Part shown: positions 1 to 64,000 of the stretch, piece after piece
Layout: each line of letters opens with the position of its first letter
How positions within the stretch are numbered: the first letter of the stretch is position 1
Assembly (NCBI GenBank): GCA_009838195.1
Contig: VXSC01000047.1
Location: 62,001-126,000, forward strand
Direction: 5' to 3'
From: Rhodothermaceae bacterium
Lineage (GTDB): Bacteria; Bacteroidota; Rhodothermia; Rhodothermales; Bin80
Length of the DNA: 64,000 bases
Translations under genes and position numbers: made by a program
The notes under the pieces: model-generated
What the model was told of the DNA's origin: nothing
The model's database searches: none
What the model saw: the letters and a program-made list of their open reading frames with translations, nothing else

Positions 1-1
1 T

Positions 2-133
2 CGAAGGGCTCACCTGGCACCTATTGAGGATGTACGCGGAGCGATTGATGCTGAATTGGCACGTCTGAACAGGCCCGATGCACCTATTGCCGTGGTACCG
101 GAAGGACCGCTGACCATTCCGTACGTCGGCTAG
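2..133 (+). CDS. C-terminal end of a protein resembling lactate racemase LarA (partial)
   Basis: Only the last 43 codons are in the window; the start lies before base 1. The frame is open from base 2 to a TAG at 131-133. The tail ends with VVPEGPLTIPYVG, which resembles the C-terminal strand of the nickel-dependent lactate racemase (LarA/DUF2088) family as I remember it. The resemblance rests on this short tail alone, so the family call is weak. The stop overlaps the stop of the convergent SGNH hydrolase gene by four bases, so the two genes end tail to tail with no intergenic space. Confidence 0.45.
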   Translation, partial: RRAHLAPIEDVRGAIDAELARLNRPDAPIAVVPEGPLTIPYVG

Positions 134-819
134 AGTCCAAGTACGCTCTGAAGCTCCTGGATCATGAAATTTGCGACAAAGCGATTTCCCGCCGCATTCA
201 GGTGGACACCGTCGGTGGTCAATATCCCGTCATAGACCTTATCCTGATTCTGCTCAACCAGATAGGCTTCGAGAGAAGCACGTAGATCACAGAGATGTAC
301 GTTCTTTTCTTGCGCGACACCGCGCGAAAGTTGCGCGTATTCTGCCAGACGTAGATTCACTTCTGCATCGCTTTCCGTATCCTCTCCAATCACACTGGGG
401 GTACACAAAAGCACAGCCGCCCCGCTCTCTTCAACGCGATCAATCAACTCTCCGAGACCTTCCTCAAAAGTCTCGGGATCCGTCCCGGTGACATGATCAA
501 ATTCGAAATGATGCCAGACATCATTGATTCCGATGTAGACCACTACGTGCGTTGGTTCATGTGCCAGAACATCCTCATCCAGCCGTGCCAGCAGGTCGGG
601 TACCTTATTGCCGCTGATCCCGGCACCCAATACTTCGATCTCCGCATCAAGCGTCTGCAATGAATCTGCAACCAGCGTAACATAACCGCCTGGGTTTACA
701 CCTGCCTCCGTAATGGAATCGCCCAGAAAAACGATACGTGACTGCGCTAAGCCAGACTGAATAGTCATCAGAGAAAGAAACAGTGCCAAAGATATACTAC
801 GCATGGTGAGAGGGTTCAA
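130..819 (-). CDS. Secreted SGNH/GDSL-family hydrolase
   Basis: A 229-residue protein with an N-terminal signal peptide (hydrophobic stretch ending ...QSGLAQ, residues about 7-26). SGNH block I is FLGDSITEAG, with the nucleophile Ser just after GD. Block III is GINDVW (the Asn of SGNH), and block V is DGVHLN, which supplies the Asp-x-x-His pair. The length is normal for a single-domain SGNH esterase of the lysophospholipase/acyl-hydrolase type. The substrate cannot be read from sequence; an exported carbohydrate- or lipid-ester hydrolase is most likely. It is transcribed alone on the minus strand, and its stop overlaps that of the upstream convergent gene. Confidence 0.85.
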   Translation of the reverse strand: MNPLTMRSISLALFLSLMTIQSGLAQSRIVFLGDSITEAGVNPGGYVTLVADSLQTLDAEIEVLGAGISGNKVPDLLARLDEDVLAHEPTHVVVYIGINDVWHHFEFDHVTGTDPETFEEGLGELIDRVEESGAAVLLCTPSVIGEDTESDAEVNLRLAEYAQLSRGVAQEKNVHLCDLRASLEAYLVEQNQDKVYDGILTTDGVHLNAAGNRFVANFMIQELQSVLGL

Positions 820-959
820 TTGCTATTCGTGTGACGGAATCTACAAACCAGATCTATATTTTTCCCGATTACTACCGGTGTGTTTGCCGTTGGAGTGGCA
901 ATTTCGAAGAGCCCAGTGCCGGGAATCATATACTTAACCACACGAAAATATGCCCATTA

Positions 960-2048
960 TCAATCTGTTGGTGGGATAAACCGGTAGCGGATGATCGGAG
1001 GATTCACGGCTTCTCCAGTAAGTTCATCTTCCGGATCACCCGCCATATACAATCTCCCGTTCCCGACGGCCTTTGGTCCTTCCGAAAGTCGTGTGCTTAC
1101 AGCTGGAAAACGATCCCTGTGACTGGCAATGACCACTCCTACACCTGGATCAAATTCGTTGACACCGTAGACAATCATGCGTGTCTCGTTATCAAGCACA
1201 AACATTCCCTCCACGCTTGTTGCCTCGGCCTCAGCTTTATCAATCTTTTCAGTAATCTCCAGAAAATTGGATTGATTTATCATTCCAAAATCTGGAAAAT
1301 CCTGAGTTCGCTCCACGAAAAAGTCCGGCATGAATCGGATCAGTCCTGCACGGGATAGTCGGGGAGTGGCATCAAAGTTTTCTGAATATACCCACCAAAC
1401 GTCGTCGTCAAAACATCCCATGACGGATGTCACGCCCGTTGTTAGCATAATGGCTGCTCGTCTTCGGAACTTGGGTGCGGGGAGTGGAAACCAATCAATA
1501 AGTACAAAATCCGAACTATAGGCTCGGATGAAGGTGCTGTCCCGGATATCACGCGGCATGGCAAATATGGTATCCGAGTGTAAGCATAGTCCCCACGTAT
1601 TTAGTGCCAGATCCATATCGGTGATGGTCTGGACGCACTCCCCATTTTGACCTAAAACGATCACCCCCTTGTTAATCAAAACGGCAACATAAGAATCGTT
1701 CAAGAATGAAGCTTGTACGCCGAAATTGAAGTTTGCTTCGGGATTGCAGTCGGTGATTACTGTCGTCCAAACCAATTTTCCGTCTGGTGAAAACACGTAG
1801 ACTCCCTCGCTTTGGGGATCTAGCACCAAGAGCTCCCCGGCAGAATTTACATCCAGCATCCACCTGTTACCAAACAGCACCGAATGGTTGAATCGGATCG
1901 TATCCTCCAACACAAAAAGGTCTCCAAAGTCCGCGTGAGTAGGGACTAAAACCTGGTCAACCGTAGACCTTGAATTGCAACCGGCGATCAAGCAAATCAA
2001 CAGCCCAGATAGACAGAGATGCGTCAATGCGGAGATGGAGAAATTCAT
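960..2048 (-). CDS. Beta-propeller-like lipoprotein, copy 1 of a tandem pair
   Basis: A 362-residue protein with a lipoprotein signal: hydrophobic segment followed by LIAGC, so Cys about residue 24 would be lipidated. The mature part is rich in repeated beta-strand motifs (for example GELLVLDPQSEGVYVFSP and GVIVLGQNGECVQTI) of the kind found in six-bladed propeller (BF3164/TolB-like) lipoproteins of Bacteroidota. No catalytic motif is visible. The gene downstream of the second copy's end is a near-duplicate of identical length (2162-3250), so this is a recent paralogue. It has its own conserved upstream promoter-like element at 2111-2139. Function unknown; a surface or periplasmic binding propeller is the conservative description. 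Confidence 0.75.
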   Translation of the reverse strand: MNFSISALTHLCLSGLLICLIAGCNSRSTVDQVLVPTHADFGDLFVLEDTIRFNHSVLFGNRWMLDVNSAGELLVLDPQSEGVYVFSPDGKLVWTTVITDCNPEANFNFGVQASFLNDSYVAVLINKGVIVLGQNGECVQTITDMDLALNTWGLCLHSDTIFAMPRDIRDSTFIRAYSSDFVLIDWFPLPAPKFRRRAAIMLTTGVTSVMGCFDDDVWWVYSENFDATPRLSRAGLIRFMPDFFVERTQDFPDFGMINQSNFLEITEKIDKAEAEATSVEGMFVLDNETRMIVYGVNEFDPGVGVVIASHRDRFPAVSTRLSEGPKAVGNGRLYMAGDPEDELTGEAVNPPIIRYRFIPPTD

Positions 2049-2110
2049 TGAAAGAAAGCCGCTTATAGTTGTTGTCCCACACTCCTGAATGCTATACCGA
2101 GATTGAGTAT

Positions 2111-2139
2111 GTCATAACCGATACAATGGTCGCGTCCAA
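2111..2139 (-). promoter_or_regulatory. Promoter-like element before propeller lipoprotein copy 1
   Basis: On the minus strand TTGGAC (2134-2139) and TATGAC (2111-2116) are separated by exactly 17 bases, a sigma70-like -35/-10 layout, about 65 bases before the start codon. The same hexamers with the same 17-base spacing occur before the second copy at 3327-3355. An alternative is that the overlapping TATTTGGA, which looks like the Bacteroidota -7 element TAnnTTTG, is the real core promoter. Confidence 0.45.
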
Positions 2140-2161
2140 ATACACGAAAATAGGCCGATTA

Positions 2162-3250
2162 TCAATCTGTCGGTGGGACAAACCGGTAGCGGATAATCGG
2201 GGGATTCGTGGCTTCTCCGGTAAGGTCATCGTCTGGATCACCCGCCATAAACAATCTCCCGTTCCCGACGGCCTTTGGTCCTTCCGAAAGCCATGTACTG
2301 ACGGCTGGGAAACGATCCCTGTGACTAGCAATGACCGCTCCCGTACCTAAATCAGATTCGGTACCGCCATAGACAATCATACGTGTCTCATTATCGAGCG
2401 CGTATATGCCCTGAACGGACGATGCTTGAGCTTCTGCTTCACTAATCATCTCGGTAATTCTCCGAAAATTAGACTGATCCACTAGCTCAAATTCTGGAAA
2501 ATCCTGGGTCCGCTCTACGAAAAAATCTGGCATATATCGGGGAAGCTTTGCTGGGGACAGCCGAGGACTTGCATCAAAACTTTCTGAATAGACCCACCAA
2601 ACATCGTCGTCAAAGCATGCCATAGCGGCTCCTTGAAGTGTTCGCATAGTGGATGCCCGCCGTGGGAACTCTGGAAGGGGAAGCGAAAAATGATCCTCCA
2701 TAAGGGCTAAATCTGGATTGTAGGATCGAATAGCCGTGCTGTCCCAGACGTCACCAGGCATAGCAAATATCGTGTCCCGATGTGAGCAGATCCCCTGTGT
2801 ATTTGTCGCAAAATCCCTGTCGGTAATGGCTCGAACACACTCTCCATCACGGCTAAAAACGATCACTCCCTTGTTATTGAAAACAGCAATATGCGAATCA
2901 TCCAGGAATGAAGCGTGTGCAAAGAAATTGAACCCTGCCTCCGGATTACAGTCGGTGATTGCCATCCTCTGTATGAATACGCCGGACGGGGAAAACAGAT
3001 AGACACCCTCACTCTGAGGATCCAGCACCAGAAGCTCCCCCGCAGAATTCACATCCATTGTCCACCGGTTACCAAACAGCACCGAATAATTGAATCGGAT
3101 CGTATCCTCCAACACAAAAAGGTCTCCAAAGTCCGTGTGAGTAGGGACCAATATCTGGTCAACCGAAGACCTTGAATTGCAACTGGCGATCAAGCAAATC
3201 AACAGCCCAGATATACAGAGGTGTGGTAATGCAGAGGTGAAAAATTTCAT
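2162..3250 (-). CDS. Beta-propeller-like lipoprotein, copy 2 of a tandem pair
   Basis: A 362-residue paralogue of the gene at 960-2048, same length and alignable end to end by eye, with the same lipobox region (LIASC). Divergence is spread over the whole protein, with many shared blocks such as VLEDTIRFN, SAGELLVLDPQSEGVY and ASHRDRFPAVST. The two therefore arose by tandem duplication and both remain open. Propeller-like strand repeats are visible and no catalytic residues are recognisable. Its promoter region matches that of copy 1, so the duplicated unit included the control region and the two copies are probably co-regulated. Confidence 0.75.
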   Translation of the reverse strand: MKFFTSALPHLCISGLLICLIASCNSRSSVDQILVPTHTDFGDLFVLEDTIRFNYSVLFGNRWTMDVNSAGELLVLDPQSEGVYLFSPSGVFIQRMAITDCNPEAGFNFFAHASFLDDSHIAVFNNKGVIVFSRDGECVRAITDRDFATNTQGICSHRDTIFAMPGDVWDSTAIRSYNPDLALMEDHFSLPLPEFPRRASTMRTLQGAAMACFDDDVWWVYSESFDASPRLSPAKLPRYMPDFFVERTQDFPEFELVDQSNFRRITEMISEAEAQASSVQGIYALDNETRMIVYGGTESDLGTGAVIASHRDRFPAVSTWLSEGPKAVGNGRLFMAGDPDDDLTGEATNPPIIRYRFVPPTD

Positions 3251-3326
3251 TGGAAGTAAGCTACTTTTAGTTTGGTTATTGTCTTTGACAGATCATAACC
3301 TTGAATGCTGTACTGAGGTTGAGTTT

Positions 3327-3355
3327 GTCATAACCGGTACAACGGTCGCGTCCAA
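3327..3355 (-). promoter_or_regulatory. Promoter-like element before propeller lipoprotein copy 2
   Basis: Minus-strand TTGGAC (3350-3355), a 17-base spacer and TATGAC (3327-3332), identical in hexamers and spacing to the element at 2111-2139. A TATATTTG octamer (3353-3360) overlaps the -35 and matches the Bacteroidota TAnnTTTG consensus, so which element is used is unclear. The start codon lies about 75 bases downstream. Confidence 0.45.
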
Positions 3356-3365
3356 ATATACAATC

Positions 3366-3620
3366 CTATCGCATGACAAATTCCTCAGGAAGAGCCATGA
3401 CCTGCAGGGAGTACTCTTGCTTGCGCGGTTCCATGTCCATACCTGGAACCACGTCGCTTCCCAGTACGTTAGTCAGAGCGTGTCCTGAATCCGTGGGACC
3501 TCTGGTGCCCTCCAACAATACTTTACGCACATCCATCGTTCTTTGCCTAGCCTGACCGTTAGAGCGAGAAGGATCCATCATCCCTGCAATAAAATCATCT
3601 GTGTAATGCAAGTAGTTCAT
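3366..3620 (-). CDS. Small hypothetical protein, doubtful
   Basis: An open frame of 84 codons (start ATG at 3620, or 3579 if the inner Met is used). It ends just before the promoter element of the propeller copy 2 and overlaps the 5' end of the divergent GLPGLI gene. The translated C-terminal half has a protein-like composition (MDMEPRKQEYSLQVMALPEE), which is why I list it, but I recognise no family. If the GLPGLI gene starts at 3606 the two starts would overlap head to head, which argues for the shorter form or for no gene at all. Confidence 0.25.
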   Translation of the reverse strand: MNYLHYTDDFIAGMMDPSRSNGQARQRTMDVRKVLLEGTRGPTDSGHALTNVLGSDVVPGMDMEPRKQEYSLQVMALPEEFVMR

Positions 3621-4403
3621 CCGTCCCTTTTTCGAAAAAGTATTTCCCTGTGGTCTTTAACGGCTCTGACAATATTTTTGGTACACTTCTGTGCAGCACA
3701 GTCAGGCACAGTGACGTACACGCGCACGATCAAGTTAGATATTGAACTTCCTCCCGAAATGGCACGATTTCAGGACATGATTCCAAAAGCGGATTCTTCG
3801 CTGTACTCCATGGATTTCAATAACGCATTCATGGCCAGTATTCGCCGCGTTGAGGCAGACGATAAAGCCAATGGTACTGATTTTGGCAGCTCCACTGCCG
3901 ATGGGGTGACGATCAGAATGCGTTTTTCTGGATTGGATGGCAATAGTAGTATTCCAAACCTCATCAATTCAGTGACTGATATCGACGAAGGTCTGTACAC
4001 GGATCATTACCGTTTTCTCGGTCGTGACTTTTTGATCACGGGCGAACTGCCCCTAATAAAATGGAAACTGTCCACCGAAGAGGGGTCCTTCCTCGATCGT
4101 CGTGTGATCAAAGCTACAGCTACTGTGGATTCTGTGTCAGTAGACGCGTGGTTCACGCCTGAAATTCCAGTACCACTCGGCCCAGAGCACTACGGAGGAC
4201 TCCCCGGCCTCATTCTCGTGCTGTCTATTGATGATGGCCGAAAGATGTACGAAGCCAACTCAATTACCATGGACACAGAAGTCGAAATCACAACCCCCGA
4301 AAAGGGGCGAAAGATGACTCAAGAAGAGTTTGATGCCCTCGTGAAAGAACGAATGGAAGAAGGTGTCTCTGGAGCAGCGAGGAGTATAATTATCAGACAA
4401 TAG
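3606..4403 (+). CDS. GLPGLI family protein (exported)
   Basis: The signature string GLPGLIL occurs near the middle of the C-terminal half (HYGGLPGLILVLSI), which defines the GLPGLI family of Bacteroidota. I chose the ATG at 3606 because it puts a standard signal peptide first (RKS n-region, hydrophobic SLWSLTALTIFLVHF core, cleavage after CAA-Q). An in-frame ATG at 3543 would add 21 residues with no sense as a leader. The gene lies 9 bases before a TonB-dependent receptor with a carboxypeptidase-regulatory domain, the usual partner of GLPGLI genes. Function of the family is unknown; the pairing suggests a periplasmic or surface role linked to the receptor. Confidence 0.8.
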   Translation: MQVVHPSLFRKSISLWSLTALTIFLVHFCAAQSGTVTYTRTIKLDIELPPEMARFQDMIPKADSSLYSMDFNNAFMASIRRVEADDKANGTDFGSSTADGVTIRMRFSGLDGNSSIPNLINSVTDIDEGLYTDHYRFLGRDFLITGELPLIKWKLSTEEGSFLDRRVIKATATVDSVSVDAWFTPEIPVPLGPEHYGGLPGLILVLSIDDGRKMYEANSITMDTEVEITTPEKGRKMTQEEFDALVKERMEEGVSGAARSIIIRQ

Positions 4404-4412
4404 TACCGATAC

Positions 4413-7160
4413 ATGAACCTTCGACACCTTGTAGGAATCGCGTTACTACTTTTGGTGACAGTCCCTTCGGCTGCTCAAACCGAACGGTTTGATGTGAATG
4501 GAATCGTAGTTGACCACGAGGATCTACCCTTACCTCAGGCCACGGTAGTGCTCCTGACCCAGGCCGATTCGGTAATGGCAAAATTCACCACCACGGCCGC
4601 AGATGGGCGCTTCACGCTGAGACGTGTTGTTGCGGATACATATATCCTGCAAATCACATACGTTGGTTTTGCGACCCTGCGTCAAAATATTGAGATTCTT
4701 AATGAAGATGTAAATGTTGGCAAACTGACAATGTCTGAACTCTCAGAAGAGCTGGGGGAAGTCATTGTTAGCGCTGATCACGTCCCATTCGTCGTAAAGC
4801 GTGATACTTTGGAATACAACGCCAATGCATTTGCGGTACGTCCGAATGACGTGGTAGAAGATTTACTCAAGAGACTACCAGGCATAGAAGTAGAGAATGA
4901 TGGTACCGTTAAGGCGCTGGGCGAAACCGTCGAGAACATCCTGGTTGACGGAAAAGAGTTTTTCGCCGACACCCCTACTGCCGTCACGAAAAACTTACCT
5001 GCAGAAGCAGTGGATAAGGTCCAGGTTTACGACAAGGATAGTGACGAAGCAGAGTTCACTGGCATCCCTGACGGTGAGGAAGAAAGAACGCTTGATCTTT
5101 TACTCAAGGAGGACGCCAAGCAGGGCCTCATGGGGAACTTATCTGGAGCTATTGGGGGCGAACAGAGCCCAGGTGGACGCTACGACACACGCCTGAATCT
5201 GATGCGCTTCTCACCGAATACACAGCTTTCTCTCATCGGCAACGCAAATAACACCGGCCAATCAGGCTTCGGCATTACCGACCTGTTAGGTTTGATGGCG
5301 GCTGGCGGCCTTCAAGATGTTTCACTACTCCGCAATGCAGTTTCTCCTACAAATTCTGGTGGATTTGTGGAATCAATCGCGGTTGGATTCAATGCCGGGC
5401 ACGACTTTTCCAAAAACAATTATTTACGCGGCAGCTACTTTGTTGACAAGTTGCAGCGGGTGCAAAACAGTACGAACCAGCGGCATGAACTTGCGGACGC
5501 AAACATCGCCGCCTACGGCGAAGGATCATCCGTCGCAGACTCAGATAATCTCGGGCACAGAGTGAACCTAAATGCACAGGTACAGCTATCGCCAGGGCAC
5601 CAAATTCGCTCCCGAGCTACGATGCAGTGGAATTCTTCCAATACTGAGCAAACGGGGACTCAACAGACTTTTGGACAACGACAATTTCTACTCAATGAGG
5701 CTCACAGGGCCGTTGATCAACACGCTACCAACCTCAGCGGAAACGGAACGCTAACCTGGAGAAAGAAAATCTCTGAACGTGGGACCAGCCTAGTCACAAC
5801 AGCTCAATTCAGCCTGTCAGATAATGATCAGATCACTGCGCTATCCACTCGCACTGGCCTAGCCGGATCGGGTAATCTCATGACCTGGCAAGAGGTTCAA
5901 CAAGACCAAGACCTATTCGGAAAGAGCGAAGCGGCAGATCTTAAACTGTCCTTAACTCACCCGCTGAAAAGCGGCTTTTCCCTTCTGGCGTTCGGTGAAC
6001 GGGACTTCTCCCGACGTGAAAATGATAAACGCTTTTATAACACAAGTAATGATGACCGTCTGCTGAACTCTCGACTCAGTAACGCCTTCGAACAAACGTA
6101 TACCTACTACAGAGCGGGTCTCCAACTAAATCGAAAGGGAACCCTTGGATTTCTTACCCTGGAAGTTCGGTTACAGCAATCTCAACTTGACGGTACAACG
6201 GAAACCGGTATGCCCCCTGTACGGGCCAGCTATACACACCTTTTGCCGCAGCTACGATACGAAAGAGCATTGAAGGAAAACCAAGATATTGAATTCAGCT
6301 ACCGGGCTATGACTCGTGAGCCGTCCCTGCGAGAACTGCAGCCGTTTACAGACAATAGCGACCCGCTTCGGATATATGTCGGGAATCCCAACCTTGAGCC
6401 TGAGTCCAGACATATGTTTTCTGGACGCTTTAATTCATTCGACCCCTGGACACAACTCAATATATTTGCAAACATCAGTACAACCTATGCACGAAATCAA
6501 ATTGTACCAACGCGAATTATTGATGAATCGCTACGCCAGAGCGTCACCGCGATCAACTCTGACGCAGGCTGGACTACCTCGGCATTTACGAATGTGGGCA
6601 TGCCGATCCGACCGCTCAATATCGTGGTGAGATGGAGCAACAACCTAACCATCACCACCGGTTCTGAGTTCATCAACTCAAATGAAAACGCCTCCCGAAT
6701 CCTTCGTAACCGTTTGGGGTTTTCTGTCTCGAACCGAAACCAGGACATCGTTGGACTGGAGGCTCGTATCTCCGGTACCTATAATGATCTCGATTATTCA
6801 CTCAATACAGACTTGAACCAGCGCTACATTAACGCATCGTATTCTTTCGATATACAATGGCACCCGGCATTCAATTGGACAATCGGTACCGAATTTCGGT
6901 ATCAGACATACGACCGGGATGTGTTTGGAGATGTCCAGAACAAGGCGCTGATTGACCTTACCTTTGAGCGTCTGTTCATGGATGAGCGTGCCTCTGTCGC
7001 AATTGAGATCAAGGACCTGCTCAACCAGAACTTGTCTGTAGCCTTCAATAATTCTGCGAGCTTCATCTCTGAGCAGCGTACGGAAACACTTGGCCGCTAT
7101 GTCATGCTGCGATTATCCTACCGTTTGAGTGCACTTGGAGGGGGGCTATTCGGGATTTAG
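4413..7160 (+). CDS. TonB-dependent receptor-like outer-membrane beta-barrel with carboxypeptidase-regulatory domain
   Basis: A 915-residue protein with a signal peptide (LLLLVTVPSAAQ). Next comes a CarboxypepD-regulatory-like beta-sandwich (residues about 25-105, with DGRFTLRRV and YVGFATLRQNI). A plug-like region follows (about 110-215, with VEDLLKRLPGIEVENDGTV, ILVDGKEFF and VDKVQVYDKDSDE). The remainder is an outer-membrane barrel with alternating strands, ending in a strand with a terminal hydrophobic/aromatic pattern (LRLSYRLSALGGGLFGI). This is the layout of the OMP_b-brl_3 group of Bacteroidota, which lacks a clear TonB box. It is translationally close to the preceding GLPGLI gene. 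The substrate is unknown. Confidence 0.85.
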   Translation: MNLRHLVGIALLLLVTVPSAAQTERFDVNGIVVDHEDLPLPQATVVLLTQADSVMAKFTTTAADGRFTLRRVVADTYILQITYVGFATLRQNIEILNEDVNVGKLTMSELSEELGEVIVSADHVPFVVKRDTLEYNANAFAVRPNDVVEDLLKRLPGIEVENDGTVKALGETVENILVDGKEFFADTPTAVTKNLPAEAVDKVQVYDKDSDEAEFTGIPDGEEERTLDLLLKEDAKQGLMGNLSGAIGGEQSPGGRYDTRLNLMRFSPNTQLSLIGNANNTGQSGFGITDLLGLMAAGGLQDVSLLRNAVSPTNSGGFVESIAVGFNAGHDFSKNNYLRGSYFVDKLQRVQNSTNQRHELADANIAAYGEGSSVADSDNLGHRVNLNAQVQLSPGHQIRSRATMQWNSSNTEQTGTQQTFGQRQFLLNEAHRAVDQHATNLSGNGTLTWRKKISERGTSLVTTAQFSLSDNDQITALSTRTGLAGSGNLMTWQEVQQDQDLFGKSEAADLKLSLTHPLKSGFSLLAFGERDFSRRENDKRFYNTSNDDRLLNSRLSNAFEQTYTYYRAGLQLNRKGTLGFLTLEVRLQQSQLDGTTETGMPPVRASYTHLLPQLRYERALKENQDIEFSYRAMTREPSLRELQPFTDNSDPLRIYVGNPNLEPESRHMFSGRFNSFDPWTQLNIFANISTTYARNQIVPTRIIDESLRQSVTAINSDAGWTTSAFTNVGMPIRPLNIVVRWSNNLTITTGSEFINSNENASRILRNRLGFSVSNRNQDIVGLEARISGTYNDLDYSLNTDLNQRYINASYSFDIQWHPAFNWTIGTEFRYQTYDRDVFGDVQNKALIDLTFERLFMDERASVAIEIKDLLNQNLSVAFNNSASFISEQRTETLGRYVMLRLSYRLSALGGGLFGI

Positions 7161-7291
7161 CCCGAGCGTAGGACATCACACAGAGCGTCCTCCAGACCGA
7201 TGGATGCTTATGTCCTGCCAGCCGAAGCGAGCCCGTGTTGAATCACTCTCCTTGTTAACTTCCTTATATTGTTATTGAGAAGACATCGTTC

Positions 7292-10200
7292 TTGCTAAAT
7301 CACGATTTCTCCACAATCATGCGATCGGGCTTTGACTCTATCAACCTTTTCTTTGTGCAGCCAAGTGGTAAATCTCTGATCCGCTTAGCGCCACTCTGCA
7401 TCCTGCTGCTCGTTGGAGCCTGCTCAACGAACCTCGAATCAGATCCCGATATACGTGCCCGTCTCCCGGAGCGTGTTGATTATAATTTCCATATTCAACC
7501 ACTATTGTCAGATCGGTGCTACGCCTGTCATGGTCCCGATGACAATGCACGTGAAGCGGACCTGCACCTGTATACAGAAGAAGGAGCCCTTGCAGCGAAG
7601 CTGCAATCTGGTGGATATGCGATTGTGCCGAAGAGGCCTGGCCGCAGTGAACTGATGCGCCGGATTACATCCAGCGACCCGGAAACCGTCATGCCGCCGC
7701 CTGAATCCAATCTGACGCTGTCTGATTACGAAATCGCTCTGATCAATCGCTGGATCGAGCAAGGGGCTGAATGGAAACCTCACTGGGCGTTTATCCCACC
7801 TACCCTGCCCCCGATCCCTTCCGTGCAAGATGATATGTGGCCGGAAAACGACATTGATCGCTTTGTACTGGCACGCATTGAACGGGAGGGACTGATTCCT
7901 TCTGAAGAATCAGATCAAGAACGTCTCCTACGACGTGTCACACTTGATCTGACTGGACTACCCCCGACGCTTGAGGAGATCGATGACTTCTTGAATGATA
8001 ACACACCGGGTAGCTATGAGCGGGTTGTTGACCGTCTGCTGGACTCCGAGGCATATGGGGAACGAATGGCAACCGAGTGGATGGATCTTTCCCGCTATGC
8101 AGATAGCCACGGCTATCATGCGGACGGGATCCGAACGATGTGGCCCTGGAGAGATTGGGTCATCAAGGCTTTCAACGAAAATATGCCTTACGACGAGTTC
8201 GTAACGTGGCAACTTGCTGGTGATCTGCTGCCGAATGCAACTCGTGAACAGATTCTGGCCACTGGATTCCACCGTAACCACCCAATGACGGCCGAAGGCG
8301 GTGTAATTGATGAAGAGTACCGGCTTGAGTACGTCGCTGAACGCACAAATACAACGGCTCAGGCATTTTTAGGCCTCACGATGGAGTGTGCCCGCTGCCA
8401 TGATCACAAATTTGATCCTGTTTCCCAAGCGGAATACTTTCAACTTTCTGCATTCTTCAACAATGTAAATGAACTGGGAATGACGGGGGATGATGGGAAT
8501 GCTGGCCCATTGCTGATGATGCCCACACCCGAAGAGGAAACAGTGCTCGAGCAAAAACGTGATCGGATTGAACACTTGGAAACCGCACTGAATGCACGAG
8601 CCGAGGAAATCAAACAGAAAGGGCTGCATGCAGATGTGCCGATGCCAGGGAATGTCCCCGATTCCGAATTGGTCAGTTACTTCCCATTTGATCAGACCTC
8701 AGGTGAAGTAACCCCAAACATGGCACCAGGGGGCAAGGAAGGCAAAACCGGTGGTGGCACCCTGACTTCCGTCGAAGGGCAGTTAGGGAAAGCCGCAAAT
8801 TTTGACAGCGACTATGATTTTCTTCAGGTCGACGAGGCAGGGAATTTTGAGCGCATTGACCCGTTTTCCGTTGCGGTATGGATCCGGCCAGATACCTCAG
8901 GAGCCTATACAAGAATTGTCGGCAATGCCTTCCACAAGAATACATACTGGCGGGGATGGGAAGTTTACCTGGATAGCCTGAATCACCTGTCCGTCCGACT
9001 GATTCACGCACTCCCACATAATTACCTGCATGTCCGCTCCAATGAACCTGTCGCAGTCGACGACTGGACACATACGGCATTCACGTATGACGGATCAAGC
9101 CGGGCAGACGGCGTTCAGCTTTATTTGCAGGGCCAGCGTGTTCCAGCCAGGATTGAGTATGACAATCTCTACAAGAGTATCCTGCCTGTAGATGGACTCT
9201 ATAAACCTACCAGCCGCCCGATGCGTATCGGGCGGAGTTACCGCGCGTTCGGGGGTGATGACGGCATCTTCATGGGGGATATGGATGAACTAAAAATCTA
9301 TGCCCGGCAACTTACCGCATCGGACATTGCAATACTGGCTAATACGTCTGTACAAGGCGATGAACTGGCCGTATTTCTGAATTACTACGATCAGCACTAT
9401 AGAGAACTGCTCAGGGAACTCAAGGAAGCTCGCGCAGAAGAGGAAGCGGCAGTCAGTGAAGTAATGGAGGTCATGGTGATGGAAGAGATGGACGAACCAA
9501 GACCCACCCATGTCCTCGAGCGTGGCCTCTATGACCAGCCTCGTGAGCAGGTTTCCCCGGGAACCCCTTTGGTCCTTGGCAGCCTATCGGACGATGTCCC
9601 TCCTACCCGCCTTGGGTTAGCACAGTGGCTCTTCAGCCCAGAGCAACCGCTGACTGCACGTGTCACCGTGAACCGCTACTGGATGATGTTCTTTGAACAG
9701 GGGCTGGTATCAACGCCAGAAGACTTTGGGAACCAGGGGGCTCTGCCCTCTCATCCGGCATTACTGGATTACCTGGCCGTCTCTTTTGTAAACTCTGGCT
9801 ATGACCTCAAGGCACTCGTCAAGTCTATTGTGATGAGTGCGACCTATCGCCAGTCCAGCCTTGCGCCTACAGAATTACAGGAACTAGATCCTACGAATCT
9901 ACTTCTTGCGAGAGGGCCACGCCATCGCCTGAGTGCAGAGATGGTCCGGGATAATGCCTTGGCAGCGAGTGGTCTATTGGTCAACCAGGTCGGCGGTCCC
10001 AGTGTGAAGCCCTACCAGCCTCCAGGATTATGGATTGAGAAGGGGAATTTTTCGCAATTTCTGCTGCACTATAAGCAAGATGAGGGCGAAGCGCTTTACC
10101 GCCGCAGTCTGTACACTTTTATCCGGCGAACTTCTCCTCCGCCGACCATGCTGGTTTTTGATGCTCCAGACCGTTCTACCTGTTTTGTACGGCGCCAGAA

Positions 10201-10555
10201 CACCAATACCCCACTCCAGGCATTGGTCCTCATGAATGACCCGCAATTTGTCGAGGCATCACGCGCATTGGCCGAGCGTGTCCAGCGAGAGATTCCCGGA
10301 GATATAGCCCTCCAAATTGAACACGGCTTCCGGCTTGCTACCGGGCGTCATCCCAGTGAAAAGGAAGTTGAGCTCATGACGGATCTGCATGCTCAGGAAA
10401 AAGTGCGCTTTGCCGAAAACCCTGCCGATATTGACTCACTTTTTGCCGTTGGGGAAATGATTGCCGATGCGTCCCTTGATCGTGCCAATACCGCTGCACT
10501 GACAATGGTTGCACAACTTATCTTGAACCACGACGAAGCCTACACCAAGCGTTGA
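7292..10555 (+). CDS. PSCyt1-DUF1549-LamG-DUF1553 lipoprotein
   Basis: A 1087-residue protein. The N-terminus is a lipoprotein leader with LVGAC (Cys about residue 44); an inner ATG at 7319 would give a more usual leader length. Residues about 64-160 are a planctomycete-type cytochrome c domain with the heme motif CYACH. DUF1549 follows (about 190-400) and contains a second CARCH motif. A LamG/concanavalin-like domain (about 480-690, with GKAANFDSDYDFLQV) comes next, and DUF1553 (about 780-1060) ends the protein. This combination is common in Planctomycetes and also in Rhodothermota and Verrucomicrobia, where it sits beside DUF1501 genes in polysaccharide-related loci. The gene overlaps or abuts the DUF1501 gene. 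The biochemical role is not established in anything I know. Confidence 0.85.
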   Translation: MLNHDFSTIMRSGFDSINLFFVQPSGKSLIRLAPLCILLLVGACSTNLESDPDIRARLPERVDYNFHIQPLLSDRCYACHGPDDNAREADLHLYTEEGALAAKLQSGGYAIVPKRPGRSELMRRITSSDPETVMPPPESNLTLSDYEIALINRWIEQGAEWKPHWAFIPPTLPPIPSVQDDMWPENDIDRFVLARIEREGLIPSEESDQERLLRRVTLDLTGLPPTLEEIDDFLNDNTPGSYERVVDRLLDSEAYGERMATEWMDLSRYADSHGYHADGIRTMWPWRDWVIKAFNENMPYDEFVTWQLAGDLLPNATREQILATGFHRNHPMTAEGGVIDEEYRLEYVAERTNTTAQAFLGLTMECARCHDHKFDPVSQAEYFQLSAFFNNVNELGMTGDDGNAGPLLMMPTPEEETVLEQKRDRIEHLETALNARAEEIKQKGLHADVPMPGNVPDSELVSYFPFDQTSGEVTPNMAPGGKEGKTGGGTLTSVEGQLGKAANFDSDYDFLQVDEAGNFERIDPFSVAVWIRPDTSGAYTRIVGNAFHKNTYWRGWEVYLDSLNHLSVRLIHALPHNYLHVRSNEPVAVDDWTHTAFTYDGSSRADGVQLYLQGQRVPARIEYDNLYKSILPVDGLYKPTSRPMRIGRSYRAFGGDDGIFMGDMDELKIYARQLTASDIAILANTSVQGDELAVFLNYYDQHYRELLRELKEARAEEEAAVSEVMEVMVMEEMDEPRPTHVLERGLYDQPREQVSPGTPLVLGSLSDDVPPTRLGLAQWLFSPEQPLTARVTVNRYWMMFFEQGLVSTPEDFGNQGALPSHPALLDYLAVSFVNSGYDLKALVKSIVMSATYRQSSLAPTELQELDPTNLLLARGPRHRLSAEMVRDNALAASGLLVNQVGGPSVKPYQPPGLWIEKGNFSQFLLHYKQDEGEALYRRSLYTFIRRTSPPPTMLVFDAPDRSTCFVRRQNTNTPLQALVLMNDPQFVEASRALAERVQREIPGDIALQIEHGFRLATGRHPSEKEVELMTDLHAQEKVRFAENPADIDSLFAVGEMIADASLDRANTAALTMVAQLILNHDEAYTKR

Positions 10556-10563
10556 TAGTCACC

Positions 10564-12018
10564 ATGCATGAATGTCATAATTACGATCAGCAATATACCC
10601 GCCGGGATTTCCTGACGCGCACGACGCTCGGACTTGGTGCGGCAACGTTGGCCTCACTCCTCAACCCGGTATCTGCCACCGGTGCGCAGATCAGTGGCGA
10701 TCCGGTGCCGGGAATCCTCGGAACAACACACTTTCCTGCGAAGGTCAAGCGTGTGATTTATCTGCTGCAGAGTGGTGCACCATCACAGTTGGATCTCTTT
10801 GACTACAAGCCTTCTCTGGAGTCTTACCATGGTGAGGAACTACCACCGTCTGTCCGTGGCATGCAACGACTGACCGGTATGACTGCTGGTCAGAAAAGCT
10901 TCCCGATGGTGCAGTCTCCCTTTTCTTTTGCGCAGCATGGAGATAGCGGTGCATGGGTTAGCAACCTGATGCCCTATACCTCCCAGGTTGTAGATGAACT
11001 CTGCTTCGTTCACTCCATGTACACCGATGCCATCAATCATGACCCTGCGATCACGTTCCTGCAAAGTGGCTCCCAGCAGCCCGGCCGTCCTTCCATGGGT
11101 TCATGGCTGAGTTACGGTCTAGGAAGTGAGAATGCCAATTTACCCTCGTTCGTGGTGCTGGTCACCAAGGATAAGTTGGGGCAGCCGCTGTATTCCAGAC
11201 TATGGGGGAACGGTTTTTTGGCATCACAACATCAGGGCGTCCAGTTTCGTGCGGGCAAAGATCCTGTGCTTTATTTGAGCAACCCTCCGGGGATCACTCA
11301 GGGCGATCGCGAGCGGCATATGCGTGCACTTCGTGAGCTCCAAGAATTACAACTGGAGCAACTCCAGGACCCGGAGATCGAAACCAAGATTGCGCAGTAC
11401 GAAATGGCCTTCCGTATGCAGACTTCTGTGCCGGAAGTCACTGCTATTGAGGACGAACCCGATTCCACTTTTGCCCTCTATGGAGACGACGCCCGGGAAG
11501 CCGGCACATTTGCAGCCAACTGCCTGTTGGCACGACGGCTTGCCGAACGCGGCGTACGCTTCATTCAACTCTACCACCAAGGCTGGGACCACCATGGCGG
11601 ACTCTACGGTGCGATCCAGACTCAGGCCAAAGAAACGGATCAGGCCTCGGCAGCGCTAGTCTTGGATCTCAAGCAGCGTGGATTACTGGACGATACTCTC
11701 GTCATTTGGGGCGGCGAGTTTGGGAGAACCAATTACTCACAGGGGCGCCTGACCCGGGAGGGATTTGGGCGGGATCACCATCCACGCTGTTTTACGTTGT
11801 GGATGACCGGTGGTGGAATCAAGAAAGGGTTCTCCTACGGTGCGACTGATGAGCTCGGATACAACATTGCGCGGAATCCTGTGCATGTACATGATTTTCA
11901 GGCGACTATTCTGCATCTCCTCGGTGTTGATCATGAGCGTCTCACCTTCCGGCATCAAGGGCGACGATACCGCTTGACTGATGTTTTCGGGAACGTAGTC
12001 CATGACCTTCTGACTTGA
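10564..12018 (+). CDS. Tat-exported DUF1501 family protein
   Basis: I start at the ATG at 10564. A TTG at 10552 is in frame but would put three extra residues in front and overlap the previous gene's stop. Residues about 12-35 carry a twin-arginine signal (TRRDFLTRTTLGLGAATLASLL). The rest matches DUF1501, a sulfatase/alkaline-phosphatase-like family, with the blocks SGAPSQLDLFDYKP, GAWVSNLMPY, GWDHHGG and VIWGGEFGRTNYSQG. DUF1501 genes nearly always follow PSCyt1/DUF1549/DUF1553 genes, as here, so the two products probably act together at or beyond the inner membrane. Confidence 0.88.
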   Translation: MHECHNYDQQYTRRDFLTRTTLGLGAATLASLLNPVSATGAQISGDPVPGILGTTHFPAKVKRVIYLLQSGAPSQLDLFDYKPSLESYHGEELPPSVRGMQRLTGMTAGQKSFPMVQSPFSFAQHGDSGAWVSNLMPYTSQVVDELCFVHSMYTDAINHDPAITFLQSGSQQPGRPSMGSWLSYGLGSENANLPSFVVLVTKDKLGQPLYSRLWGNGFLASQHQGVQFRAGKDPVLYLSNPPGITQGDRERHMRALRELQELQLEQLQDPEIETKIAQYEMAFRMQTSVPEVTAIEDEPDSTFALYGDDAREAGTFAANCLLARRLAERGVRFIQLYHQGWDHHGGLYGAIQTQAKETDQASAALVLDLKQRGLLDDTLVIWGGEFGRTNYSQGRLTREGFGRDHHPRCFTLWMTGGGIKKGFSYGATDELGYNIARNPVHVHDFQATILHLLGVDHERLTFRHQGRRYRLTDVFGNVVHDLLT

Positions 12019-12080
12019 CCCACCCAATAGCACGATCCCCAAGAATTAGAGAAATAGACTAATCTATAGTAGTAACGAGC

Positions 12081-12392
12081 ATGGGTGATTTTCCATCTAT
12101 CCGTGAGTTAGAAAAAGCCTTGGTGGAGCAGATTTCGGATTCGCATGGCTCACCCTTTATTGCTCACTGTGATGTAGCTACCGAACGGGAAGAGGCTGCT
12201 TTAATGGAGGTCGTTAACCATATCAACGGAAGCATACCCGAGTTTCTGCAGCTTATGCCGCTCTTCCCGTGTGTCTGTGTGAGATTTGTGGCAACAGCAC
12301 TTTCAGAATCCTATGGGGCTGAAGGAAGAGAAGTTTACGGCTTGATTGCCGACCGCTTAGGCCTTGGTGATACCATTCCAGCCAAATACTGA
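12081..12392 (+). CDS. N-terminal fragment of a DruH/YjiT-like protein, cut by an in-frame TGA
   Basis: A 103-codon open frame ending at TGA 12390-12392. The 25 codons after the TGA (12393-12467) stay open in the same frame and run straight into the 959-codon gene starting at 12468, since 12468 minus 12081 is 387 or 129 codons. The segment FPCVCVRFVATALSESY and the bridge residues SKFFYLFRYSCERVGLALP look like one continuous alpha-helical N-terminus. I therefore read this as the first part of one roughly 1088-residue gene and not as an independent small protein. Confidence 0.6.
   Translation: MGDFPSIRELEKALVEQISDSHGSPFIAHCDVATEREEAALMEVVNHINGSIPEFLQLMPLFPCVCVRFVATALSESYGAEGREVYGLIADRLGLGDTIPAKY
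12390..12392 (+). other. In-frame TGA interrupting the DruH-like gene
   Basis: This is the only stop between 12081 and 15347 in this frame. It may be a real nonsense mutation, a sequencing error, or a recoded codon. Nothing typical of a selenocysteine element was recognised, and the residue that would stand here is unknown. Confidence 0.6.
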
Positions 12393-12467
12393 TCAAAGTT
12401 TTTCTACCTTTTCAGATATAGTTGCGAACGAGTTGGTTTAGCTCTCCCATCGGAGAACACCACAGGG

Positions 12468-15347
12468 ATGGTTTCTTCCTACTTGTTTCAGGCGGGCATA
12501 TCCCGCCACCGACTTCCCTTACTCGCAGACACCTTCCTGAAGGCAGAGCGTCTTTTGGGATGGCCAAACAGTGACAACACTAGAGATTTAGATGACTGGG
12601 AGGACAAAGCAATAGATCTTGCCCCTCATGGTCACATTGTACTTCGACGTATTGTAAAAGAGGATCCGACGGCTTACCACGCCATCGTATTTGCCCACCT
12701 TCGAAGATCCAGTGGCTTACCTAGATCACGGTTTGAGCGTGAATTCCTGAAAGCGATTGAACCTCGGGCGAAATCAGTGCGACATAGCAGAAAGGCTATG
12801 CATTTTATCCCTGATTTGGAATTTGGGAACGGCGAGCTGTGTATTACAATCCCGCAGAGAGCGCACAGAGTAGAAGTAAAAATCAATGGACATATCCATC
12901 CACTCAGTCCAGGTAGGCAACTAGGATTGCCCCTACCGTGGCCAACTCGCATTGAATGGCGACGTCATGGTAGCGATAGATACCGTTGGGAAACGATCCA
13001 TATTCTGGATGACCAGCAAAAAATATTTGTTTTCGACGGTGAGACGGGGGGCTATAAGAAATACATAGACCCCACCACATCGTCAAGTAGACAGAGCGTT
13101 CGGGCTGGTCCACTCTGCCTTATATCCAGGACAACGTTTGAAGTCAACGAGGAATGTTCGCACTGCTTGGGTGATGAAGCGTTCGTTCTCTTCTGTAACG
13201 TCTCCACAGAGATGATCATTCAGCGATGTAACCTGCAGTTCAATGTTGCGGTGGAAGACCGCTTGCGCCTAGAGGTATTTGGAGAGGCGATAGTCCGTGA
13301 CCGAAAAGGCTGGTTGCTTGCAGGGCCAATCTCAGTCCAAGTCCACGGTCGAAACACAGAAACTTCAGAGTCGCTTGAGGTAAGGCTGCGACATCCCGCG
13401 ATAAGAGGCGAACATAAGTATCCAGTGTACAGCAGATCAAACAGCGAACAGATTGCTAAGCTTGAGATGCCCAAAGACGGGGACTTTGGGTTAGCATGTG
13501 TATCTCTTCATATCCGAGGACAGGACCGGACATTATATCGAACATATTTTTGGTACTGGCCTAGTCTCAAAGGACTCCTTCACGAACGCTTATTCAATGC
13601 GTCATTAATCCCAGATAATCTCGCAGAAAAGAAACTGTTACATATCCGTCCAAACAGTCGCGGGCAACTTGAAATTATTGAGGGAGGATCCTATCTACGA
13701 GCCCGACTGTGTTTTTGGGTAGAACGCAAACTGGTCAGTTTCACTCTGCCTCCACCAGGAGCATCTATATCGGTACGAAGGCCTGACGGAAGTGAGCAAG
13801 CATTGAGAGTGGGGGCATCACTTCTCGTACAAGATGACTATGCATCCAACCTGATTGTGCGGTATTCTGATCCGATGGCAAAAATCGACTCAAAAGGAGA
13901 GATTATTCCCACGGCATTTGGTAAGGTCGGGATGTGGCGCACATCGTTTGCGGCCCTCAAACAAGAAGGTGAGCATAACAGAGTTCGTTTACTTCCCAGT
14001 TGCGAATCGAAACCTTCTCTGGATCTTGTCCGCATTGTTCTAGAGACACATCCCAGTTCCTTTAGGGCTCATCAGTATAAAGATGTTTGGTTCGCCGAAG
14101 CGGAATTTGAAAGTCCAATTGATGCCGTACGGATTAAGGCAAAAAACTTGATTACTGGCGAAAAGGTTGACGCGAATGTTTCGGTGAGATCTCAATCGGA
14201 TCTCTCGGATGAGTCAACTCTAATTTCTGTGATACCAACAATTTCCCCTAACCGTCTGAGAATAGAAATACCCCAGAACAACTACATGGATGGTATCTGG
14301 TTTGTACGCCTACATGTTCTAGAACACGGTGGCAAAGGCTGGCTCCCTGTTATCAATTCTTCTGGAGAATCTTATGCAACCTGCATCGCGCCAACCGATT
14401 TTGCTCAAAAATTGGTCTCGGAAGATCCTTCTGTTTGGTGTTCTGAAATCCAGCATACTCAAGCTTTTCTTAGACTGAGTAAAGCCATTGAAACACCGAT
14501 TGCTAAGCCGTGTCGACCGAACGTGAGCCATCTTGCTCTGAATGCCTGGAGGCAGCTGGGGAAATTGCTTGCCACACGGTCTCAAGCCGATCAGACCAGC
14601 CTTCTCAACGCCTGTGCACTTCCCCCATCAACTCATGCCCCCGAAACTTGGATCCCCACTTATCATCCCGTAGAAATTGCCCCCAATCTATTCGCAATCC
14701 CGTCCGAGGAACTCGCGATATTAGCCTCAAGTGAACAGCCAGAATACAAAGAGTTTGAGTTGGTCGGCCTCGCAGGGATTACCGAGTCCTTACAAGATGC
14801 GGTAGACGTCTTGGATGTCAGTATTACGTTCTTGACCAGCTTCACGAATGCATATGCCTTACAAGGAAACCCTGCTGCATCTCCAGGTGGTTTCAACTTC
14901 GCTCTATACTGTGAATGGGCACGGGAAATGGAACAGATCGCTGACGATGACAAGCCGCTGTCAATCTGGCACCATGATCGGGCCTGTTATAGAATGGCAG
15001 ATCGGATTGAAGCCGCCCAGAAAAACCCTTTCTCTTCGCTCCGATTGAGTAAAGCAGCCAAGATTGTTCGCAGCACCCCGGGTTTCAATTACGAAAGTTT
15101 GAACATCCCTGATGATTTGGGAGAAAAGTTTTCATTGGTTAAGGAGACCCCACGACTGATGGCGACTCTTACAGAAGCTTGGCGCAAAGGAAATGCTGAG
15201 AAATATTGGAATGACTTAGCTTCCAAAGCGAACATGCCTGTGGAGAAGACTCGAAAGCGTGTGGGGACAATTCTTCGACTAGCCCCTGAGCTCTTGGCTT
15301 TCTATCTCCTTCTTTGGGTGCTTGTGGAAAAGCACGAAAGAGCATAG
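12468..15347 (+). CDS. DruH/YjiT-like protein, main part (Druantia type III-like)
   Basis: A 959-residue protein with no recognisable enzyme motif. It starts with a helical region (residues 1-110, YLFQAGISRHRLPLLADTF, LGWP, DDWEDKA). A long beta-rich middle follows (about 130-640, with repeated sandwich-like strands), and a helical C-terminal third ends the protein. It lies 2 bases before a 1.6 kb-residue DUF1998 helicase. A large helicase of this kind with a roughly 1000-residue partner is the arrangement of Druantia type III (DruH plus DruE), and I recall the E. coli YjiT family as a relative of DruH. The match is by size, context and N-terminal pattern only. In-frame sequence extends upstream across a TGA, so the true protein may be longer or the gene broken. 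Confidence 0.6.
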   Translation: MVSSYLFQAGISRHRLPLLADTFLKAERLLGWPNSDNTRDLDDWEDKAIDLAPHGHIVLRRIVKEDPTAYHAIVFAHLRRSSGLPRSRFEREFLKAIEPRAKSVRHSRKAMHFIPDLEFGNGELCITIPQRAHRVEVKINGHIHPLSPGRQLGLPLPWPTRIEWRRHGSDRYRWETIHILDDQQKIFVFDGETGGYKKYIDPTTSSSRQSVRAGPLCLISRTTFEVNEECSHCLGDEAFVLFCNVSTEMIIQRCNLQFNVAVEDRLRLEVFGEAIVRDRKGWLLAGPISVQVHGRNTETSESLEVRLRHPAIRGEHKYPVYSRSNSEQIAKLEMPKDGDFGLACVSLHIRGQDRTLYRTYFWYWPSLKGLLHERLFNASLIPDNLAEKKLLHIRPNSRGQLEIIEGGSYLRARLCFWVERKLVSFTLPPPGASISVRRPDGSEQALRVGASLLVQDDYASNLIVRYSDPMAKIDSKGEIIPTAFGKVGMWRTSFAALKQEGEHNRVRLLPSCESKPSLDLVRIVLETHPSSFRAHQYKDVWFAEAEFESPIDAVRIKAKNLITGEKVDANVSVRSQSDLSDESTLISVIPTISPNRLRIEIPQNNYMDGIWFVRLHVLEHGGKGWLPVINSSGESYATCIAPTDFAQKLVSEDPSVWCSEIQHTQAFLRLSKAIETPIAKPCRPNVSHLALNAWRQLGKLLATRSQADQTSLLNACALPPSTHAPETWIPTYHPVEIAPNLFAIPSEELAILASSEQPEYKEFELVGLAGITESLQDAVDVLDVSITFLTSFTNAYALQGNPAASPGGFNFALYCEWAREMEQIADDDKPLSIWHHDRACYRMADRIEAAQKNPFSSLRLSKAAKIVRSTPGFNYESLNIPDDLGEKFSLVKETPRLMATLTEAWRKGNAEKYWNDLASKANMPVEKTRKRVGTILRLAPELLAFYLLLWVLVEKHERA

Positions 15348-15349
15348 CA

Positions 15350-18300
15350 ATGCCGCGAGATATTGCCCCCCTACTTCTTCGTGACCGTCTGCGCAAAACA
15401 CTCGTGCGCTACATTGCCACCGCGGTTCCGGTTTCAACCACCCGTGCCCCCGAACTCGCCCGTGCTGTCAGAGAAGCACTGGAAGATTCTTCGCTTGAAC
15501 TGACGAAGGGACCTTTTCTGGAGAGTCTTCCCGACTTCCGCAAAAAGGGATCTATCCAGGAACTGATGGATTCGGGCATACTGACGGATCATTGGCATGC
15601 CCTCCAGAAACCTGACTCTGAATGGCTACTTACACGTTCCCTCCATGAACATCAGGAGCAAGCAATTCGGCAATCCACCACTAACAGGAATTTTATTGTG
15701 GCTACAGGGACGGGGTCCGGCAAGACAGAATGCTTCTTGCTACCCATTGTAGATCGTCTATTGCGCGAGGAGAAGCTAACAGAGCCCGGGGTCCGAGCAG
15801 TAATTATATATCCTCTCAACGCCCTCGCGAATGATCAGTTGTATTTTCGCCTCGCTCCGCTGTTGTTGCGGCAATTGGGAGACCCCGGGATTACTTTCGG
15901 TCGTTTCACTGGCCAAGTCCGATCAAGTGCGAACAGACGTGAGGAAGAGTTACGCCTTCTTGACAACGTAGCCCTTAGGCATGCTTTGGGACTAGATACG
16001 TCGGTTTCAAGTCTTCCGAAATCTTGGCTTCTGTCACGCTCGGAGATGCTGGAGACACCTCCCCATATTCTGATCACGAATTATGCAATGCTGGAGCATC
16101 TCCTGCTCCTACCACGTAACGCTCCACTCTTCCATAATGCTCGCCTGCAGTTTATCGTATTGGACGAAATTCACACCTATGCAGGAGCACAAGCGATTGA
16201 GGTGGCCTTCCTATTGCGTAAGTTGAAGGTTTATCTCGGCTTAGAAGCTGGTACCATTCAGGCTATCGGTACCAGTGCCAGTCTCAATGTCGATGACTTG
16301 CAAGAATTGGCCAAGTTCGCGTCAGATCTATTCGGGGAAGAATTTGATGCAAAGTGTGATCTGATTACGGGTGAACGGAAGATCCATCCAAATCTACTAT
16401 CAGACATCCCCGAAATACAACTCGGTCCAGAAAAATGGATTGAAGTCGGTAATGTTGTATCCGAAATGCTTTCGGACAACGCCCAATCTATTGAGGAATG
16501 GAACGAGAACTGCGAATGTTGCGATGGAATTGAGGAACTCCTCCACCTTGATGGCCATGACCTTAAGGGGGCCCTTAATACTCGCCTTGCAGAAATTTCT
16601 GAGGTTAGATCCGTCGCTCACGAACTTACTGATGGACTACGAGACTTTGAGAGCCTCGCCAACACAACCTTCCCTAACAGTTCCTCCAAGACTCGCAATA
16701 GAGCCCTTCGATCCCTTATCTCTGCCGTGGTTTTCGCACGGCCAGACAATTCAGAATTTCCGATCCTCCCAGCCCGTTATCACTTGGCAGTCACCGGAAT
16801 TGACGGTGGTGTGGTACGTCTTGATTCTGAATCTAAGGAGGGTTGGTCTGATTTTCGTCCGAAGAAGTCCCATAGCGACAAGAGTGGTGTGCCGTATTTT
16901 GGTGTTCTCCCATGCCGTAACTGTGGAGAGCCCTACTTGGAAGGGTGGTACGTTAGGGGAAGAATATTTGGAAAACCTGTCCCAGGGGCTAAACGTGCCA
17001 TTTTTCGTATTGCCGCATTGGGAGATATTACAGCCTTTGAGATGGGTGTCGGGGAGGAAGAGACAGTAGATGAGGACGAAGAACGTCTATATGTCAATCC
17101 CCAAACGGGTATTGCCGAATCTACATTTACACCCGATGGTGTCCAGATTATAATGCACAGACTGCGGGAAGACGAGGATGAAAAGCGGCTTTATCTACAT
17201 GCATGCGTCGTGTGCGGCAACCGAGAACGGCGTTTCCCAGAGCCCATCACTACTTTGCATCCTGGGGATGATGCCCTCGCTGCCGTTGCGACTCAGGTTC
17301 TATTTGAGGCACTGCCCAATCAGGAAGATAGTGAAACGCCGAAACCGCTGGGAGGCCGAAAGCTACTGGCCTTTTCTGATAATCGACAGGACGCCGCATT
17401 CTTCGCTCCTTTCTTCCAACGTACAAGTCTGAACGTAACGCTGCGGACATGTATTGTACAAGCGGTTCGAGAAGCCAATGATGGAGGCGGACTCCCCCTA
17501 CGGCAAGTTCGTAATAAAGTCTGGTGGCTCCTGAATGACGGTGGACAAATTGCATACAAAGTATATCATCAATTAATCAACACGAGCGATAAGGACGCCA
17601 AGGACATCCTATTTGCACAAATTATTGCAGAGTTTTTTGTTCTTGGCCAGATAAGGACATCCTTGGAGGGATTGGGTATAGCACTGGTGGAGTACGACCA
17701 GTCAAGTCTAGATAGGTTAGCAGAGGCCATTCGTTCGACCGCAGGGAATTTGAGCCACGTGGAAGCAAGAGTTTTTGCAGAACTCACGCTTGATCGGATC
17801 CGCCATGAAAGGTTGATCGCTGATCCAAACGATGAACTTGATCTTTCTGACGAAGCGATTTGGGGGCCCTTCAAAAAACAGAAGAACAGATGTATAAATT
17901 TACAACGGAATTCCTCGAAGCAAGATCGCCATATCTTCGGGCTCCTTCCCAGAGGGGCTGCTGATAACCGTTCTACATGGATATTAGAATATAGGCTGAA
18001 TCTATCACGAGATCAGGCGTTCCAAGTCTTAGAAAAATTCTGGCAGTGTGCCCGAGAAGAGTCGCTCCTCATCCGGGCCAACCATAGAGGATACGGCCTC
18101 AACCTAGAAAAACTTCGGATTATCAATGGCATAGACCTCCGATTCTACGAGTGTGACAAATGTGGAACACGTACGTATCGATCTGTACGAAAAATATGCC
18201 CATCTTGGAGATGTGATGGTAGGCTGAACGAACTATGCCCTGAAATTCGAAGCGATCTGATCAAGGAAAATCATTATGCTCACATGTACTTGCGGGAAGC

Positions 18301-20266
18301 CAACCGAATCGGTTGGGGACAGAACGCGATTGCCAGGGAACACAGCGCGGCGATTGGTGGACAACTTCGTGAGACAATTGAGGAGGACTTCCGAACGGGA
18401 AAAGTCAATCTGCTCAGTTGCACGACTACGCTGGAACTTGGGGTAGATCTGGGAGATTTGGAGGCCACTATTTGTAAGAACATGCCTCCAGGCATTACCA
18501 ACTATCAGCAACGCACAGGTCGGGCGGGCCGCCGTGCTCAAGCCGCACCGGTAGCGTTAACGATTGCACGAAACACCAACTATGATCAAGCATGCTTCGG
18601 AAGATTTAACGGGTATCTTTCAGATCGCCCTGCAGTTCCCTATATAGCTCTGGAAAATGCTAACTTTTTTCGGCGCCATCAAATCTCCATAGTTCTTGCC
18701 CATTTCTTCCGTAATAAGGTAATCAAGGAAGGGATGGGAGCCCCTCAGTTGAAGGATCTCCTAGGTGATTTTCTATCCCAGGAAGATGTCGAAGATTTCA
18801 TGGATACCTTCCTGAAATGGCTAGAAAGCGATGAGGGAACCCAAGCACAGGAGCTAGCCTGTGATCTTATTTCTACCCTACCGGCTAAATTCCGCCACAT
18901 TGGACTCCAGCACGAAAAACTATCTGAACACTTGCGAAAAGAATTGAAACGGTTTGTTTACGATATTGCATCCCGATGGCAGTTGCTACAAGAACGTCGC
19001 TTGGAGGCACGAGAAATTAACCGTGATGACATTGCATCTATAATGCAACGACAACAAGATAATCTACTAAACCAGTTCCTTGTCAACGCACTATCCAGAT
19101 CAGCAATCATACCGACCTACAGCTTCCCCGTGCATAGCTGCAGGCTTGAGATCGTCAAGGGACGATATCAGCGTCCTACACGATTTGGGAACCTAGACGC
19201 AGATCTTCAGCTAGACCGGACGGCTGCACTCGCCATCTCCGAATATGCTCCTGAGGCAGAGATTGTGGCAGGCGGAAAAATCTGGACCAGCAGTGGAATC
19301 GTTCGATATCCTAAAGCCTTTATGCCAATCCTTGTGTATAGGATCTGCAAGCGATGTTTACATGTTGAAATTAAGGACGACCGCAAAGCTCTTGACGATA
19401 GCTGCTCGCAATGCGACACTCCTTATAAGAATTCTTTTTCCGAAATAAGGAAGTTCATTGAGCCCAGGGGCTTTCTTACATCATACAGCGAACGACACGG
19501 CAAAGACCCTGGTGCAACCCGATTAAGACCGCGTTCCGCGGACGAAGCTCGGCTTATAACACGTGCATCACCACAACGATATGTAGAAACGGATTTGGTA
19601 GGAGTCCGAACTTTTTTCGCTCCCGCCTTCCCCATGGACGGCAACAAAGACCTTAGGGGACGCATGTTTATCGTGAATCGAGGAACTCATGGCGGTGGAT
19701 TTCTTCGGTGTAATAAATGTGAGTTTAGCATGCCGGCTCCCCAAGATGCAAGATTTGGAAAAATTGTGAGCGAAAAACACAATAACCCCCGTACCGGGTA
19801 TCCCTGTCCAGTTGAGGACTTGCAGAGTCCGGTTGACTTGGGCCATATCTTCGAGACGGATGTACGTGCCTTTTGTTTTGACATGCCCATTCCGCTTACC
19901 GATGATGACTCTGGGGAGTCCAATGAGAAGGACTTCCTTAGAACACTTGCTGAAGCGCTCAGGCGTGCTGCTGTCCGAAAACTTCAGATTGATACTCGCG
20001 ACCTAGTAGCCACTTTTCAGTGGGACCAAGGTAATCCAGTGGTGATTCTGTACGATTCCGTGCCGGGGGGAGCGGGTTATGCTCAACGTCTTGGGAATGG
20101 GACTTTTGCAATAACCAAACTAGTTCAGGAAGCACTTGGGGTGCTTGAATGCTGGGCAGAATGTGCCAGTTCGTGCGTTAGATGTCTAAACGACTACAGC
20201 AATCAGACACACTGGGATAAATTTGACCGCCATCTTGTTCTTCCTTGGATGCAAGATCTTTTTTGA
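15350..20266 (+). CDS. Large DEAD/DEAH-type helicase with DUF1998 C-terminus (DruE-like)
   Basis: I start at the ATG at 15350, two bases after the preceding stop; an ATG at 15314 inside the previous gene would add 12 residues. The product is about 1638 residues. Helicase motifs are TGTGSGKTE (Walker A, residues about 119-127), YPLNALANDQ (Ia), LDEIHTYAG (Walker B/DEIH, about 271-279), GTSASL (III) and QRTGRAGRR (VI, about 1055). Several zinc-ribbon-like pairs are visible, such as CRNCGEPY, CVVCGNRERR and YECDKCG. The last 43 residues carry the four-cysteine CWAECASSCVRC cluster that marks DUF1998/MrfA-type helicases. Very large helicases of this class are DruE of Druantia and relatives in DISARM-like systems. 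No methyltransferase lies nearby, which favours a Druantia type III-like pair. Confidence 0.8.
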   Translation: MPRDIAPLLLRDRLRKTLVRYIATAVPVSTTRAPELARAVREALEDSSLELTKGPFLESLPDFRKKGSIQELMDSGILTDHWHALQKPDSEWLLTRSLHEHQEQAIRQSTTNRNFIVATGTGSGKTECFLLPIVDRLLREEKLTEPGVRAVIIYPLNALANDQLYFRLAPLLLRQLGDPGITFGRFTGQVRSSANRREEELRLLDNVALRHALGLDTSVSSLPKSWLLSRSEMLETPPHILITNYAMLEHLLLLPRNAPLFHNARLQFIVLDEIHTYAGAQAIEVAFLLRKLKVYLGLEAGTIQAIGTSASLNVDDLQELAKFASDLFGEEFDAKCDLITGERKIHPNLLSDIPEIQLGPEKWIEVGNVVSEMLSDNAQSIEEWNENCECCDGIEELLHLDGHDLKGALNTRLAEISEVRSVAHELTDGLRDFESLANTTFPNSSSKTRNRALRSLISAVVFARPDNSEFPILPARYHLAVTGIDGGVVRLDSESKEGWSDFRPKKSHSDKSGVPYFGVLPCRNCGEPYLEGWYVRGRIFGKPVPGAKRAIFRIAALGDITAFEMGVGEEETVDEDEERLYVNPQTGIAESTFTPDGVQIIMHRLREDEDEKRLYLHACVVCGNRERRFPEPITTLHPGDDALAAVATQVLFEALPNQEDSETPKPLGGRKLLAFSDNRQDAAFFAPFFQRTSLNVTLRTCIVQAVREANDGGGLPLRQVRNKVWWLLNDGGQIAYKVYHQLINTSDKDAKDILFAQIIAEFFVLGQIRTSLEGLGIALVEYDQSSLDRLAEAIRSTAGNLSHVEARVFAELTLDRIRHERLIADPNDELDLSDEAIWGPFKKQKNRCINLQRNSSKQDRHIFGLLPRGAADNRSTWILEYRLNLSRDQAFQVLEKFWQCAREESLLIRANHRGYGLNLEKLRIINGIDLRFYECDKCGTRTYRSVRKICPSWRCDGRLNELCPEIRSDLIKENHYAHMYLREANRIGWGQNAIAREHSAAIGGQLRETIEEDFRTGKVNLLSCTTTLELGVDLGDLEATICKNMPPGITNYQQRTGRAGRRAQAAPVALTIARNTNYDQACFGRFNGYLSDRPAVPYIALENANFFRRHQISIVLAHFFRNKVIKEGMGAPQLKDLLGDFLSQEDVEDFMDTFLKWLESDEGTQAQELACDLISTLPAKFRHIGLQHEKLSEHLRKELKRFVYDIASRWQLLQERRLEAREINRDDIASIMQRQQDNLLNQFLVNALSRSAIIPTYSFPVHSCRLEIVKGRYQRPTRFGNLDADLQLDRTAALAISEYAPEAEIVAGGKIWTSSGIVRYPKAFMPILVYRICKRCLHVEIKDDRKALDDSCSQCDTPYKNSFSEIRKFIEPRGFLTSYSERHGKDPGATRLRPRSADEARLITRASPQRYVETDLVGVRTFFAPAFPMDGNKDLRGRMFIVNRGTHGGGFLRCNKCEFSMPAPQDARFGKIVSEKHNNPRTGYPCPVEDLQSPVDLGHIFETDVRAFCFDMPIPLTDDDSGESNEKDFLRTLAEALRRAAVRKLQIDTRDLVATFQWDQGNPVVILYDSVPGGAGYAQRLGNGTFAITKLVQEALGVLECWAECASSCVRCLNDYSNQTHWDKFDRHLVLPWMQDLF

Positions 20267-20466
20267 TAAAACTCTGTCCTCGGGGCTACCGGAGTTGTTG
20301 CCACCTCCTCCTTTTTCCCACCTCGATTTACCGATTTTCCGTCCTCACCTAAGGTAAGGATTCAAATGAAGAGGCAACACCTCACAGCGACATGGAATCG
20401 CACTTCATATCTCACGAACCATTGTATTAAATACGCCGTTCCAACAGAAAGAATGGTTTATTATAC

Positions 20467-21195
20467 ATGATTCTCCTTATCGACTACGATAACCTTCCGA
20501 GAAGTTTAATGGAAGCAAATTTGCGCCAAGTTATGGAAATACTACTGGCCAAAGTTGACCTTTCAGCTCGGGCTCCCATTAACAGAATTTCCAGTCGATT
20601 ATATGGAGGTTGGCTAAAAGGAAAATCGTTGTCATTCAAGGCTAGGCAACTGCTTGAGCAAATTAATGACTATTTCCCTTTAGCCCTTTCAACAACAGAT
20701 CATGGCAAAGTAATCGTAGTTACCGAATTGGCACGATCGCTCGCGCGTGACCCTCAACATGATTTTACACACACATTCAGATTACGCTCTAAACCAGAGT
20801 TTAGAGTGAAACTCTTCCCGCTTAGAGACTGTGTAGAACCGTTGAATTGTAGGATTAAAGAGGTAAATTCTTTCGTTTACAATAATCTTTGCCCAAGAGC
20901 GAATTGTAATGTAACACCTGAAGCAGCATTCTATAAAGCAGAGCAGAAGCTAGTTGACTCCATGATCGTAGTTGATCTGGTACATTACGCAATTCATCAT
21001 CAGGAACACATAGTGTTGGTATCTGGCGATGATGACATGTGGCCAGGTATCCGGTATGCCTTGCTACAAGATGCTATGATCACGCATGTTATTCCAAAGC
21101 GCCCGCGCTACGGGAAAAACCCCTACAGGAAACTATCCACTCAAAATTATACCCCCATAACATTGTACCAAGAGACTGAAACTGATGTTATTTGA
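20467..21195 (+). CDS. NYN-domain (PIN-like) putative ribonuclease
   Basis: A 242-residue protein. LIDYDN at the N-terminus supplies Asp6 and Asp8, KLVDSMIVVDL supplies Asp164 and Asp170, and VSGDDDMWPGI supplies Asp188-190. This is the acidic constellation of NYN/PIN-like metal-dependent nucleases of the LabA/DUF88 type. The length is within the family range for a single domain with a short tail. The last codons overlap the next gene by 11 bases, so the pair is probably translationally coupled. The region is AT-richer than the genes before it, suggesting separate acquisition. In this setting it is a candidate effector nuclease controlled by the NTPase. Confidence 0.75.
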   Translation: MILLIDYDNLPRSLMEANLRQVMEILLAKVDLSARAPINRISSRLYGGWLKGKSLSFKARQLLEQINDYFPLALSTTDHGKVIVVTELARSLARDPQHDFTHTFRLRSKPEFRVKLFPLRDCVEPLNCRIKEVNSFVYNNLCPRANCNVTPEAAFYKAEQKLVDSMIVVDLVHYAIHHQEHIVLVSGDDDMWPGIRYALLQDAMITHVIPKRPRYGKNPYRKLSTQNYTPITLYQETETDVI

Positions 21196-23464
21196 CAACT
21201 TCAAACGTATCGTTACAACTTTTGCTGACGAGGACAGCGAGATGGCGTGGGATGGAGACGGGACCCTTTTGTTGGGGATTCGCGGAATAGAGGTTGTAGC
21301 AAAGATCATGCAAACACCAAATGGAATTCAAGTTGAACATGACGATGTTTTATGGAATGCAGAGCAGTGGATTTGGTCATACCTCGCTAAGCTTGATCGA
21401 CTAGCAGATCGAATCACCCGTTCTGTTTCCCCTCCCGATCACTATGTATCTCCGAGTGGTAAACTGCTAGATTGGGAAAATCAACCTGAGAAGGAATTTT
21501 CTGACGCAAAACAGGAACTTCAAAAAAGGTTTAGTCAACATCCGGTTGACATGACATTAATATATTTTTTGACTTCTGATGCAGGGGAAGGAAAAACCTC
21601 ATTGATTGAAAAAATCTCTGTCGACCAAGCTGAAGCATTCAAAAGAAAGGATACCCAAACGCTCGTCCTACCGGTTTCTCTTGGCGGGCGTCCATTCTTA
21701 CGCTTGGACGACGCGGTTATTGCATCGCTTTCAAATCGGTTCCGATTCCCCTTCCTTTACTATGACTCGTTCATTGAACTTGTTAAAATGGGAGTAATCA
21801 TCCCGGCGTTTGACGGTTATGAAGAGATGCTTGCAGAAACCAAATCAGGTGAAGCTATTTCGGCAATTGGTGACCTAGTCGATCAATTGTCTTCTAACGG
21901 AACCTTACTTGTTGCAGCTAGAAAAGCATATTTTGATTCTTCCTTTAGTTCTCAATCCAAATTACTTGACTCAGTTCGCCGAGAACAAAAGGTAGACGTT
22001 TGCCGAATCGCTCTGGATCGCTGGAGTCGTGAAGTATTTCTCAAATATGCGAAAAAACGGAATGTCCCAACTCCTCCTCAAGAACTACATGGTAAAGTAG
22101 CACGCAAGCTTAAGAATGATAAGCATCCAGTCCTTACTAGGGCGGTCCTTGTTCGAAGACTCATTGATGTTGTCACAGAGGAGGGTGATCTTGATAAATT
22201 TCTACAACGACTAGGCCAATCACCGACTGATTATTTTTTCGACTTTGTTGAGGGTATTGTTGAACGAGAGGCCCGCGAAAAATGGATTGATACTTCCGGT
22301 ACAAAAAAGTCATCCTTACTCACTAAGGATGAGCATCACGAATTACTTTCGCAAATTGCTTTTGAAATGTGGGTCAACGGGGTTGAGACTATTGGCCTTG
22401 ACGTCGTTCGACTTGTCGTTCAAATTTTTGTAGAAGAAAAGAACTTGACACCCGCTATCCTACGACAAATAAACAACCGCATCAATCATCATTCTCTCCT
22501 GCGCCTCGATGATTCCGCAGGTTCCATCAAGCGAATACGGTTTGATCACGAAGACTTTCGGGCATTCTATTTGGGACAGGCCTTAGCTCGAGCATTAGAT
22601 TCAAGGGATGAGTCAAATGCAAGACTGATTCTTGATGCTCATCAGTTATCCAATCCGGTGACTAACGAAACTGCCCGCTATCTTACATCTTTGGATACTT
22701 CGGTCCTGGGATCAAAAAAGGTGATTGAATACCTTCATCACTTGGCAGGAGGCCAACAACCTGTTTCCTACATTCGGGAAAACTGCGGTACGTTGATGCT
22801 GGAATTAGCGGAGCGCACAGCAATCACTCATTCGATCACTGGCGTAAATTTCCCGGAAAATGCCTTAGAGCAACGGAAAATAAAAAATCTGAATGTGTCG
22901 AATTCTTTATTTAATTCAACCAGCCTTTCAAATTCCAATATCCTCAACTGCACCTTTGAAAACTGTCGCTTCGTGGAATTGGCGCTTAATGGTAAGCACA
23001 ACCTAGATGGGACAGTTTTTGATGACGAATGTTCGTTCGACTCCGTATCCGTTGGCAACGATTTCGATGGGGAATACAGGAAATTCTTCAACCCGAATAA
23101 GGTAAAAGCCGTCCTCAAGAACCATGGATTTATCCTTGGGTCTCAGCAGAATTCCATCTCTGAACATTCTGATCTCACGAAGATGGACAAGAATATGAAA
23201 ATCGCCCTGCGTTTTATTCGAATGTTCGCCCGCTCAACTGTCGTTGCAGAAAATACTGTGCGTACACGACTCGGTACGCAACATGGTGTTTTTTTTAACA
23301 ACATCCTATCGAAACTTCAGAAAGCTGACCTTATCGAGCCTATCTCAAGTCCCGGCAACAGGCGCAGATACCGCCTAATAGTGCCATTGTCTGAGATAGA
23401 CGAACTAGTTGAAAACTCGGGGAGCACATTTGAGCAGTTTATTGCGAATGCATCGAACCATTGA
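21185..23464 (+). CDS. NACHT/STAND-type NTPase with pentapeptide-repeat and winged-helix-like C-terminus
   Basis: A 759-residue protein. Residues about 1-115 form an N-terminal domain of unknown type. Walker A is SDAGEGKTS (131-139), Walker B is VIIPAFDGYEEM (204-215) and the arginine-sensor-like strand is LLVAARKAYF (241-250). IRFDHEDFRAFYLGQALA (451-468) resembles the conserved F-x-H-x-x-F-x-E/A-F/Y element of NACHT winged-helix domains. Residues about 560-625 are short N/S/C-rich pentapeptide-like repeats (LNVSNSLFNSTSLSNSNI). The tail (about 670-745) looks like a winged helix (TVRTRLGTQHGVFFNNILSKLQKADLIEP). No nuclease motif lies in this chain; the overlapping upstream NYN gene could provide it. 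I know of no characterised system with exactly this pairing. Confidence 0.7.
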   Translation: MLFDNFKRIVTTFADEDSEMAWDGDGTLLLGIRGIEVVAKIMQTPNGIQVEHDDVLWNAEQWIWSYLAKLDRLADRITRSVSPPDHYVSPSGKLLDWENQPEKEFSDAKQELQKRFSQHPVDMTLIYFLTSDAGEGKTSLIEKISVDQAEAFKRKDTQTLVLPVSLGGRPFLRLDDAVIASLSNRFRFPFLYYDSFIELVKMGVIIPAFDGYEEMLAETKSGEAISAIGDLVDQLSSNGTLLVAARKAYFDSSFSSQSKLLDSVRREQKVDVCRIALDRWSREVFLKYAKKRNVPTPPQELHGKVARKLKNDKHPVLTRAVLVRRLIDVVTEEGDLDKFLQRLGQSPTDYFFDFVEGIVEREAREKWIDTSGTKKSSLLTKDEHHELLSQIAFEMWVNGVETIGLDVVRLVVQIFVEEKNLTPAILRQINNRINHHSLLRLDDSAGSIKRIRFDHEDFRAFYLGQALARALDSRDESNARLILDAHQLSNPVTNETARYLTSLDTSVLGSKKVIEYLHHLAGGQQPVSYIRENCGTLMLELAERTAITHSITGVNFPENALEQRKIKNLNVSNSLFNSTSLSNSNILNCTFENCRFVELALNGKHNLDGTVFDDECSFDSVSVGNDFDGEYRKFFNPNKVKAVLKNHGFILGSQQNSISEHSDLTKMDKNMKIALRFIRMFARSTVVAENTVRTRLGTQHGVFFNNILSKLQKADLIEPISSPGNRRRYRLIVPLSEIDELVENSGSTFEQFIANASNH

Positions 23465-23518
23465 ATTGATTCTCTTCTTGACAGCCTGATCAGTACTGCA
23501 TAATTCAATAAACTCGTA

Positions 23519-25477
23519 CTATTGGTTCTGCAGTTGAGAGCCACTGTCCAATAAGCGCTGCAGAGCAAGTCCCGACTCGTGCGTTGGATCTAACTCCAAT
23601 AGTGTCTGCACCGCCCTGCTCGCACCGGTCCAGTTCCCTCGAAGTACATGATTGCGAGCTAACTGCAATTGGAATTCCGGAACCTCCGGCTCCAAAAATA
23701 CCGCCCGCTCAAAGTGCTCCTCTGCGAGCTCTAATTGCCTCTTGCGCTGGTGTAGAACACCCAAACGGAAATGTATACTGCCGGACTCTTCGAGGTCATT
23801 GGCAGCACCATAGTAGTCCACTGCTTCATCTAGACGCCCCTGTGCCGCAAGCACATCCGCCGCATAAGCATATGGCAAAGCCAGGTAAGGATACTCCTGG
23901 AGCAATGCAAGACTCGCCTTTAGGGCGAGATGGTATGAACCCTGTTCAACATAATGTGCCCGCAACCGCTCCGTAGCAGCAAACCATGTCAGTTCCCCAT
24001 CATCCAGCTGGTGTGCAAGTTCCTCCGCTGTGGAAGCAGCCTGCATGGTATCCGGGACTACGTCCAGATCCGCATCCAACGGTTGGAAAGGCCAGGAACT
24101 CAGAAGTTTCTGCAAGCGCAACTGCCCAAAAATAGAATCAACCTGGGTGAAAAGTACTTCTGAACGAGCAACCTCCCTGGGTACATAGTTCAATCGCTGA
24201 CCACCGATCCGAGACTCATATACCGCATCGTAAAACGCATCCGCAACCACAAAATACCCCTCCAGATTCGGATGCAGATGCTCCAGCATCAGATCGGATC
24301 CTATAATATTCTCATTTGCCTGCTCCCGTAGAGAACCCTGGGTGTCAACAAGTATCGCTCCGGCACCTGCAGCCTCCTCCCTGATGATCTGATTCACCTC
24401 TTCTGTCGCTCGAAACCGCAGTTGATCCAAATCTTTCGCCATAATGTATGCTTGGCGAGCCTGAGCATAGTCTCCCTGCATATCCGTCAGCGTCCCCAGG
24501 GCGAACCATGATTGTGCAGCCATTGAGTCCAGTGCGACGACCTTGCGCATCCGCTCAATAGATACGGGCAGGGATTCGGAACGCAGCGCCTCCTCATAGG
24601 CTCGTTCCCATTGGTCTGGATCAACAGAAGCCATCAATCCACTTTGGAACGGAGGATGAGTGCGTTCATTACTGGCTACCGTACCAATAAATACCGGTAT
24701 GCCATGCCTCTGGTACTTACCCAAGATACCGCGCAGGTTTCCCCTGAACTGTCGCATCCCAGCCTGATACGTATCTGAGCCCAGTTCAATCTCCTGCCGT
24801 TGAACCATTCGTTCCATCAGGGTCGATGAACCCTCCCGGTTCCGGCTTACCACTTGTACAGCCTGACTCAACGCACTTCGAATCAACTGAAGTGTGCGCC
24901 ATGACTGAAGTCGGAGATACAGATTCACTACCTGGCGGTAACGTCCCAGGGATTGTGACGAGCCTACACCGAGTGCCCCATAGAATTCATTATGGCCGGC
25001 GTAGATCAGGACCGCATCTGGAGACTGGTCAAGAATTTCATTCACCTGATCCAGGATCGTGTAGGAATTGATTGCTGCCATCGCGACGTTGACCAATTCC
25101 ACCCTGCGCTCCGGCCAAGTCTGCTGAAGGCGCTGCTCCAGCATGCGCGAGAAACTGCCCCCATAGTAGTACGGATAACCAGCAGCACTGGAGCCCCCCT
25201 GAACAAAGATTCGCAGTGTAGTGCTGTCTCTATCTGCACGAAAGACATCATGCAACCCGGTTGGAACCCGGACTTCCTGATTGAAATAACGATGGGCAAC
25301 TTCACGGTTCATGACAAGGTAGTCCGGAGCAGCCTCCACCGGCACAAACAGAGGGTAGTCCTCGCCAAAACCAATGATCCGAAGCCCGCCCTCAACCAGT
25401 ACAAAAAAGAGTACTGGGATACTCCACATCAGCACGTAATACACCCACTTCCTTTCTATGCTGTCTCTTTGAGACAT
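23519..25477 (-). CDS. Membrane-anchored SGNH-like hydrolase with C-terminal TPR repeats
   Basis: A 652-residue protein. An N-terminal transmembrane anchor (residues about 10-32, VYYVLMWSIPVLFFVLVEGG) is followed by an SGNH-like domain. Block I is FVQGGSSAAGYP, with Ser in place of the usual GDS context. Block III is IYAGHNEFYG, and block V is LEHLHPN. Residues about 500-640 contain TPR-type repeats (YGAANDLEESGSIHFRLGVL, LAEEHFERAVFLEP, VLRGNWTGASRAVQTLLEL). The ATG overlaps the stop of the GH13 gene (ATGA, base 25477), so it is coupled to it. The fold fits an ester- or acetyl-group-handling enzyme at the cell surface; the substrate is unknown. Confidence 0.75.
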   Translation of the reverse strand: MSQRDSIERKWVYYVLMWSIPVLFFVLVEGGLRIIGFGEDYPLFVPVEAAPDYLVMNREVAHRYFNQEVRVPTGLHDVFRADRDSTTLRIFVQGGSSAAGYPYYYGGSFSRMLEQRLQQTWPERRVELVNVAMAAINSYTILDQVNEILDQSPDAVLIYAGHNEFYGALGVGSSQSLGRYRQVVNLYLRLQSWRTLQLIRSALSQAVQVVSRNREGSSTLMERMVQRQEIELGSDTYQAGMRQFRGNLRGILGKYQRHGIPVFIGTVASNERTHPPFQSGLMASVDPDQWERAYEEALRSESLPVSIERMRKVVALDSMAAQSWFALGTLTDMQGDYAQARQAYIMAKDLDQLRFRATEEVNQIIREEAAGAGAILVDTQGSLREQANENIIGSDLMLEHLHPNLEGYFVVADAFYDAVYESRIGGQRLNYVPREVARSEVLFTQVDSIFGQLRLQKLLSSWPFQPLDADLDVVPDTMQAASTAEELAHQLDDGELTWFAATERLRAHYVEQGSYHLALKASLALLQEYPYLALPYAYAADVLAAQGRLDEAVDYYGAANDLEESGSIHFRLGVLHQRKRQLELAEEHFERAVFLEPEVPEFQLQLARNHVLRGNWTGASRAVQTLLELDPTHESGLALQRLLDSGSQLQNQ

Positions 25478-28401
25478 CAGCGGATCAGGGCAACAGAGAG
25501 TGCTACCGGGCCGGATTTTCCTGTCATTCGGACAGTATACAAGCCGCTTGAGAGCCCTCCGGCCTCAAAGGTGATCGAATGGATTCCCGCAGACATGTCA
25601 TCATTTACGAGTGTGGATACTCGGCGCCCAAGCACATCATAGACCTCAATCTGAATCTTCTGAGGTTGATCCAAACTGAACTCCAGCGTCATCTGGTCCC
25701 GGAACGGATTCGGATAACTACTCCTCAAGGAGTACTCCGGCGGTGCCGGGGTTGGAGAAGCAATCCCCACCGTAATCAGCCCTGATGCGGGTGGGGGAAG
25801 TCTCTTGGACGTATAGATATGAAACTCGCCCGGCTGGAGCTCTGGGGGTATGCCACCGGTTACATTCAGCGAATCTCCAGAATAGTAGTCATACCAGTAG
25901 ACTGGAGGCGTGGAGAGCCTCACGGAGTTCGCTGCAGGCAAAACCCCAAAATTCCCGATGATGACTGCCTGCATGTCCGTCGCGTCATGACGGAGGTGAA
26001 TGCGTTTTACCGACCCGGATAATTGCATGGACACCTCTGTTTCGGTGCTGCGGAAGATTGGGTTTTCCCGCCTGATTTGAAGAAGAGCCGACCATGCATC
26101 GTATAGGCGTTTTCGCAGAGGATCGTCGTAGTAATTCCAACGGATTGGCTTTCTGCCTGTGCGACTTGGTGCAAACGGGGGGCAATTTCCTGGCTCCAGA
26201 CACTCTTCCCCTCGCATACCATACCCATACCCCAGTTCTCCAAACTGCCACAGCATTCGAGGACCTGGAAGCAAAAAATGAAATGCTCCAGCCATTTTTA
26301 GACGATCCAGTGCGATTGGCAGATGCCGGACATTGTATGTGCCTTGATTAGCAGGCAGCGATGGTGAGCAGGTGTCCCCGCCCTGCGGTGAGCGCTCACA
26401 TGCGCCATAACTGCGCATCTTGTACATCATCCACTGCTCATCATGACTCTCCATGTATACAACGACATGCGGTAGATCCCAATCTCTGCCTCCATCTCCG
26501 TAATAGGCACGTTCAAAATTGCTGTTCGGTCCCTGATTATACCCCATGAGGGCTTCCCCAAACTGATGGGTCACATTACTCCACACCATCATTCCAGGGT
26601 ACCCGCGATCTATACCGTATCGGGCCAATTCTCGTTCTTCACGCTCCCGTGTCCAGTGCTCCAGAATAATGTGTGCCCGGGGATTCACTGCCCACATGGC
26701 GTCAGCCATTCGTTTAATCAAGCGGATGCGGGATGGATCATAACTATCCCACGCAGCCCAATCAGATCCAGTATCACGCTGTGTGAAGCCCTTGGACAAA
26801 TCAAAGCGAAATCCGTCTACCTTGAATTCTGTCAACCAGTATGCATTCACGCGATCCAACCAGTACTGGGTATAGAGATCCTCATGATTTAGGTCGAAAA
26901 ACACATTGTACGCATGTGTGGGAGGGATATTAATCCAAGGGTTTGTATCCGAAGTACCGTAAAGTAGGACCAGAGGGGAAGGCAAATCCACATGGTTGTA
27001 AACCACATCCAGGAATACGGCAATCCCACGCGCGTGGGCAGCGTCAACAAATCGTTTCAGATCTTCTGCCGGGCCATAGTACTTGTCAGGTGCAAAGAAA
27101 AAATTGGGCTGATAACCCCAATTCACATTTCCCCCAAACTCAGCGACTGGCATCAACTCAATCGCATTAATGCCAAGCCGCTCCAAGTATCCTAACGTAT
27201 CTGTCAGTGTTGCCCAATCATGTGCATGCAGAAAATCCCGAAGAAGAAGTTCGTAGATCACCAGCTCTTCGGGGGGTGGAGGGGTAAAATCCGTTACTTT
27301 CCAGGGATAAGGAGACTGCCCGGTCTGCAGGACGGACACAGGGCCCTGTGTCTGTCCGTGAGGGTATGATTTCAGGTTCGGGTATGTGCTCGCGGAAATA
27401 GACGCATCGTGAACTGGATCAAGAATCAGCGTCGAAAACATATCCGCAAAGCGCAACTCGCCATCCGCCACGTACTGGTAGCCGATCTCTTGACCGGGTG
27501 GCAGGTTTTCGATCGGTAGCCACCAGTGCACACTGTCAGGGCGAGGGGCATCCCGATACATCAGCCCTGTATCTACGACCTGCCAATCATTAAAGTCGCC
27601 GATCGCATGCATGAAGCACTTACCTGGCGCAAACACAGAAAGCGTAGCCTTGGATGGGTCGGAAGGATCATAGTTTACACCATCCTCAACGTTAGCCGGG
27701 CGGGGACGATCAACCACTTCGGGGGGTATGATCCCAACGGAATCGGTCACAGTATTCCCGGCAGCGTCAACGGCGGTAATGGTGAATTGCAGGTCACACA
27801 ACGCCGAGCTGCTTAGGGGATAATTGAAAATTCCATCATTATAGAAGGGAAGTCCATCAAATTCATCGCCATTGACTCCGACGGTCAAGCTGGTGATTTC
27901 GGTTGAAGAAAAGATCCCCGCACTAATCGCAGTGACGGCTCCATCATTATTCCGGTGCCGAGCCATTTGAAAAACCATTGGATCCGTAACATCAATGATG
28001 GAATTATTGTGTTCGTTTGGATTGACCTGATCATTCAATGGATCTGTGATCCATGCATTGTTACTGCCCGAATCATTGAAATGCACATGCACTTTGTACT
28101 GGTACGAGCGACCTACCTGCAGCGAATGTGTATACAGCCATTGCCCAAGTTCACTATCGTAGGACATCAAGGAGGGCGCACTAACTGCGATACGCCCACC
28201 ATCGTTGGGGCCCCAGCCGTTAAACTCACCCGGCAAAAACGCCCGCACAACGCTGTGATCTGGAATCCAACGGAATGTCACATCCAAGGACTGTCCATGA
28301 CTCAAGCCATGAGCAGCTGCCAATAGCAAAAAGACTAGTGTTATCTTGCGGATTGATCCGATTGTAGTCACGGTTCCAAATAAAATGAGGTTTTGGGGCA
28401 T
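25477..28401 (-). CDS. Secreted GH13 family alpha-amylase-type enzyme with T9SS sorting domain
   Basis: A 974-residue protein as annotated from the ATG at 28401. A GTG at 28371 may be the real start because a terminator-like hairpin overlaps the ATG and a signal peptide (IRKITLVFLLLAAAHGLSHG) directly follows the GTG. The first few hundred residues hold FNGW-type starch-binding modules (FLPGEFNGWGPNDGG; IGDFNDWQVVD). The GH13 barrel holds the catalytic triad Asp534 in DGFRFDLSK, Glu581 in ILEHW and Asp654 in SHDEQ. The extreme C-terminus (about 900-974) is a T9SS-type tail with YPNPFRDQMTLEF and VYDVLGRRVSTL. All three catalytic residues are present, so an active glucan hydrolase or transferase outside the cell is expected. 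The downstream SGNH-TPR gene overlaps the stop. Confidence 0.88.
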   Translation of the reverse strand: MPQNLILFGTVTTIGSIRKITLVFLLLAAAHGLSHGQSLDVTFRWIPDHSVVRAFLPGEFNGWGPNDGGRIAVSAPSLMSYDSELGQWLYTHSLQVGRSYQYKVHVHFNDSGSNNAWITDPLNDQVNPNEHNNSIIDVTDPMVFQMARHRNNDGAVTAISAGIFSSTEITSLTVGVNGDEFDGLPFYNDGIFNYPLSSSALCDLQFTITAVDAAGNTVTDSVGIIPPEVVDRPRPANVEDGVNYDPSDPSKATLSVFAPGKCFMHAIGDFNDWQVVDTGLMYRDAPRPDSVHWWLPIENLPPGQEIGYQYVADGELRFADMFSTLILDPVHDASISASTYPNLKSYPHGQTQGPVSVLQTGQSPYPWKVTDFTPPPPEELVIYELLLRDFLHAHDWATLTDTLGYLERLGINAIELMPVAEFGGNVNWGYQPNFFFAPDKYYGPAEDLKRFVDAAHARGIAVFLDVVYNHVDLPSPLVLLYGTSDTNPWINIPPTHAYNVFFDLNHEDLYTQYWLDRVNAYWLTEFKVDGFRFDLSKGFTQRDTGSDWAAWDSYDPSRIRLIKRMADAMWAVNPRAHIILEHWTREREERELARYGIDRGYPGMMVWSNVTHQFGEALMGYNQGPNSNFERAYYGDGGRDWDLPHVVVYMESHDEQWMMYKMRSYGACERSPQGGDTCSPSLPANQGTYNVRHLPIALDRLKMAGAFHFLLPGPRMLWQFGELGYGYGMRGEECLEPGNCPPFAPSRTGRKPIRWNYYDDPLRKRLYDAWSALLQIRRENPIFRSTETEVSMQLSGSVKRIHLRHDATDMQAVIIGNFGVLPAANSVRLSTPPVYWYDYYSGDSLNVTGGIPPELQPGEFHIYTSKRLPPPASGLITVGIASPTPAPPEYSLRSSYPNPFRDQMTLEFSLDQPQKIQIEVYDVLGRRVSTLVNDDMSAGIHSITFEAGGLSSGLYTVRMTGKSGPVALSVALIR

Positions 28402-28438
28402 AGCCGAACAATTATTCAGCCGCTACCCCAAAACCTCA
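28386..28438 (-). terminator. Intrinsic terminator-like hairpin overlapping the GH13 start
   Basis: Perfect 13-bp inverted repeat: TGAGGTTTTGGGG (28386-28398) and CCCCAAAACCTCA (28426-28438), extended by TAGC/GCTA (28401-28404, 28422-28425) past a two-base bulge. On the minus strand the second arm is followed by TTTTATTT, so it fits a Rho-independent terminator of the T9SS gene at 28515-30596. The ATG assigned to the GH13 gene lies in the bulge at 28399-28401, so the hairpin could also attenuate or control that gene. Confidence 0.6.
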
Positions 28439-28514
28439 CGCCCGCTACGCGCGCAACGGACAATTCAAAGTCCTATTAAGTTTTGCTTCTCGTGGAAGCA
28501 AGTTTAACATACAA

Positions 28515-30596
28515 CTACTTCACCAACGTCATTCGCTTCGTGACCGAATAATCGGGCGTCTGCAAACGATAGATGTAAACCCCACTGGCCAACTGCGAGG
28601 CATCAAAAGTGACCGAATAGTTTGCAGCCTGAAGCGTACCATCTACTAGAGTAGCGACACGTCGTCCCAGAAGATCATACACATGTAATTGAGTATTTGC
28701 CTGGCGGGTCAATCCAAACTCGATCACGGTCGTCGGATTGAACGGGTTGGGGTAATTCGACCCAAGCCAAATCTCTTCCGGTAGTTCTGTACTCTGCTCA
28801 ATAGATGTCGAAATATGTGGATTCTCCTCGTGTGGGAGTGGGCCGGGGGTAAGCTTAAATGTGTGCATCGGCAACTCATATGTTGCCGGATACGACCCGT
28901 CACTGTTCTGTGGAATGAAGTGGACTCGATTGCGCCCTGGCTCACGGGTATCCGTACCCGTTTCCTGAACGCTCGTGCTTCTGTTACCATACATATAGCG
29001 ATAGGTCATGATGTTATATGATGGGCCATTGACCGTGTAACTACCTGTATATGTCCCGTCTCCATCATCATCAGTAAGCAGGAGTGTATCCCAAAGGGGA
29101 AGAGTATGAAGCATCGTCCTGTCCGCAGCCTCTACCCCCTGCGAAAATGCCCAAATCGGATCTCCCAGATGGATCGATACAGAGTCTGTGCCAGGCACAA
29201 ACGGTTGAGCTTCATTATCCAATGCTTCCTGCATTGTCAGCGAAAACATCACCTCCACGGATGTGCCGGGAAGCATGACGTTGTTTGGCGTCACATCGTT
29301 GAAGTATGCCAAACCCAGTCGCTGCTGGCCTCCCATATACTCAAATTGCCGGTTAACCCCTGTGCGATGTCCTTCCTCCCAGCCACTCGGTGGTTCAGTT
29401 CCAAGGGCCTGCATGAACGTATCATCATTAAAGTCCAAAAAGTACTTATACCCCTGTGTTACTCCCGCCAAGAGCTCCAAGGCAACCGGAGCCTGGAAGA
29501 TCGTACCGCCAGGTTCCTTGAACATGAAGCAGTTATCTGGATTCTCTGTGCGGCAATTCTGCCATCCGTTAAAGTCTCCGAAGACCCAAAGCGTATCACC
29601 ACGTGCCTGATCAAAGAGCCCAATCGTTTCAAAGGCACTTAGGTCCACACCAAAAACGACCTGACCCTCTACGGGTACACGGGAAGTGGGCGCCGTATTT
29701 CCAAAATACACCCAATGAAGGGTCGTATCCGCGCTGGGCACGCTGAACGTACGGTTGTCGATTCCATCTTCCCATCCAACCGACTCTCCATGGCCCAGGA
29801 CAAACTTATACTGCTGCTCCATCCCAGCCAATGAAGCAGGATAATATGCTACTCCAGAATAAATATTGTATCCAGCTGCATTGTCCTCCATAGACTCGCG
29901 ATTGAGTACCACTTTGGTGTCCCCCCAATCAAGTGGGCCAACCAAGGTCGAGTCATTTGCATCTACCATAGGGCCGCCCCGAACTCCAACGATCTGGTCG
30001 GGAGCATTCATCATGGGATCATATCCGTCGCCTGTTGCTTCCGAGCCAAACATCGCAACCCGGTACCACACAGCGATCGAGTCCGTTTTGGCTTCCCAGG
30101 GCATCCAGTTGTAGCCCTCATCACGACGCCCAGAGGCTCCGTGCCAATTTGCCTGCCCTTGGAAGAAGTGCAATCCCAAATCCACATCACCTTCCCCGGG
30201 GACGATAAATGGATTTGGATCCGCCTCCCATCCATTTAATCCCGCATCCTGCAACTGCTGAGAATAGAATTTATGCTGAAGGCTATCGCCCTCCGCAATC
30301 TGAAACGTGATGTTCCAGTAATCACTGTCCTGACCATCAGCGCCTTTTTCATTCACGAGTTCAAGCGTACTCTCTGCGCCCCAAGCAATGATATTGCCAT
30401 CCACCAACGTGTCCGGCGCTACATTGCCTCCCGCGCCGCCTGCGCCACGGACTTCAATTAATCCCATCCCGATTGTCGTATCCGGGACGGAAGCCATATT
30501 TAACCGCATGGTAACGGTGCGCTGAGCCTGTGCCTCAGTTATAAAAAACATGCCGCAAATCAGCAGGCATGCTGGAAAAAGTATCTTTTTTATCAT
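28515..30596 (-). CDS. Secreted protein with FNGW-type modules and T9SS sorting domain
   Basis: A 693-residue protein with a signal peptide (ILFPACLLICGMFFITEAQAQ). Several beta-domains resemble starch-binding/CBM48-like or E-set folds: WVFGDFNGWQNC, QYKFVLGHGESVGWEDG and GYKYFLDFNDD. The C-terminal 80 residues are a T9SS sorting domain (NYPNPFNPTTVIEFGL, VYDLLGRRVATLV, GVYIYRL). No hydrolase motif is seen, so it is more likely a surface glucan-binding protein than an enzyme. It lies after the PorV-like gene and before the GH13 enzyme, in line with a shared starch or glucan role. A TATATTTA element 54 bases upstream may be its own promoter. Confidence 0.75.
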   Translation of the reverse strand: MIKKILFPACLLICGMFFITEAQAQRTVTMRLNMASVPDTTIGMGLIEVRGAGGAGGNVAPDTLVDGNIIAWGAESTLELVNEKGADGQDSDYWNITFQIAEGDSLQHKFYSQQLQDAGLNGWEADPNPFIVPGEGDVDLGLHFFQGQANWHGASGRRDEGYNWMPWEAKTDSIAVWYRVAMFGSEATGDGYDPMMNAPDQIVGVRGGPMVDANDSTLVGPLDWGDTKVVLNRESMEDNAAGYNIYSGVAYYPASLAGMEQQYKFVLGHGESVGWEDGIDNRTFSVPSADTTLHWVYFGNTAPTSRVPVEGQVVFGVDLSAFETIGLFDQARGDTLWVFGDFNGWQNCRTENPDNCFMFKEPGGTIFQAPVALELLAGVTQGYKYFLDFNDDTFMQALGTEPPSGWEEGHRTGVNRQFEYMGGQQRLGLAYFNDVTPNNVMLPGTSVEVMFSLTMQEALDNEAQPFVPGTDSVSIHLGDPIWAFSQGVEAADRTMLHTLPLWDTLLLTDDDGDGTYTGSYTVNGPSYNIMTYRYMYGNRSTSVQETGTDTREPGRNRVHFIPQNSDGSYPATYELPMHTFKLTPGPLPHEENPHISTSIEQSTELPEEIWLGSNYPNPFNPTTVIEFGLTRQANTQLHVYDLLGRRVATLVDGTLQAANYSVTFDASQLASGVYIYRLQTPDYSVTKRMTLVK

Positions 30597-30649
30597 GGGA
30601 TGTACCCAAAGGTTTGATGAATTTTGCGTTAAGGTTCGGTGAACCCGCG

Positions 30650-30657
30650 TAAATATA
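30650..30657 (-). promoter_or_regulatory. TATATTTA promoter-like element
   Basis: Minus-strand TATATTTA, close to the Bacteroidota -7 element TAnnTTTG, 54 bases before the ATG of the T9SS gene at 30596. Similar octamers stand 58 and 53 bases before the PKS and ACP genes, which is why I note it. Confidence 0.35.
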
Positions 30658-30670
30658 CTGTAAATTCTTC

Positions 30671-31711
30671 TTAAAACAATAACGCCATAGAGATGCGATT
30701 AACATCATTGAAGTAGCGTTGTCTTTCGTAAGCATAGTCCATTACAATACCTACAGCACTAAAATCATACCTGAGGCCAGCCCCCAAAGAGAGTGACCGG
30801 ATGCTATCCTCCAGAAACAGTTCACTATATCCTGCCCGGACCGTAACCAAGTCTCCCAGAAGACCAAGCTCTGCCCCCAGGTTTGCAAACTGATTGCTGT
30901 TGTTCGGGCTGAGTACGTCCACCGCAATGGTAACCCGGACCTGCTCGGTCTCAATCAACTCCCCCGCCAAACCAATCCGCATAATCAAAGGCAGGTTATA
31001 GGAGTCTACTCTGAGATAGGCCCGATTACTTTCATTATTGCCCCGGTTCACCGGATCAATATCTGCAACGACCAATAGATCATCCCCCGCCATCTCCATC
31101 TTGGTGCCAAAGTTGGAAATCGAAGCCCCCAATCGGATTCCCCTGAACGGAGTCACAAACACCGTCCCGAGATCCAATGCCAACCCGCGAGCCTGTGAAT
31201 GCCAAATCTGTTCGGTAATGATCTTCGCGGATGCCCCGAATGCAAACCGCTCCGTAAGACTCTTCCCCCAGGAAAGGGTGAAGGCATATGAGGATGCATC
31301 AAACGTCTCTCCCGTCCCTTCCTGATCCTCTACGGTCGTCACCCGCATATCCGGGGTCCCCATTGCCGTAACGGCGGCTCCGAGTGTACCGAACCTGGTC
31401 GGGAAGGCAGCGGCGGCATAATTGAAGTTGATTTCCGCTAGCCAGGTGGCATGCTCGGCAGCGACCGATGAACGTGTTAAGAGCCCCAATCCAGCCGGAT
31501 TCCAGTACATGGCCGTAACATCGGCAGTCAGTGCAGTAACCGCTCCACCCATCCCGGTTGCTCTGGCACCAACCGGGATACTCAGAAATTCGGCTGCAGT
31601 CGTCCCCTTTCGGGTCACCTCCCTGGTCTCATTTGCAAACTGGGCATATGCGACCGTTTCTATGGAGCACATCCAAAAGAGAATCACCCATAAGTAGACG
31701 GACTTCTCCAT
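30671..31711 (-). CDS. PorV/PorQ-like outer-membrane beta-barrel
   Basis: A 346-residue protein with a signal peptide (VILFWMCSIETVAYAQ). The N-terminal block FLSIPVGARATGMGGAVTAL followed by AMYWNPAGLG is the hallmark of the PorV/PorQ-like (FadL-fold, UPF0164) family. In T9SS organisms these act as outer-membrane shuttle proteins for CTD-bearing cargo. The start codon and the stop of the preceding 1277-residue gene share one base (31711), so they are coupled. With three T9SS-tailed cargo proteins in the same block, a cargo-handling role for this surface operon is a fair inference. Confidence 0.8.
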   Translation of the reverse strand: MEKSVYLWVILFWMCSIETVAYAQFANETREVTRKGTTAAEFLSIPVGARATGMGGAVTALTADVTAMYWNPAGLGLLTRSSVAAEHATWLAEINFNYAAAAFPTRFGTLGAAVTAMGTPDMRVTTVEDQEGTGETFDASSYAFTLSWGKSLTERFAFGASAKIITEQIWHSQARGLALDLGTVFVTPFRGIRLGASISNFGTKMEMAGDDLLVVADIDPVNRGNNESNRAYLRVDSYNLPLIMRIGLAGELIETEQVRVTIAVDVLSPNNSNQFANLGAELGLLGDLVTVRAGYSELFLEDSIRSLSLGAGLRYDFSAVGIVMDYAYERQRYFNDVNRISMALLF

Positions 31712-34700
31712 TATTTGATGATGGCAAACGTGCCTGTAGTCTCACCCAACGTGGGGGCTTCCACGTGATACAGATAGACCCCATAAGACACGGTCAAGGC
31801 ATCCGAACTCTGCAGATCCCAACGAATGGTTCCGTTCATTAATGCACTCGCTGGATCATTAACTCCTTCATTCAAATGCAATGTCCGAATCAGTCGCCCG
31901 CTCACGTTGAAGATGCGAAGCGTACATTCTGGAGGCAGATTGATGAATTGGATTGCACGCTCTCCTCGTCCTGTTGAGAATGCATTCAGTTGTTCAAACC
32001 GGTTCGTTGCCACATAAGGATTGGGAACAACCCGAATTCGAGAAAGCAGCGAGTCGGGATTATTCGTGGATGTAGAGGGAGCAAAGGTCGTGAATTCGAA
32101 TACATCCGACGCCAAAAATGGCTTTCGCGTAATGATTGTCGCTACATCCCCTTCGGATGGATTTGCCCCACCCTCTACAGTGAAATTCATCCCAATGCGC
32201 CAGGTAAGCTGGGGCGCACCGCGATTCCCTACAAGCGACTCATGAATTATAATCAGGTCAGACTCTCGCCGCTCGCGATCTGCACTGAAGGTGGCCGGTG
32301 TGGTCGCGGTCGCACCAACAAAGTCGTCCCCTGTCAAATCCCAGAATGCATAGTCCACCTCCACTTTCAGGGTCCCACCAGCCCCATCAGGATCCAGCCG
32401 ATACACGCGAACATTCGTAGGCCGTTCTGGAAGCGTGCGAAAGAACGATACATCCAGTGCTGTTGACCGCCCCTCGCTGGGACCAACCACTTCAACCTGA
32501 TAATCCGCCGGATTGCGCTGACCACTGGTGAACCCCGGAGATATGTATGGATCCAGAACGACTGGAAAAACTGCATCATTATCCCAGCCGCTGACCGAAG
32601 AATTGATCCTCACCAGCGATTCGCCAAAAAACTGGAGGCTAAAGCCAATAGGGGTCCCATAGTCATTTAGAGTTGGAAATTCTGAATCGACCCTCCATGC
32701 ATCCGAGTCGCGGATCAAAATTCGATTCTCATCAAGATCCGTCAGTGTAAAGGTACTGGTCGTGATTGTATCCTGCGCAAACCGCCCTCCTGACATCAAC
32801 GTATCTGTGAACGAAATCTGATATCGAGCACCTTCTCGGATTGCACGAGGATCAATAATCGTATAGCCAATCCGGCTGGAAGTAGATCCCTGGACGCGCG
32901 GCAAATGGCCGTTGGTGTTTTCCAGAATTGCCTCTTGGTATCCGGCTACAGGCGCCGTAGGTGCTGCTACAACAACATTGCGCCCGGTCTCAATCGTCCC
33001 GTCTGCAAGGCGCCGAATTCTTACGGGCGTCTCCGTCGGAGAGATATTTGCAGAAGCTGCTCCATAGTCATAGGCAGTTACGGCATAGTAGTAGGTGACT
33101 CCATTGGTGACCGTTGAATCCACGTAGGAATGCGCCAAACCATTACTCCCCTCGCCGGGACTCACCCGGTCATCTCCCATATAGAAACTAACCCCATTGA
33201 TAGAGACTGGATGGAATCCCCCGATGCCATCAATCAGATCAAACTGAGCAATGGGTTTGCGGAATGTCAGATTGCCGCGGCCATCCGTAATCTGAAGGGC
33301 ATCCAAAAAGGCGGGATCCGTTGCTCGATACACTCGATAGCCCTCAAAATCCTTTGAGGGTAGTCCGAGCGAGCGTAAAAAGTCATCATCCGATTCTTCG
33401 GATTTCGAATCCCAGTACAGGGTCACACGGCCATCCCCTTCCACCGCCCACACCTCGGGCGTAATGGGGGCCTGTGCAAACTGGTAGTCTTCCTGATATG
33501 CATCCAGGGCATTGTCGCGCGCTGCAAGCACTTCCTCCTGGCCAATTCCAAGCTGCACCGAAATCGAGATCCGCTCGGTCTGTCCCGCCTTCAATGGAAA
33601 CAGCCCACTGGAAACCGTCAAATCATTATCTCCCGGATCCGGCTGCTCTGTATCAAATTCACCCGGAAGCAGATACGTGAAGAACATGAATCGGTCACTT
33701 GCACTCCCGATCGCCAGAGTATTGGCACCAAAGAGGCGCACATTCGTGATTCCGATCTGATCGGACTCGCTCACATCCGTCACATCAATATTTTTCTCTC
33801 CAGGGAAGTTGGTTCCTGCCCCTGAGGTGGGCTGACCATCTCCATCTCCAAAGTCTCCGCTGAATTCAATTCCGTCAAGCCCCGTGTCGTTCTGAAGAAG
33901 GATCCAGTCCTGATCATTATCAATCCCATCGGCCCGGCTCTCATCAATCATTTCGTCCGTCCCTTCATCAATTCCTTCATCTATGGCGCCATCTTCATCA
34001 TTGTCCAGGCCATCCGCGTAGGCTTTTCCAAGGTCTTCTGGACCAAGGTCATAGAGCAGGATCCCTGCCTCCTCGATCAGGTAGCGCCCGTATGGATCGG
34101 ATGCCGCGGCATTGATCATTTCCTGCGTCACTAGCGGAGATCCGGGCTCACTGAGGTAAGGATAGGCCGAAGACGGCTGAACATGAGAGTCATCATTATC
34201 AATGTTGTCTCGAAACGGCAGCCCAACGGTTTCCTGGGTCACATTGATGAGATGAACCACGGGACGACCTCCCACTTGTTGCATGGGGTCACTTCGAGGG
34301 TTTGGGGGCCAACGGAGCCATTGATCTGACGAAGCAGCCAAGACCATCTCCTGCGTCACCAGCGGCGCCCCCTGTTCTCCATCATTATCGTTGTCAATGT
34401 AGTCTGCATATCCGACCCCCCGCTGGGTCCCAAAGGGCACATGCACCGAGCTTTCATCAATCAGACCATTCCCATTGTCATCAATCCCGTTCGACGGCAG
34501 TTCCCCCACTAAAAATGCCTCAGGAACGACTGGGCTGTTGCATTCCCCATTGTTGGCCGGACATTCATCAGAAACAGAGCCATCCCCATCGTTATCAATG
34601 CGATCGGTCGCATTGCCCGGGGTTTCGAGTAATGCAATTCCAACCGTACCTGCTGGATCGGTGCCAAAATTCTGATCTCCGATCCCGTCTTCATCGGTCA

Positions 34701-35544
34701 TGAAGGCCACGTCTTCCAACAGATCAAAGAAGATGATATCGTCCCCGCAGTCTCCTGCAACGCAATCTGCCAACCAGATGGCCATCCCCACCTTATCCAG
34801 ATCCTCTGTGCCATCATTCTTTACACCGTAGATCATAAAGATGATATCATCCACGAGAATCTGGGTCCATGCCATAATCCGGGTTTCAATGACAAGACCA
34901 AGCCCGTGACGACTCGGATCCGTCGCATCGGGGGAGTAGGTGCCTCGGTAACGATCATACTGATCATCCCCGGCTTTAAAAAAGAATTCTTGATCCGCGT
35001 TGTAAATATCTCGTCCAAAAAACCCATTCCAAGAGCCGCTCCACCCTGGGTCTCCAGGATCCTCGAGCTTATCCGGCCAGAATGGAGGCCAACTGCTGGG
35101 TTCATCGCTCTGGGCAATACCATACTCACTTCCTGCAGGATTCACGTACCCGCCAACGGGCTCAAACGTCCAGGAAGCAGACCCGCCCGTATTGTTGCCA
35201 CGAAAGTCGGATACATCTAGAATCCACACGGTTTCTCCCGCATCCGGGCCATCATTTGCGGTGGTTTCTGCTCCCACCCAGAACTGCGTCAACGCCACAT
35301 ATCGACGATTGGTATTCTTGGGCCATTCGTACCAGAAATCTCCTGGTGTCCCGCTTTGCGCGGTCTGTGTCCAGTTTGTAATGGTCGCCCGGATATTATT
35401 TCCATCAATGTCATCCCGGCGCCGCTCAAGTGGATCTACGCGCTCTTTGCTTGGCACATGATTTCGATCGATGACTCCTTGGGCCTGTACCTGGACCCCT
35501 CCTAACGCGATCAAACCCACTACGAAAAATCCTCGCATCATCAA
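31711..35544 (-). CDS. Large secreted Asp-rich repeat protein with C-terminal sorting-like domain
   Basis: A 1277-residue protein with a signal peptide (GLIALGGVQVQAQG). Residues about 310-570 contain many Asp-rich calcium-binding-like motifs of the type DNDGDG, IDDNGNGLIDE, YIDNDNDGEQG and DNDEDGAIDEG, resembling thrombospondin-type-3 or EF-like repeats. Later segments have Fn3-like beta strands (VTLYWDSKSEESDDDF, VTYYYAVTAYDYG). The C-terminus (about 1180-1277) carries VVPNPYVATNRFEQ, LRIFNVSGRLIRTL and a final short sorting-type tail. It overlaps the TonB receptor start by four bases and the PorV-like start by one. Its function is unknown; calcium-stabilised surface scaffolding is plausible. 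Confidence 0.72.
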   Translation of the reverse strand: MMMRGFFVVGLIALGGVQVQAQGVIDRNHVPSKERVDPLERRRDDIDGNNIRATITNWTQTAQSGTPGDFWYEWPKNTNRRYVALTQFWVGAETTANDGPDAGETVWILDVSDFRGNNTGGSASWTFEPVGGYVNPAGSEYGIAQSDEPSSWPPFWPDKLEDPGDPGWSGSWNGFFGRDIYNADQEFFFKAGDDQYDRYRGTYSPDATDPSRHGLGLVIETRIMAWTQILVDDIIFMIYGVKNDGTEDLDKVGMAIWLADCVAGDCGDDIIFFDLLEDVAFMTDEDGIGDQNFGTDPAGTVGIALLETPGNATDRIDNDGDGSVSDECPANNGECNSPVVPEAFLVGELPSNGIDDNGNGLIDESSVHVPFGTQRGVGYADYIDNDNDGEQGAPLVTQEMVLAASSDQWLRWPPNPRSDPMQQVGGRPVVHLINVTQETVGLPFRDNIDNDDSHVQPSSAYPYLSEPGSPLVTQEMINAAASDPYGRYLIEEAGILLYDLGPEDLGKAYADGLDNDEDGAIDEGIDEGTDEMIDESRADGIDNDQDWILLQNDTGLDGIEFSGDFGDGDGQPTSGAGTNFPGEKNIDVTDVSESDQIGITNVRLFGANTLAIGSASDRFMFFTYLLPGEFDTEQPDPGDNDLTVSSGLFPLKAGQTERISISVQLGIGQEEVLAARDNALDAYQEDYQFAQAPITPEVWAVEGDGRVTLYWDSKSEESDDDFLRSLGLPSKDFEGYRVYRATDPAFLDALQITDGRGNLTFRKPIAQFDLIDGIGGFHPVSINGVSFYMGDDRVSPGEGSNGLAHSYVDSTVTNGVTYYYAVTAYDYGAASANISPTETPVRIRRLADGTIETGRNVVVAAPTAPVAGYQEAILENTNGHLPRVQGSTSSRIGYTIIDPRAIREGARYQISFTDTLMSGGRFAQDTITTSTFTLTDLDENRILIRDSDAWRVDSEFPTLNDYGTPIGFSLQFFGESLVRINSSVSGWDNDAVFPVVLDPYISPGFTSGQRNPADYQVEVVGPSEGRSTALDVSFFRTLPERPTNVRVYRLDPDGAGGTLKVEVDYAFWDLTGDDFVGATATTPATFSADRERRESDLIIIHESLVGNRGAPQLTWRIGMNFTVEGGANPSEGDVATIITRKPFLASDVFEFTTFAPSTSTNNPDSLLSRIRVVPNPYVATNRFEQLNAFSTGRGERAIQFINLPPECTLRIFNVSGRLIRTLHLNEGVNDPASALMNGTIRWDLQSSDALTVSYGVYLYHVEAPTLGETTGTFAIIK

Positions 35545-38426
35545 AACTGCACCTTTATGCCAGCGTGAATACGCCGAGGTTCCGAGTAGTGGTTGGGACG
35601 TGTAAAGTATCCATGGTCCGCCGACTGGATCGGTGCAGAAAACGTCACACCGGGTAGGCCGGTATCCCCGTAGACCGAAAGCGCATTGCGACGATCCAGA
35701 AGATTGAATACATGTAAGAATACGCGAGGGCGAACCGGCCCGATCGTGAATTCACGATAAAGATCAAGATCGATCTGATAGGTACTGGGCTGGCGCCGTG
35801 CATGGGTTGGAAATTCCGGCTGTACATCCGGTCCAGCCAGCGCCGCCTCTTCAAAACTGGGGGTATATGGGAATCCCGATCCCCAAACCATCAGAGCAGA
35901 TGCTCCCCAGTTTTGTCCACCTACAAAGATGGATCCGGCAACTTTGTGCCGCTGATCCCAACCCAGCGGTAACAAGGCCAGTCGCGGCTCCTCTTGGTTG
36001 CCCGCGGCGAAAAATTCTTCGGTTGGATCCGAATTCGATCCCTCAACTACCTGATAGGTATAGTTTACATCGAAGCCGTAATTGTTTTCGAAGGCACGTG
36101 AGAGTGCGAGGGTAAACCCTCGTGTATTCGCGTAGTCACGGTTCGCATAGACCACATAGGTTACGCCCGGCAGCTCTGTTTCGATCAGCCGAGAAGTGGA
36201 TACCCAGCTCCGTACATCACGATTATAGGCCGTTGCCTTGATGACCACGGTTCCGATGGCCTGTTTCAACCCGACCTCATACATCACCGTACGCTGTGCG
36301 TCCAGATCGGGATTTCCAAATGGTCCATACCTTCCGGTTTGGCGGGGGATCTTGTACCCAAAGTTTTCGAAGAGCCGGTTCAGCGTTGGGATCTGCAGGA
36401 AATGCCCCCATGAAAAGTGAATGACCCCTTCTTCTGTGACCGGATAGGCAACCCCCAGTCGTGGAGAAAACTGAAGCTTCGGCGTTGATGATGTCCACCA
36501 GTAAGCCTGCCGCTCCTCGTGCGTGATTCGATTTCCATCACCTTCCTCATCCTCAGTAATCACCCCGTCCCCATTCGTGTCCCGATACAGGTTAATCTTT
36601 TTGAATGGATTGAAAATATTTGGATCTTGGGGATCTGCCGGCACCTCAGCCCGCGCATCAAAATAATCCATACGCAGCCCCGCATTCACGATAAAGCTCT
36701 CATACTCAATCTTATCCTGCAGATAGGCGCTGAACGTAATTGGGGATACATCATCAAACCGGCGATAGGCAAAGGACTCGGCCGCAGGGACGGCGGGTTG
36801 AAAGGGTTCTATGACCTGTCCGGTTTCGGAGATCGCCGGTACGATGCCATAATCTTCAAACTGCAACTGATCCAGCCGGGCCTCAAATCCAGCCTTGACC
36901 AAATGAAACCGGCTTATTTGACTGGTGAAGTCTCCTTTTACGAAATAACTTCGGGTTTTTCGATTAAAGCGGCCAAGGTCCACCCCGCCACGAGCGAACT
37001 GATTCCCACCCGCATTTACCTGCTCCCACACCCCAGGAGAGATCTCGACGGAATCCGGGGGAGTGATCGTAAAATCGTTGTATCTGGCATCGGAAATATC
37101 AGCAAATCGGTAGCGTTCGGCCTTTTTTTCAAAGGTTGCGATATTGAGCGTATAGAAGGTCTTTGCATTGATCAGATGAGTATACTTTAGCTTCAGATCA
37201 ATGCCCTGATCGTAGATCTGGGGGACTCCGAACGGGGCCCAGCGATAATACTGATAGCGCCCTCCCAGATCATTCCCCTCTGAATTGGATCCAAGCCCAA
37301 TCAGGTTCACGAATATGTTATTGCGCAGTTGAATACGCAAGTTGGCCTGCCAGCTCAGCTTTTCCCACGTGTTCATCGGAACCAGTGATGAATCCGCACC
37401 CGTTCCGTCAATATTATACAGGTGAGCTCCGTAAAGCCATCCATCGTTGGCAAAGTAACGGGCATTGGCATACAGTGTAACGCGATCCTTCAGGACCGGC
37501 CCTTCAATGGACGCATTCAAATTATTGTAGTGGGTGGGAGAAAAGGGAAGGTACGAGTACACATCCACCTGGTCGTATGGGAAGCCCTGGGTTAACTCAT
37601 CCTGCCGAGTTCCCTTCAGGAGCGCATCTGCATCTCCCTGTTGGACCAAGTATGTCCCTGTATATGCTTCGACAGAACCTCCAAAGCGGTCATTGCGCCC
37701 TTCTTTGGTGACGACATTGATGACTCCGCTCATTGCATTGCCATACTCGGCATTGAACGTGCCACTGATGACCTGCAACTCCTGTATTCCCTCATTCTCT
37801 AATTGGAGAGCAGTAGATCCATCGTAGGTATCCGTGACTGGCACTCCGTCCACCATCACGATGACCTCACTGCTTCGTCCACCCCGAATATGAAATCCTC
37901 CGCGCTCGGTGACACCAGCCTGAACGCTGAGGACCTGTCCTAATTCCTGCACAGGCAGGCGGTCAATCGTTTCAGCGGTAATCCGGGCTTCACTGCTTGT
38001 CACATCTTTACGAACTCGGATTGCCTCAGCTCTTACGACAACTTCCTCGCCTTCGATAACCTGCTCCTGCAGAGTAAAATCAACCTCTGTAGTCAGATCT
38101 ACACTGACCCGCACCCCTTCGCTGCGCTGCGTGGTAAATCCCACAAAAGAGGCTACTAACGTATAGATCCCGGGCCGTACCCCGATGACTACGTATCTCC
38201 CTTCTATGTCCGTAACTCCCCCCTGAGTCGTTCCGTCAATGACCACGTTCACTCCTGGTAGCGGCTCCCCATTGCTGCCGTCTAGCACCAATCCCGTGAG
38301 CTTGCCAGTGGTCTGAGCCTGGATCGGAAGTACGACCAGAAACAGTGCACCAACCAATAGCCAGGTCCAATACCTGTACCCCATTCTCTTAGGTGGACAG
38401 CAATTCCTTTGAGATGTACTCACCAT
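35541..38426 (-). CDS. TonB-dependent receptor with carboxypeptidase-regulatory domain
   Basis: A 961-residue protein starting at 38426, with an alternative in-frame ATG at 38384 that puts the hydrophobic leader (YWTWLLVGALFLVVLPIQAQ) at the very N-terminus. After it comes a CarboxypepD-regulatory domain (GKLTGLVLDGSNGEPLPGVNVV). The plug domain carries GGFHIRGGRSSEVIVMVDG and GTFNAEYGNAMSGVINVVT, with a beta-barrel C-terminus. No SusD homologue lies next to it, so it is not a classical SusCD pair. It heads a same-strand series of coupled genes (T9SS Asp-rich protein, PorV-like), probably one operon. The substrate is unknown, but the downstream GH13 and starch-binding-like genes hint at a glucan. 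Confidence 0.85.
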   Translation of the reverse strand: MVSTSQRNCCPPKRMGYRYWTWLLVGALFLVVLPIQAQTTGKLTGLVLDGSNGEPLPGVNVVIDGTTQGGVTDIEGRYVVIGVRPGIYTLVASFVGFTTQRSEGVRVSVDLTTEVDFTLQEQVIEGEEVVVRAEAIRVRKDVTSSEARITAETIDRLPVQELGQVLSVQAGVTERGGFHIRGGRSSEVIVMVDGVPVTDTYDGSTALQLENEGIQELQVISGTFNAEYGNAMSGVINVVTKEGRNDRFGGSVEAYTGTYLVQQGDADALLKGTRQDELTQGFPYDQVDVYSYLPFSPTHYNNLNASIEGPVLKDRVTLYANARYFANDGWLYGAHLYNIDGTGADSSLVPMNTWEKLSWQANLRIQLRNNIFVNLIGLGSNSEGNDLGGRYQYYRWAPFGVPQIYDQGIDLKLKYTHLINAKTFYTLNIATFEKKAERYRFADISDARYNDFTITPPDSVEISPGVWEQVNAGGNQFARGGVDLGRFNRKTRSYFVKGDFTSQISRFHLVKAGFEARLDQLQFEDYGIVPAISETGQVIEPFQPAVPAAESFAYRRFDDVSPITFSAYLQDKIEYESFIVNAGLRMDYFDARAEVPADPQDPNIFNPFKKINLYRDTNGDGVITEDEEGDGNRITHEERQAYWWTSSTPKLQFSPRLGVAYPVTEEGVIHFSWGHFLQIPTLNRLFENFGYKIPRQTGRYGPFGNPDLDAQRTVMYEVGLKQAIGTVVIKATAYNRDVRSWVSTSRLIETELPGVTYVVYANRDYANTRGFTLALSRAFENNYGFDVNYTYQVVEGSNSDPTEEFFAAGNQEEPRLALLPLGWDQRHKVAGSIFVGGQNWGASALMVWGSGFPYTPSFEEAALAGPDVQPEFPTHARRQPSTYQIDLDLYREFTIGPVRPRVFLHVFNLLDRRNALSVYGDTGLPGVTFSAPIQSADHGYFTRPNHYSEPRRIHAGIKVQF

Positions 38427-39107
38427 AATGGATCAGGCGATATTCCCGCGGCTTTTCTTTACGAAAAACTCAATTTACAAAATCGCTCTGTCTCTGCAAA
38501 CATTTTATTCAGAGTGGAAATTGGGTTCACATTGAAAACAGCCCTACTCAACGGATGTATTCATACCGGATGGTTTGTGGATTTCATACGTACAGATTGA
38601 CCAGAAAAGGGATGCTGGGCATTTCGGAGCTATAGAGAAACAATCGACCACAAAACCTTCCGGAATCTGCGATCAAACCACTGATATACGAATCCCTCGG
38701 CCATTTATCGTAGTCTTGTTCATTTACCCTTTTCTACCAACTGAACCACTTTCCCCCACCGTAACTTTTCCATTTCATTCTAATGGACTTCTTTCTAACG
38801 TTCAATATCACTGCTACTCACACATTGAGTACTAGGTTAGAAGCTCACCTGTAGAGTTCATTTCCAGCATCCAATTACAGCCGCGCCGCACCACACTGTC
38901 GAAACAGCTTGAATCTTCAAACGAGTGAAACCATTGGATTTTGAGCGATTCGATACGTCAGATACTCATGGGATATAGTGCGGATATGAACGAGCGGAAA
39001 GGAGTCAGTCATAATCTCCTTGCCTCACCGATGAAGCCAGCCTCTAGACATAATTGAGTTGTAGTAACGCGGTTCTCTGGCAGGTAAGGGAACCATACAA
39101 ATTGAAA
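38427..39107. other. About 680 bases without a recognisable gene
   Basis: The short open frames here have no recognisable protein features. The stretch separates two divergent units: the surface operon on the minus strand and the DUF4143/NACHT operon on the plus strand. It should hold the receptor's promoter, but I find no clear match to a known element and no long repeat by eye. Confidence 0.5.
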
Positions 39108-39146
39108 AAAGTACTATATTGAAAGTTTTACTCACGATAGTACTTT
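39108..39146 (+). promoter_or_regulatory. Inverted repeat flanking a promoter-like element before the DUF4143 gene
   Basis: AAAGTACTAT (39108-39117) and ATAGTACTTT (39137-39146) are perfect 10-bp inverted repeats. TATATTG (39115-39121), promoter-like, begins inside the first arm, and the second arm ends one base before the start codon at 39148. This geometry suits an autoregulatory operator or a hairpin that hides the ribosome-binding region. Confidence 0.55.
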
Positions 39147-39147
39147 C

Positions 39148-40434
39148 ATGAAGATTGCAGAATTTGAACGCCCACACGTTCATCGTATCGTCGAACGGGT
39201 ATCACGAGTTTCACACACGCGCATCGTCGCCATCACTGGTCCTCGACAGGTTGGTAAAACAACGATTGCCCTTCAAGTACGTCAGAGATTGCTTGAATCA
39301 AAAATCCCATGCTGGTACATACCTATGGACGGCATAGATTCCGGTGAGTCTGACTGGTCTGGAATACAGGAGACCAGTAGTAACATACGAACTGGGTCCC
39401 CCGCCGATGGACAGGTCCTCGTTGAAATATGGAAGCGAGCCCGCCAGGCTTCTCTGGACTCAGAGCAAGGCTTAGTGTTATTTCTGGACGAAATACAAGT
39501 CGTTCCGCGCTGGTCAAACATCATGAAGGGCCTCTGGGATGCAGACCGCAGGAGGGAATATCCTCTACGTGTGGTGATCTTAGGGTCGGCCGCATGGCGG
39601 ATGCTCATTGGGCGCAATGAGAGCCTTGTTGGTCGTTTTGACTCCATACGGGTGACTCATTGGACATTCCAGGAAATGACACGGGTATTCGGGTTGGCGG
39701 TTGATGAATTTATGTTCTTGGGTGGTTACCCCGGTTCCCTCTCCGACAGATCGGGGAGTACAAGACTCGCAGACTGGCGAGATCACGTTGTCGATTCAAT
39801 TATGGCTCCAATCATTGATCGGGACATCATGGGCCTTTCGCGTATCAGAAAGCCTGCCCTGATGCGCCAATTGATTGATCTGGTACCAAACTATTCCGGG
39901 CAGGTCATTTCCTACAGCAAGCTGCTCGGCCAACTCCATGATGCGGGCAACACAACAACGATAGCAAATTATCTAAATCTACTTTCCGACGCAGGTTTAA
40001 TCATTACTCTCTTCAGATATACGTCAGCCCCACACCTCGGCAGAGCCTCGTCTCCCAAGCTTAATGTACTAAATACGGCACTCATGACAGTTCCATCTGG
40101 TTATTCACTCCAGGGTGCCCAGGTCGACCGGTCCTTTTGGGGTCGTGTTGTAGAGAGCGCCGTGGGTGCACATTTATACAATACTCGAGGTACGGTAACC
40201 CGAATCCACTTCTGGCGTGATAAGAGTGGTAAGCATGAGGTTGATTTCGTCATCTCGCGTGGCCCTCACCTCGTGGGTGTTGAGGTAAAGAGTGGGAATG
40301 TACGGTCACGCCGTGGTCTAGAAGCATTCAAAGATCGCTTTCCCAAAGCCAAAACCATGATTGTGGGTCCAAGCGGCATTCCACTTGATATTTTTTTCTC
40401 TCGTACCACCGACGAATGGATTGAGGCACTATGA
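39148..40434 (+). CDS. DUF4143-family AAA ATPase
   Basis: A 428-residue protein. Walker A is GPRQVGKTT (31-39), Walker B is LFLDEIQ (111-117), and the sensor region is RVVILGSAAW. The C-terminal DUF4143 domain contains HEVDFVISRGPHLVGVEVKSG, a PD-(D/E)XK-like core that is diagnostic of the AAA_14/DUF4143 group. The length is typical. The stop overlaps the next start by four bases (ATGA), so the two are co-translated. DUF4143 ATPases are widespread and of uncertain role, often in defence or toxin-antitoxin settings. The perfect inverted repeat before the start suggests tight control. Confidence 0.85.
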   Translation: MKIAEFERPHVHRIVERVSRVSHTRIVAITGPRQVGKTTIALQVRQRLLESKIPCWYIPMDGIDSGESDWSGIQETSSNIRTGSPADGQVLVEIWKRARQASLDSEQGLVLFLDEIQVVPRWSNIMKGLWDADRRREYPLRVVILGSAAWRMLIGRNESLVGRFDSIRVTHWTFQEMTRVFGLAVDEFMFLGGYPGSLSDRSGSTRLADWRDHVVDSIMAPIIDRDIMGLSRIRKPALMRQLIDLVPNYSGQVISYSKLLGQLHDAGNTTTIANYLNLLSDAGLIITLFRYTSAPHLGRASSPKLNVLNTALMTVPSGYSLQGAQVDRSFWGRVVESAVGAHLYNTRGTVTRIHFWRDKSGKHEVDFVISRGPHLVGVEVKSGNVRSRRGLEAFKDRFPKAKTMIVGPSGIPLDIFFSRTTDEWIEAL

Positions 40435-43400
40435 GTATAATTGTAAAGCGAACCGTCAGCTTAACCGAACCAATAGACAACAGTCACTTTGGGAAAGAAG
40501 CCCTGAGATTACGTGATTTTGAGGCTGCCCACGGTTATGTTCTTTTGGGTGAACCAGGGATGGGAAAAAGTACGGAGTTTGATGAGGAAGCTCGCCGAGT
40601 TCATGCCGGTACCTCAATCCCTGCACATCAATTTATCAGCCGTAAACCGGAAAATCATCCAAAATGGCGAAAGGGGCCCCTTTTTATTGATGGGCTTGAT
40701 GAAGTACGTGTCGGGAGCGGGGATCCAAGGGATGCGCTGAACAAAATCATCGAACACCTTGAATCTCTGGGGAAGCCCCAATTTCGTTTATCATGCCGCT
40801 CCATCAGTTGGCTGGAACCTGGAGATCGGAAAAGGCTTGCCACAATCTCAGATTCCAAAGAAATACCGGTACTGCTACTAAATCCGCTGACATACGAGGA
40901 CATTCGGAAGATCGTTTCTGAGCCGAAAGCGAATTCATTTATCCAGCAGGCTCATGATCATAGCATGCAGGCCTTTCTTTTCAATCCTCAGTTACTTGAT
41001 CTGCTACTGACTTCCGTGGAAGCTGATGGATGGTCCAACAGCCCAAGCAAGACATTTAAGAATGCCTGTAGGACACTTCTACAAGAACAGAACATAGAGT
41101 ACCGCGACGCTCGCTCATCTAGTCAGCAGCCATCCCACGAGGCAGTTTTAGGCGCAGGTGGTCAGCTTTCAGCACTCATGTTGATTGCAAACAAGGCTGG
41201 CTGGTCATACGATTATACTGACGATTCCGAGATTCTCTCTTTGCGAGATGTGGAGACTCAAGACGATGTAACACTACGCGTAGCTTTTGGCTCAGGACTC
41301 TTTGAGGGTGGCCTGACATACCGAACTCCAATCCATCGACTCCTGACCGAGTTTTTGGGCGCACGATATCTGCATCAGAAAATCCAGAGTGGCCTGAGTG
41401 TTCGGCGTGTCTTTGCTCTTATTATGGGAGATGACGGAGTTCCATTTCCTGACCTCCGTGGACTTACTGCTTGGCTCGCATCCCTCAACCCCCGTGCAAG
41501 AGAGACTCTGATTCACACGGATCCCGTTGCCATAGCCTTCAACGGCGACGCGAGTAGCTTCAGCCTTGGGGAACGGCGAGAACTACTCAAAAATCTTGAG
41601 CACAGCGTTGATCTCACATCCACTTGGCCCAACGCGGCCGCCCTCGGAGCCTTGGTTGGTAATCAGGGCGCATCTCTCGTCTGGGAATTGACTGGACTGC
41701 CCGTACGCTCAGAGAGCAGACAAGTGCTTGTTTATCAACTTCTTCGCGGCATTTCGCAGAGATACTCTGGAGTGGGTGTAGTCACGAGGCTGGGCCCGGA
41801 AGCGCAGCTGGAGGTTAGTCGCAAAAACCTGTTGAATATCGTCTACGATCCCAGTTGGCGGGAATATATTCGCTGCGAGGCACTTCGTGCCTTGAACTTG
41901 ATACTCGTTGAAAAATCCAATCGGGAGATGACCATGGGCAAGCTTCTTTCCGACCTACAGCTAGATCTCTTGCCAGATGAGAAGAATGATCTGAGGGGCA
42001 CGATATTGGACCTCTTGTATCCGAAAGAACTGCCGCCCCCGGAAGTATGGAATTACCTAATAGACAGAACTGTTGCATACCGACACAACATCTATTTGGA
42101 GTTTTGGCATCGCCTCATCGATCGGTCACAAGAAAACCAAATCAGGGAACTGCTTGACTCTCTTTGTGATCATTCTTCCGTGGTAATCCCGAAATTGGCG
42201 AATCACAGACTGTCGAGTGTTGTGCCTGGGCTCCTTGCACGAGGGTTGGAACTATTCGGAGATGAACTAGATATTTCAGACTTATATCGCTGGTTCAAGT
42301 TGGTCAAATACGACATTCAAACATCTCAACTGGTTTCGATAGACAGTTCGGACCGATCATACAATCGGAATGATGAGGCAAATACAGCGATCCGCAATTG
42401 GCTGAGTGAACGCGAGACAATCCGGCGTGCGCTCATTGAGCACGACTTGCTCACGCAGGAATCCAAGATCGCCGGCAGCGGGATGATCGGACTAAAGTTC
42501 GTAGGACCAAATGTACCTGCTGGATTTCGTTTGTGGTGTCTTACCCGCGCGGCAGAGCTCTGGAACCCACATCAAATAGCAGCGAAGAGACTCGCATGGT
42601 GGTCCATCTCGGTAAAGGGAGGATGGGAAGATCCGTTGCCTGACCACAAAGTGGAGCAGATCGTGTCAAATATACCAGGCTTACGTGAATGGAACCGCAA
42701 GCGGCTCAGTAACAAAGACCGACCCGAACAGGATAACACCGAATGGAGCGACAAGCTCGCAAATATACGAGACGCCGACCGGGAAAGGAGGCAAAATGAA
42801 CTTGAGGCTATACGACAACAAAAATCTGAATTAGCTGCGGGAAATTGCTTACCTCAATTGCTCCACCATCTTGCCTCGATCTACTTCGATGGCCTTGCCA
42901 CAAAAGGTAAAGATCCTAAGAGTCATTTGGAGTCCCATTTAGAAGGTGATATGAGTCTCGTACGGGCAACGTTGGCAGGATTTCGTAGCATTTTGGATCG
43001 GGACGAATTACCTGATCTTGACCAAATTGCACACCTCCACGAAAACAATAAAATGTCATTATTTACGCTGCCATTTCTCGCCGGGATGGAGGAGGAGGAA
43101 AATGACAGTATACTTGACAGCCTATCGGAAAGAGCAAGAAGGAGGGCGCTGGGGTTTTACCTTGTTACGGATAGGCCTATCGTTCCGGCTACATCCCGTG
43201 GAGAAAATCTTGTAAACCTCTTCACTTATAATGAGAGATACCACCCGCCATGGTACGAAAAGGCTCTTGAACACTATCCAGAGGCTTTAGCTGATTCACT
43301 CGTTGCTATTCATAACGCTTGTGTTCGTGCCAAATTACTGCCGAGTAGGTATTTGTATGAGATGGTTGACGACCCGGCATATTTCCGGATCGCACAACTT

Positions 43401-44615
43401 GCCGTGAAGAGAATGTTCTCGGTTTTTCCAACCAGATGCAATGAGCGACAACTGGAATCACTACGTGTCGTTCTCTGGAGTGCGATTCAGGATCACAGTA
43501 TGTCCACTGAAGAATTACGCAAGATTGCCCTAAAACGACTGCATCGTAAAAATATGGACATAGCCCAACGAGCCCAGTGGCTTTGTGCAGGAGTATATGC
43601 TGCCGGGGATCACTGCCTTGCGCTTCTGGAAGAGTTTCTTTCAGCTGGCCAGGAATCTCGTATACACCGAGTACTCAGTTTCCTTGTACCGGATGGGGGA
43701 AAACTTATTCTGCAAAATGTTGAAGATTGGAGTTCCGAAGATATGTCACGGCTCATCCGAGCACTTGGAAAACGGGTGGGGCGCCCCGATTCCCCAGATG
43801 GTGCACACTTTCTCAGTAAGGAGGAAATCAGTAGAAACAAATTCGAATCACTCCTTACTCCATGGCTTCAGGAACTTATCAGACGCAGCGACGACAATGC
43901 AGGGAAAGCGCTTGCCTCGCTGGCCACCGATCCTAACCTAGCTGCGTGGAAGCGAGAAATTGTGCGGGCTCAGGAGGAACGGAACCAAAATCGCCGCGCA
44001 GCCACGCGACCAGATCTCAGCTTGGAACAAGTCCAGAAAGCCCTCCAAGGTGGCCCCCCTGCAAGTGCCGCAGACCTTGCTGCTCTAACAACTGTTGTTC
44101 TTGAAAACGAGGCGAAGGATATTCGCAATGGTTCGAGCAATAAATGGCGTCAGTACTGGGATTGGGACCAGAATCCTCGTTGTCCCTCGAAACCAAAACC
44201 CGAAAACGATTGCCGCGATGTGCTTTTGTCACATCTGAGACATATTCTCCGAGATTACCAAATCAAGGGAGAATCAGAAGGACAATACGCAGAGGACAAA
44301 AGGGCAGATATTCGCATATCGTATGAATCTGATATTGCCATTCCAATTGAAATCAAAAGAAGCCAACACCCTGACATCTGGCGTGGGATTTCTGAGCAAC
44401 TCGTACCGAAATACACGCGGGACCCACAAGCCGATGGTTACGGGATTTATCTAGTGTTCTGGTTTGGCACCAAATATATTAAAGGAAGTATCCCGAATAA
44501 CCCGCAAGAATTGAAGAGCCTACTTGAAAAGAAGCTTGATCCGGCTCTCAGGAAAAAAATCCATGTCGTCGTGATTGATGTAAGTCTAAGCGGCCGGTAT
44601 GCAGAAGAGGATTAA
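40431..44615 (+). CDS. Very large NACHT NTPase with C-terminal PD-(D/E)XK-like nuclease motif
   Basis: A 1394-residue protein. Walker A is GEPGMGKST (40-48), Walker B LFIDGLDEVR (84-93) and the sensor RLSCRS (119-124), so the NTPase sits at the very N-terminus. The middle (about 250-1250) is a long helical solenoid-like region of the kind used for ligand sensing. The tail carries Asp1293 in RADIRI followed by Glu1307-x-Lys1309 in PIEIKR, a plausible PD-(D/E)XK nuclease core. Known NACHT/Avs defence proteins usually carry the effector at the N-terminus, so a C-terminal effector is unusual. It overlaps the DUF4143 gene, so it is one operon. Defence function is inferred. Confidence 0.7.
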   Translation: MSIIVKRTVSLTEPIDNSHFGKEALRLRDFEAAHGYVLLGEPGMGKSTEFDEEARRVHAGTSIPAHQFISRKPENHPKWRKGPLFIDGLDEVRVGSGDPRDALNKIIEHLESLGKPQFRLSCRSISWLEPGDRKRLATISDSKEIPVLLLNPLTYEDIRKIVSEPKANSFIQQAHDHSMQAFLFNPQLLDLLLTSVEADGWSNSPSKTFKNACRTLLQEQNIEYRDARSSSQQPSHEAVLGAGGQLSALMLIANKAGWSYDYTDDSEILSLRDVETQDDVTLRVAFGSGLFEGGLTYRTPIHRLLTEFLGARYLHQKIQSGLSVRRVFALIMGDDGVPFPDLRGLTAWLASLNPRARETLIHTDPVAIAFNGDASSFSLGERRELLKNLEHSVDLTSTWPNAAALGALVGNQGASLVWELTGLPVRSESRQVLVYQLLRGISQRYSGVGVVTRLGPEAQLEVSRKNLLNIVYDPSWREYIRCEALRALNLILVEKSNREMTMGKLLSDLQLDLLPDEKNDLRGTILDLLYPKELPPPEVWNYLIDRTVAYRHNIYLEFWHRLIDRSQENQIRELLDSLCDHSSVVIPKLANHRLSSVVPGLLARGLELFGDELDISDLYRWFKLVKYDIQTSQLVSIDSSDRSYNRNDEANTAIRNWLSERETIRRALIEHDLLTQESKIAGSGMIGLKFVGPNVPAGFRLWCLTRAAELWNPHQIAAKRLAWWSISVKGGWEDPLPDHKVEQIVSNIPGLREWNRKRLSNKDRPEQDNTEWSDKLANIRDADRERRQNELEAIRQQKSELAAGNCLPQLLHHLASIYFDGLATKGKDPKSHLESHLEGDMSLVRATLAGFRSILDRDELPDLDQIAHLHENNKMSLFTLPFLAGMEEEENDSILDSLSERARRRALGFYLVTDRPIVPATSRGENLVNLFTYNERYHPPWYEKALEHYPEALADSLVAIHNACVRAKLLPSRYLYEMVDDPAYFRIAQLAVKRMFSVFPTRCNERQLESLRVVLWSAIQDHSMSTEELRKIALKRLHRKNMDIAQRAQWLCAGVYAAGDHCLALLEEFLSAGQESRIHRVLSFLVPDGGKLILQNVEDWSSEDMSRLIRALGKRVGRPDSPDGAHFLSKEEISRNKFESLLTPWLQELIRRSDDNAGKALASLATDPNLAAWKREIVRAQEERNQNRRAATRPDLSLEQVQKALQGGPPASAADLAALTTVVLENEAKDIRNGSSNKWRQYWDWDQNPRCPSKPKPENDCRDVLLSHLRHILRDYQIKGESEGQYAEDKRADIRISYESDIAIPIEIKRSQHPDIWRGISEQLVPKYTRDPQADGYGIYLVFWFGTKYIKGSIPNNPQELKSLLEKKLDPALRKKIHVVVIDVSLSGRYAEED

Positions 44616-45022
44616 TATGCTCTGTAATTGCTCAATCTAGTAAGACGTGAAGGATGAAGTTGATTTCTATGAATCCCGAAGTAGCCATCATCCAACGTTC
44701 TTGATTCTGCCCCTCACTGATTTTTTTGTAGCATTAAGAAACTTCTCTGAAATGTAGCCAAACCCATCTTTGCCACTCGGTGGAACAAGTTACTCGTCAA
44801 GACACACACTCTTATCTCCGTGAAGTGCCTGGAATTCCATTTGGCCAACCGTACGCTCCCCCATGACCTGTTCCACATCCACGCCAAATGGCCGTCCAAG
44901 AAGCTAATGATTCTCTACGGGCCTGACTGTTATGGCCTTCGCCTTTGGAGATGTCGATGTTGGCACAAGCCCGAACTCCGCGCTCCCCCATCACTTGATT
45001 TTTCCCTGTTTTTGTTGGAGCC
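44616..45022. other. About 400 bases without a recognisable gene, between convergent genes
   Basis: The plus-strand NACHT gene and the minus-strand foldase gene face each other here. Only short shadow frames are present. No convincing stem with a T-run was seen, so the terminators are not assigned. Confidence 0.4.
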
Positions 45023-46618
45023 TTAGCCAGTGCTGAGAACCAACGCTTGTAAGACATCCTCATGGATGATCAGCGAATACCTTGAAACCAGCTCCGCATA
45101 ACGAGCCAAACGGTTTTCCCGCAACTTCTCTTCGCGCAATATTGAGTCTACAATATCACGTGCTTCGATAAACGTTTTCTTTCTGGGTAGGAATTGGGGG
45201 CCTACACGGAATCGAATCCAGCCGGTAGAGATTGGATAGGGACCCACCAAAGACCCCTCCTCTGCACTAAAAAGATCTTCAGAAATCTCCCCAAGCATCC
45301 CTGCCTCAAAGAGTGCCGGGCCAGAAGGCGAGCTCAACTCACCGACCGCCTGGGCAGCCTCCTGAGAGTCAAAGACCTGCCACGTGAGTTCTATCTGGGC
45401 AGGCTGCCGAAACTCCTGAGGAGATGCTGACTCATAGTAGGCGCGAGCTTCGTCTTCGGATATTTCATGATAATCCAGTTGATGCAGATGTTGGACAATG
45501 TAGCGATCCATTACGTCTCTCTGCCGCTCCCGATAGGCCAGGGTTAAGCGCAGAGGCGCTGCCTCACGGAGCATGAGTTCACTAGCGATCAAGCCCTGCG
45601 TAAACTCGCGTAGATCCGCTTCGCTGCGTACTTGGGCGCGCTGCCGATCCGTCGTAAAGCGGGCATAATCCCGAAATTCTTCGACCGTCCATTGCTCTGG
45701 TAGTGCACCAAAATACACGAGTATGCGCGAGTCCAGACCATCTTCCCGAACGGGATTGCCAGGAGTAATCCGCTCAAGCAACTGCGCAACCGTGGGATCT
45801 ACAAATCTGATCTGGGCATCTTCGACCAATTGCAAAACATAGTTGCGTCGTGCACTTGAACGAGCTTGCCCCAATGCATATGCTTCAAATAGATGGCGTT
45901 TTTCCTGAAACTCGGTCTCGGTGATGATCGGTCGTGTGAACCGTTCTTCTACCTTGATAATGAAGTAGCCCTGAGGGGTCCGAACCGGTACAGAAATTTC
46001 CCCGATCGGTAGCGTAAATGCTGCATCTTCAAAAGCTAGATCCATCTCATCAAACGTGAATGGTGGCAATAACCCACCTGATTTCTGCAGCTCTGGATCA
46101 TCAAATACTTCCTGAGCTAGTTCTTCAAAGGACCACCCGTTCAGGAGCAGCTGACGCAGGGAGTCTGCCTCTGCGTATGTTCTCCCATACAGTTGTCGGG
46201 CAACGATGGTAGACTGTGCACGTGCATAGAGTTCCCTGATCTGATCCTCATCTACTGTAACAGAGTCCAGGACTCCCTTTTCAATGAAGAGGTCGAGTAG
46301 GACCCGCCTTTCTACTCTCTCCAGGTATGTCTGGTAGTGCACTTCCTCTTCAATTCCGTCCTGACGAGCCTCAAACACTGCCAAGCGGGTAGCAGCCATA
46401 TCTTTGACAAATGCACTCCGCCGCCGCGGGGTATCCTGAACACCAGTGGATAGCAACCATGCGCGATAGCTTTCAATAAACTCACTGGCGGAAACATTCA
46501 GGTTTTCCGCAGTTGCTACAAGACTCTCTTGCTCCCCCTGACAACCAACGAGCACAAACAGAATCCCGATGAAAAATCTCGGTTCTAATCTCATTCGCCG
46601 TATCAACTGATTGAACAT
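45023..46618 (-). CDS. Parvulin-type peptidyl-prolyl isomerase lipoprotein (PrsA/SurA-like)
   Basis: A 531-residue protein with a lipoprotein leader (FIGILFVLVGC). Residues about 140-220 match a parvulin domain: ARQLYGRTYAEADSLRQLL, GWSFEELAQEVFDDP, SGGLLPPFTFDEM and APTLPIGEISVPVRTPQGYFIIKVEE-like block. The N- and C-terminal helical parts fit a SurA/PrsA chaperone. A second parvulin-like segment is possible near residues 390-490 (QPAQIELTWQVFDSQEAAQ). It probably helps fold outer-membrane or secreted proteins. Confidence 0.78.
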   Translation of the reverse strand: MFNQLIRRMRLEPRFFIGILFVLVGCQGEQESLVATAENLNVSASEFIESYRAWLLSTGVQDTPRRRSAFVKDMAATRLAVFEARQDGIEEEVHYQTYLERVERRVLLDLFIEKGVLDSVTVDEDQIRELYARAQSTIVARQLYGRTYAEADSLRQLLLNGWSFEELAQEVFDDPELQKSGGLLPPFTFDEMDLAFEDAAFTLPIGEISVPVRTPQGYFIIKVEERFTRPIITETEFQEKRHLFEAYALGQARSSARRNYVLQLVEDAQIRFVDPTVAQLLERITPGNPVREDGLDSRILVYFGALPEQWTVEEFRDYARFTTDRQRAQVRSEADLREFTQGLIASELMLREAAPLRLTLAYRERQRDVMDRYIVQHLHQLDYHEISEDEARAYYESASPQEFRQPAQIELTWQVFDSQEAAQAVGELSSPSGPALFEAGMLGEISEDLFSAEEGSLVGPYPISTGWIRFRVGPQFLPRKKTFIEARDIVDSILREEKLRENRLARYAELVSRYSLIIHEDVLQALVLSTG

Positions 46619-46924
46619 GAGTCAGGGTAATTCTGACATTGTGGTAAGGGATTTTTCAAAGTCTTCTTGTAAGAGCATACCTATTCTACTAATCCTTTAG
46701 TGTTAAAGCCTCAAGTTGAAGCTTTGCCTGTGGCTGTCAATCAATATTTTGGCAATCGACTTCGAGATTTGTCGGGGACCAAGTGAGCAACTTTGCCTTC
46801 TTCCAAGAGCAAAGAAATTACCTATTTGAATCGATCAGATATTCTCTTGTGTCCCAAGATTTTCAACAATTCTTTACTTGACAGTAGACCACCCATTAGG
46901 AGATTAAGGACTCTCAACACGATC
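46619..46924. other. About 300 bases upstream of the foldase gene, no gene seen
   Basis: The stretch lies between the divergent foldase start and the minisatellite. It should hold the foldase promoter but I see no clear element. Open frames that enter the repeat at 46925 are artefacts of its periodicity. Confidence 0.4.
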
Positions 46925-47008
46925 GGCTCTTGCCGTGACTCTTGCCTCGACTCTTGCCGTGATTCTGGCTGCGACTCTGGCTGCGACTCTGGCCTCGACT
47001 CTGGCTGC
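46925..47008. repeat. 12-bp minisatellite, seven units
   Basis: Seven consecutive 12-bp units of the form GACTCTKGCYKY, from 46925 to 47008 (GGCTCTTGCCGT, GACTCTTGCCTC, GACTCTTGCCGT, GATTCTGGCTGC, GACTCTGGCTGC, GACTCTGGCCTC, GACTCTGGCTGC). The 12-base period leaves all frames open, so the apparent small proteins across it on both strands are not evidence of genes. It ends two bases before the broken transporter gene. Confidence 0.85.
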
Positions 47009-47010
47009 GA

Positions 47011-47268
47011 ACGGCGCCGGGTTACCTGACGCTGCAGACCGCCATCGGCGACGCGGCGCATCTGTCTTGAAAGATCTCTTCGATGGGTGTCTACCGGCTG
47101 TGGCACGACGGTGGCTGTGTGGTGGGCGTTCTCGCAGCGGGAGCGCCCACCGGTTTGCTCGACACTCAGTGGGCGATAGGAACTACCGGGGCATTAACCG
47201 TTTTCTCAGGCCTCGTTCTGGCGGGTGTTATGTACAAGACGCTCCCCAGCGCAGGTGCAGTTTCATAG
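47011..47268 (+). pseudogene. Remnant of an MFS transporter C-terminus, in-frame stop
   Basis: Reading from 47011 gives TAPGYLTLQTAIGDAAHLS, then TGA at 47068-47070, then KISSMGVYRLWHDGG...GVMYKTLP. This is the C-terminal region of drug-type MFS permeases, where a W (TGG) usually stands at the stop position and the pattern H-P-S-W-R-x-S-S-x-G-V-Y-R-L-W-R-D is conserved. The stop replaces that Trp. The piece starts abruptly next to the minisatellite, so the upstream part is deleted. The remaining 61-codon open frame (47083-47268) ends against the sialidase-like gene. Confidence 0.6.
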
Positions 47269-48531
47269 CTACATACCCCCGGAAAGCATCACAACGGCCG
47301 TGCGGATAGACGAAGGTGTTCCGGCTTCGGTCCAAGCGATGTAAACGGCGTTGCCGTTTCGGGCCATCCGAGGAAAACCGCTGGCCCGTGCCACCGAGGT
47401 AGTAGCTACCACCGAAGAGGCATCGGGCCTGCCATCGGGGGATACACGACGGACACGGATCTCGGCTCCGCCGTCGGTTTTCTCGATCCAACTGACTACC
47501 GCTGAACCGTCCTGCAATAAAATCGTGTCGAGCCGTCCGAGGGGTAAGCCGTCGTCGATCTGAACGGGAGCACTGAACGACCGCCCTTCGTCGGTGGAAA
47601 AGCTGAGCTTGATTCGAAGTGTATCCTGAGCGGCTGTAAACCAGGCAATGGCGACCTGTTCACCGGCCGCTGCTATGGCCGGGCCGTTAACCGGGCATCC
47701 CCTGATTTGCCACCCATCCTCGTGCACCGTTTGTGGTGCCGACCAAGCACCGTTCTGCCACCTGACAACCGAAATGTCACGTATCTCTTCGTGTGATCGA
47801 TCTCTGTAGGCCACAACAATTCCGTTGGACGTACGGGCTGCCGAGGTCTGGCAACACTCACAAATGCGTTCATCAAGTAAGGTTTCGCCATAGAGCGTAC
47901 CGGCATGATCGAGTATAGCAGCGCGCAGTGTCATCGCTCCCCGCGATCCGTGACCATCATGACCTCCCCCCATATTACGTCCGTCGAGCCAAGCAGCAAA
48001 GAGTCGACCATCGCTCGAGGGGAGCATCGACACAAAGCCGTGTTCGGTCTGTGTGCCATCCGTATGAGGAATCACAGGCGGGCTCCACGTTTGGCCACCG
48101 TCGAGGGATTGGGTCACGTGAACATCATAGGCATAAGTCGCCTTCGCGCTCTTAACCAAATAGTGCGCTGCCAGTGTACCGCCATCTAGCGAAATCAGCG
48201 AAGGAAAGTCGGCCCAGTTAACGAACCAGTCCTCTCCTTGAACAATGGTTTTCGGCTCTGACCATCCGTCGTGTTCCAGTTGTGAGAAACGCAGGACATG
48301 CCCTCCTTCCGCGTGAGGTTCCACCCAACTCAGCAGTACTACCCCTTCATTGGTGGTATGCAACGTGGGCGTACTACTTCCAGGACCGGCAGGCGAGGCA
48401 ACGTCCTGAAACGAAATCGAAGCGCCCGCCGCTGTGTCCAAGGAATGTTGTGTGCTTTCGGACGGCGTGCAGCCGTTGCTGACAACGAGCACTCCAGCAA
48501 GCAGGAAGGGTAGAAACCGGATCGATGTCAT
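47269..48531 (-). CDS. Sialidase-like (Asp-box) propeller lipoprotein
   Basis: A 420-residue protein with a lipobox leader (LAGVLVVSNGC). Asp-box motifs of the S-x-D-x-G-x-T/F-W/F type are present (SLDGGQTWSPP; STDEGRSFSAPV), giving a six-bladed sialidase/BNR propeller. A cysteine-rich CECCQT motif lies near residue 230. Conserved sialidase arginines cannot be assigned with confidence, so true sialidase activity is uncertain. The base composition is noticeably GC-richer than the neighbouring genes. It lies between a broken transporter and a perfect inverted repeat, which suggests a separately acquired segment. Confidence 0.65.
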   Translation of the reverse strand: MTSIRFLPFLLAGVLVVSNGCTPSESTQHSLDTAAGASISFQDVASPAGPGSSTPTLHTTNEGVVLLSWVEPHAEGGHVLRFSQLEHDGWSEPKTIVQGEDWFVNWADFPSLISLDGGTLAAHYLVKSAKATYAYDVHVTQSLDGGQTWSPPVIPHTDGTQTEHGFVSMLPSSDGRLFAAWLDGRNMGGGHDGHGSRGAMTLRAAILDHAGTLYGETLLDERICECCQTSAARTSNGIVVAYRDRSHEEIRDISVVRWQNGAWSAPQTVHEDGWQIRGCPVNGPAIAAAGEQVAIAWFTAAQDTLRIKLSFSTDEGRSFSAPVQIDDGLPLGRLDTILLQDGSAVVSWIEKTDGGAEIRVRRVSPDGRPDASSVVATTSVARASGFPRMARNGNAVYIAWTEAGTPSSIRTAVVMLSGGM

Positions 48532-48623
48532 GGGTACAAATACAGATTTAAGAGCGGTTGGCCCTCCCCAAACCGCCTATTCAGAGTCGGCCGAGAAAAT
48601 TTGTCGCGCTCTCTATTTCTTCG

Positions 48624-48679
48624 TGTCCAGCGACAAAATTTCCTACAGTTGCAGGGATCAAATGTTTTGTCGCTGGACA
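48624..48679. repeat. 15-bp perfect inverted repeat between PKS end and sialidase-like gene
   Basis: TGTCCAGCGACAAAA (48624-48638) and TTTTGTCGCTGGACA (48665-48679), separated by 26 bases. A third, partial copy (TTGTCGC) lies at 48601. The arms start with TGT and end with ACA, as many insertion sequence or MITE ends do. No minus-strand T-run follows, so a simple terminator is less likely. The rest of 48532-48844 holds no gene. Confidence 0.65.
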
Positions 48680-48844
48680 TGTTTACGCACCAATTTAGCA
48701 TGGAGCTTCTGATATTGTGTACGAGATAATAGAATCGTACCGGAATGGATGGCATCACTGGTTAAAAAGGCCTCCGTCTGCAGAAACGACGATTATCATC
48801 AATCACTCCTCTCATCCTCGTCCGCCCCAGAGATCCTTGGCGTA

Positions 48845-51800
48845 TTACAGATTGTCAAACCAGTAGCGGTCACGCTGGAACGGATAGCTGGGTAAGGGAA
48901 CTCGGCGTCGATGCTCTCCAGCAAACAGCCCTCCGAAATCAAGATCCCATCCACTATCATACACAAGGGCAATCGACTCAAGAATCTCACCACTTACCTG
49001 CCGCGAAGATTGCTGTATACCGGCTACTAGGGTAGGCGTTGAAGAGATAGCGTTATTCTTGGCGGACTTCGGCCATGCCGATACAACCTCTGAAATAGAT
49101 CCCGTACCCGGTCCCATCTCAATCAAGAGAGTCACTCCATAATTCGCCAGAATCGGCGCAGAAGTTTTCAATACCTCTACCTCATCAAGATACCCGACGG
49201 CTATCTCCGGTAGTTCACCAACACTAACTAATCGATCTGAACGGCCACTCAACATAGATACTTGCAAAGGAGCAAGTGACAGATTGGCAACTGCTGCTTC
49301 CAATTTTTCACCTGTAGCCTCTCCATTCTGAGAATGTGATCCCCTGTATTGACCGAATAATTCCGCTAGATGCACCCCGTCTTCCAATTCCAAAGAGCCC
49401 GCCGCATACGCAGCTGCAATTTCGCCTGTGCCTGTAGCAAGTACCGTGGCCGGACGAATTCCCGCGCTGCACCAGAGATCCGATAAAGCACATTGAAGGG
49501 CAAACATGGCCGAAAACATCCAGGACGGATCCTGGACATCTTCCGAAGTCCCAAACATCAAATTCAACAGTGAATTGCCATGCTCCGCCTGCCAGGCATT
49601 ATCACATCGATCCAATACTACACGCACGATGGGCTCACTCCGATAGAGTTCCTCTCCCATTCCCACCGGGTACTCACTGTATTCTGCAAATGTAAATGCC
49701 AACAGATCGGGAGCCTGCTTGCCTGCGTGGGAGTTTGTAGATTCAGCCAATGTACTGAGTTGATCACGCAAACTAACTGCATCGCGGAATACGAGGCCGG
49801 CGCGATGAGAGAAATGATGGCGCCCCGTTCCTGCCGTCCACGCCATATCGGCCAGCAGAGATGCGGAAGCAGAGTCATCTTCCTGCTGCTCTTCATATTC
49901 GTCAAGCCACGCCAAATACCGCTTCGCCAATTCACGAAGTGCCGCATCCGATTTTCCAGAAAGTGGCAGCAATCTTGCGTTGCGAGGCCCCAGCATATCC
50001 ATATCAACAGATTCCCCATTTCGACCTGGCAGGGGTACAGAAACAAATATTTCGGAGCCCGCGGTCATCTGCTGCGCGGAATTCCTGTCAGTCACGGGAA
50101 ATCCTTCAACCACAACATGCGAATTTGTCCCTGAGACCGCGAATGCACTGACTCCAGCCCGTGGTGGCCGATCAGGAGTATCCGGCCACGAAACGGCCTC
50201 AGACGCCACTTGCACCGGCAACTGACCCCAATTTACATGCGGGTTCGGAGTCTTGAAATGTAAATGACGGGGAATGCTTCGCCATTTCATTGAGAGCATC
50301 ACCTTTATCAGGCCGACTACGCCTGCGGCCGCCTCGAGATGGCCAATATTTGTCTTTGCCGTACCCATGATTAGGGGACGAGTTGCCTCACGCCCTTCCC
50401 CGTATACCTCTGCTGCAGCATGCACTTCAATCGGATCACCCAGCGGGGACCCCGTGCCGTGTACTTCAAGATAATCCACCTCGGCAGGTGCCACACCAGC
50501 CCGGGCAAGTGCATCCTTAAGCACCCGCACCTGTGCCTGACCATTCGGTACGGTTAGTCCTGCACTGACTCCATTCTGATTTACAGCAGATCCTCGTATC
50601 AAGCCCCAAATGGAATCCCCCTCTGACTCCGCATCGCTTTGTCGCTTCAGGACGACCATCCCGCATCCCTCTCCCCTGACGAAGCCATCCGCTTCGGCAT
50701 CAAACGTCTGGCATTTGCCAATTTTTGACAGCATGCCATATTCTGCCATGAATTCTGCCGTAGAAGTAGAGAGAAGGGCGTGCACGCCTCCGACAAGTGC
50801 CAGATCCACTTCTCCCCGCCGCAGTGCCGTAACTGCCTGATGGACCGCTACGAGCGACGATGCACATGTCATATCCACCGGAATGGCAGGCCCCATCAGT
50901 CCCAACACGAAAGCAACCCGTCCCAATGCGATACTCCCGGAAGTGCCGAAAAAATGATTGCTCTGCTGATCGTAAACTGTCATCAAATCACGATACTCGC
51001 TGCTGCCAATCCCGACATATACACCCGTCAGGCTACTCTTGAGAGTCTCTGGATCGATCCCTGCGTTCTCCAATGCCTGCCAACTAGTCTCCAACAGTAT
51101 TCTGTGACGCGGATCCATCTTATGTGCATCAATTGGGGTGATTCCAAAAAATTCAGCGTCAAACCGATCCAATTCATCGATAAATCCCCCCCGCTTAAAA
51201 AATATGCTCTCTGCAGCGGGATCTCCGACGGCACCAGCCCAATGCCCCCCATCACGCCTTCCATCGGTCACGGCGTCAACGCCTCCTTCGAGCAAATGCC
51301 AAAATGCTGCAAGGTCGGAGGCGCCGGGTAACCGACATGCCATACCCACAACGGCAACATGATCTTCCTGATATTCCAATTCTTCCACCGTAAGCTCCTT
51401 CTCCGGTACGATCTTCACATCGGGGACAGTGCTTACCTCTGCTGACTCTTTCACATCGGGGACGGTGCTTATATCTCCCAACTCCTCCACTAAATGCTGA
51501 GCAAGGAGAGTAATATTCGGATAGTCAAACACGGCCGTATTTGAAACCATACATTCACCTTCCAACGCACGATTCAGTCGATTCTGCAACTCTACGACCA
51601 TGAGCGAGTCCATTCCCAAATCAAAAAACCCTATCGTAGGCGAAGGCGTATCGGACAGGTGCAGGACGGCTTGCAATTCTCCCTGTAAGAATGAAATGAG
51701 TTCTCTTTCCCGATCTGCGGCCGATGTCCGCTGAAGTAAGGCAATCAGATTATCCGCCTGCGCAGGTGCTTTGTCTTCTTTTTCCGGCGTAACCTTCAAC

Positions 51801-54800
51801 AGATCTTCCAAGAATGCTGGACGGTCCTCAATTGCATCTTTAAAGATTGCCCAGTCCATCGCCATGACCACCGAATGCATGACATCCTGACGAACTGCTT
51901 TGTCAAGTGCTCGAATCCCCTGCTGCGGAGTAAACCAGCGCCCTCCAAGGGCCGAACGTCGTTCTTCAATTCGCTCCTTCTGCTCTGCAGCTTCGCCAAT
52001 CTCCGACCATGCCCCCCAGGCAATTGACTGCCCCGGCAGTCCAATTGACTGACGGTGCGCCGCTAACTGATCCAAGAACGCATTAGCGGAGGCGTGATTT
52101 GACTGCCCCGGATTACCAAGAACACCCACGCGACTTGAAAAGAGCATAAAGAAATCCAGGTCCTGTTCCATGGTCGCACGGTGCAAATGCCATGCTCCCA
52201 AGATCTTGGGCCACAATACACGTTCAAATCTATCCCAGTTCTGGTTACCGAGTGCACCATCCGAGAGTACCCCTACACTATGAATGACACCGGCAATCGG
52301 CGGAGCTTCCTTCTCCAGCGTCAGCATCATATTGTCAATTGCCTCCGTGTCAGTCACATCGGCTATTTCCACTCGTACGGTTACACCGCGGCTGCGAAGC
52401 CGGTCAATCACTTCCTGTGCATCCTCGTCCGGTGGACGCCGTCCATTCAGTGCAATCGTACCAGCTCCGTGCTCTGCCAGCCAGTTAGCAACAGCACACC
52501 CGATACCTCCAAGCCCCCCGGTCACCAAGTAAGTGCCATCTGACCGTAGTGGCCCGCGGGCAAGAGGAGCACTGGACACTACAATTTTGCCTACGTGGCG
52601 CGCCAACTGCATGAACCGCAACGCAGATCCTGCTTCGGCCAGCGGCCACCTGGAGTGAGTTATCGGTCGAAGTTCTCCCGAAGGGAGTCGTTTCAATATA
52701 TCTCGCAGGACCCTGCCTACCCACGCCGGATCCGTTTTCTTCAGTACGTCTAATTCCAGGATTTCATACGCCACATCCGGACGCAGCTGTGCCATTTCCT
52801 CTTTGCTGAGGATGTCCCGCCGAGCCAGTTCCACGAATCGCCCACCTTCCGCGAGGCAGGATAGACTCGCATCAATGAAGCCCTCACTGGTAAGACTGTT
52901 GAGCACTATATGTATTCCAGCACCACTAGTGGCTTCCAGGATTTGCTCCCCAAAATCGGTTTCGCGACTGTTGAATACATGCTTCACCCCCAATGATCGG
53001 AGATAGTCCTGCTTTGGAGGGCTTGCCGTTGCAAATACTTCCGCACCAGCCGCCTGCGCCATCTGAATGGCAGCTAGCCCCACTCCACCGGCACCGGCGT
53101 GAATCAGCACACGATCTTCCGGCTCCAGGCCGGAAAACTCATACGATAATGCGGCAGATACGAACGCACTGGGTAGAGTAGCTAATTCCGCCGAAGAAAA
53201 TCCCGGTGGTGCCGGTGCTGCCAATTCCTCCCGAGTGATCATCTCTGACGCGAATGCGCCAAAACCGAGCCCCACTACGCGGTCCCCCACTGCAAGGGTA
53301 GACACCTCCGACCCTATATCTGTAACGATACCTACCATCTCCCGACCAAGATCACCCTCTTCTATAAACCCGAGAGACCGAAATACATCCCAGAAATTCA
53401 GCCCGGATGCTTGCACCGCCACTCGGATTTCTTTGGGCTCCAAAGGTTCAGATGACAGCGTCTTGATTGACGGGCTGTCTAGGATACCACTTGGGTTGGG
53501 GACAAGTCCCCACGCCGAATCCTCAGGCAGGTGAAGCCGTCGTGTTTCCGCACTCGCTCTTACGAGACGCGCTGCTTGGCGGGATCCCCAACGATACGCG
53601 ATATGATTTTCGATATCAGGAGATAGCAATTCCTGAGCCAATTCTGAGACAGGTACGCTCTCCCCAGAATCCAGATCAATCATTCGGGGCTGCATATGTG
53701 TCACTTCCCGGGATACGGCTTTCCCGAAGCCCCACAGTGGTGCACCGGCCAACTGCGCAGTACGTTCTCTTTCCAGCACTTGTACTCCCTGGGTGATAAA
53801 CCAGATACCGTTTTTTACTGGCAGATTTGAATCGAGTACCGCCTGCGTCAGTGCCAGTGCGCTTGCCGTCACCCGCTGTACATCTTCTGCCATTTCACTT
53901 GTCGTGGCATCTGCGCCATGGCCATCAAGTGCGAGTAGATGAACCACGCCACAAAGCGGGACATCCTTGGGAATATTCTCCAGTAATGAGCACCACGACT
54001 CCCGCAGATCCATGTCCACCGTCCTCGAAATGATCCCCTCTTTGCTATCTCCAGAATCGGCATCCGCCTGTTCCGAATGGGCCAATATCACTGTCTGCTG
54101 GTGGTTGGCTAATTCTGTCGCCAATGACTCGGCCACTCCACCGTCATCGGCCGCTAGCATCCAGAAACCGGGAGGTTCTGCCACTTCCGCGGGACCCTGG
54201 ACTACGATAACTCCCTTGTCCGGTATAGCCGTCTGATCGGATTCATCAAGACCCAGAATCTCAACTTCACCATATCCAGTGTCCGCCAGTGCACGCCGCC
54301 ATACTGCTGGGCTTGCCAGAGCGTGGTGAGGACGATAGTCGTCGGCAAACCTCCACCACCCATCCAACTGCCCAAATGTCAGGTCCATCCAACCGAAACC
54401 GCTCATATTTTCCAGTGCGACCAGTTGCCCTGACGGTGCGAGAAGTTGCAGACAATGTGCCAGAGTTTCCTGCAGATACCGTGTGGCATGCAGTACATTG
54501 GAAGCAATCAACAGATCATATCCGTGTGGATCAAATCCCTGATCTATCGGATCTTTTTCAATATCCAGCGCACGATAGGTCATGGCCGCCTCTGCACTTT
54601 CGAATCTCGCCTTTGCTTCCGCAAAGAAGCCTGCCGAGATATCCGTGTACATATAGTCAAATCGTCCTTCCGGGAGTTCCGGGAGTATAGCCGCAGTGGC
54701 GGATCCCGTACCCGCTCCCACCTCAATAATCCGAAGATGCCTATCAGGAGGAAGCTCCGCTATGAGGGTCTGAATAGTCTCCTTCAGTATTCGGTTTGCC

Positions 54801-57800
54801 GCACGCGCTACGGGCGCCTTGAGATACAGATCTCCAGGAGTAGGATCTCCACTGCTAAACAAAAGCGTAAGTGGATCGGCCTTGCCGTGAAGGACATCCA
54901 CCAGAGCACCGCTGCACCTGGAAAAAAGTCCAATCTCGGTGACTCCATGGGGATATTTCCTGGCCATTTCTGTGAGAAAGGCATCTATATCTTTCGACAT
55001 TGCATCCGGTAGAGGATCTCCCGATGCGATCTTGACGACAAAGCGACCGTCCTTTTCCTGGAGAATTCCGGACTTAGCCAGCATTTCCAGTATCCGGCGA
55101 AAGAGGCGTGTGTGCTCCTCGATCACCCCTAATTGTTGCTGCAGATCTTCGGCTACGATCGTATCTCCCTTCTCACGTTCCCACCCGAGAGCATCCATTG
55201 TCAAAAGAGCTCTCAAGCGTGAGGAGTGCTCCAAGTCCCTGAGCAGAGTAGTCCGCTCTTTAGGTTCCACCCCTTCCTCTGCCAAATATGTTGAGAGTAG
55301 TCCCGATTGACTGGCTACCTCACCAGGGGAAGGCAGAAAATCAGCAGGGAGTACTCGCGGTGTGAGCGGTTTAGAGCGCCAGACGACCTCGTAAAGCAAT
55401 TCGTCAATGCCTTCTATGGCGGCGAGCATGGCTGCCTGCGTTGCACGCTTGACCATGTATCCACTCAATTCCCCGAGTGGAACACCATCCATATCGTAGA
55501 TTCGTATTGTGCTGCTGATGACTTCGGGGGATCCCTCCGTTTCCAATGATCCGCCACTGACCTGTACATGGCAGAGGATCTGCTCCGGAATCGGTCCGGC
55601 CAGAGACAACCGTTCCCATCCAAAGGGGAGATAAGTGATTTCACCCTCTTCTGCGGGATTGCGGGCAGCCGCCACCACCTGAAAACACCCATCCAACAAC
55701 AGTGGGTGAATTTCATTTGGGTCTTGGGGGAGAGTAAGCGAGATTTCTCCCAGCGCCTCACCAGTGCGGGCCCAGAGTCGCCGAAGCGTACGGAAAGACG
55801 GTCCCAGATCAATTTTCGTTCGTGCCCTGGCTTGATAGTAGGATGCCACATCAATCGGTGACATATCTGCCCTGATATGTTCTGGGTCAATTCTCGCAAA
55901 CGATTCGAGGGTGCGACCCGCCGCCCTCAGTGGAATATGACCTTGTACATGCAGCGTCCATTCCTCTTCATTTTCCCCCTTGCTGAATATTTGAATCTGA
56001 CGTGAATCCAGGGATTCGGGAGGATCAATTATGATGTGCACTTTCCTCCCCTTCTCATCATCAGACTCGCTCGCAGAAAAAACGAGTGGACTATGAAATT
56101 GCACTCTTTCTATCACCGCAGTTCCATACTCTATTTGGGATGCCACAATTGCCATGGCTCCATAGAGAGCACCGGGGGCAATGACCCGACCGAATACTCG
56201 GTGATCACTCATCCAATCTGGATCCGACGCGAACAGCTCGGTTTCGAATGTAATTTCACCGCGAACAGATTCATGCCGAACCCCCAGTAGAGCATGGCCG
56301 GCAGCAGCACGGTGATGTTTGGCAGTTTCGATCCAGTATCGGTTCTTCTGGAACGGATAGTTCGGCAGTGGTATGCGATGGCGTGCTTCCGCGGTAAAGA
56401 GACCCGGGAAGTCAACGGGGAGCCCCATGCGATATACCTCTGCCACGGTTTGCATGATACCCCATCCAGGACTGTCATCTAGATGCAGGCTGGGGACGGC
56501 TTTCGGTGCTGCGACCGATGCCGGCCAAGCAGCCTGACACATATTTGTTAATACCGGCCGCGGACCAATCTCTATAATGGTGTCCACATCATGCTCCGCT
56601 ACCGCTTTGATTCCTTCGGCGAAGTTCACGGCATGGCGGGCATGTTGTCTCCAATAACTACCATCCAATTTTTTGTCTGCTTCCACGGGCCGGCCGGTCA
56701 GGTTGCTCACCAGGGCCAGAGTGGGTGGATGGATGTCAATTTCCTTTAGCGACTCCTCTAGGGCATCCAGAGCCGGCTCGACTAGAGCACTGTGAAAGGC
56801 TTTACTCGTATTCAGTCGCACGGCCCGGATTCCTTCCGATGTAAAATATTCTGAGATCTGATCTACATCTTCAGCGGTCCCGCTCACTACTCGGTGCGTA
56901 CCATTATCCCCCGAGATGCACAGTCCAGGACCTTCAGAAGTTTCATTTACACTTTGAATCGCGGACTCGATTTGGGGAGTCGGAGCAAAGATCGCCACCA
57001 TGGCCCCCGGTGCAGTAGCGGAGAGTATATCGCCGCGGGCAATGGCGAATCGCATTCCATCTTCCAGACTGAACACTCCTGCTGCCTGTGCGGCAGCAAT
57101 CTCTCCAACACTGTGACCGATCACAATATGGGGTGTGATTCCCAAGCTAGCCCAGAGTGCTGTCAGTGAACACTCCAGCGCATAGAGCGCAGGTTGCTCC
57201 CACGCGGTGTCACTCATGTCGCCTTCAACACGGCCGAACATCACATCCAGTAGAGATACTCCCCGGATTTTTTGGAAAACCTGCTCACACCGATCCAATA
57301 CAGCTTTCGCCACCGGCTCGCATTCATACAGGGACTGCCCCATACCTGTCCATTGACTTCCCTGTCCGGTGTAAACAAACGCTATCCGCGTGGCAGCGGT
57401 AGGTTTTTCGATTGGATCTCTTTTTGACAGTTCACTAAGCTTCTCCCTTAGCATATCCAGATTCTGAAAGAGAACGACTTCTCGCCAGTCAAAGTGGGTT
57501 CGTCCAATGCTGGCGGTCCATGCCATGTCCGCGAGCGATCCATCATCCATCTCTGCGGCATATTCGTCAATCCAGCGAAGATATCGTGTCGCCAGATCCC
57601 TTAATGCGGGTTCCGATTTGGCGGACAATGGGAGCATGCGCACCGTACGGGAGCACTGTACCTGCTCTGGCACACTCAAATGCTGCAGTGGATCCGGCAG
57701 AGTGACACTCACGCTTGTCGGCGGCCCCGCCATCTTATTTTGATCTTCGGCGCGGTGTTCTTCGACGACGACATGAGCGTTCGTCCCAGAGATCCCAAAA

Positions 57801-59080
57801 CAGTTCACACCTACACAGCGCAGCTGACTATCAATGGACGGGAACTCCATCATGGAGGATGTCACCTGCAGGGAATGCCGCTCCCAGTCAAGGCTGGGAT
57901 TTGGGTTTTCAAAATGCAGGTGCTTCGGGATTGTGCCATGGCGCAACACCAGAGCTGCCTTGATCAATCCGGCAATTCCAGCGGCCGACTCGAGATGCCC
58001 CATGTTCGTCTTAACGGAGCCAATAAGCAGCGGATGTTCCGAAGGACGTCCCTCGCCGTAGACAGCTGTCACGGCATCGAGTTCAACGGGATCGCCCACC
58101 GCCGTTCCTGTACCGTGTGCTTCTATATACCCTACCGCCGAGGGATGAAGCCCACCTCGAACCAATGCCGTTTCCATTACACTTTCCAGAGCGGGCGTGT
58201 GCGGGACCGTCAGACCGACACCGGTTCCACCGTGGTTCACGGCCGAACCGCGAATGACAGCCCAGATGCGATCTCCGTCTCTTTTGGCATCACTCAACCG
58301 CTTAAGAATTACTACACCACACCCCTCTCCTCGCACATATCCATTTGCAGACGCATCAAACGTCTTGCATTTTCCGTCCGGAGAAAGCATCATTGCATCG
58401 GAGCGAAGCGCAAAGATTTGTCCATTCAGAATTGCCTGGACCCCTCCGACAATGGCCAGATCGGCATAACCATACTGCAAGTCCGATACTGCATCATGCA
58501 CGGCGACTAAAGATGATGCACACGCAGCATCCACCGCCTTGGAAGGGCCTCTAAGGCCCAGGAAAAATGAGACGCGACCACTGGTGCCGTTCAGATTGGT
58601 ACCGCTCAGAGAATAGAGGCAAGCGGCTGCTCCAGACGGTTTTTGAGAGCCCACCACGAGCATCCTGTATTCGTCATTGCTGATTCCCGTGTAGACTCCC
58701 GTGAGGCTCTTATCCAGAGAAAGTGGGTCAATTCCGGCATCCTCCAGTGCATGCCAGCTGGTTTCCAGTATCATACGATGTTGGGGATCCAACCACTCGG
58801 CCTCTACCGGTGAAATGCGGAAGAAAGTTGGATCAAACTGATCAATCTCATCCACATAAGCCCAAAATCGACAAGCATCTCCGGGATTCTGAACCTGAGA
58901 AAACAGCTCATCAACTCGCCGGACACCCGAGCCGGGCGATACCTCTTTGACGGCATTCTTGCCGGATACCAATAGATCCCAGAATGCTGGGATATTCGGT
59001 GCCTCGGGAAAGCGGCATGCCATACCGACAATTGCAATACCTGTCTGATCCATATCGGTCTTCGGGTTCGAATAGCTCAT
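48845..59080 (-). CDS. Type I polyketide synthase, one fully reducing C-methylating module plus a truncated KS-AT module
   Basis: 3411 residues. Module 1: KS (about 14-442; Cys187, His322, His362), AT (about 560-855; GHSVGE with Ser657, and an AFHS motif suggesting malonyl-CoA), DH (about 925-1175; His960 in HxxxGxxxxP, Asp1130), C-methyltransferase (about 1300-1560; EVGAGTGS), KR structural half (about 1635-1850), ER (about 1860-2170), KR (about 2182-2365; TGGLGGIG, but His2329 replaces the usual catalytic Tyr), ACP (about 2455-2538; Ser2492). Module 2: KS (about 2573-2993; Cys2739, His2874, His2914) and a shortened AT-like region (about 3125-3345) that lacks the GHSxG serine and the His loop. 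The protein ends just after the post-AT linker motif with no ACP, DH, KR or TE. Predicted chemistry of module 1 is an alpha-methyl, fully reduced extension. An ACP and a hydrolase are encoded upstream on the same strand. Confidence 0.9.
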   Translation of the reverse strand: MSYSNPKTDMDQTGIAIVGMACRFPEAPNIPAFWDLLVSGKNAVKEVSPGSGVRRVDELFSQVQNPGDACRFWAYVDEIDQFDPTFFRISPVEAEWLDPQHRMILETSWHALEDAGIDPLSLDKSLTGVYTGISNDEYRMLVVGSQKPSGAAACLYSLSGTNLNGTSGRVSFFLGLRGPSKAVDAACASSLVAVHDAVSDLQYGYADLAIVGGVQAILNGQIFALRSDAMMLSPDGKCKTFDASANGYVRGEGCGVVILKRLSDAKRDGDRIWAVIRGSAVNHGGTGVGLTVPHTPALESVMETALVRGGLHPSAVGYIEAHGTGTAVGDPVELDAVTAVYGEGRPSEHPLLIGSVKTNMGHLESAAGIAGLIKAALVLRHGTIPKHLHFENPNPSLDWERHSLQVTSSMMEFPSIDSQLRCVGVNCFGISGTNAHVVVEEHRAEDQNKMAGPPTSVSVTLPDPLQHLSVPEQVQCSRTVRMLPLSAKSEPALRDLATRYLRWIDEYAAEMDDGSLADMAWTASIGRTHFDWREVVLFQNLDMLREKLSELSKRDPIEKPTAATRIAFVYTGQGSQWTGMGQSLYECEPVAKAVLDRCEQVFQKIRGVSLLDVMFGRVEGDMSDTAWEQPALYALECSLTALWASLGITPHIVIGHSVGEIAAAQAAGVFSLEDGMRFAIARGDILSATAPGAMVAIFAPTPQIESAIQSVNETSEGPGLCISGDNGTHRVVSGTAEDVDQISEYFTSEGIRAVRLNTSKAFHSALVEPALDALEESLKEIDIHPPTLALVSNLTGRPVEADKKLDGSYWRQHARHAVNFAEGIKAVAEHDVDTIIEIGPRPVLTNMCQAAWPASVAAPKAVPSLHLDDSPGWGIMQTVAEVYRMGLPVDFPGLFTAEARHRIPLPNYPFQKNRYWIETAKHHRAAAGHALLGVRHESVRGEITFETELFASDPDWMSDHRVFGRVIAPGALYGAMAIVASQIEYGTAVIERVQFHSPLVFSASESDDEKGRKVHIIIDPPESLDSRQIQIFSKGENEEEWTLHVQGHIPLRAAGRTLESFARIDPEHIRADMSPIDVASYYQARARTKIDLGPSFRTLRRLWARTGEALGEISLTLPQDPNEIHPLLLDGCFQVVAAARNPAEEGEITYLPFGWERLSLAGPIPEQILCHVQVSGGSLETEGSPEVISSTIRIYDMDGVPLGELSGYMVKRATQAAMLAAIEGIDELLYEVVWRSKPLTPRVLPADFLPSPGEVASQSGLLSTYLAEEGVEPKERTTLLRDLEHSSRLRALLTMDALGWEREKGDTIVAEDLQQQLGVIEEHTRLFRRILEMLAKSGILQEKDGRFVVKIASGDPLPDAMSKDIDAFLTEMARKYPHGVTEIGLFSRCSGALVDVLHGKADPLTLLFSSGDPTPGDLYLKAPVARAANRILKETIQTLIAELPPDRHLRIIEVGAGTGSATAAILPELPEGRFDYMYTDISAGFFAEAKARFESAEAAMTYRALDIEKDPIDQGFDPHGYDLLIASNVLHATRYLQETLAHCLQLLAPSGQLVALENMSGFGWMDLTFGQLDGWWRFADDYRPHHALASPAVWRRALADTGYGEVEILGLDESDQTAIPDKGVIVVQGPAEVAEPPGFWMLAADDGGVAESLATELANHQQTVILAHSEQADADSGDSKEGIISRTVDMDLRESWCSLLENIPKDVPLCGVVHLLALDGHGADATTSEMAEDVQRVTASALALTQAVLDSNLPVKNGIWFITQGVQVLERERTAQLAGAPLWGFGKAVSREVTHMQPRMIDLDSGESVPVSELAQELLSPDIENHIAYRWGSRQAARLVRASAETRRLHLPEDSAWGLVPNPSGILDSPSIKTLSSEPLEPKEIRVAVQASGLNFWDVFRSLGFIEEGDLGREMVGIVTDIGSEVSTLAVGDRVVGLGFGAFASEMITREELAAPAPPGFSSAELATLPSAFVSAALSYEFSGLEPEDRVLIHAGAGGVGLAAIQMAQAAGAEVFATASPPKQDYLRSLGVKHVFNSRETDFGEQILEATSGAGIHIVLNSLTSEGFIDASLSCLAEGGRFVELARRDILSKEEMAQLRPDVAYEILELDVLKKTDPAWVGRVLRDILKRLPSGELRPITHSRWPLAEAGSALRFMQLARHVGKIVVSSAPLARGPLRSDGTYLVTGGLGGIGCAVANWLAEHGAGTIALNGRRPPDEDAQEVIDRLRSRGVTVRVEIADVTDTEAIDNMMLTLEKEAPPIAGVIHSVGVLSDGALGNQNWDRFERVLWPKILGAWHLHRATMEQDLDFFMLFSSRVGVLGNPGQSNHASANAFLDQLAAHRQSIGLPGQSIAWGAWSEIGEAAEQKERIEERRSALGGRWFTPQQGIRALDKAVRQDVMHSVVMAMDWAIFKDAIEDRPAFLEDLLKVTPEKEDKAPAQADNLIALLQRTSAADRERELISFLQGELQAVLHLSDTPSPTIGFFDLGMDSLMVVELQNRLNRALEGECMVSNTAVFDYPNITLLAQHLVEELGDISTVPDVKESAEVSTVPDVKIVPEKELTVEELEYQEDHVAVVGMACRLPGASDLAAFWHLLEGGVDAVTDGRRDGGHWAGAVGDPAAESIFFKRGGFIDELDRFDAEFFGITPIDAHKMDPRHRILLETSWQALENAGIDPETLKSSLTGVYVGIGSSEYRDLMTVYDQQSNHFFGTSGSIALGRVAFVLGLMGPAIPVDMTCASSLVAVHQAVTALRRGEVDLALVGGVHALLSTSTAEFMAEYGMLSKIGKCQTFDAEADGFVRGEGCGMVVLKRQSDAESEGDSIWGLIRGSAVNQNGVSAGLTVPNGQAQVRVLKDALARAGVAPAEVDYLEVHGTGSPLGDPIEVHAAAEVYGEGREATRPLIMGTAKTNIGHLEAAAGVVGLIKVMLSMKWRSIPRHLHFKTPNPHVNWGQLPVQVASEAVSWPDTPDRPPRAGVSAFAVSGTNSHVVVEGFPVTDRNSAQQMTAGSEIFVSVPLPGRNGESVDMDMLGPRNARLLPLSGKSDAALRELAKRYLAWLDEYEEQQEDDSASASLLADMAWTAGTGRHHFSHRAGLVFRDAVSLRDQLSTLAESTNSHAGKQAPDLLAFTFAEYSEYPVGMGEELYRSEPIVRVVLDRCDNAWQAEHGNSLLNLMFGTSEDVQDPSWMFSAMFALQCALSDLWCSAGIRPATVLATGTGEIAAAYAAGSLELEDGVHLAELFGQYRGSHSQNGEATGEKLEAAVANLSLAPLQVSMLSGRSDRLVSVGELPEIAVGYLDEVEVLKTSAPILANYGVTLLIEMGPGTGSISEVVSAWPKSAKNNAISSTPTLVAGIQQSSRQVSGEILESIALVYDSGWDLDFGGLFAGEHRRRVPLPSYPFQRDRYWFDNL
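51414..51471. repeat. 22-bp direct repeat in the ACP-KS2 linker of the PKS
   Basis: TTCACATCGGGGACRGTGCT-type repeat: two 22-bp copies (51414-51435 and 51450-51471) with one mismatch, 36 bases apart. It encodes the duplicated STVPDVK stretch at residues about 2538-2556, so the linker grew by a short tandem duplication. Confidence 0.7.
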
Positions 59081-59137
59081 ATTCGAGAATTCAAAAGTTA
59101 AATTGACGCACGGAAATTCTGCAATACCCTACCCCTC

Positions 59138-59145
59138 CAAATATA
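59138..59145 (-). promoter_or_regulatory. TATATTTG promoter-like element before the PKS
   Basis: Minus-strand TATATTTG, an exact match to the Bacteroidota TAnnTTTG core, 58 bases before the PKS start. The 333 bases from 59081 to 59413 hold no gene. No good upstream TTTG at the usual spacing was found, so this is a suggestion only. Confidence 0.35.
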
Positions 59146-59413
59146 ACGCCCCCAGAGGCAAAATGAAGCACTGGAGGATTAAGATAGAGCCGTGCAAAGG
59201 TGTGTGAATATCTTCTTACACAGCGTAGCCCGCATTGCCAGAGTTTCGACCATACATTCGATGATCCGCCTTACCTGCAATTGGATCACAACACGCTTGG
59301 GGCAGGCGGCCTTAACCATACCTCGAATCGGGTCTGCCATGTCAACCGTGTAACCGGACCGAGAGCAGGCGCTAGCATAACGGATGCTCTATCGTATACC
59401 ACCCCTGCCGTTG

Positions 59414-59596
59414 TTACACGGTAACCGATTTCGCTTCCTCAAAATGTTGAACTGCTCTCTCAAACTTGTCACGGCAACCAGGATTACAAAACCCGACAAC
59501 ATGGCCATCAAATTCGGTGAGTGAATCGGCTTGTACCGGTTCGCCGGACCAAGGACATATCTCGTTAATGCAATCGGCCATATCAAGTGATTCCAT
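59414..59596 (-). CDS. Small YHS/TRASH-like cysteine-rich protein
   Basis: I start at ATG 59596 because AAGGAAA, a ribosome-binding-type sequence, lies just before it; a longer frame opens at 59659. The product is about 60 residues: MESLDMADCINEICPWSGEP...VVGFCNPGCRDKFERAVQH. The pattern C-x4-C-P-W-S-G and G-F-C-N-P-G-C-R is that of small YHS/TRASH-like metal-binding proteins, often annotated near glutathione S-transferase-type domains. The role is unknown; metal binding or redox is the usual suggestion. It lies between the hydrolase and the PKS on the same strand, though membership in the cluster is uncertain. Confidence 0.65.
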   Translation of the reverse strand: MESLDMADCINEICPWSGEPVQADSLTEFDGHVVGFCNPGCRDKFERAVQHFEEAKSVTV

Positions 59597-59774
59597 TGTG
59601 CGTTTCCTTATTCTCGTGTCGCAACTCTGCCCGTGAGCTCCCTGTCCCGAATCTGTCATGTCGTTTTCCCTTGTACCGTTGTGTCCTGTGTTGGTCTATG
59701 TGCAGCACAGACGAATTTCCTGATACTCGATCCCATCTGGGATCCTTGCCAATATCTCGCAGATACTTACCACC

Positions 59775-60800
59775 TCAGCTCATGAGGTTGTGCGCTTTTA
59801 GAAACTCAACGACCGCCTCTGCACATTTTTCTGGCTGTTCGAGCTGGAGTAAATGTGTTGACTCAGGCAAAAAATCGTAATCTATTTTTACTACGTAACC
59901 CAGATCGAAGGTTGGCAAATAAGAGTAAGGTAATGTGGGATCAGCTCCTAGAACTTTCACCGGGCAACGGATGTGCTCAAAGTCCACGAGTACGGCAAAA
60001 TTCCCCGAGAACTCCATGATCCGCGCCTCGTATTTGGGAGGACAACACAATTCATATCCCTTGTCATCCTTGGATTCACGCAACGTAGTTTCTGCCAGGA
60101 GTTCGTAAACCCCTGGAACAACCCGCTGAAAACTCGGAAGGTAAGGAAGAATCTCCGCCAAGCTGTCCTTGGTGGCGAATTTGTTTGTGCGCATCCGGGT
60201 CAACTCGGAAAGGCGATTTGCAGCTGCTTCAAACTCTGCATATCCCCTTCCGCCCTTGCACAATGGAGGATCGTAAAGGACGAGCGCCGAAAATAAATCC
60301 GGTTTGCAAAAGGGCTGTAACGCTGCAAGGGCCGAAACCGAATGAAAAATCCCCACACTCGGCTTGGTGCCATAGTGACGATCAATCGCGCTTATGATAG
60401 GATCAAAATCCTGCGCAAATGACGGCAGGGTATGGTTTTTAAAATCCCCAACAGGATTCCAGCCGTGATTCCTGAGATCAAATACGATGACATCAAAGTC
60501 ATCAAGAAACAGCGACCAGAAGGGAAAATAGAGGTCAATCGCGAGACCATTCCCGTGGCTTAAAATCAAGCGCGGACCCTCTGGATTCCCGTGACGCCGA
60601 ATCACCACTGAGGCACCGTCATGCATAGGTACCTCATTAACTGCGTTAGGCTTGGGCACTACCCAAACCTTGCTGTCGCCCGCACCTTTAGATCCCTGCT
60701 CCGACACCATTCCCGAAAAATGATCAAGAAACGTAGACGGAGGAGCGTATGCAGCTTCTATTACACGAGCCGCAAAACTCCTCCGCCAAAAATACAGCAA
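59775..60800 (-). CDS. Alpha/beta hydrolase in the PKS cluster
   Basis: A 341-residue protein. HGNG at residues 82-85 is the oxyanion-hole strand, IFHSVSA (Ser154) is the nucleophile elbow, and STHLLQLEQPE (His316) the catalytic His. The elbow lacks the usual glycines (G-x-S-x-G is F-H-S-V-S), so nucleophilic activity is plausible but not certain. It could act as a thioesterase/hydrolase that releases or edits polyketide chains, which would explain why the synthase has no thioesterase domain. The gene is on the same strand as the PKS and the ACP. No signal peptide is apparent, so it is probably cytoplasmic. Confidence 0.75.
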   Translation of the reverse strand: MLYFWRRSFAARVIEAAYAPPSTFLDHFSGMVSEQGSKGAGDSKVWVVPKPNAVNEVPMHDGASVVIRRHGNPEGPRLILSHGNGLAIDLYFPFWSLFLDDFDVIVFDLRNHGWNPVGDFKNHTLPSFAQDFDPIISAIDRHYGTKPSVGIFHSVSALAALQPFCKPDLFSALVLYDPPLCKGGRGYAEFEAAANRLSELTRMRTNKFATKDSLAEILPYLPSFQRVVPGVYELLAETTLRESKDDKGYELCCPPKYEARIMEFSGNFAVLVDFEHIRCPVKVLGADPTLPYSYLPTFDLGYVVKIDYDFLPESTHLLQLEQPEKCAEAVVEFLKAHNLMS

Positions 60801-60953
60801 CTACGTGACTGGGTGCGAACAGTGCACTACTCGCGCCTGTACCCAAACCAGCAAAACGAAAAACAGTCGCAGGCACGACCAAGCGATCCCGCGTACGCTC
60901 TAATGGTGGAATCTACACCAAACAAGGCGTAGCGGAACGACGCTCAAGGGTAC

Positions 60954-61181
60954 CTACAGGGCGGCATCAATGAAATCAATAGCCGCCTGTAAACTCTTGA
61001 GATTTGCTACGTCTTCGGGCGTGATATCCACCCCGAATTCATTAATCACTGCCTTACAAAAGGCAAGTGCATCTACGGAGTTAACCCCAAGGTCCGAAAG
61101 CGTGGAATTTAATGCTCCGGGATCACTTATACGAAGCTGCTTCTCTAAAAGAGATCTGAAACGTTGTTCAACTGTAGCCAT
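60954..61181 (-). CDS. Stand-alone acyl carrier protein
   Basis: A 75-residue protein with the phosphopantetheine attachment motif DLGVNSVDALAF (Ser35), which is the LGxxS pattern of carrier proteins. The length and the four-helix pattern fit a free ACP. It has its own promoter-like TATATTCG 53 bases upstream. The PKS on the same strand ends in a KS-AT module with no carrier domain, so this ACP is a candidate partner in trans. It is distinct from a housekeeping AcpP, which would normally carry the DSLD motif. Confidence 0.85.
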   Translation of the reverse strand: MATVEQRFRSLLEKQLRISDPGALNSTLSDLGVNSVDALAFCKAVINEFGVDITPEDVANLKSLQAAIDFIDAAL

Positions 61182-61233
61182 TTTTAATTCTATTTTGTTT
61201 ATGGTTCACCCCTGTCACCGTTAACCGGGCAAC

Positions 61234-61241
61234 CGAATATA
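61234..61241 (-). promoter_or_regulatory. TATATTCG promoter-like element before the ACP gene
   Basis: Minus-strand TATATTCG, 53 bases before the ACP start, close to the TATATTTG (58 bases) and TATATTTA (54 bases) elements before the PKS and T9SS genes. It is preceded by a T-run (TTTTTTG). Confidence 0.35.
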
Positions 61242-61387
61242 CAAAAAATTCTCTAATTGGAAAGAGTTCAATACACCTACATTTGCTCTCCCATAGATGG
61301 AGTGGGGACTGCGCAGAGAACAATTATCTTCTGGATCCGCAAGATCTACAATGAGACGGCTGATGCAAATCCTGTACAGGTAAGCTG

Positions 61388-61472
61388 TACCCGGGGTGGG
61401 ACTCGAACCCACACAGCCGCAATGGCCAACGGATTTTGAGTCCGTCGCGTCTACCAATTCCGCCACCCGGGC
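61388..61472 (-). tRNA. tRNA-Leu (anticodon CAA)
   Basis: Read on the minus strand: 5' GCCCGGGTGGCGGAATTGG D-arm region, anticodon loop CTCAAAA with anticodon CAA, a long variable arm, and GGTTCGAGTCCCACC as the T-arm. The acceptor stem pairs GCCCGGG with CCCGGGT (a G-T pair at position 1-72). The total is 85 bases, as expected for a class II tRNA-Leu. The CCA end is not encoded. The 3' end faces the PKS cluster. Confidence 0.93.
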
Positions 61473-61508
61473 ATCCGTGGCTTCTACTGCCCCTCGCCTA
61501 CACGGATC

Positions 61509-62885
61509 CTATTCTGAAGTATAATGGGTATGGAATCGCAGAATCGCGTCGATACCCTCTGCAAACCGGTCAAGCCCAAAATGCTCGTTCGGGGAATGGA
61601 TCGCATCCGAATCCAACCCAAACCCCATCAGCACGCTGTCTAATCCCAATAGATGCTTGAAATCAGCCACAACCGGGATACTTCCTCCAATACGCGTGAA
61701 ATAAGGTGCGCGGGCATATACCTCCTCAAGGGCCCGTGATGCAGCGGCCATCGCATCACTTTGCCGATCAATCAATACAGGCTGAGCGCCATGGACCATC
61801 CGAAACTCCAACTGGATGGATTCGGGAACTCTCTCCTGTAACCAAGCCTCCATCAACTCAGCAATCTCATTCGGATCCTGATCTGGCACCAACCGCATGG
61901 AAATCTTTGCACTGGCCCTTGAAGGAAGGACCGTTTTGGCACCATCTCCGATATAGCCACCCCAGATGCCATTGCAATCAAGGGTTGGACGCGAAGTAGA
62001 GGCCTCCAAAACGGAATAATCCGACTCCGTTCGTGATGTATGGACTCCGACTTCCTGGGCCCAGGCCAATGCATCAAATGGCAAAGCTGACATGGCACGA
62101 CGCTCATCATCGGAAAGTGGCCGTACACGGTCATAAAACCCGTCGATCGTAATCCGGTGGCCTTCATCATGCATCCCTGCAATCAACGCAGCCAGTGCAT
62201 GAATTGGATTGTGGATCGCCCCTCCGTACGTGCCCGAATGCAGATCGCGATCTGGACCTGTCAACGTAATCTCTACATAGGTCATTCCCCGAAGCCCGTA
62301 CGTAATGGAGGGAATTCCCGGAGCAAACAAACTTGAATCTGAAATCACCACCACATCTGCCGACAATTCTTCCCTGTGCGATTCGATAAAGCCTGGGAGA
62401 CTTGCGGAGCCGGATTCTTCTTCCCCTTCAAGAATGAACTTGAGGTTCACCGGAGGTGTACCCGCCGTTTGCATCCAGCACTCCAATGCCTTGAGATGCA
62501 TAAACATTTGGCCCTTGTCGTCGCAGGCACCGCGCGCATACAAAACTCCTTCCTGAATGACGGGCTCAAAAGGAGGTGAGGTCCAAAGATCTAGCGGATC
62601 CGGCGGCTGAACATCGTAATGTCCATACACCAAAACAGTGGGACACGCCGGATCGACCGTAATGCTCCCAACCACAATCGGATGCCCGTTGGTCCGGATC
62701 GCCTCAGCATCCTCTACACCCAGACCCTTCAGATGATCTACCAACCAGTCAGCAGTCTGTGTGACCTGATCCGAATAGGCAGGATCCGTACTGATGGAAG
62801 GGATGCGAAGCAGGTCAATTAGTTCCGCTACAAAACGATTTTGATTGGCCTGTGAATATGCCAATGCTCTTGTTATCGAACTCAT
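61509..62885 (-). CDS. M20-family dipeptidase/peptidase
   Basis: A 458-residue cytosolic protein. GHYDVQP supplies the first zinc His, ARGACDDKGQ the bridging Asp, and ILEGEEESGS the catalytic Glu and zinc ligands, all in the order of M20 metallopeptidases. The length fits the dipeptidase group. No signal peptide is present. A housekeeping peptide-degradation role is most likely. A lipoprotein gene starts 9 bases after its ATG side, but they may be separate units. Confidence 0.9.
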   Translation of the reverse strand: MSSITRALAYSQANQNRFVAELIDLLRIPSISTDPAYSDQVTQTADWLVDHLKGLGVEDAEAIRTNGHPIVVGSITVDPACPTVLVYGHYDVQPPDPLDLWTSPPFEPVIQEGVLYARGACDDKGQMFMHLKALECWMQTAGTPPVNLKFILEGEEESGSASLPGFIESHREELSADVVVISDSSLFAPGIPSITYGLRGMTYVEITLTGPDRDLHSGTYGGAIHNPIHALAALIAGMHDEGHRITIDGFYDRVRPLSDDERRAMSALPFDALAWAQEVGVHTSRTESDYSVLEASTSRPTLDCNGIWGGYIGDGAKTVLPSRASAKISMRLVPDQDPNEIAELMEAWLQERVPESIQLEFRMVHGAQPVLIDRQSDAMAAASRALEEVYARAPYFTRIGGSIPVVADFKHLLGLDSVLMGFGLDSDAIHSPNEHFGLDRFAEGIDAILRFHTHYTSE

Positions 62886-62894
62886 ATCAATTAA

Positions 62895-63419
62895 TTATAA
62901 TTCACTCTCATCACGCCAACGAAGCAGACGCCAAGCCCGGGTTGTGTCTGCACGTGCAAGCAGAAAATTCACGTTACCGTCCCCTCGGAAGACGTCCCCG
63001 TTATTCAGGGCAACCGCTAAATTAAAACCTCGCACCGCAACCGCTCTCCTCCCTTCATCATATTCCTGTCTGGTAATAATTTGATTCCACTGTAACTGAA
63101 CCTCCACGGTGCTTTCGAACAAGCGGCGGGTTGACTCCAGTTCCTGACCGAACCCCCACTCGCGCTCAATCCCCGTGTCAAAATCCGTATAAATGAATAC
63201 GAAGGAAGAATCAATCAGGGGTTCGTAGAGCGACAGATCCCTCAGTTCATATGCATTGCGGAAGTTGGTGAAGTACCCTTCAATCGTTTTGGGATCACCA
63301 AAAAGATCCTCAAACGGATCTCCCTCTCCGATTGCCGGAGCAAACGGATTACAAGCACCAAATAAAAACGACAGCACAATAACTGCCAGAGCAGATATGT
63401 ATGATTGGTCGGATGCCAT
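62895..63419 (-). CDS. Small lipoprotein, NTF2/DUF4440-like, paralogue of the next gene
   Basis: A 174-residue protein with a lipoprotein leader (VLSFLFGAC). The mature part has the strand-helix pattern of NTF2/SnoaL-like folds: NFRNAYELRDLSLYEPLIDSSFVFIYTDFD, and WRLLRWRDESEL at the end. The neighbouring 63424-63993 product shares the overall layout and the final RWxDxS motif, so they are paralogues. No catalytic residues are recognised. Confidence 0.6.
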   Translation of the reverse strand: MASDQSYISALAVIVLSFLFGACNPFAPAIGEGDPFEDLFGDPKTIEGYFTNFRNAYELRDLSLYEPLIDSSFVFIYTDFDTGIEREWGFGQELESTRRLFESTVEVQLQWNQIITRQEYDEGRRAVAVRGFNLAVALNNGDVFRGDGNVNFLLARADTTRAWRLLRWRDESEL

Positions 63420-63423
63420 GCAA

Positions 63424-63993
63424 CTAGCTGGCGAACTCTGCCTTTAGGTCGCTCCAGGAATCCTCTGTTCCAATACTCTGATCACTCCATCTTGTGAGCA
63501 TCCATAGTCCATCTGCCTTCTTGGTAATGACCCACACCAGCCTCCCCTGGAGAGTGTCTGCAATCTGCTGACTCCCATGCTTGATGAGCAGCAGATAATG
63601 GGCGTCCAGAATGTATTCTGTATCACTGAGCTCGGTCGTAGCGTCCTCCAGACGAAGGAGATTTCCCGAACTTCCCTTTGCAGCCTCTGCAACTGTGACA
63701 AAATAGCCATTCTCCTGTGCCTGATCCCAGTGAATCCATTGATCTGGATCGCGTGCATACGCGGCGGCTGTGGGAGTGAACATAAACTCCTCATCCAGCG
63801 AGCGGCGGTAATTGGCGGCATTCAACTCCGCAACTGCCGCACGTAAATTATCAACGACAAGGTCGGGAGCGACTGGCTGTAGCCACGTACCCGCTTCGCC
63901 AACCGGTGGCTCCGGTGTACGAGCACCAAACACATCACAGGATGCCAGAACCACCAGAGCCATCCATATGCTGCGTGCCATTTTTCTATTCAA
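63424..63993 (-). CDS. Small lipoprotein, NTF2-like, paralogue of the previous gene
   Basis: A 189-residue protein with a lipoprotein leader (VVLASC). It resembles the 62895-63419 product: NLRAAVAELNAANYRRSLDEEFMF aligns with the same segment there, and the tail ends WMLTRWSDQSIG. The pair probably arose by duplication and may form one operon (4-base gap). The function is unknown. Confidence 0.6.
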   Translation of the reverse strand: MNRKMARSIWMALVVLASCDVFGARTPEPPVGEAGTWLQPVAPDLVVDNLRAAVAELNAANYRRSLDEEFMFTPTAAAYARDPDQWIHWDQAQENGYFVTVAEAAKGSSGNLLRLEDATTELSDTEYILDAHYLLLIKHGSQQIADTLQGRLVWVITKKADGLWMLTRWSDQSIGTEDSWSDLKAEFAS

Positions 63994-64000
63994 GTGGCAC

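What the first reader, a model, noticed from the sequence alone, without database searches (positions are those of the whole stretch)
12081..15347. DruH-like gene is one open frame cut by a single in-frame TGA
Frame 12081 runs without other stops to 15347; 12390-12392 is the only stop, and the following 25 codons and the 959-codon gene stay in the same frame. The piece upstream of the stop looks like the same N-terminal domain. The gene next to it, the helicase, is intact. This is either decay of a defence pair, a sequencing error, or readthrough.
Basis: seen in the sequence. Interest (0 to 1): 0.65.

Follow-up and report, generated by a model that had tools for sequence, protein, structure and literature searches.

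The report
Stop codon splits phage-defence sensor gene
A large gene that probably senses phage infection, sitting next to an intact defence helicase, carries one premature stop codon inside its first domain. It is most likely a recently broken (or wrongly read) gene of a known kind of defence pair, not a new mechanism.

Summary
Frame 12081-15347 is open except for one TGA at 12390-12392. The next gene, at 15350, encodes an intact YprA/DruE-type helicase that lacks the nuclease tail, as in the published 'Druantia type III-like' branch. The upstream 103 codons belong to the same gene: they share its base composition, and a Sinorhizobium relative aligns through the stop without a break. Read through, the predicted order is helices, then beta domains, then helices, with borders near those published for DruH; the stop falls inside a predicted N-domain helix (low confidence). 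'DruH-like' therefore rests on architecture and gene position. No DruH profile matches, and profile comparison is not significant. TGA is an ordinary stop here, SelB and tRNA-Sec stay below cut-off, and no structured element follows the stop, so programmed readthrough is unlikely. No relative with two separate genes was found, but the closest family has very few members. Best explanation: a recent nonsense change that disables the sensor and spares the helicase. A consensus error or minority variant in the assembly cannot be excluded: reads are not available and nine same-genus genomes lack the gene.

The parts
12081..12392 (+). N-terminal piece of the DruH-like gene, 103 codons, ending in the in-frame TGA at 12390-12392
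   Evidence: composition; co-linear match to the Sinorhizobium relative
12390..12392 (+). the single in-frame TGA, in predicted helix 101-117 of the N-terminal helical domain
   Evidence: predicted helix (low-confidence models)
12393..12467 (+). 25 in-frame codons with no usual start codon between the stop and the next ATG
12468..15347 (+). main part of the DruH-like gene, 959 codons from the first possible restart ATG; that protein would begin just before the segment VSSYLFQAGISRHRL and lack about 129 residues
15350..20266 (+). intact YprA-family DruE-like helicase, 1638 aa, with GSGKT, DEIH, QRTGRAGR, eight CxxC pairs and an MZB (DUF1998) domain near its C-terminus; no HKD motif and no nuclease tail

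Best explanation
12081-15347 is one ancestral gene of about 1088 codons for a DruH-like partner of the adjacent DruE-like helicase, carrying a recent nonsense change at codon 104. The intact protein would work as DruH is proposed to work in Druantia III: an N-terminal helical domain followed by Ig-like domains senses infection, and the helicase engages single-stranded DNA intermediates of the phage. With the stop, ribosomes release after 103 residues inside the first helical domain. Any restart at ATG 12468 would give a protein without about half of that domain, so the pair is most likely inactive or badly impaired while the helicase reading frame is still intact. Shown here: the single stop, unity of the two pieces, intact helicase frame. 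Inferred: DruH-like function, recency, loss of activity.
For: Single stop in 1088 codons. Same composition on both sides and in the helicase. The Sinorhizobium medicae plasmid relative aligns from query residue 10 to 323, across the stop, in one open frame, E 8e-8 in 7.3 Gb. N piece alone: 5/20,000 shuffles reach its score against the upstream part of that relative, 1/20,000 with the co-linear offset. Predicted order: helices 1-235, strands 260-758, helices 766-1088, against published DruH with helical N-terminus, Ig-like domains 257-748 and helical C-terminus (PMC13192584). Canonical E. coli DruH: at least 80% of the gene in one place in 503 of 513 genomes. TGA ends five of the seven genes checked around it.
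Against: Only one close relative spans the stop, at 23% identity, and its own gene is cut further down by an IS5-type insertion. One stop and no other damage in 3.2 kb is also what a consensus error or a minority variant would look like. DruH membership by sequence is not established.
Confidence: 0.58

Rival explanations
1. The TGA is not in the living organism or not in most of its population: a consensus error or minority variant in a draft assembly; the gene is continuous and functional.
For: The genome is a draft of 48 contigs. The rest of the frame and the helicase look intact and coding.
Against: Substitution errors in a polished consensus are rare (general knowledge). No independent copy was found to compare.
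Confidence: 0.25
2. A working two-part protein: a 103-aa N-terminal peptide and a 959-aa protein restarted at ATG 12468 together form the N-domain.
For: Both pieces stay in frame and look coding; a GGAG lies 12 nt before the restart ATG.
Against: The split falls inside a predicted helix. 75 nt without a start codon separate stop and restart. No relative with separate genes was found; canonical DruH is one chain (PDB 9tud; PMC13192584).
Confidence: 0.12
3. Programmed or leaky readthrough (including selenocysteine) makes some full-length protein.
For: The frame is open on both sides.
Against: SelB and tRNA-Sec searches stay under their cut-offs in this genome. RNA after the stop folds no better than shuffles (z 0.70) and matches no Rfam family. 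TGA is the normal stop of neighbouring genes. The relative has no stop there.
Confidence: 0.04

Closest known systems
Druantia type III (DruH-DruE)
   Same: Two-gene operon in the same order: a partner of about 1100 codons immediately before a YprA/DruE helicase; the helicase hits DruE models (E 1.8e-179) and the cryo-EM helicase 9tu7 (3.2e-69); the partner shows the same helix / beta / helix order with similar borders.
   Different: The partner matches none of the PADLOC DruH models; the helicase has no C-terminal PLD nuclease domains; the partner gene has a premature stop.
'Druantia type III-like' branch of YprA helicases (PMC12458937)
   Same: Helicase of this lineage with no nuclease domain, which that paper gives as the most frequent state in this branch.
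   Different: The branch was defined by a tree that was not rebuilt here; the main text does not mention DruH or describe the branch's partner proteins.
Sinorhizobium medicae plasmid pMl2 hypothetical protein WP_323131132.1
   Same: Only close relative found; aligns across the stop, E 8e-8.
   Different: No TGA at that place; gene cut by an IS5-type element; no helicase annotated next to it in the fetched stretch.

Membership tests
Druantia type III | DruE helicase of the YprA family | tested here: met
   PADLOC DruE models 1.8e-179 to 1.5e-106, MZB domain, 9tu7 3.2e-69
Druantia type III | Two C-terminal PLD domains on DruE | tested here: not met
   Helicase ends about 25 aa after MZB; no HKD motif
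Druantia type III | DruH (YjiT/STY4851 family) sequence family | tested here: not met
   No PADLOC, Pfam or NCBIfam match; no match to PDB DruH 9tud; profile-profile comparison with eight DruH not significant
Druantia type III | DruH architecture: helical N-terminus, Ig-like domains, helical C-terminus | tested here: inconclusive
   Secondary-structure order and borders agree, but the single-sequence models have mean pLDDT 37-41
Druantia type III | Partner gene directly upstream of the helicase, same strand | tested here: met
   2-nt gap, TAG CA ATG; same order in canonical loci
Druantia type III-like branch | Helicase falls in that branch of the YprA tree | not tested
   Tree not rebuilt; absence of a nuclease domain agrees with the branch
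Selenoprotein / programmed TGA readthrough | SelB, tRNA-Sec and a structure after the TGA | tested here: not met

The most novel reading that the evidence does not exclude
A DruH-like sensor made as two chains by stop and restart inside its N-terminal helical domain, so that the amount of full sensor is controlled at translation.
Probability: 0.06. Interest if true: 0.6.

Novelty: new member of a known kind. Interest (0 to 1): 0.27.

Why it matters
If the stop is real, this is a snapshot of early decay of a defence pair in which the proposed sensor is lost first and the helicase is kept. The locus also adds a DruH-like family that present defence models do not recognise, so automatic annotation would report a lone DruE here.

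Tried and rejected
Single-protein pattern scans of genome contigs and viral contigs with the partner and the helicase found no relatives. A phylum-wide search with the partner found only the window itself; with a five-row alignment two further matches appeared, one of them (G405) already in the alignment and the other weak (E 0.0035). Cyanobacterial partner proteins next to similar helicases share a short motif and give marginal alignments to this protein (blastp E 0.013 in an eight-sequence set); HMM tests against shuffles did not confirm it, so it is not used as proof. The structure models are too weak for a fold search, so none was run. The island's empty site could not be shown: in relatives the two flanking genes lie on different contigs. 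A TGA flagged inside a same-genus match (L071) proved to be that gene's normal end.

Full report
The observation. Reading 12081-15347 gives 1089 codons including the end, with one internal stop, TGA at 12390-12392, and the natural stop TAG at 15345-15347. Between the TGA and the next start codon, ATG 12468, lie 25 codons with no ATG, GTG or TTG. The helicase gene begins at ATG 15350, two bases after the partner's stop.

The two pieces are one gene. The upstream 309 bases have GC 0.485 and third-position GC 0.456; the downstream 2877 bases 0.482 and 0.453; the helicase 0.491 and 0.458; the flanking DUF1501 and PSD1 genes have third-position GC 0.576 and 0.532. The frame of 12081 has the best codon score of the six from about 12060 on. 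tblastn of the read-through protein against 72,556 plasmids found one kind of relative, a Sinorhizobium medicae hypothetical protein that aligns with residues 10-323, through the stop, in one open frame (E 8e-8, 23% identity). The stop lies opposite an ordinary residue of that protein. Taken alone, the upstream piece scores 48 against the upstream part of this relative, reached by 5 of 20,000 shuffles and by 1 with the co-linear offset; against all reading frames of the fetched locus the same score is not unique, so the co-linearity carries the weight. The Sinorhizobium gene itself is cut further down by an IS5-type element.

What the neighbours are. The helicase is a YprA-family protein closest to DruE models (1.8e-179) with DEAD, Helicase_C and MZB domains, Walker A GSGKT, DEIH, QRTGRAGR and eight CxxC pairs. 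It ends shortly after the MZB domain: there are no PLD domains. A survey of YprA helicases says that helicases of a 'Druantia type III-like' branch most often have no nuclease domain (PMC12458937). The partner matches no PADLOC, Pfam or NCBIfam model, although eleven PADLOC DruH models exist and recognise canonical DruH. Single-sequence AlphaFold models are of low confidence (mean pLDDT 41 and 37), but both give helices to about 235 and strands after that, and the full-length one gives strands to 758 and helices from 766 to the end. The published cryo-EM DruH has helical ends around Ig-like domains at 257-748, is the likely sensor, and its N-terminal helices are modelled on DNA (PMC13192584). 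This is agreement in architecture, not proof of family. The stop lies in a predicted helix of residues 101-117, and a restart at ATG 12468 would remove about half of the N-terminal helical domain.

Mechanism. Premature release at codon 104 should leave no working partner unless ribosomes restart or read through. Against readthrough: TGA ends five of seven genes checked here, including PSD1 and DUF1501; SelB and tRNA-Sec searches stay below cut-off; the following RNA has no special fold (z 0.70) and no Rfam match. Against a stable two-gene arrangement: no relative shows it; in E. coli the canonical DruH gene is found with at least 80% of its length in one place in 503 of 513 genomes. What cannot be decided is whether the TGA is fixed in the organism: reads are not held, and nine same-genus genomes lack the gene.

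Verdict. A Druantia III-like pair whose partner belongs to a family not covered by present models, most likely recently broken by one nonsense change, or apparently broken by a consensus error. The finding is sound as an observation and ordinary in kind.

Noticed in passing
L017:4853-11840, L018:4626-11763, L019:4870-11900: In three other genomes of the phylum the DruE-like helicase (46-54% identical among them) follows a different partner of about 770-810 aa, mutually 28-31% identical; the one scanned had no PADLOC match. In L017 the partner's C-terminus matches ribosomal protein S9 (2.7e-14).
   Followed up: partly
L010:2507-6051: In Microchaete (Fremyella) plasmid08 the large gene upstream of the DruE-like helicase is also broken: a deletion with change of frame relative to Pseudanabaena, while the helicase is annotated as one long gene.
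   Followed up: partly
L055:2977-5197: An Acinetobacter plasmid DruH gene is short and followed by an IS3-family element; no helicase is annotated in the fetched stretch.
   Followed up: no
20467-23464: Next to the pair lies a two-gene unit of lower GC (0.42-0.44): a NYN-domain protein and a 759-aa protein with a P-loop-like segment and a weak pentapeptide-repeat match, overlapping by 11 bases; no plasmid relative of the larger one. Possibly another defence unit.
   Followed up: partly
L020:1-15000: In G405 (13% contamination) the locus beside a DruE-like helicase holds long near-identical repeats and a run of 20 N, so its DruH-like reading frames may be misassembled.
   Followed up: no
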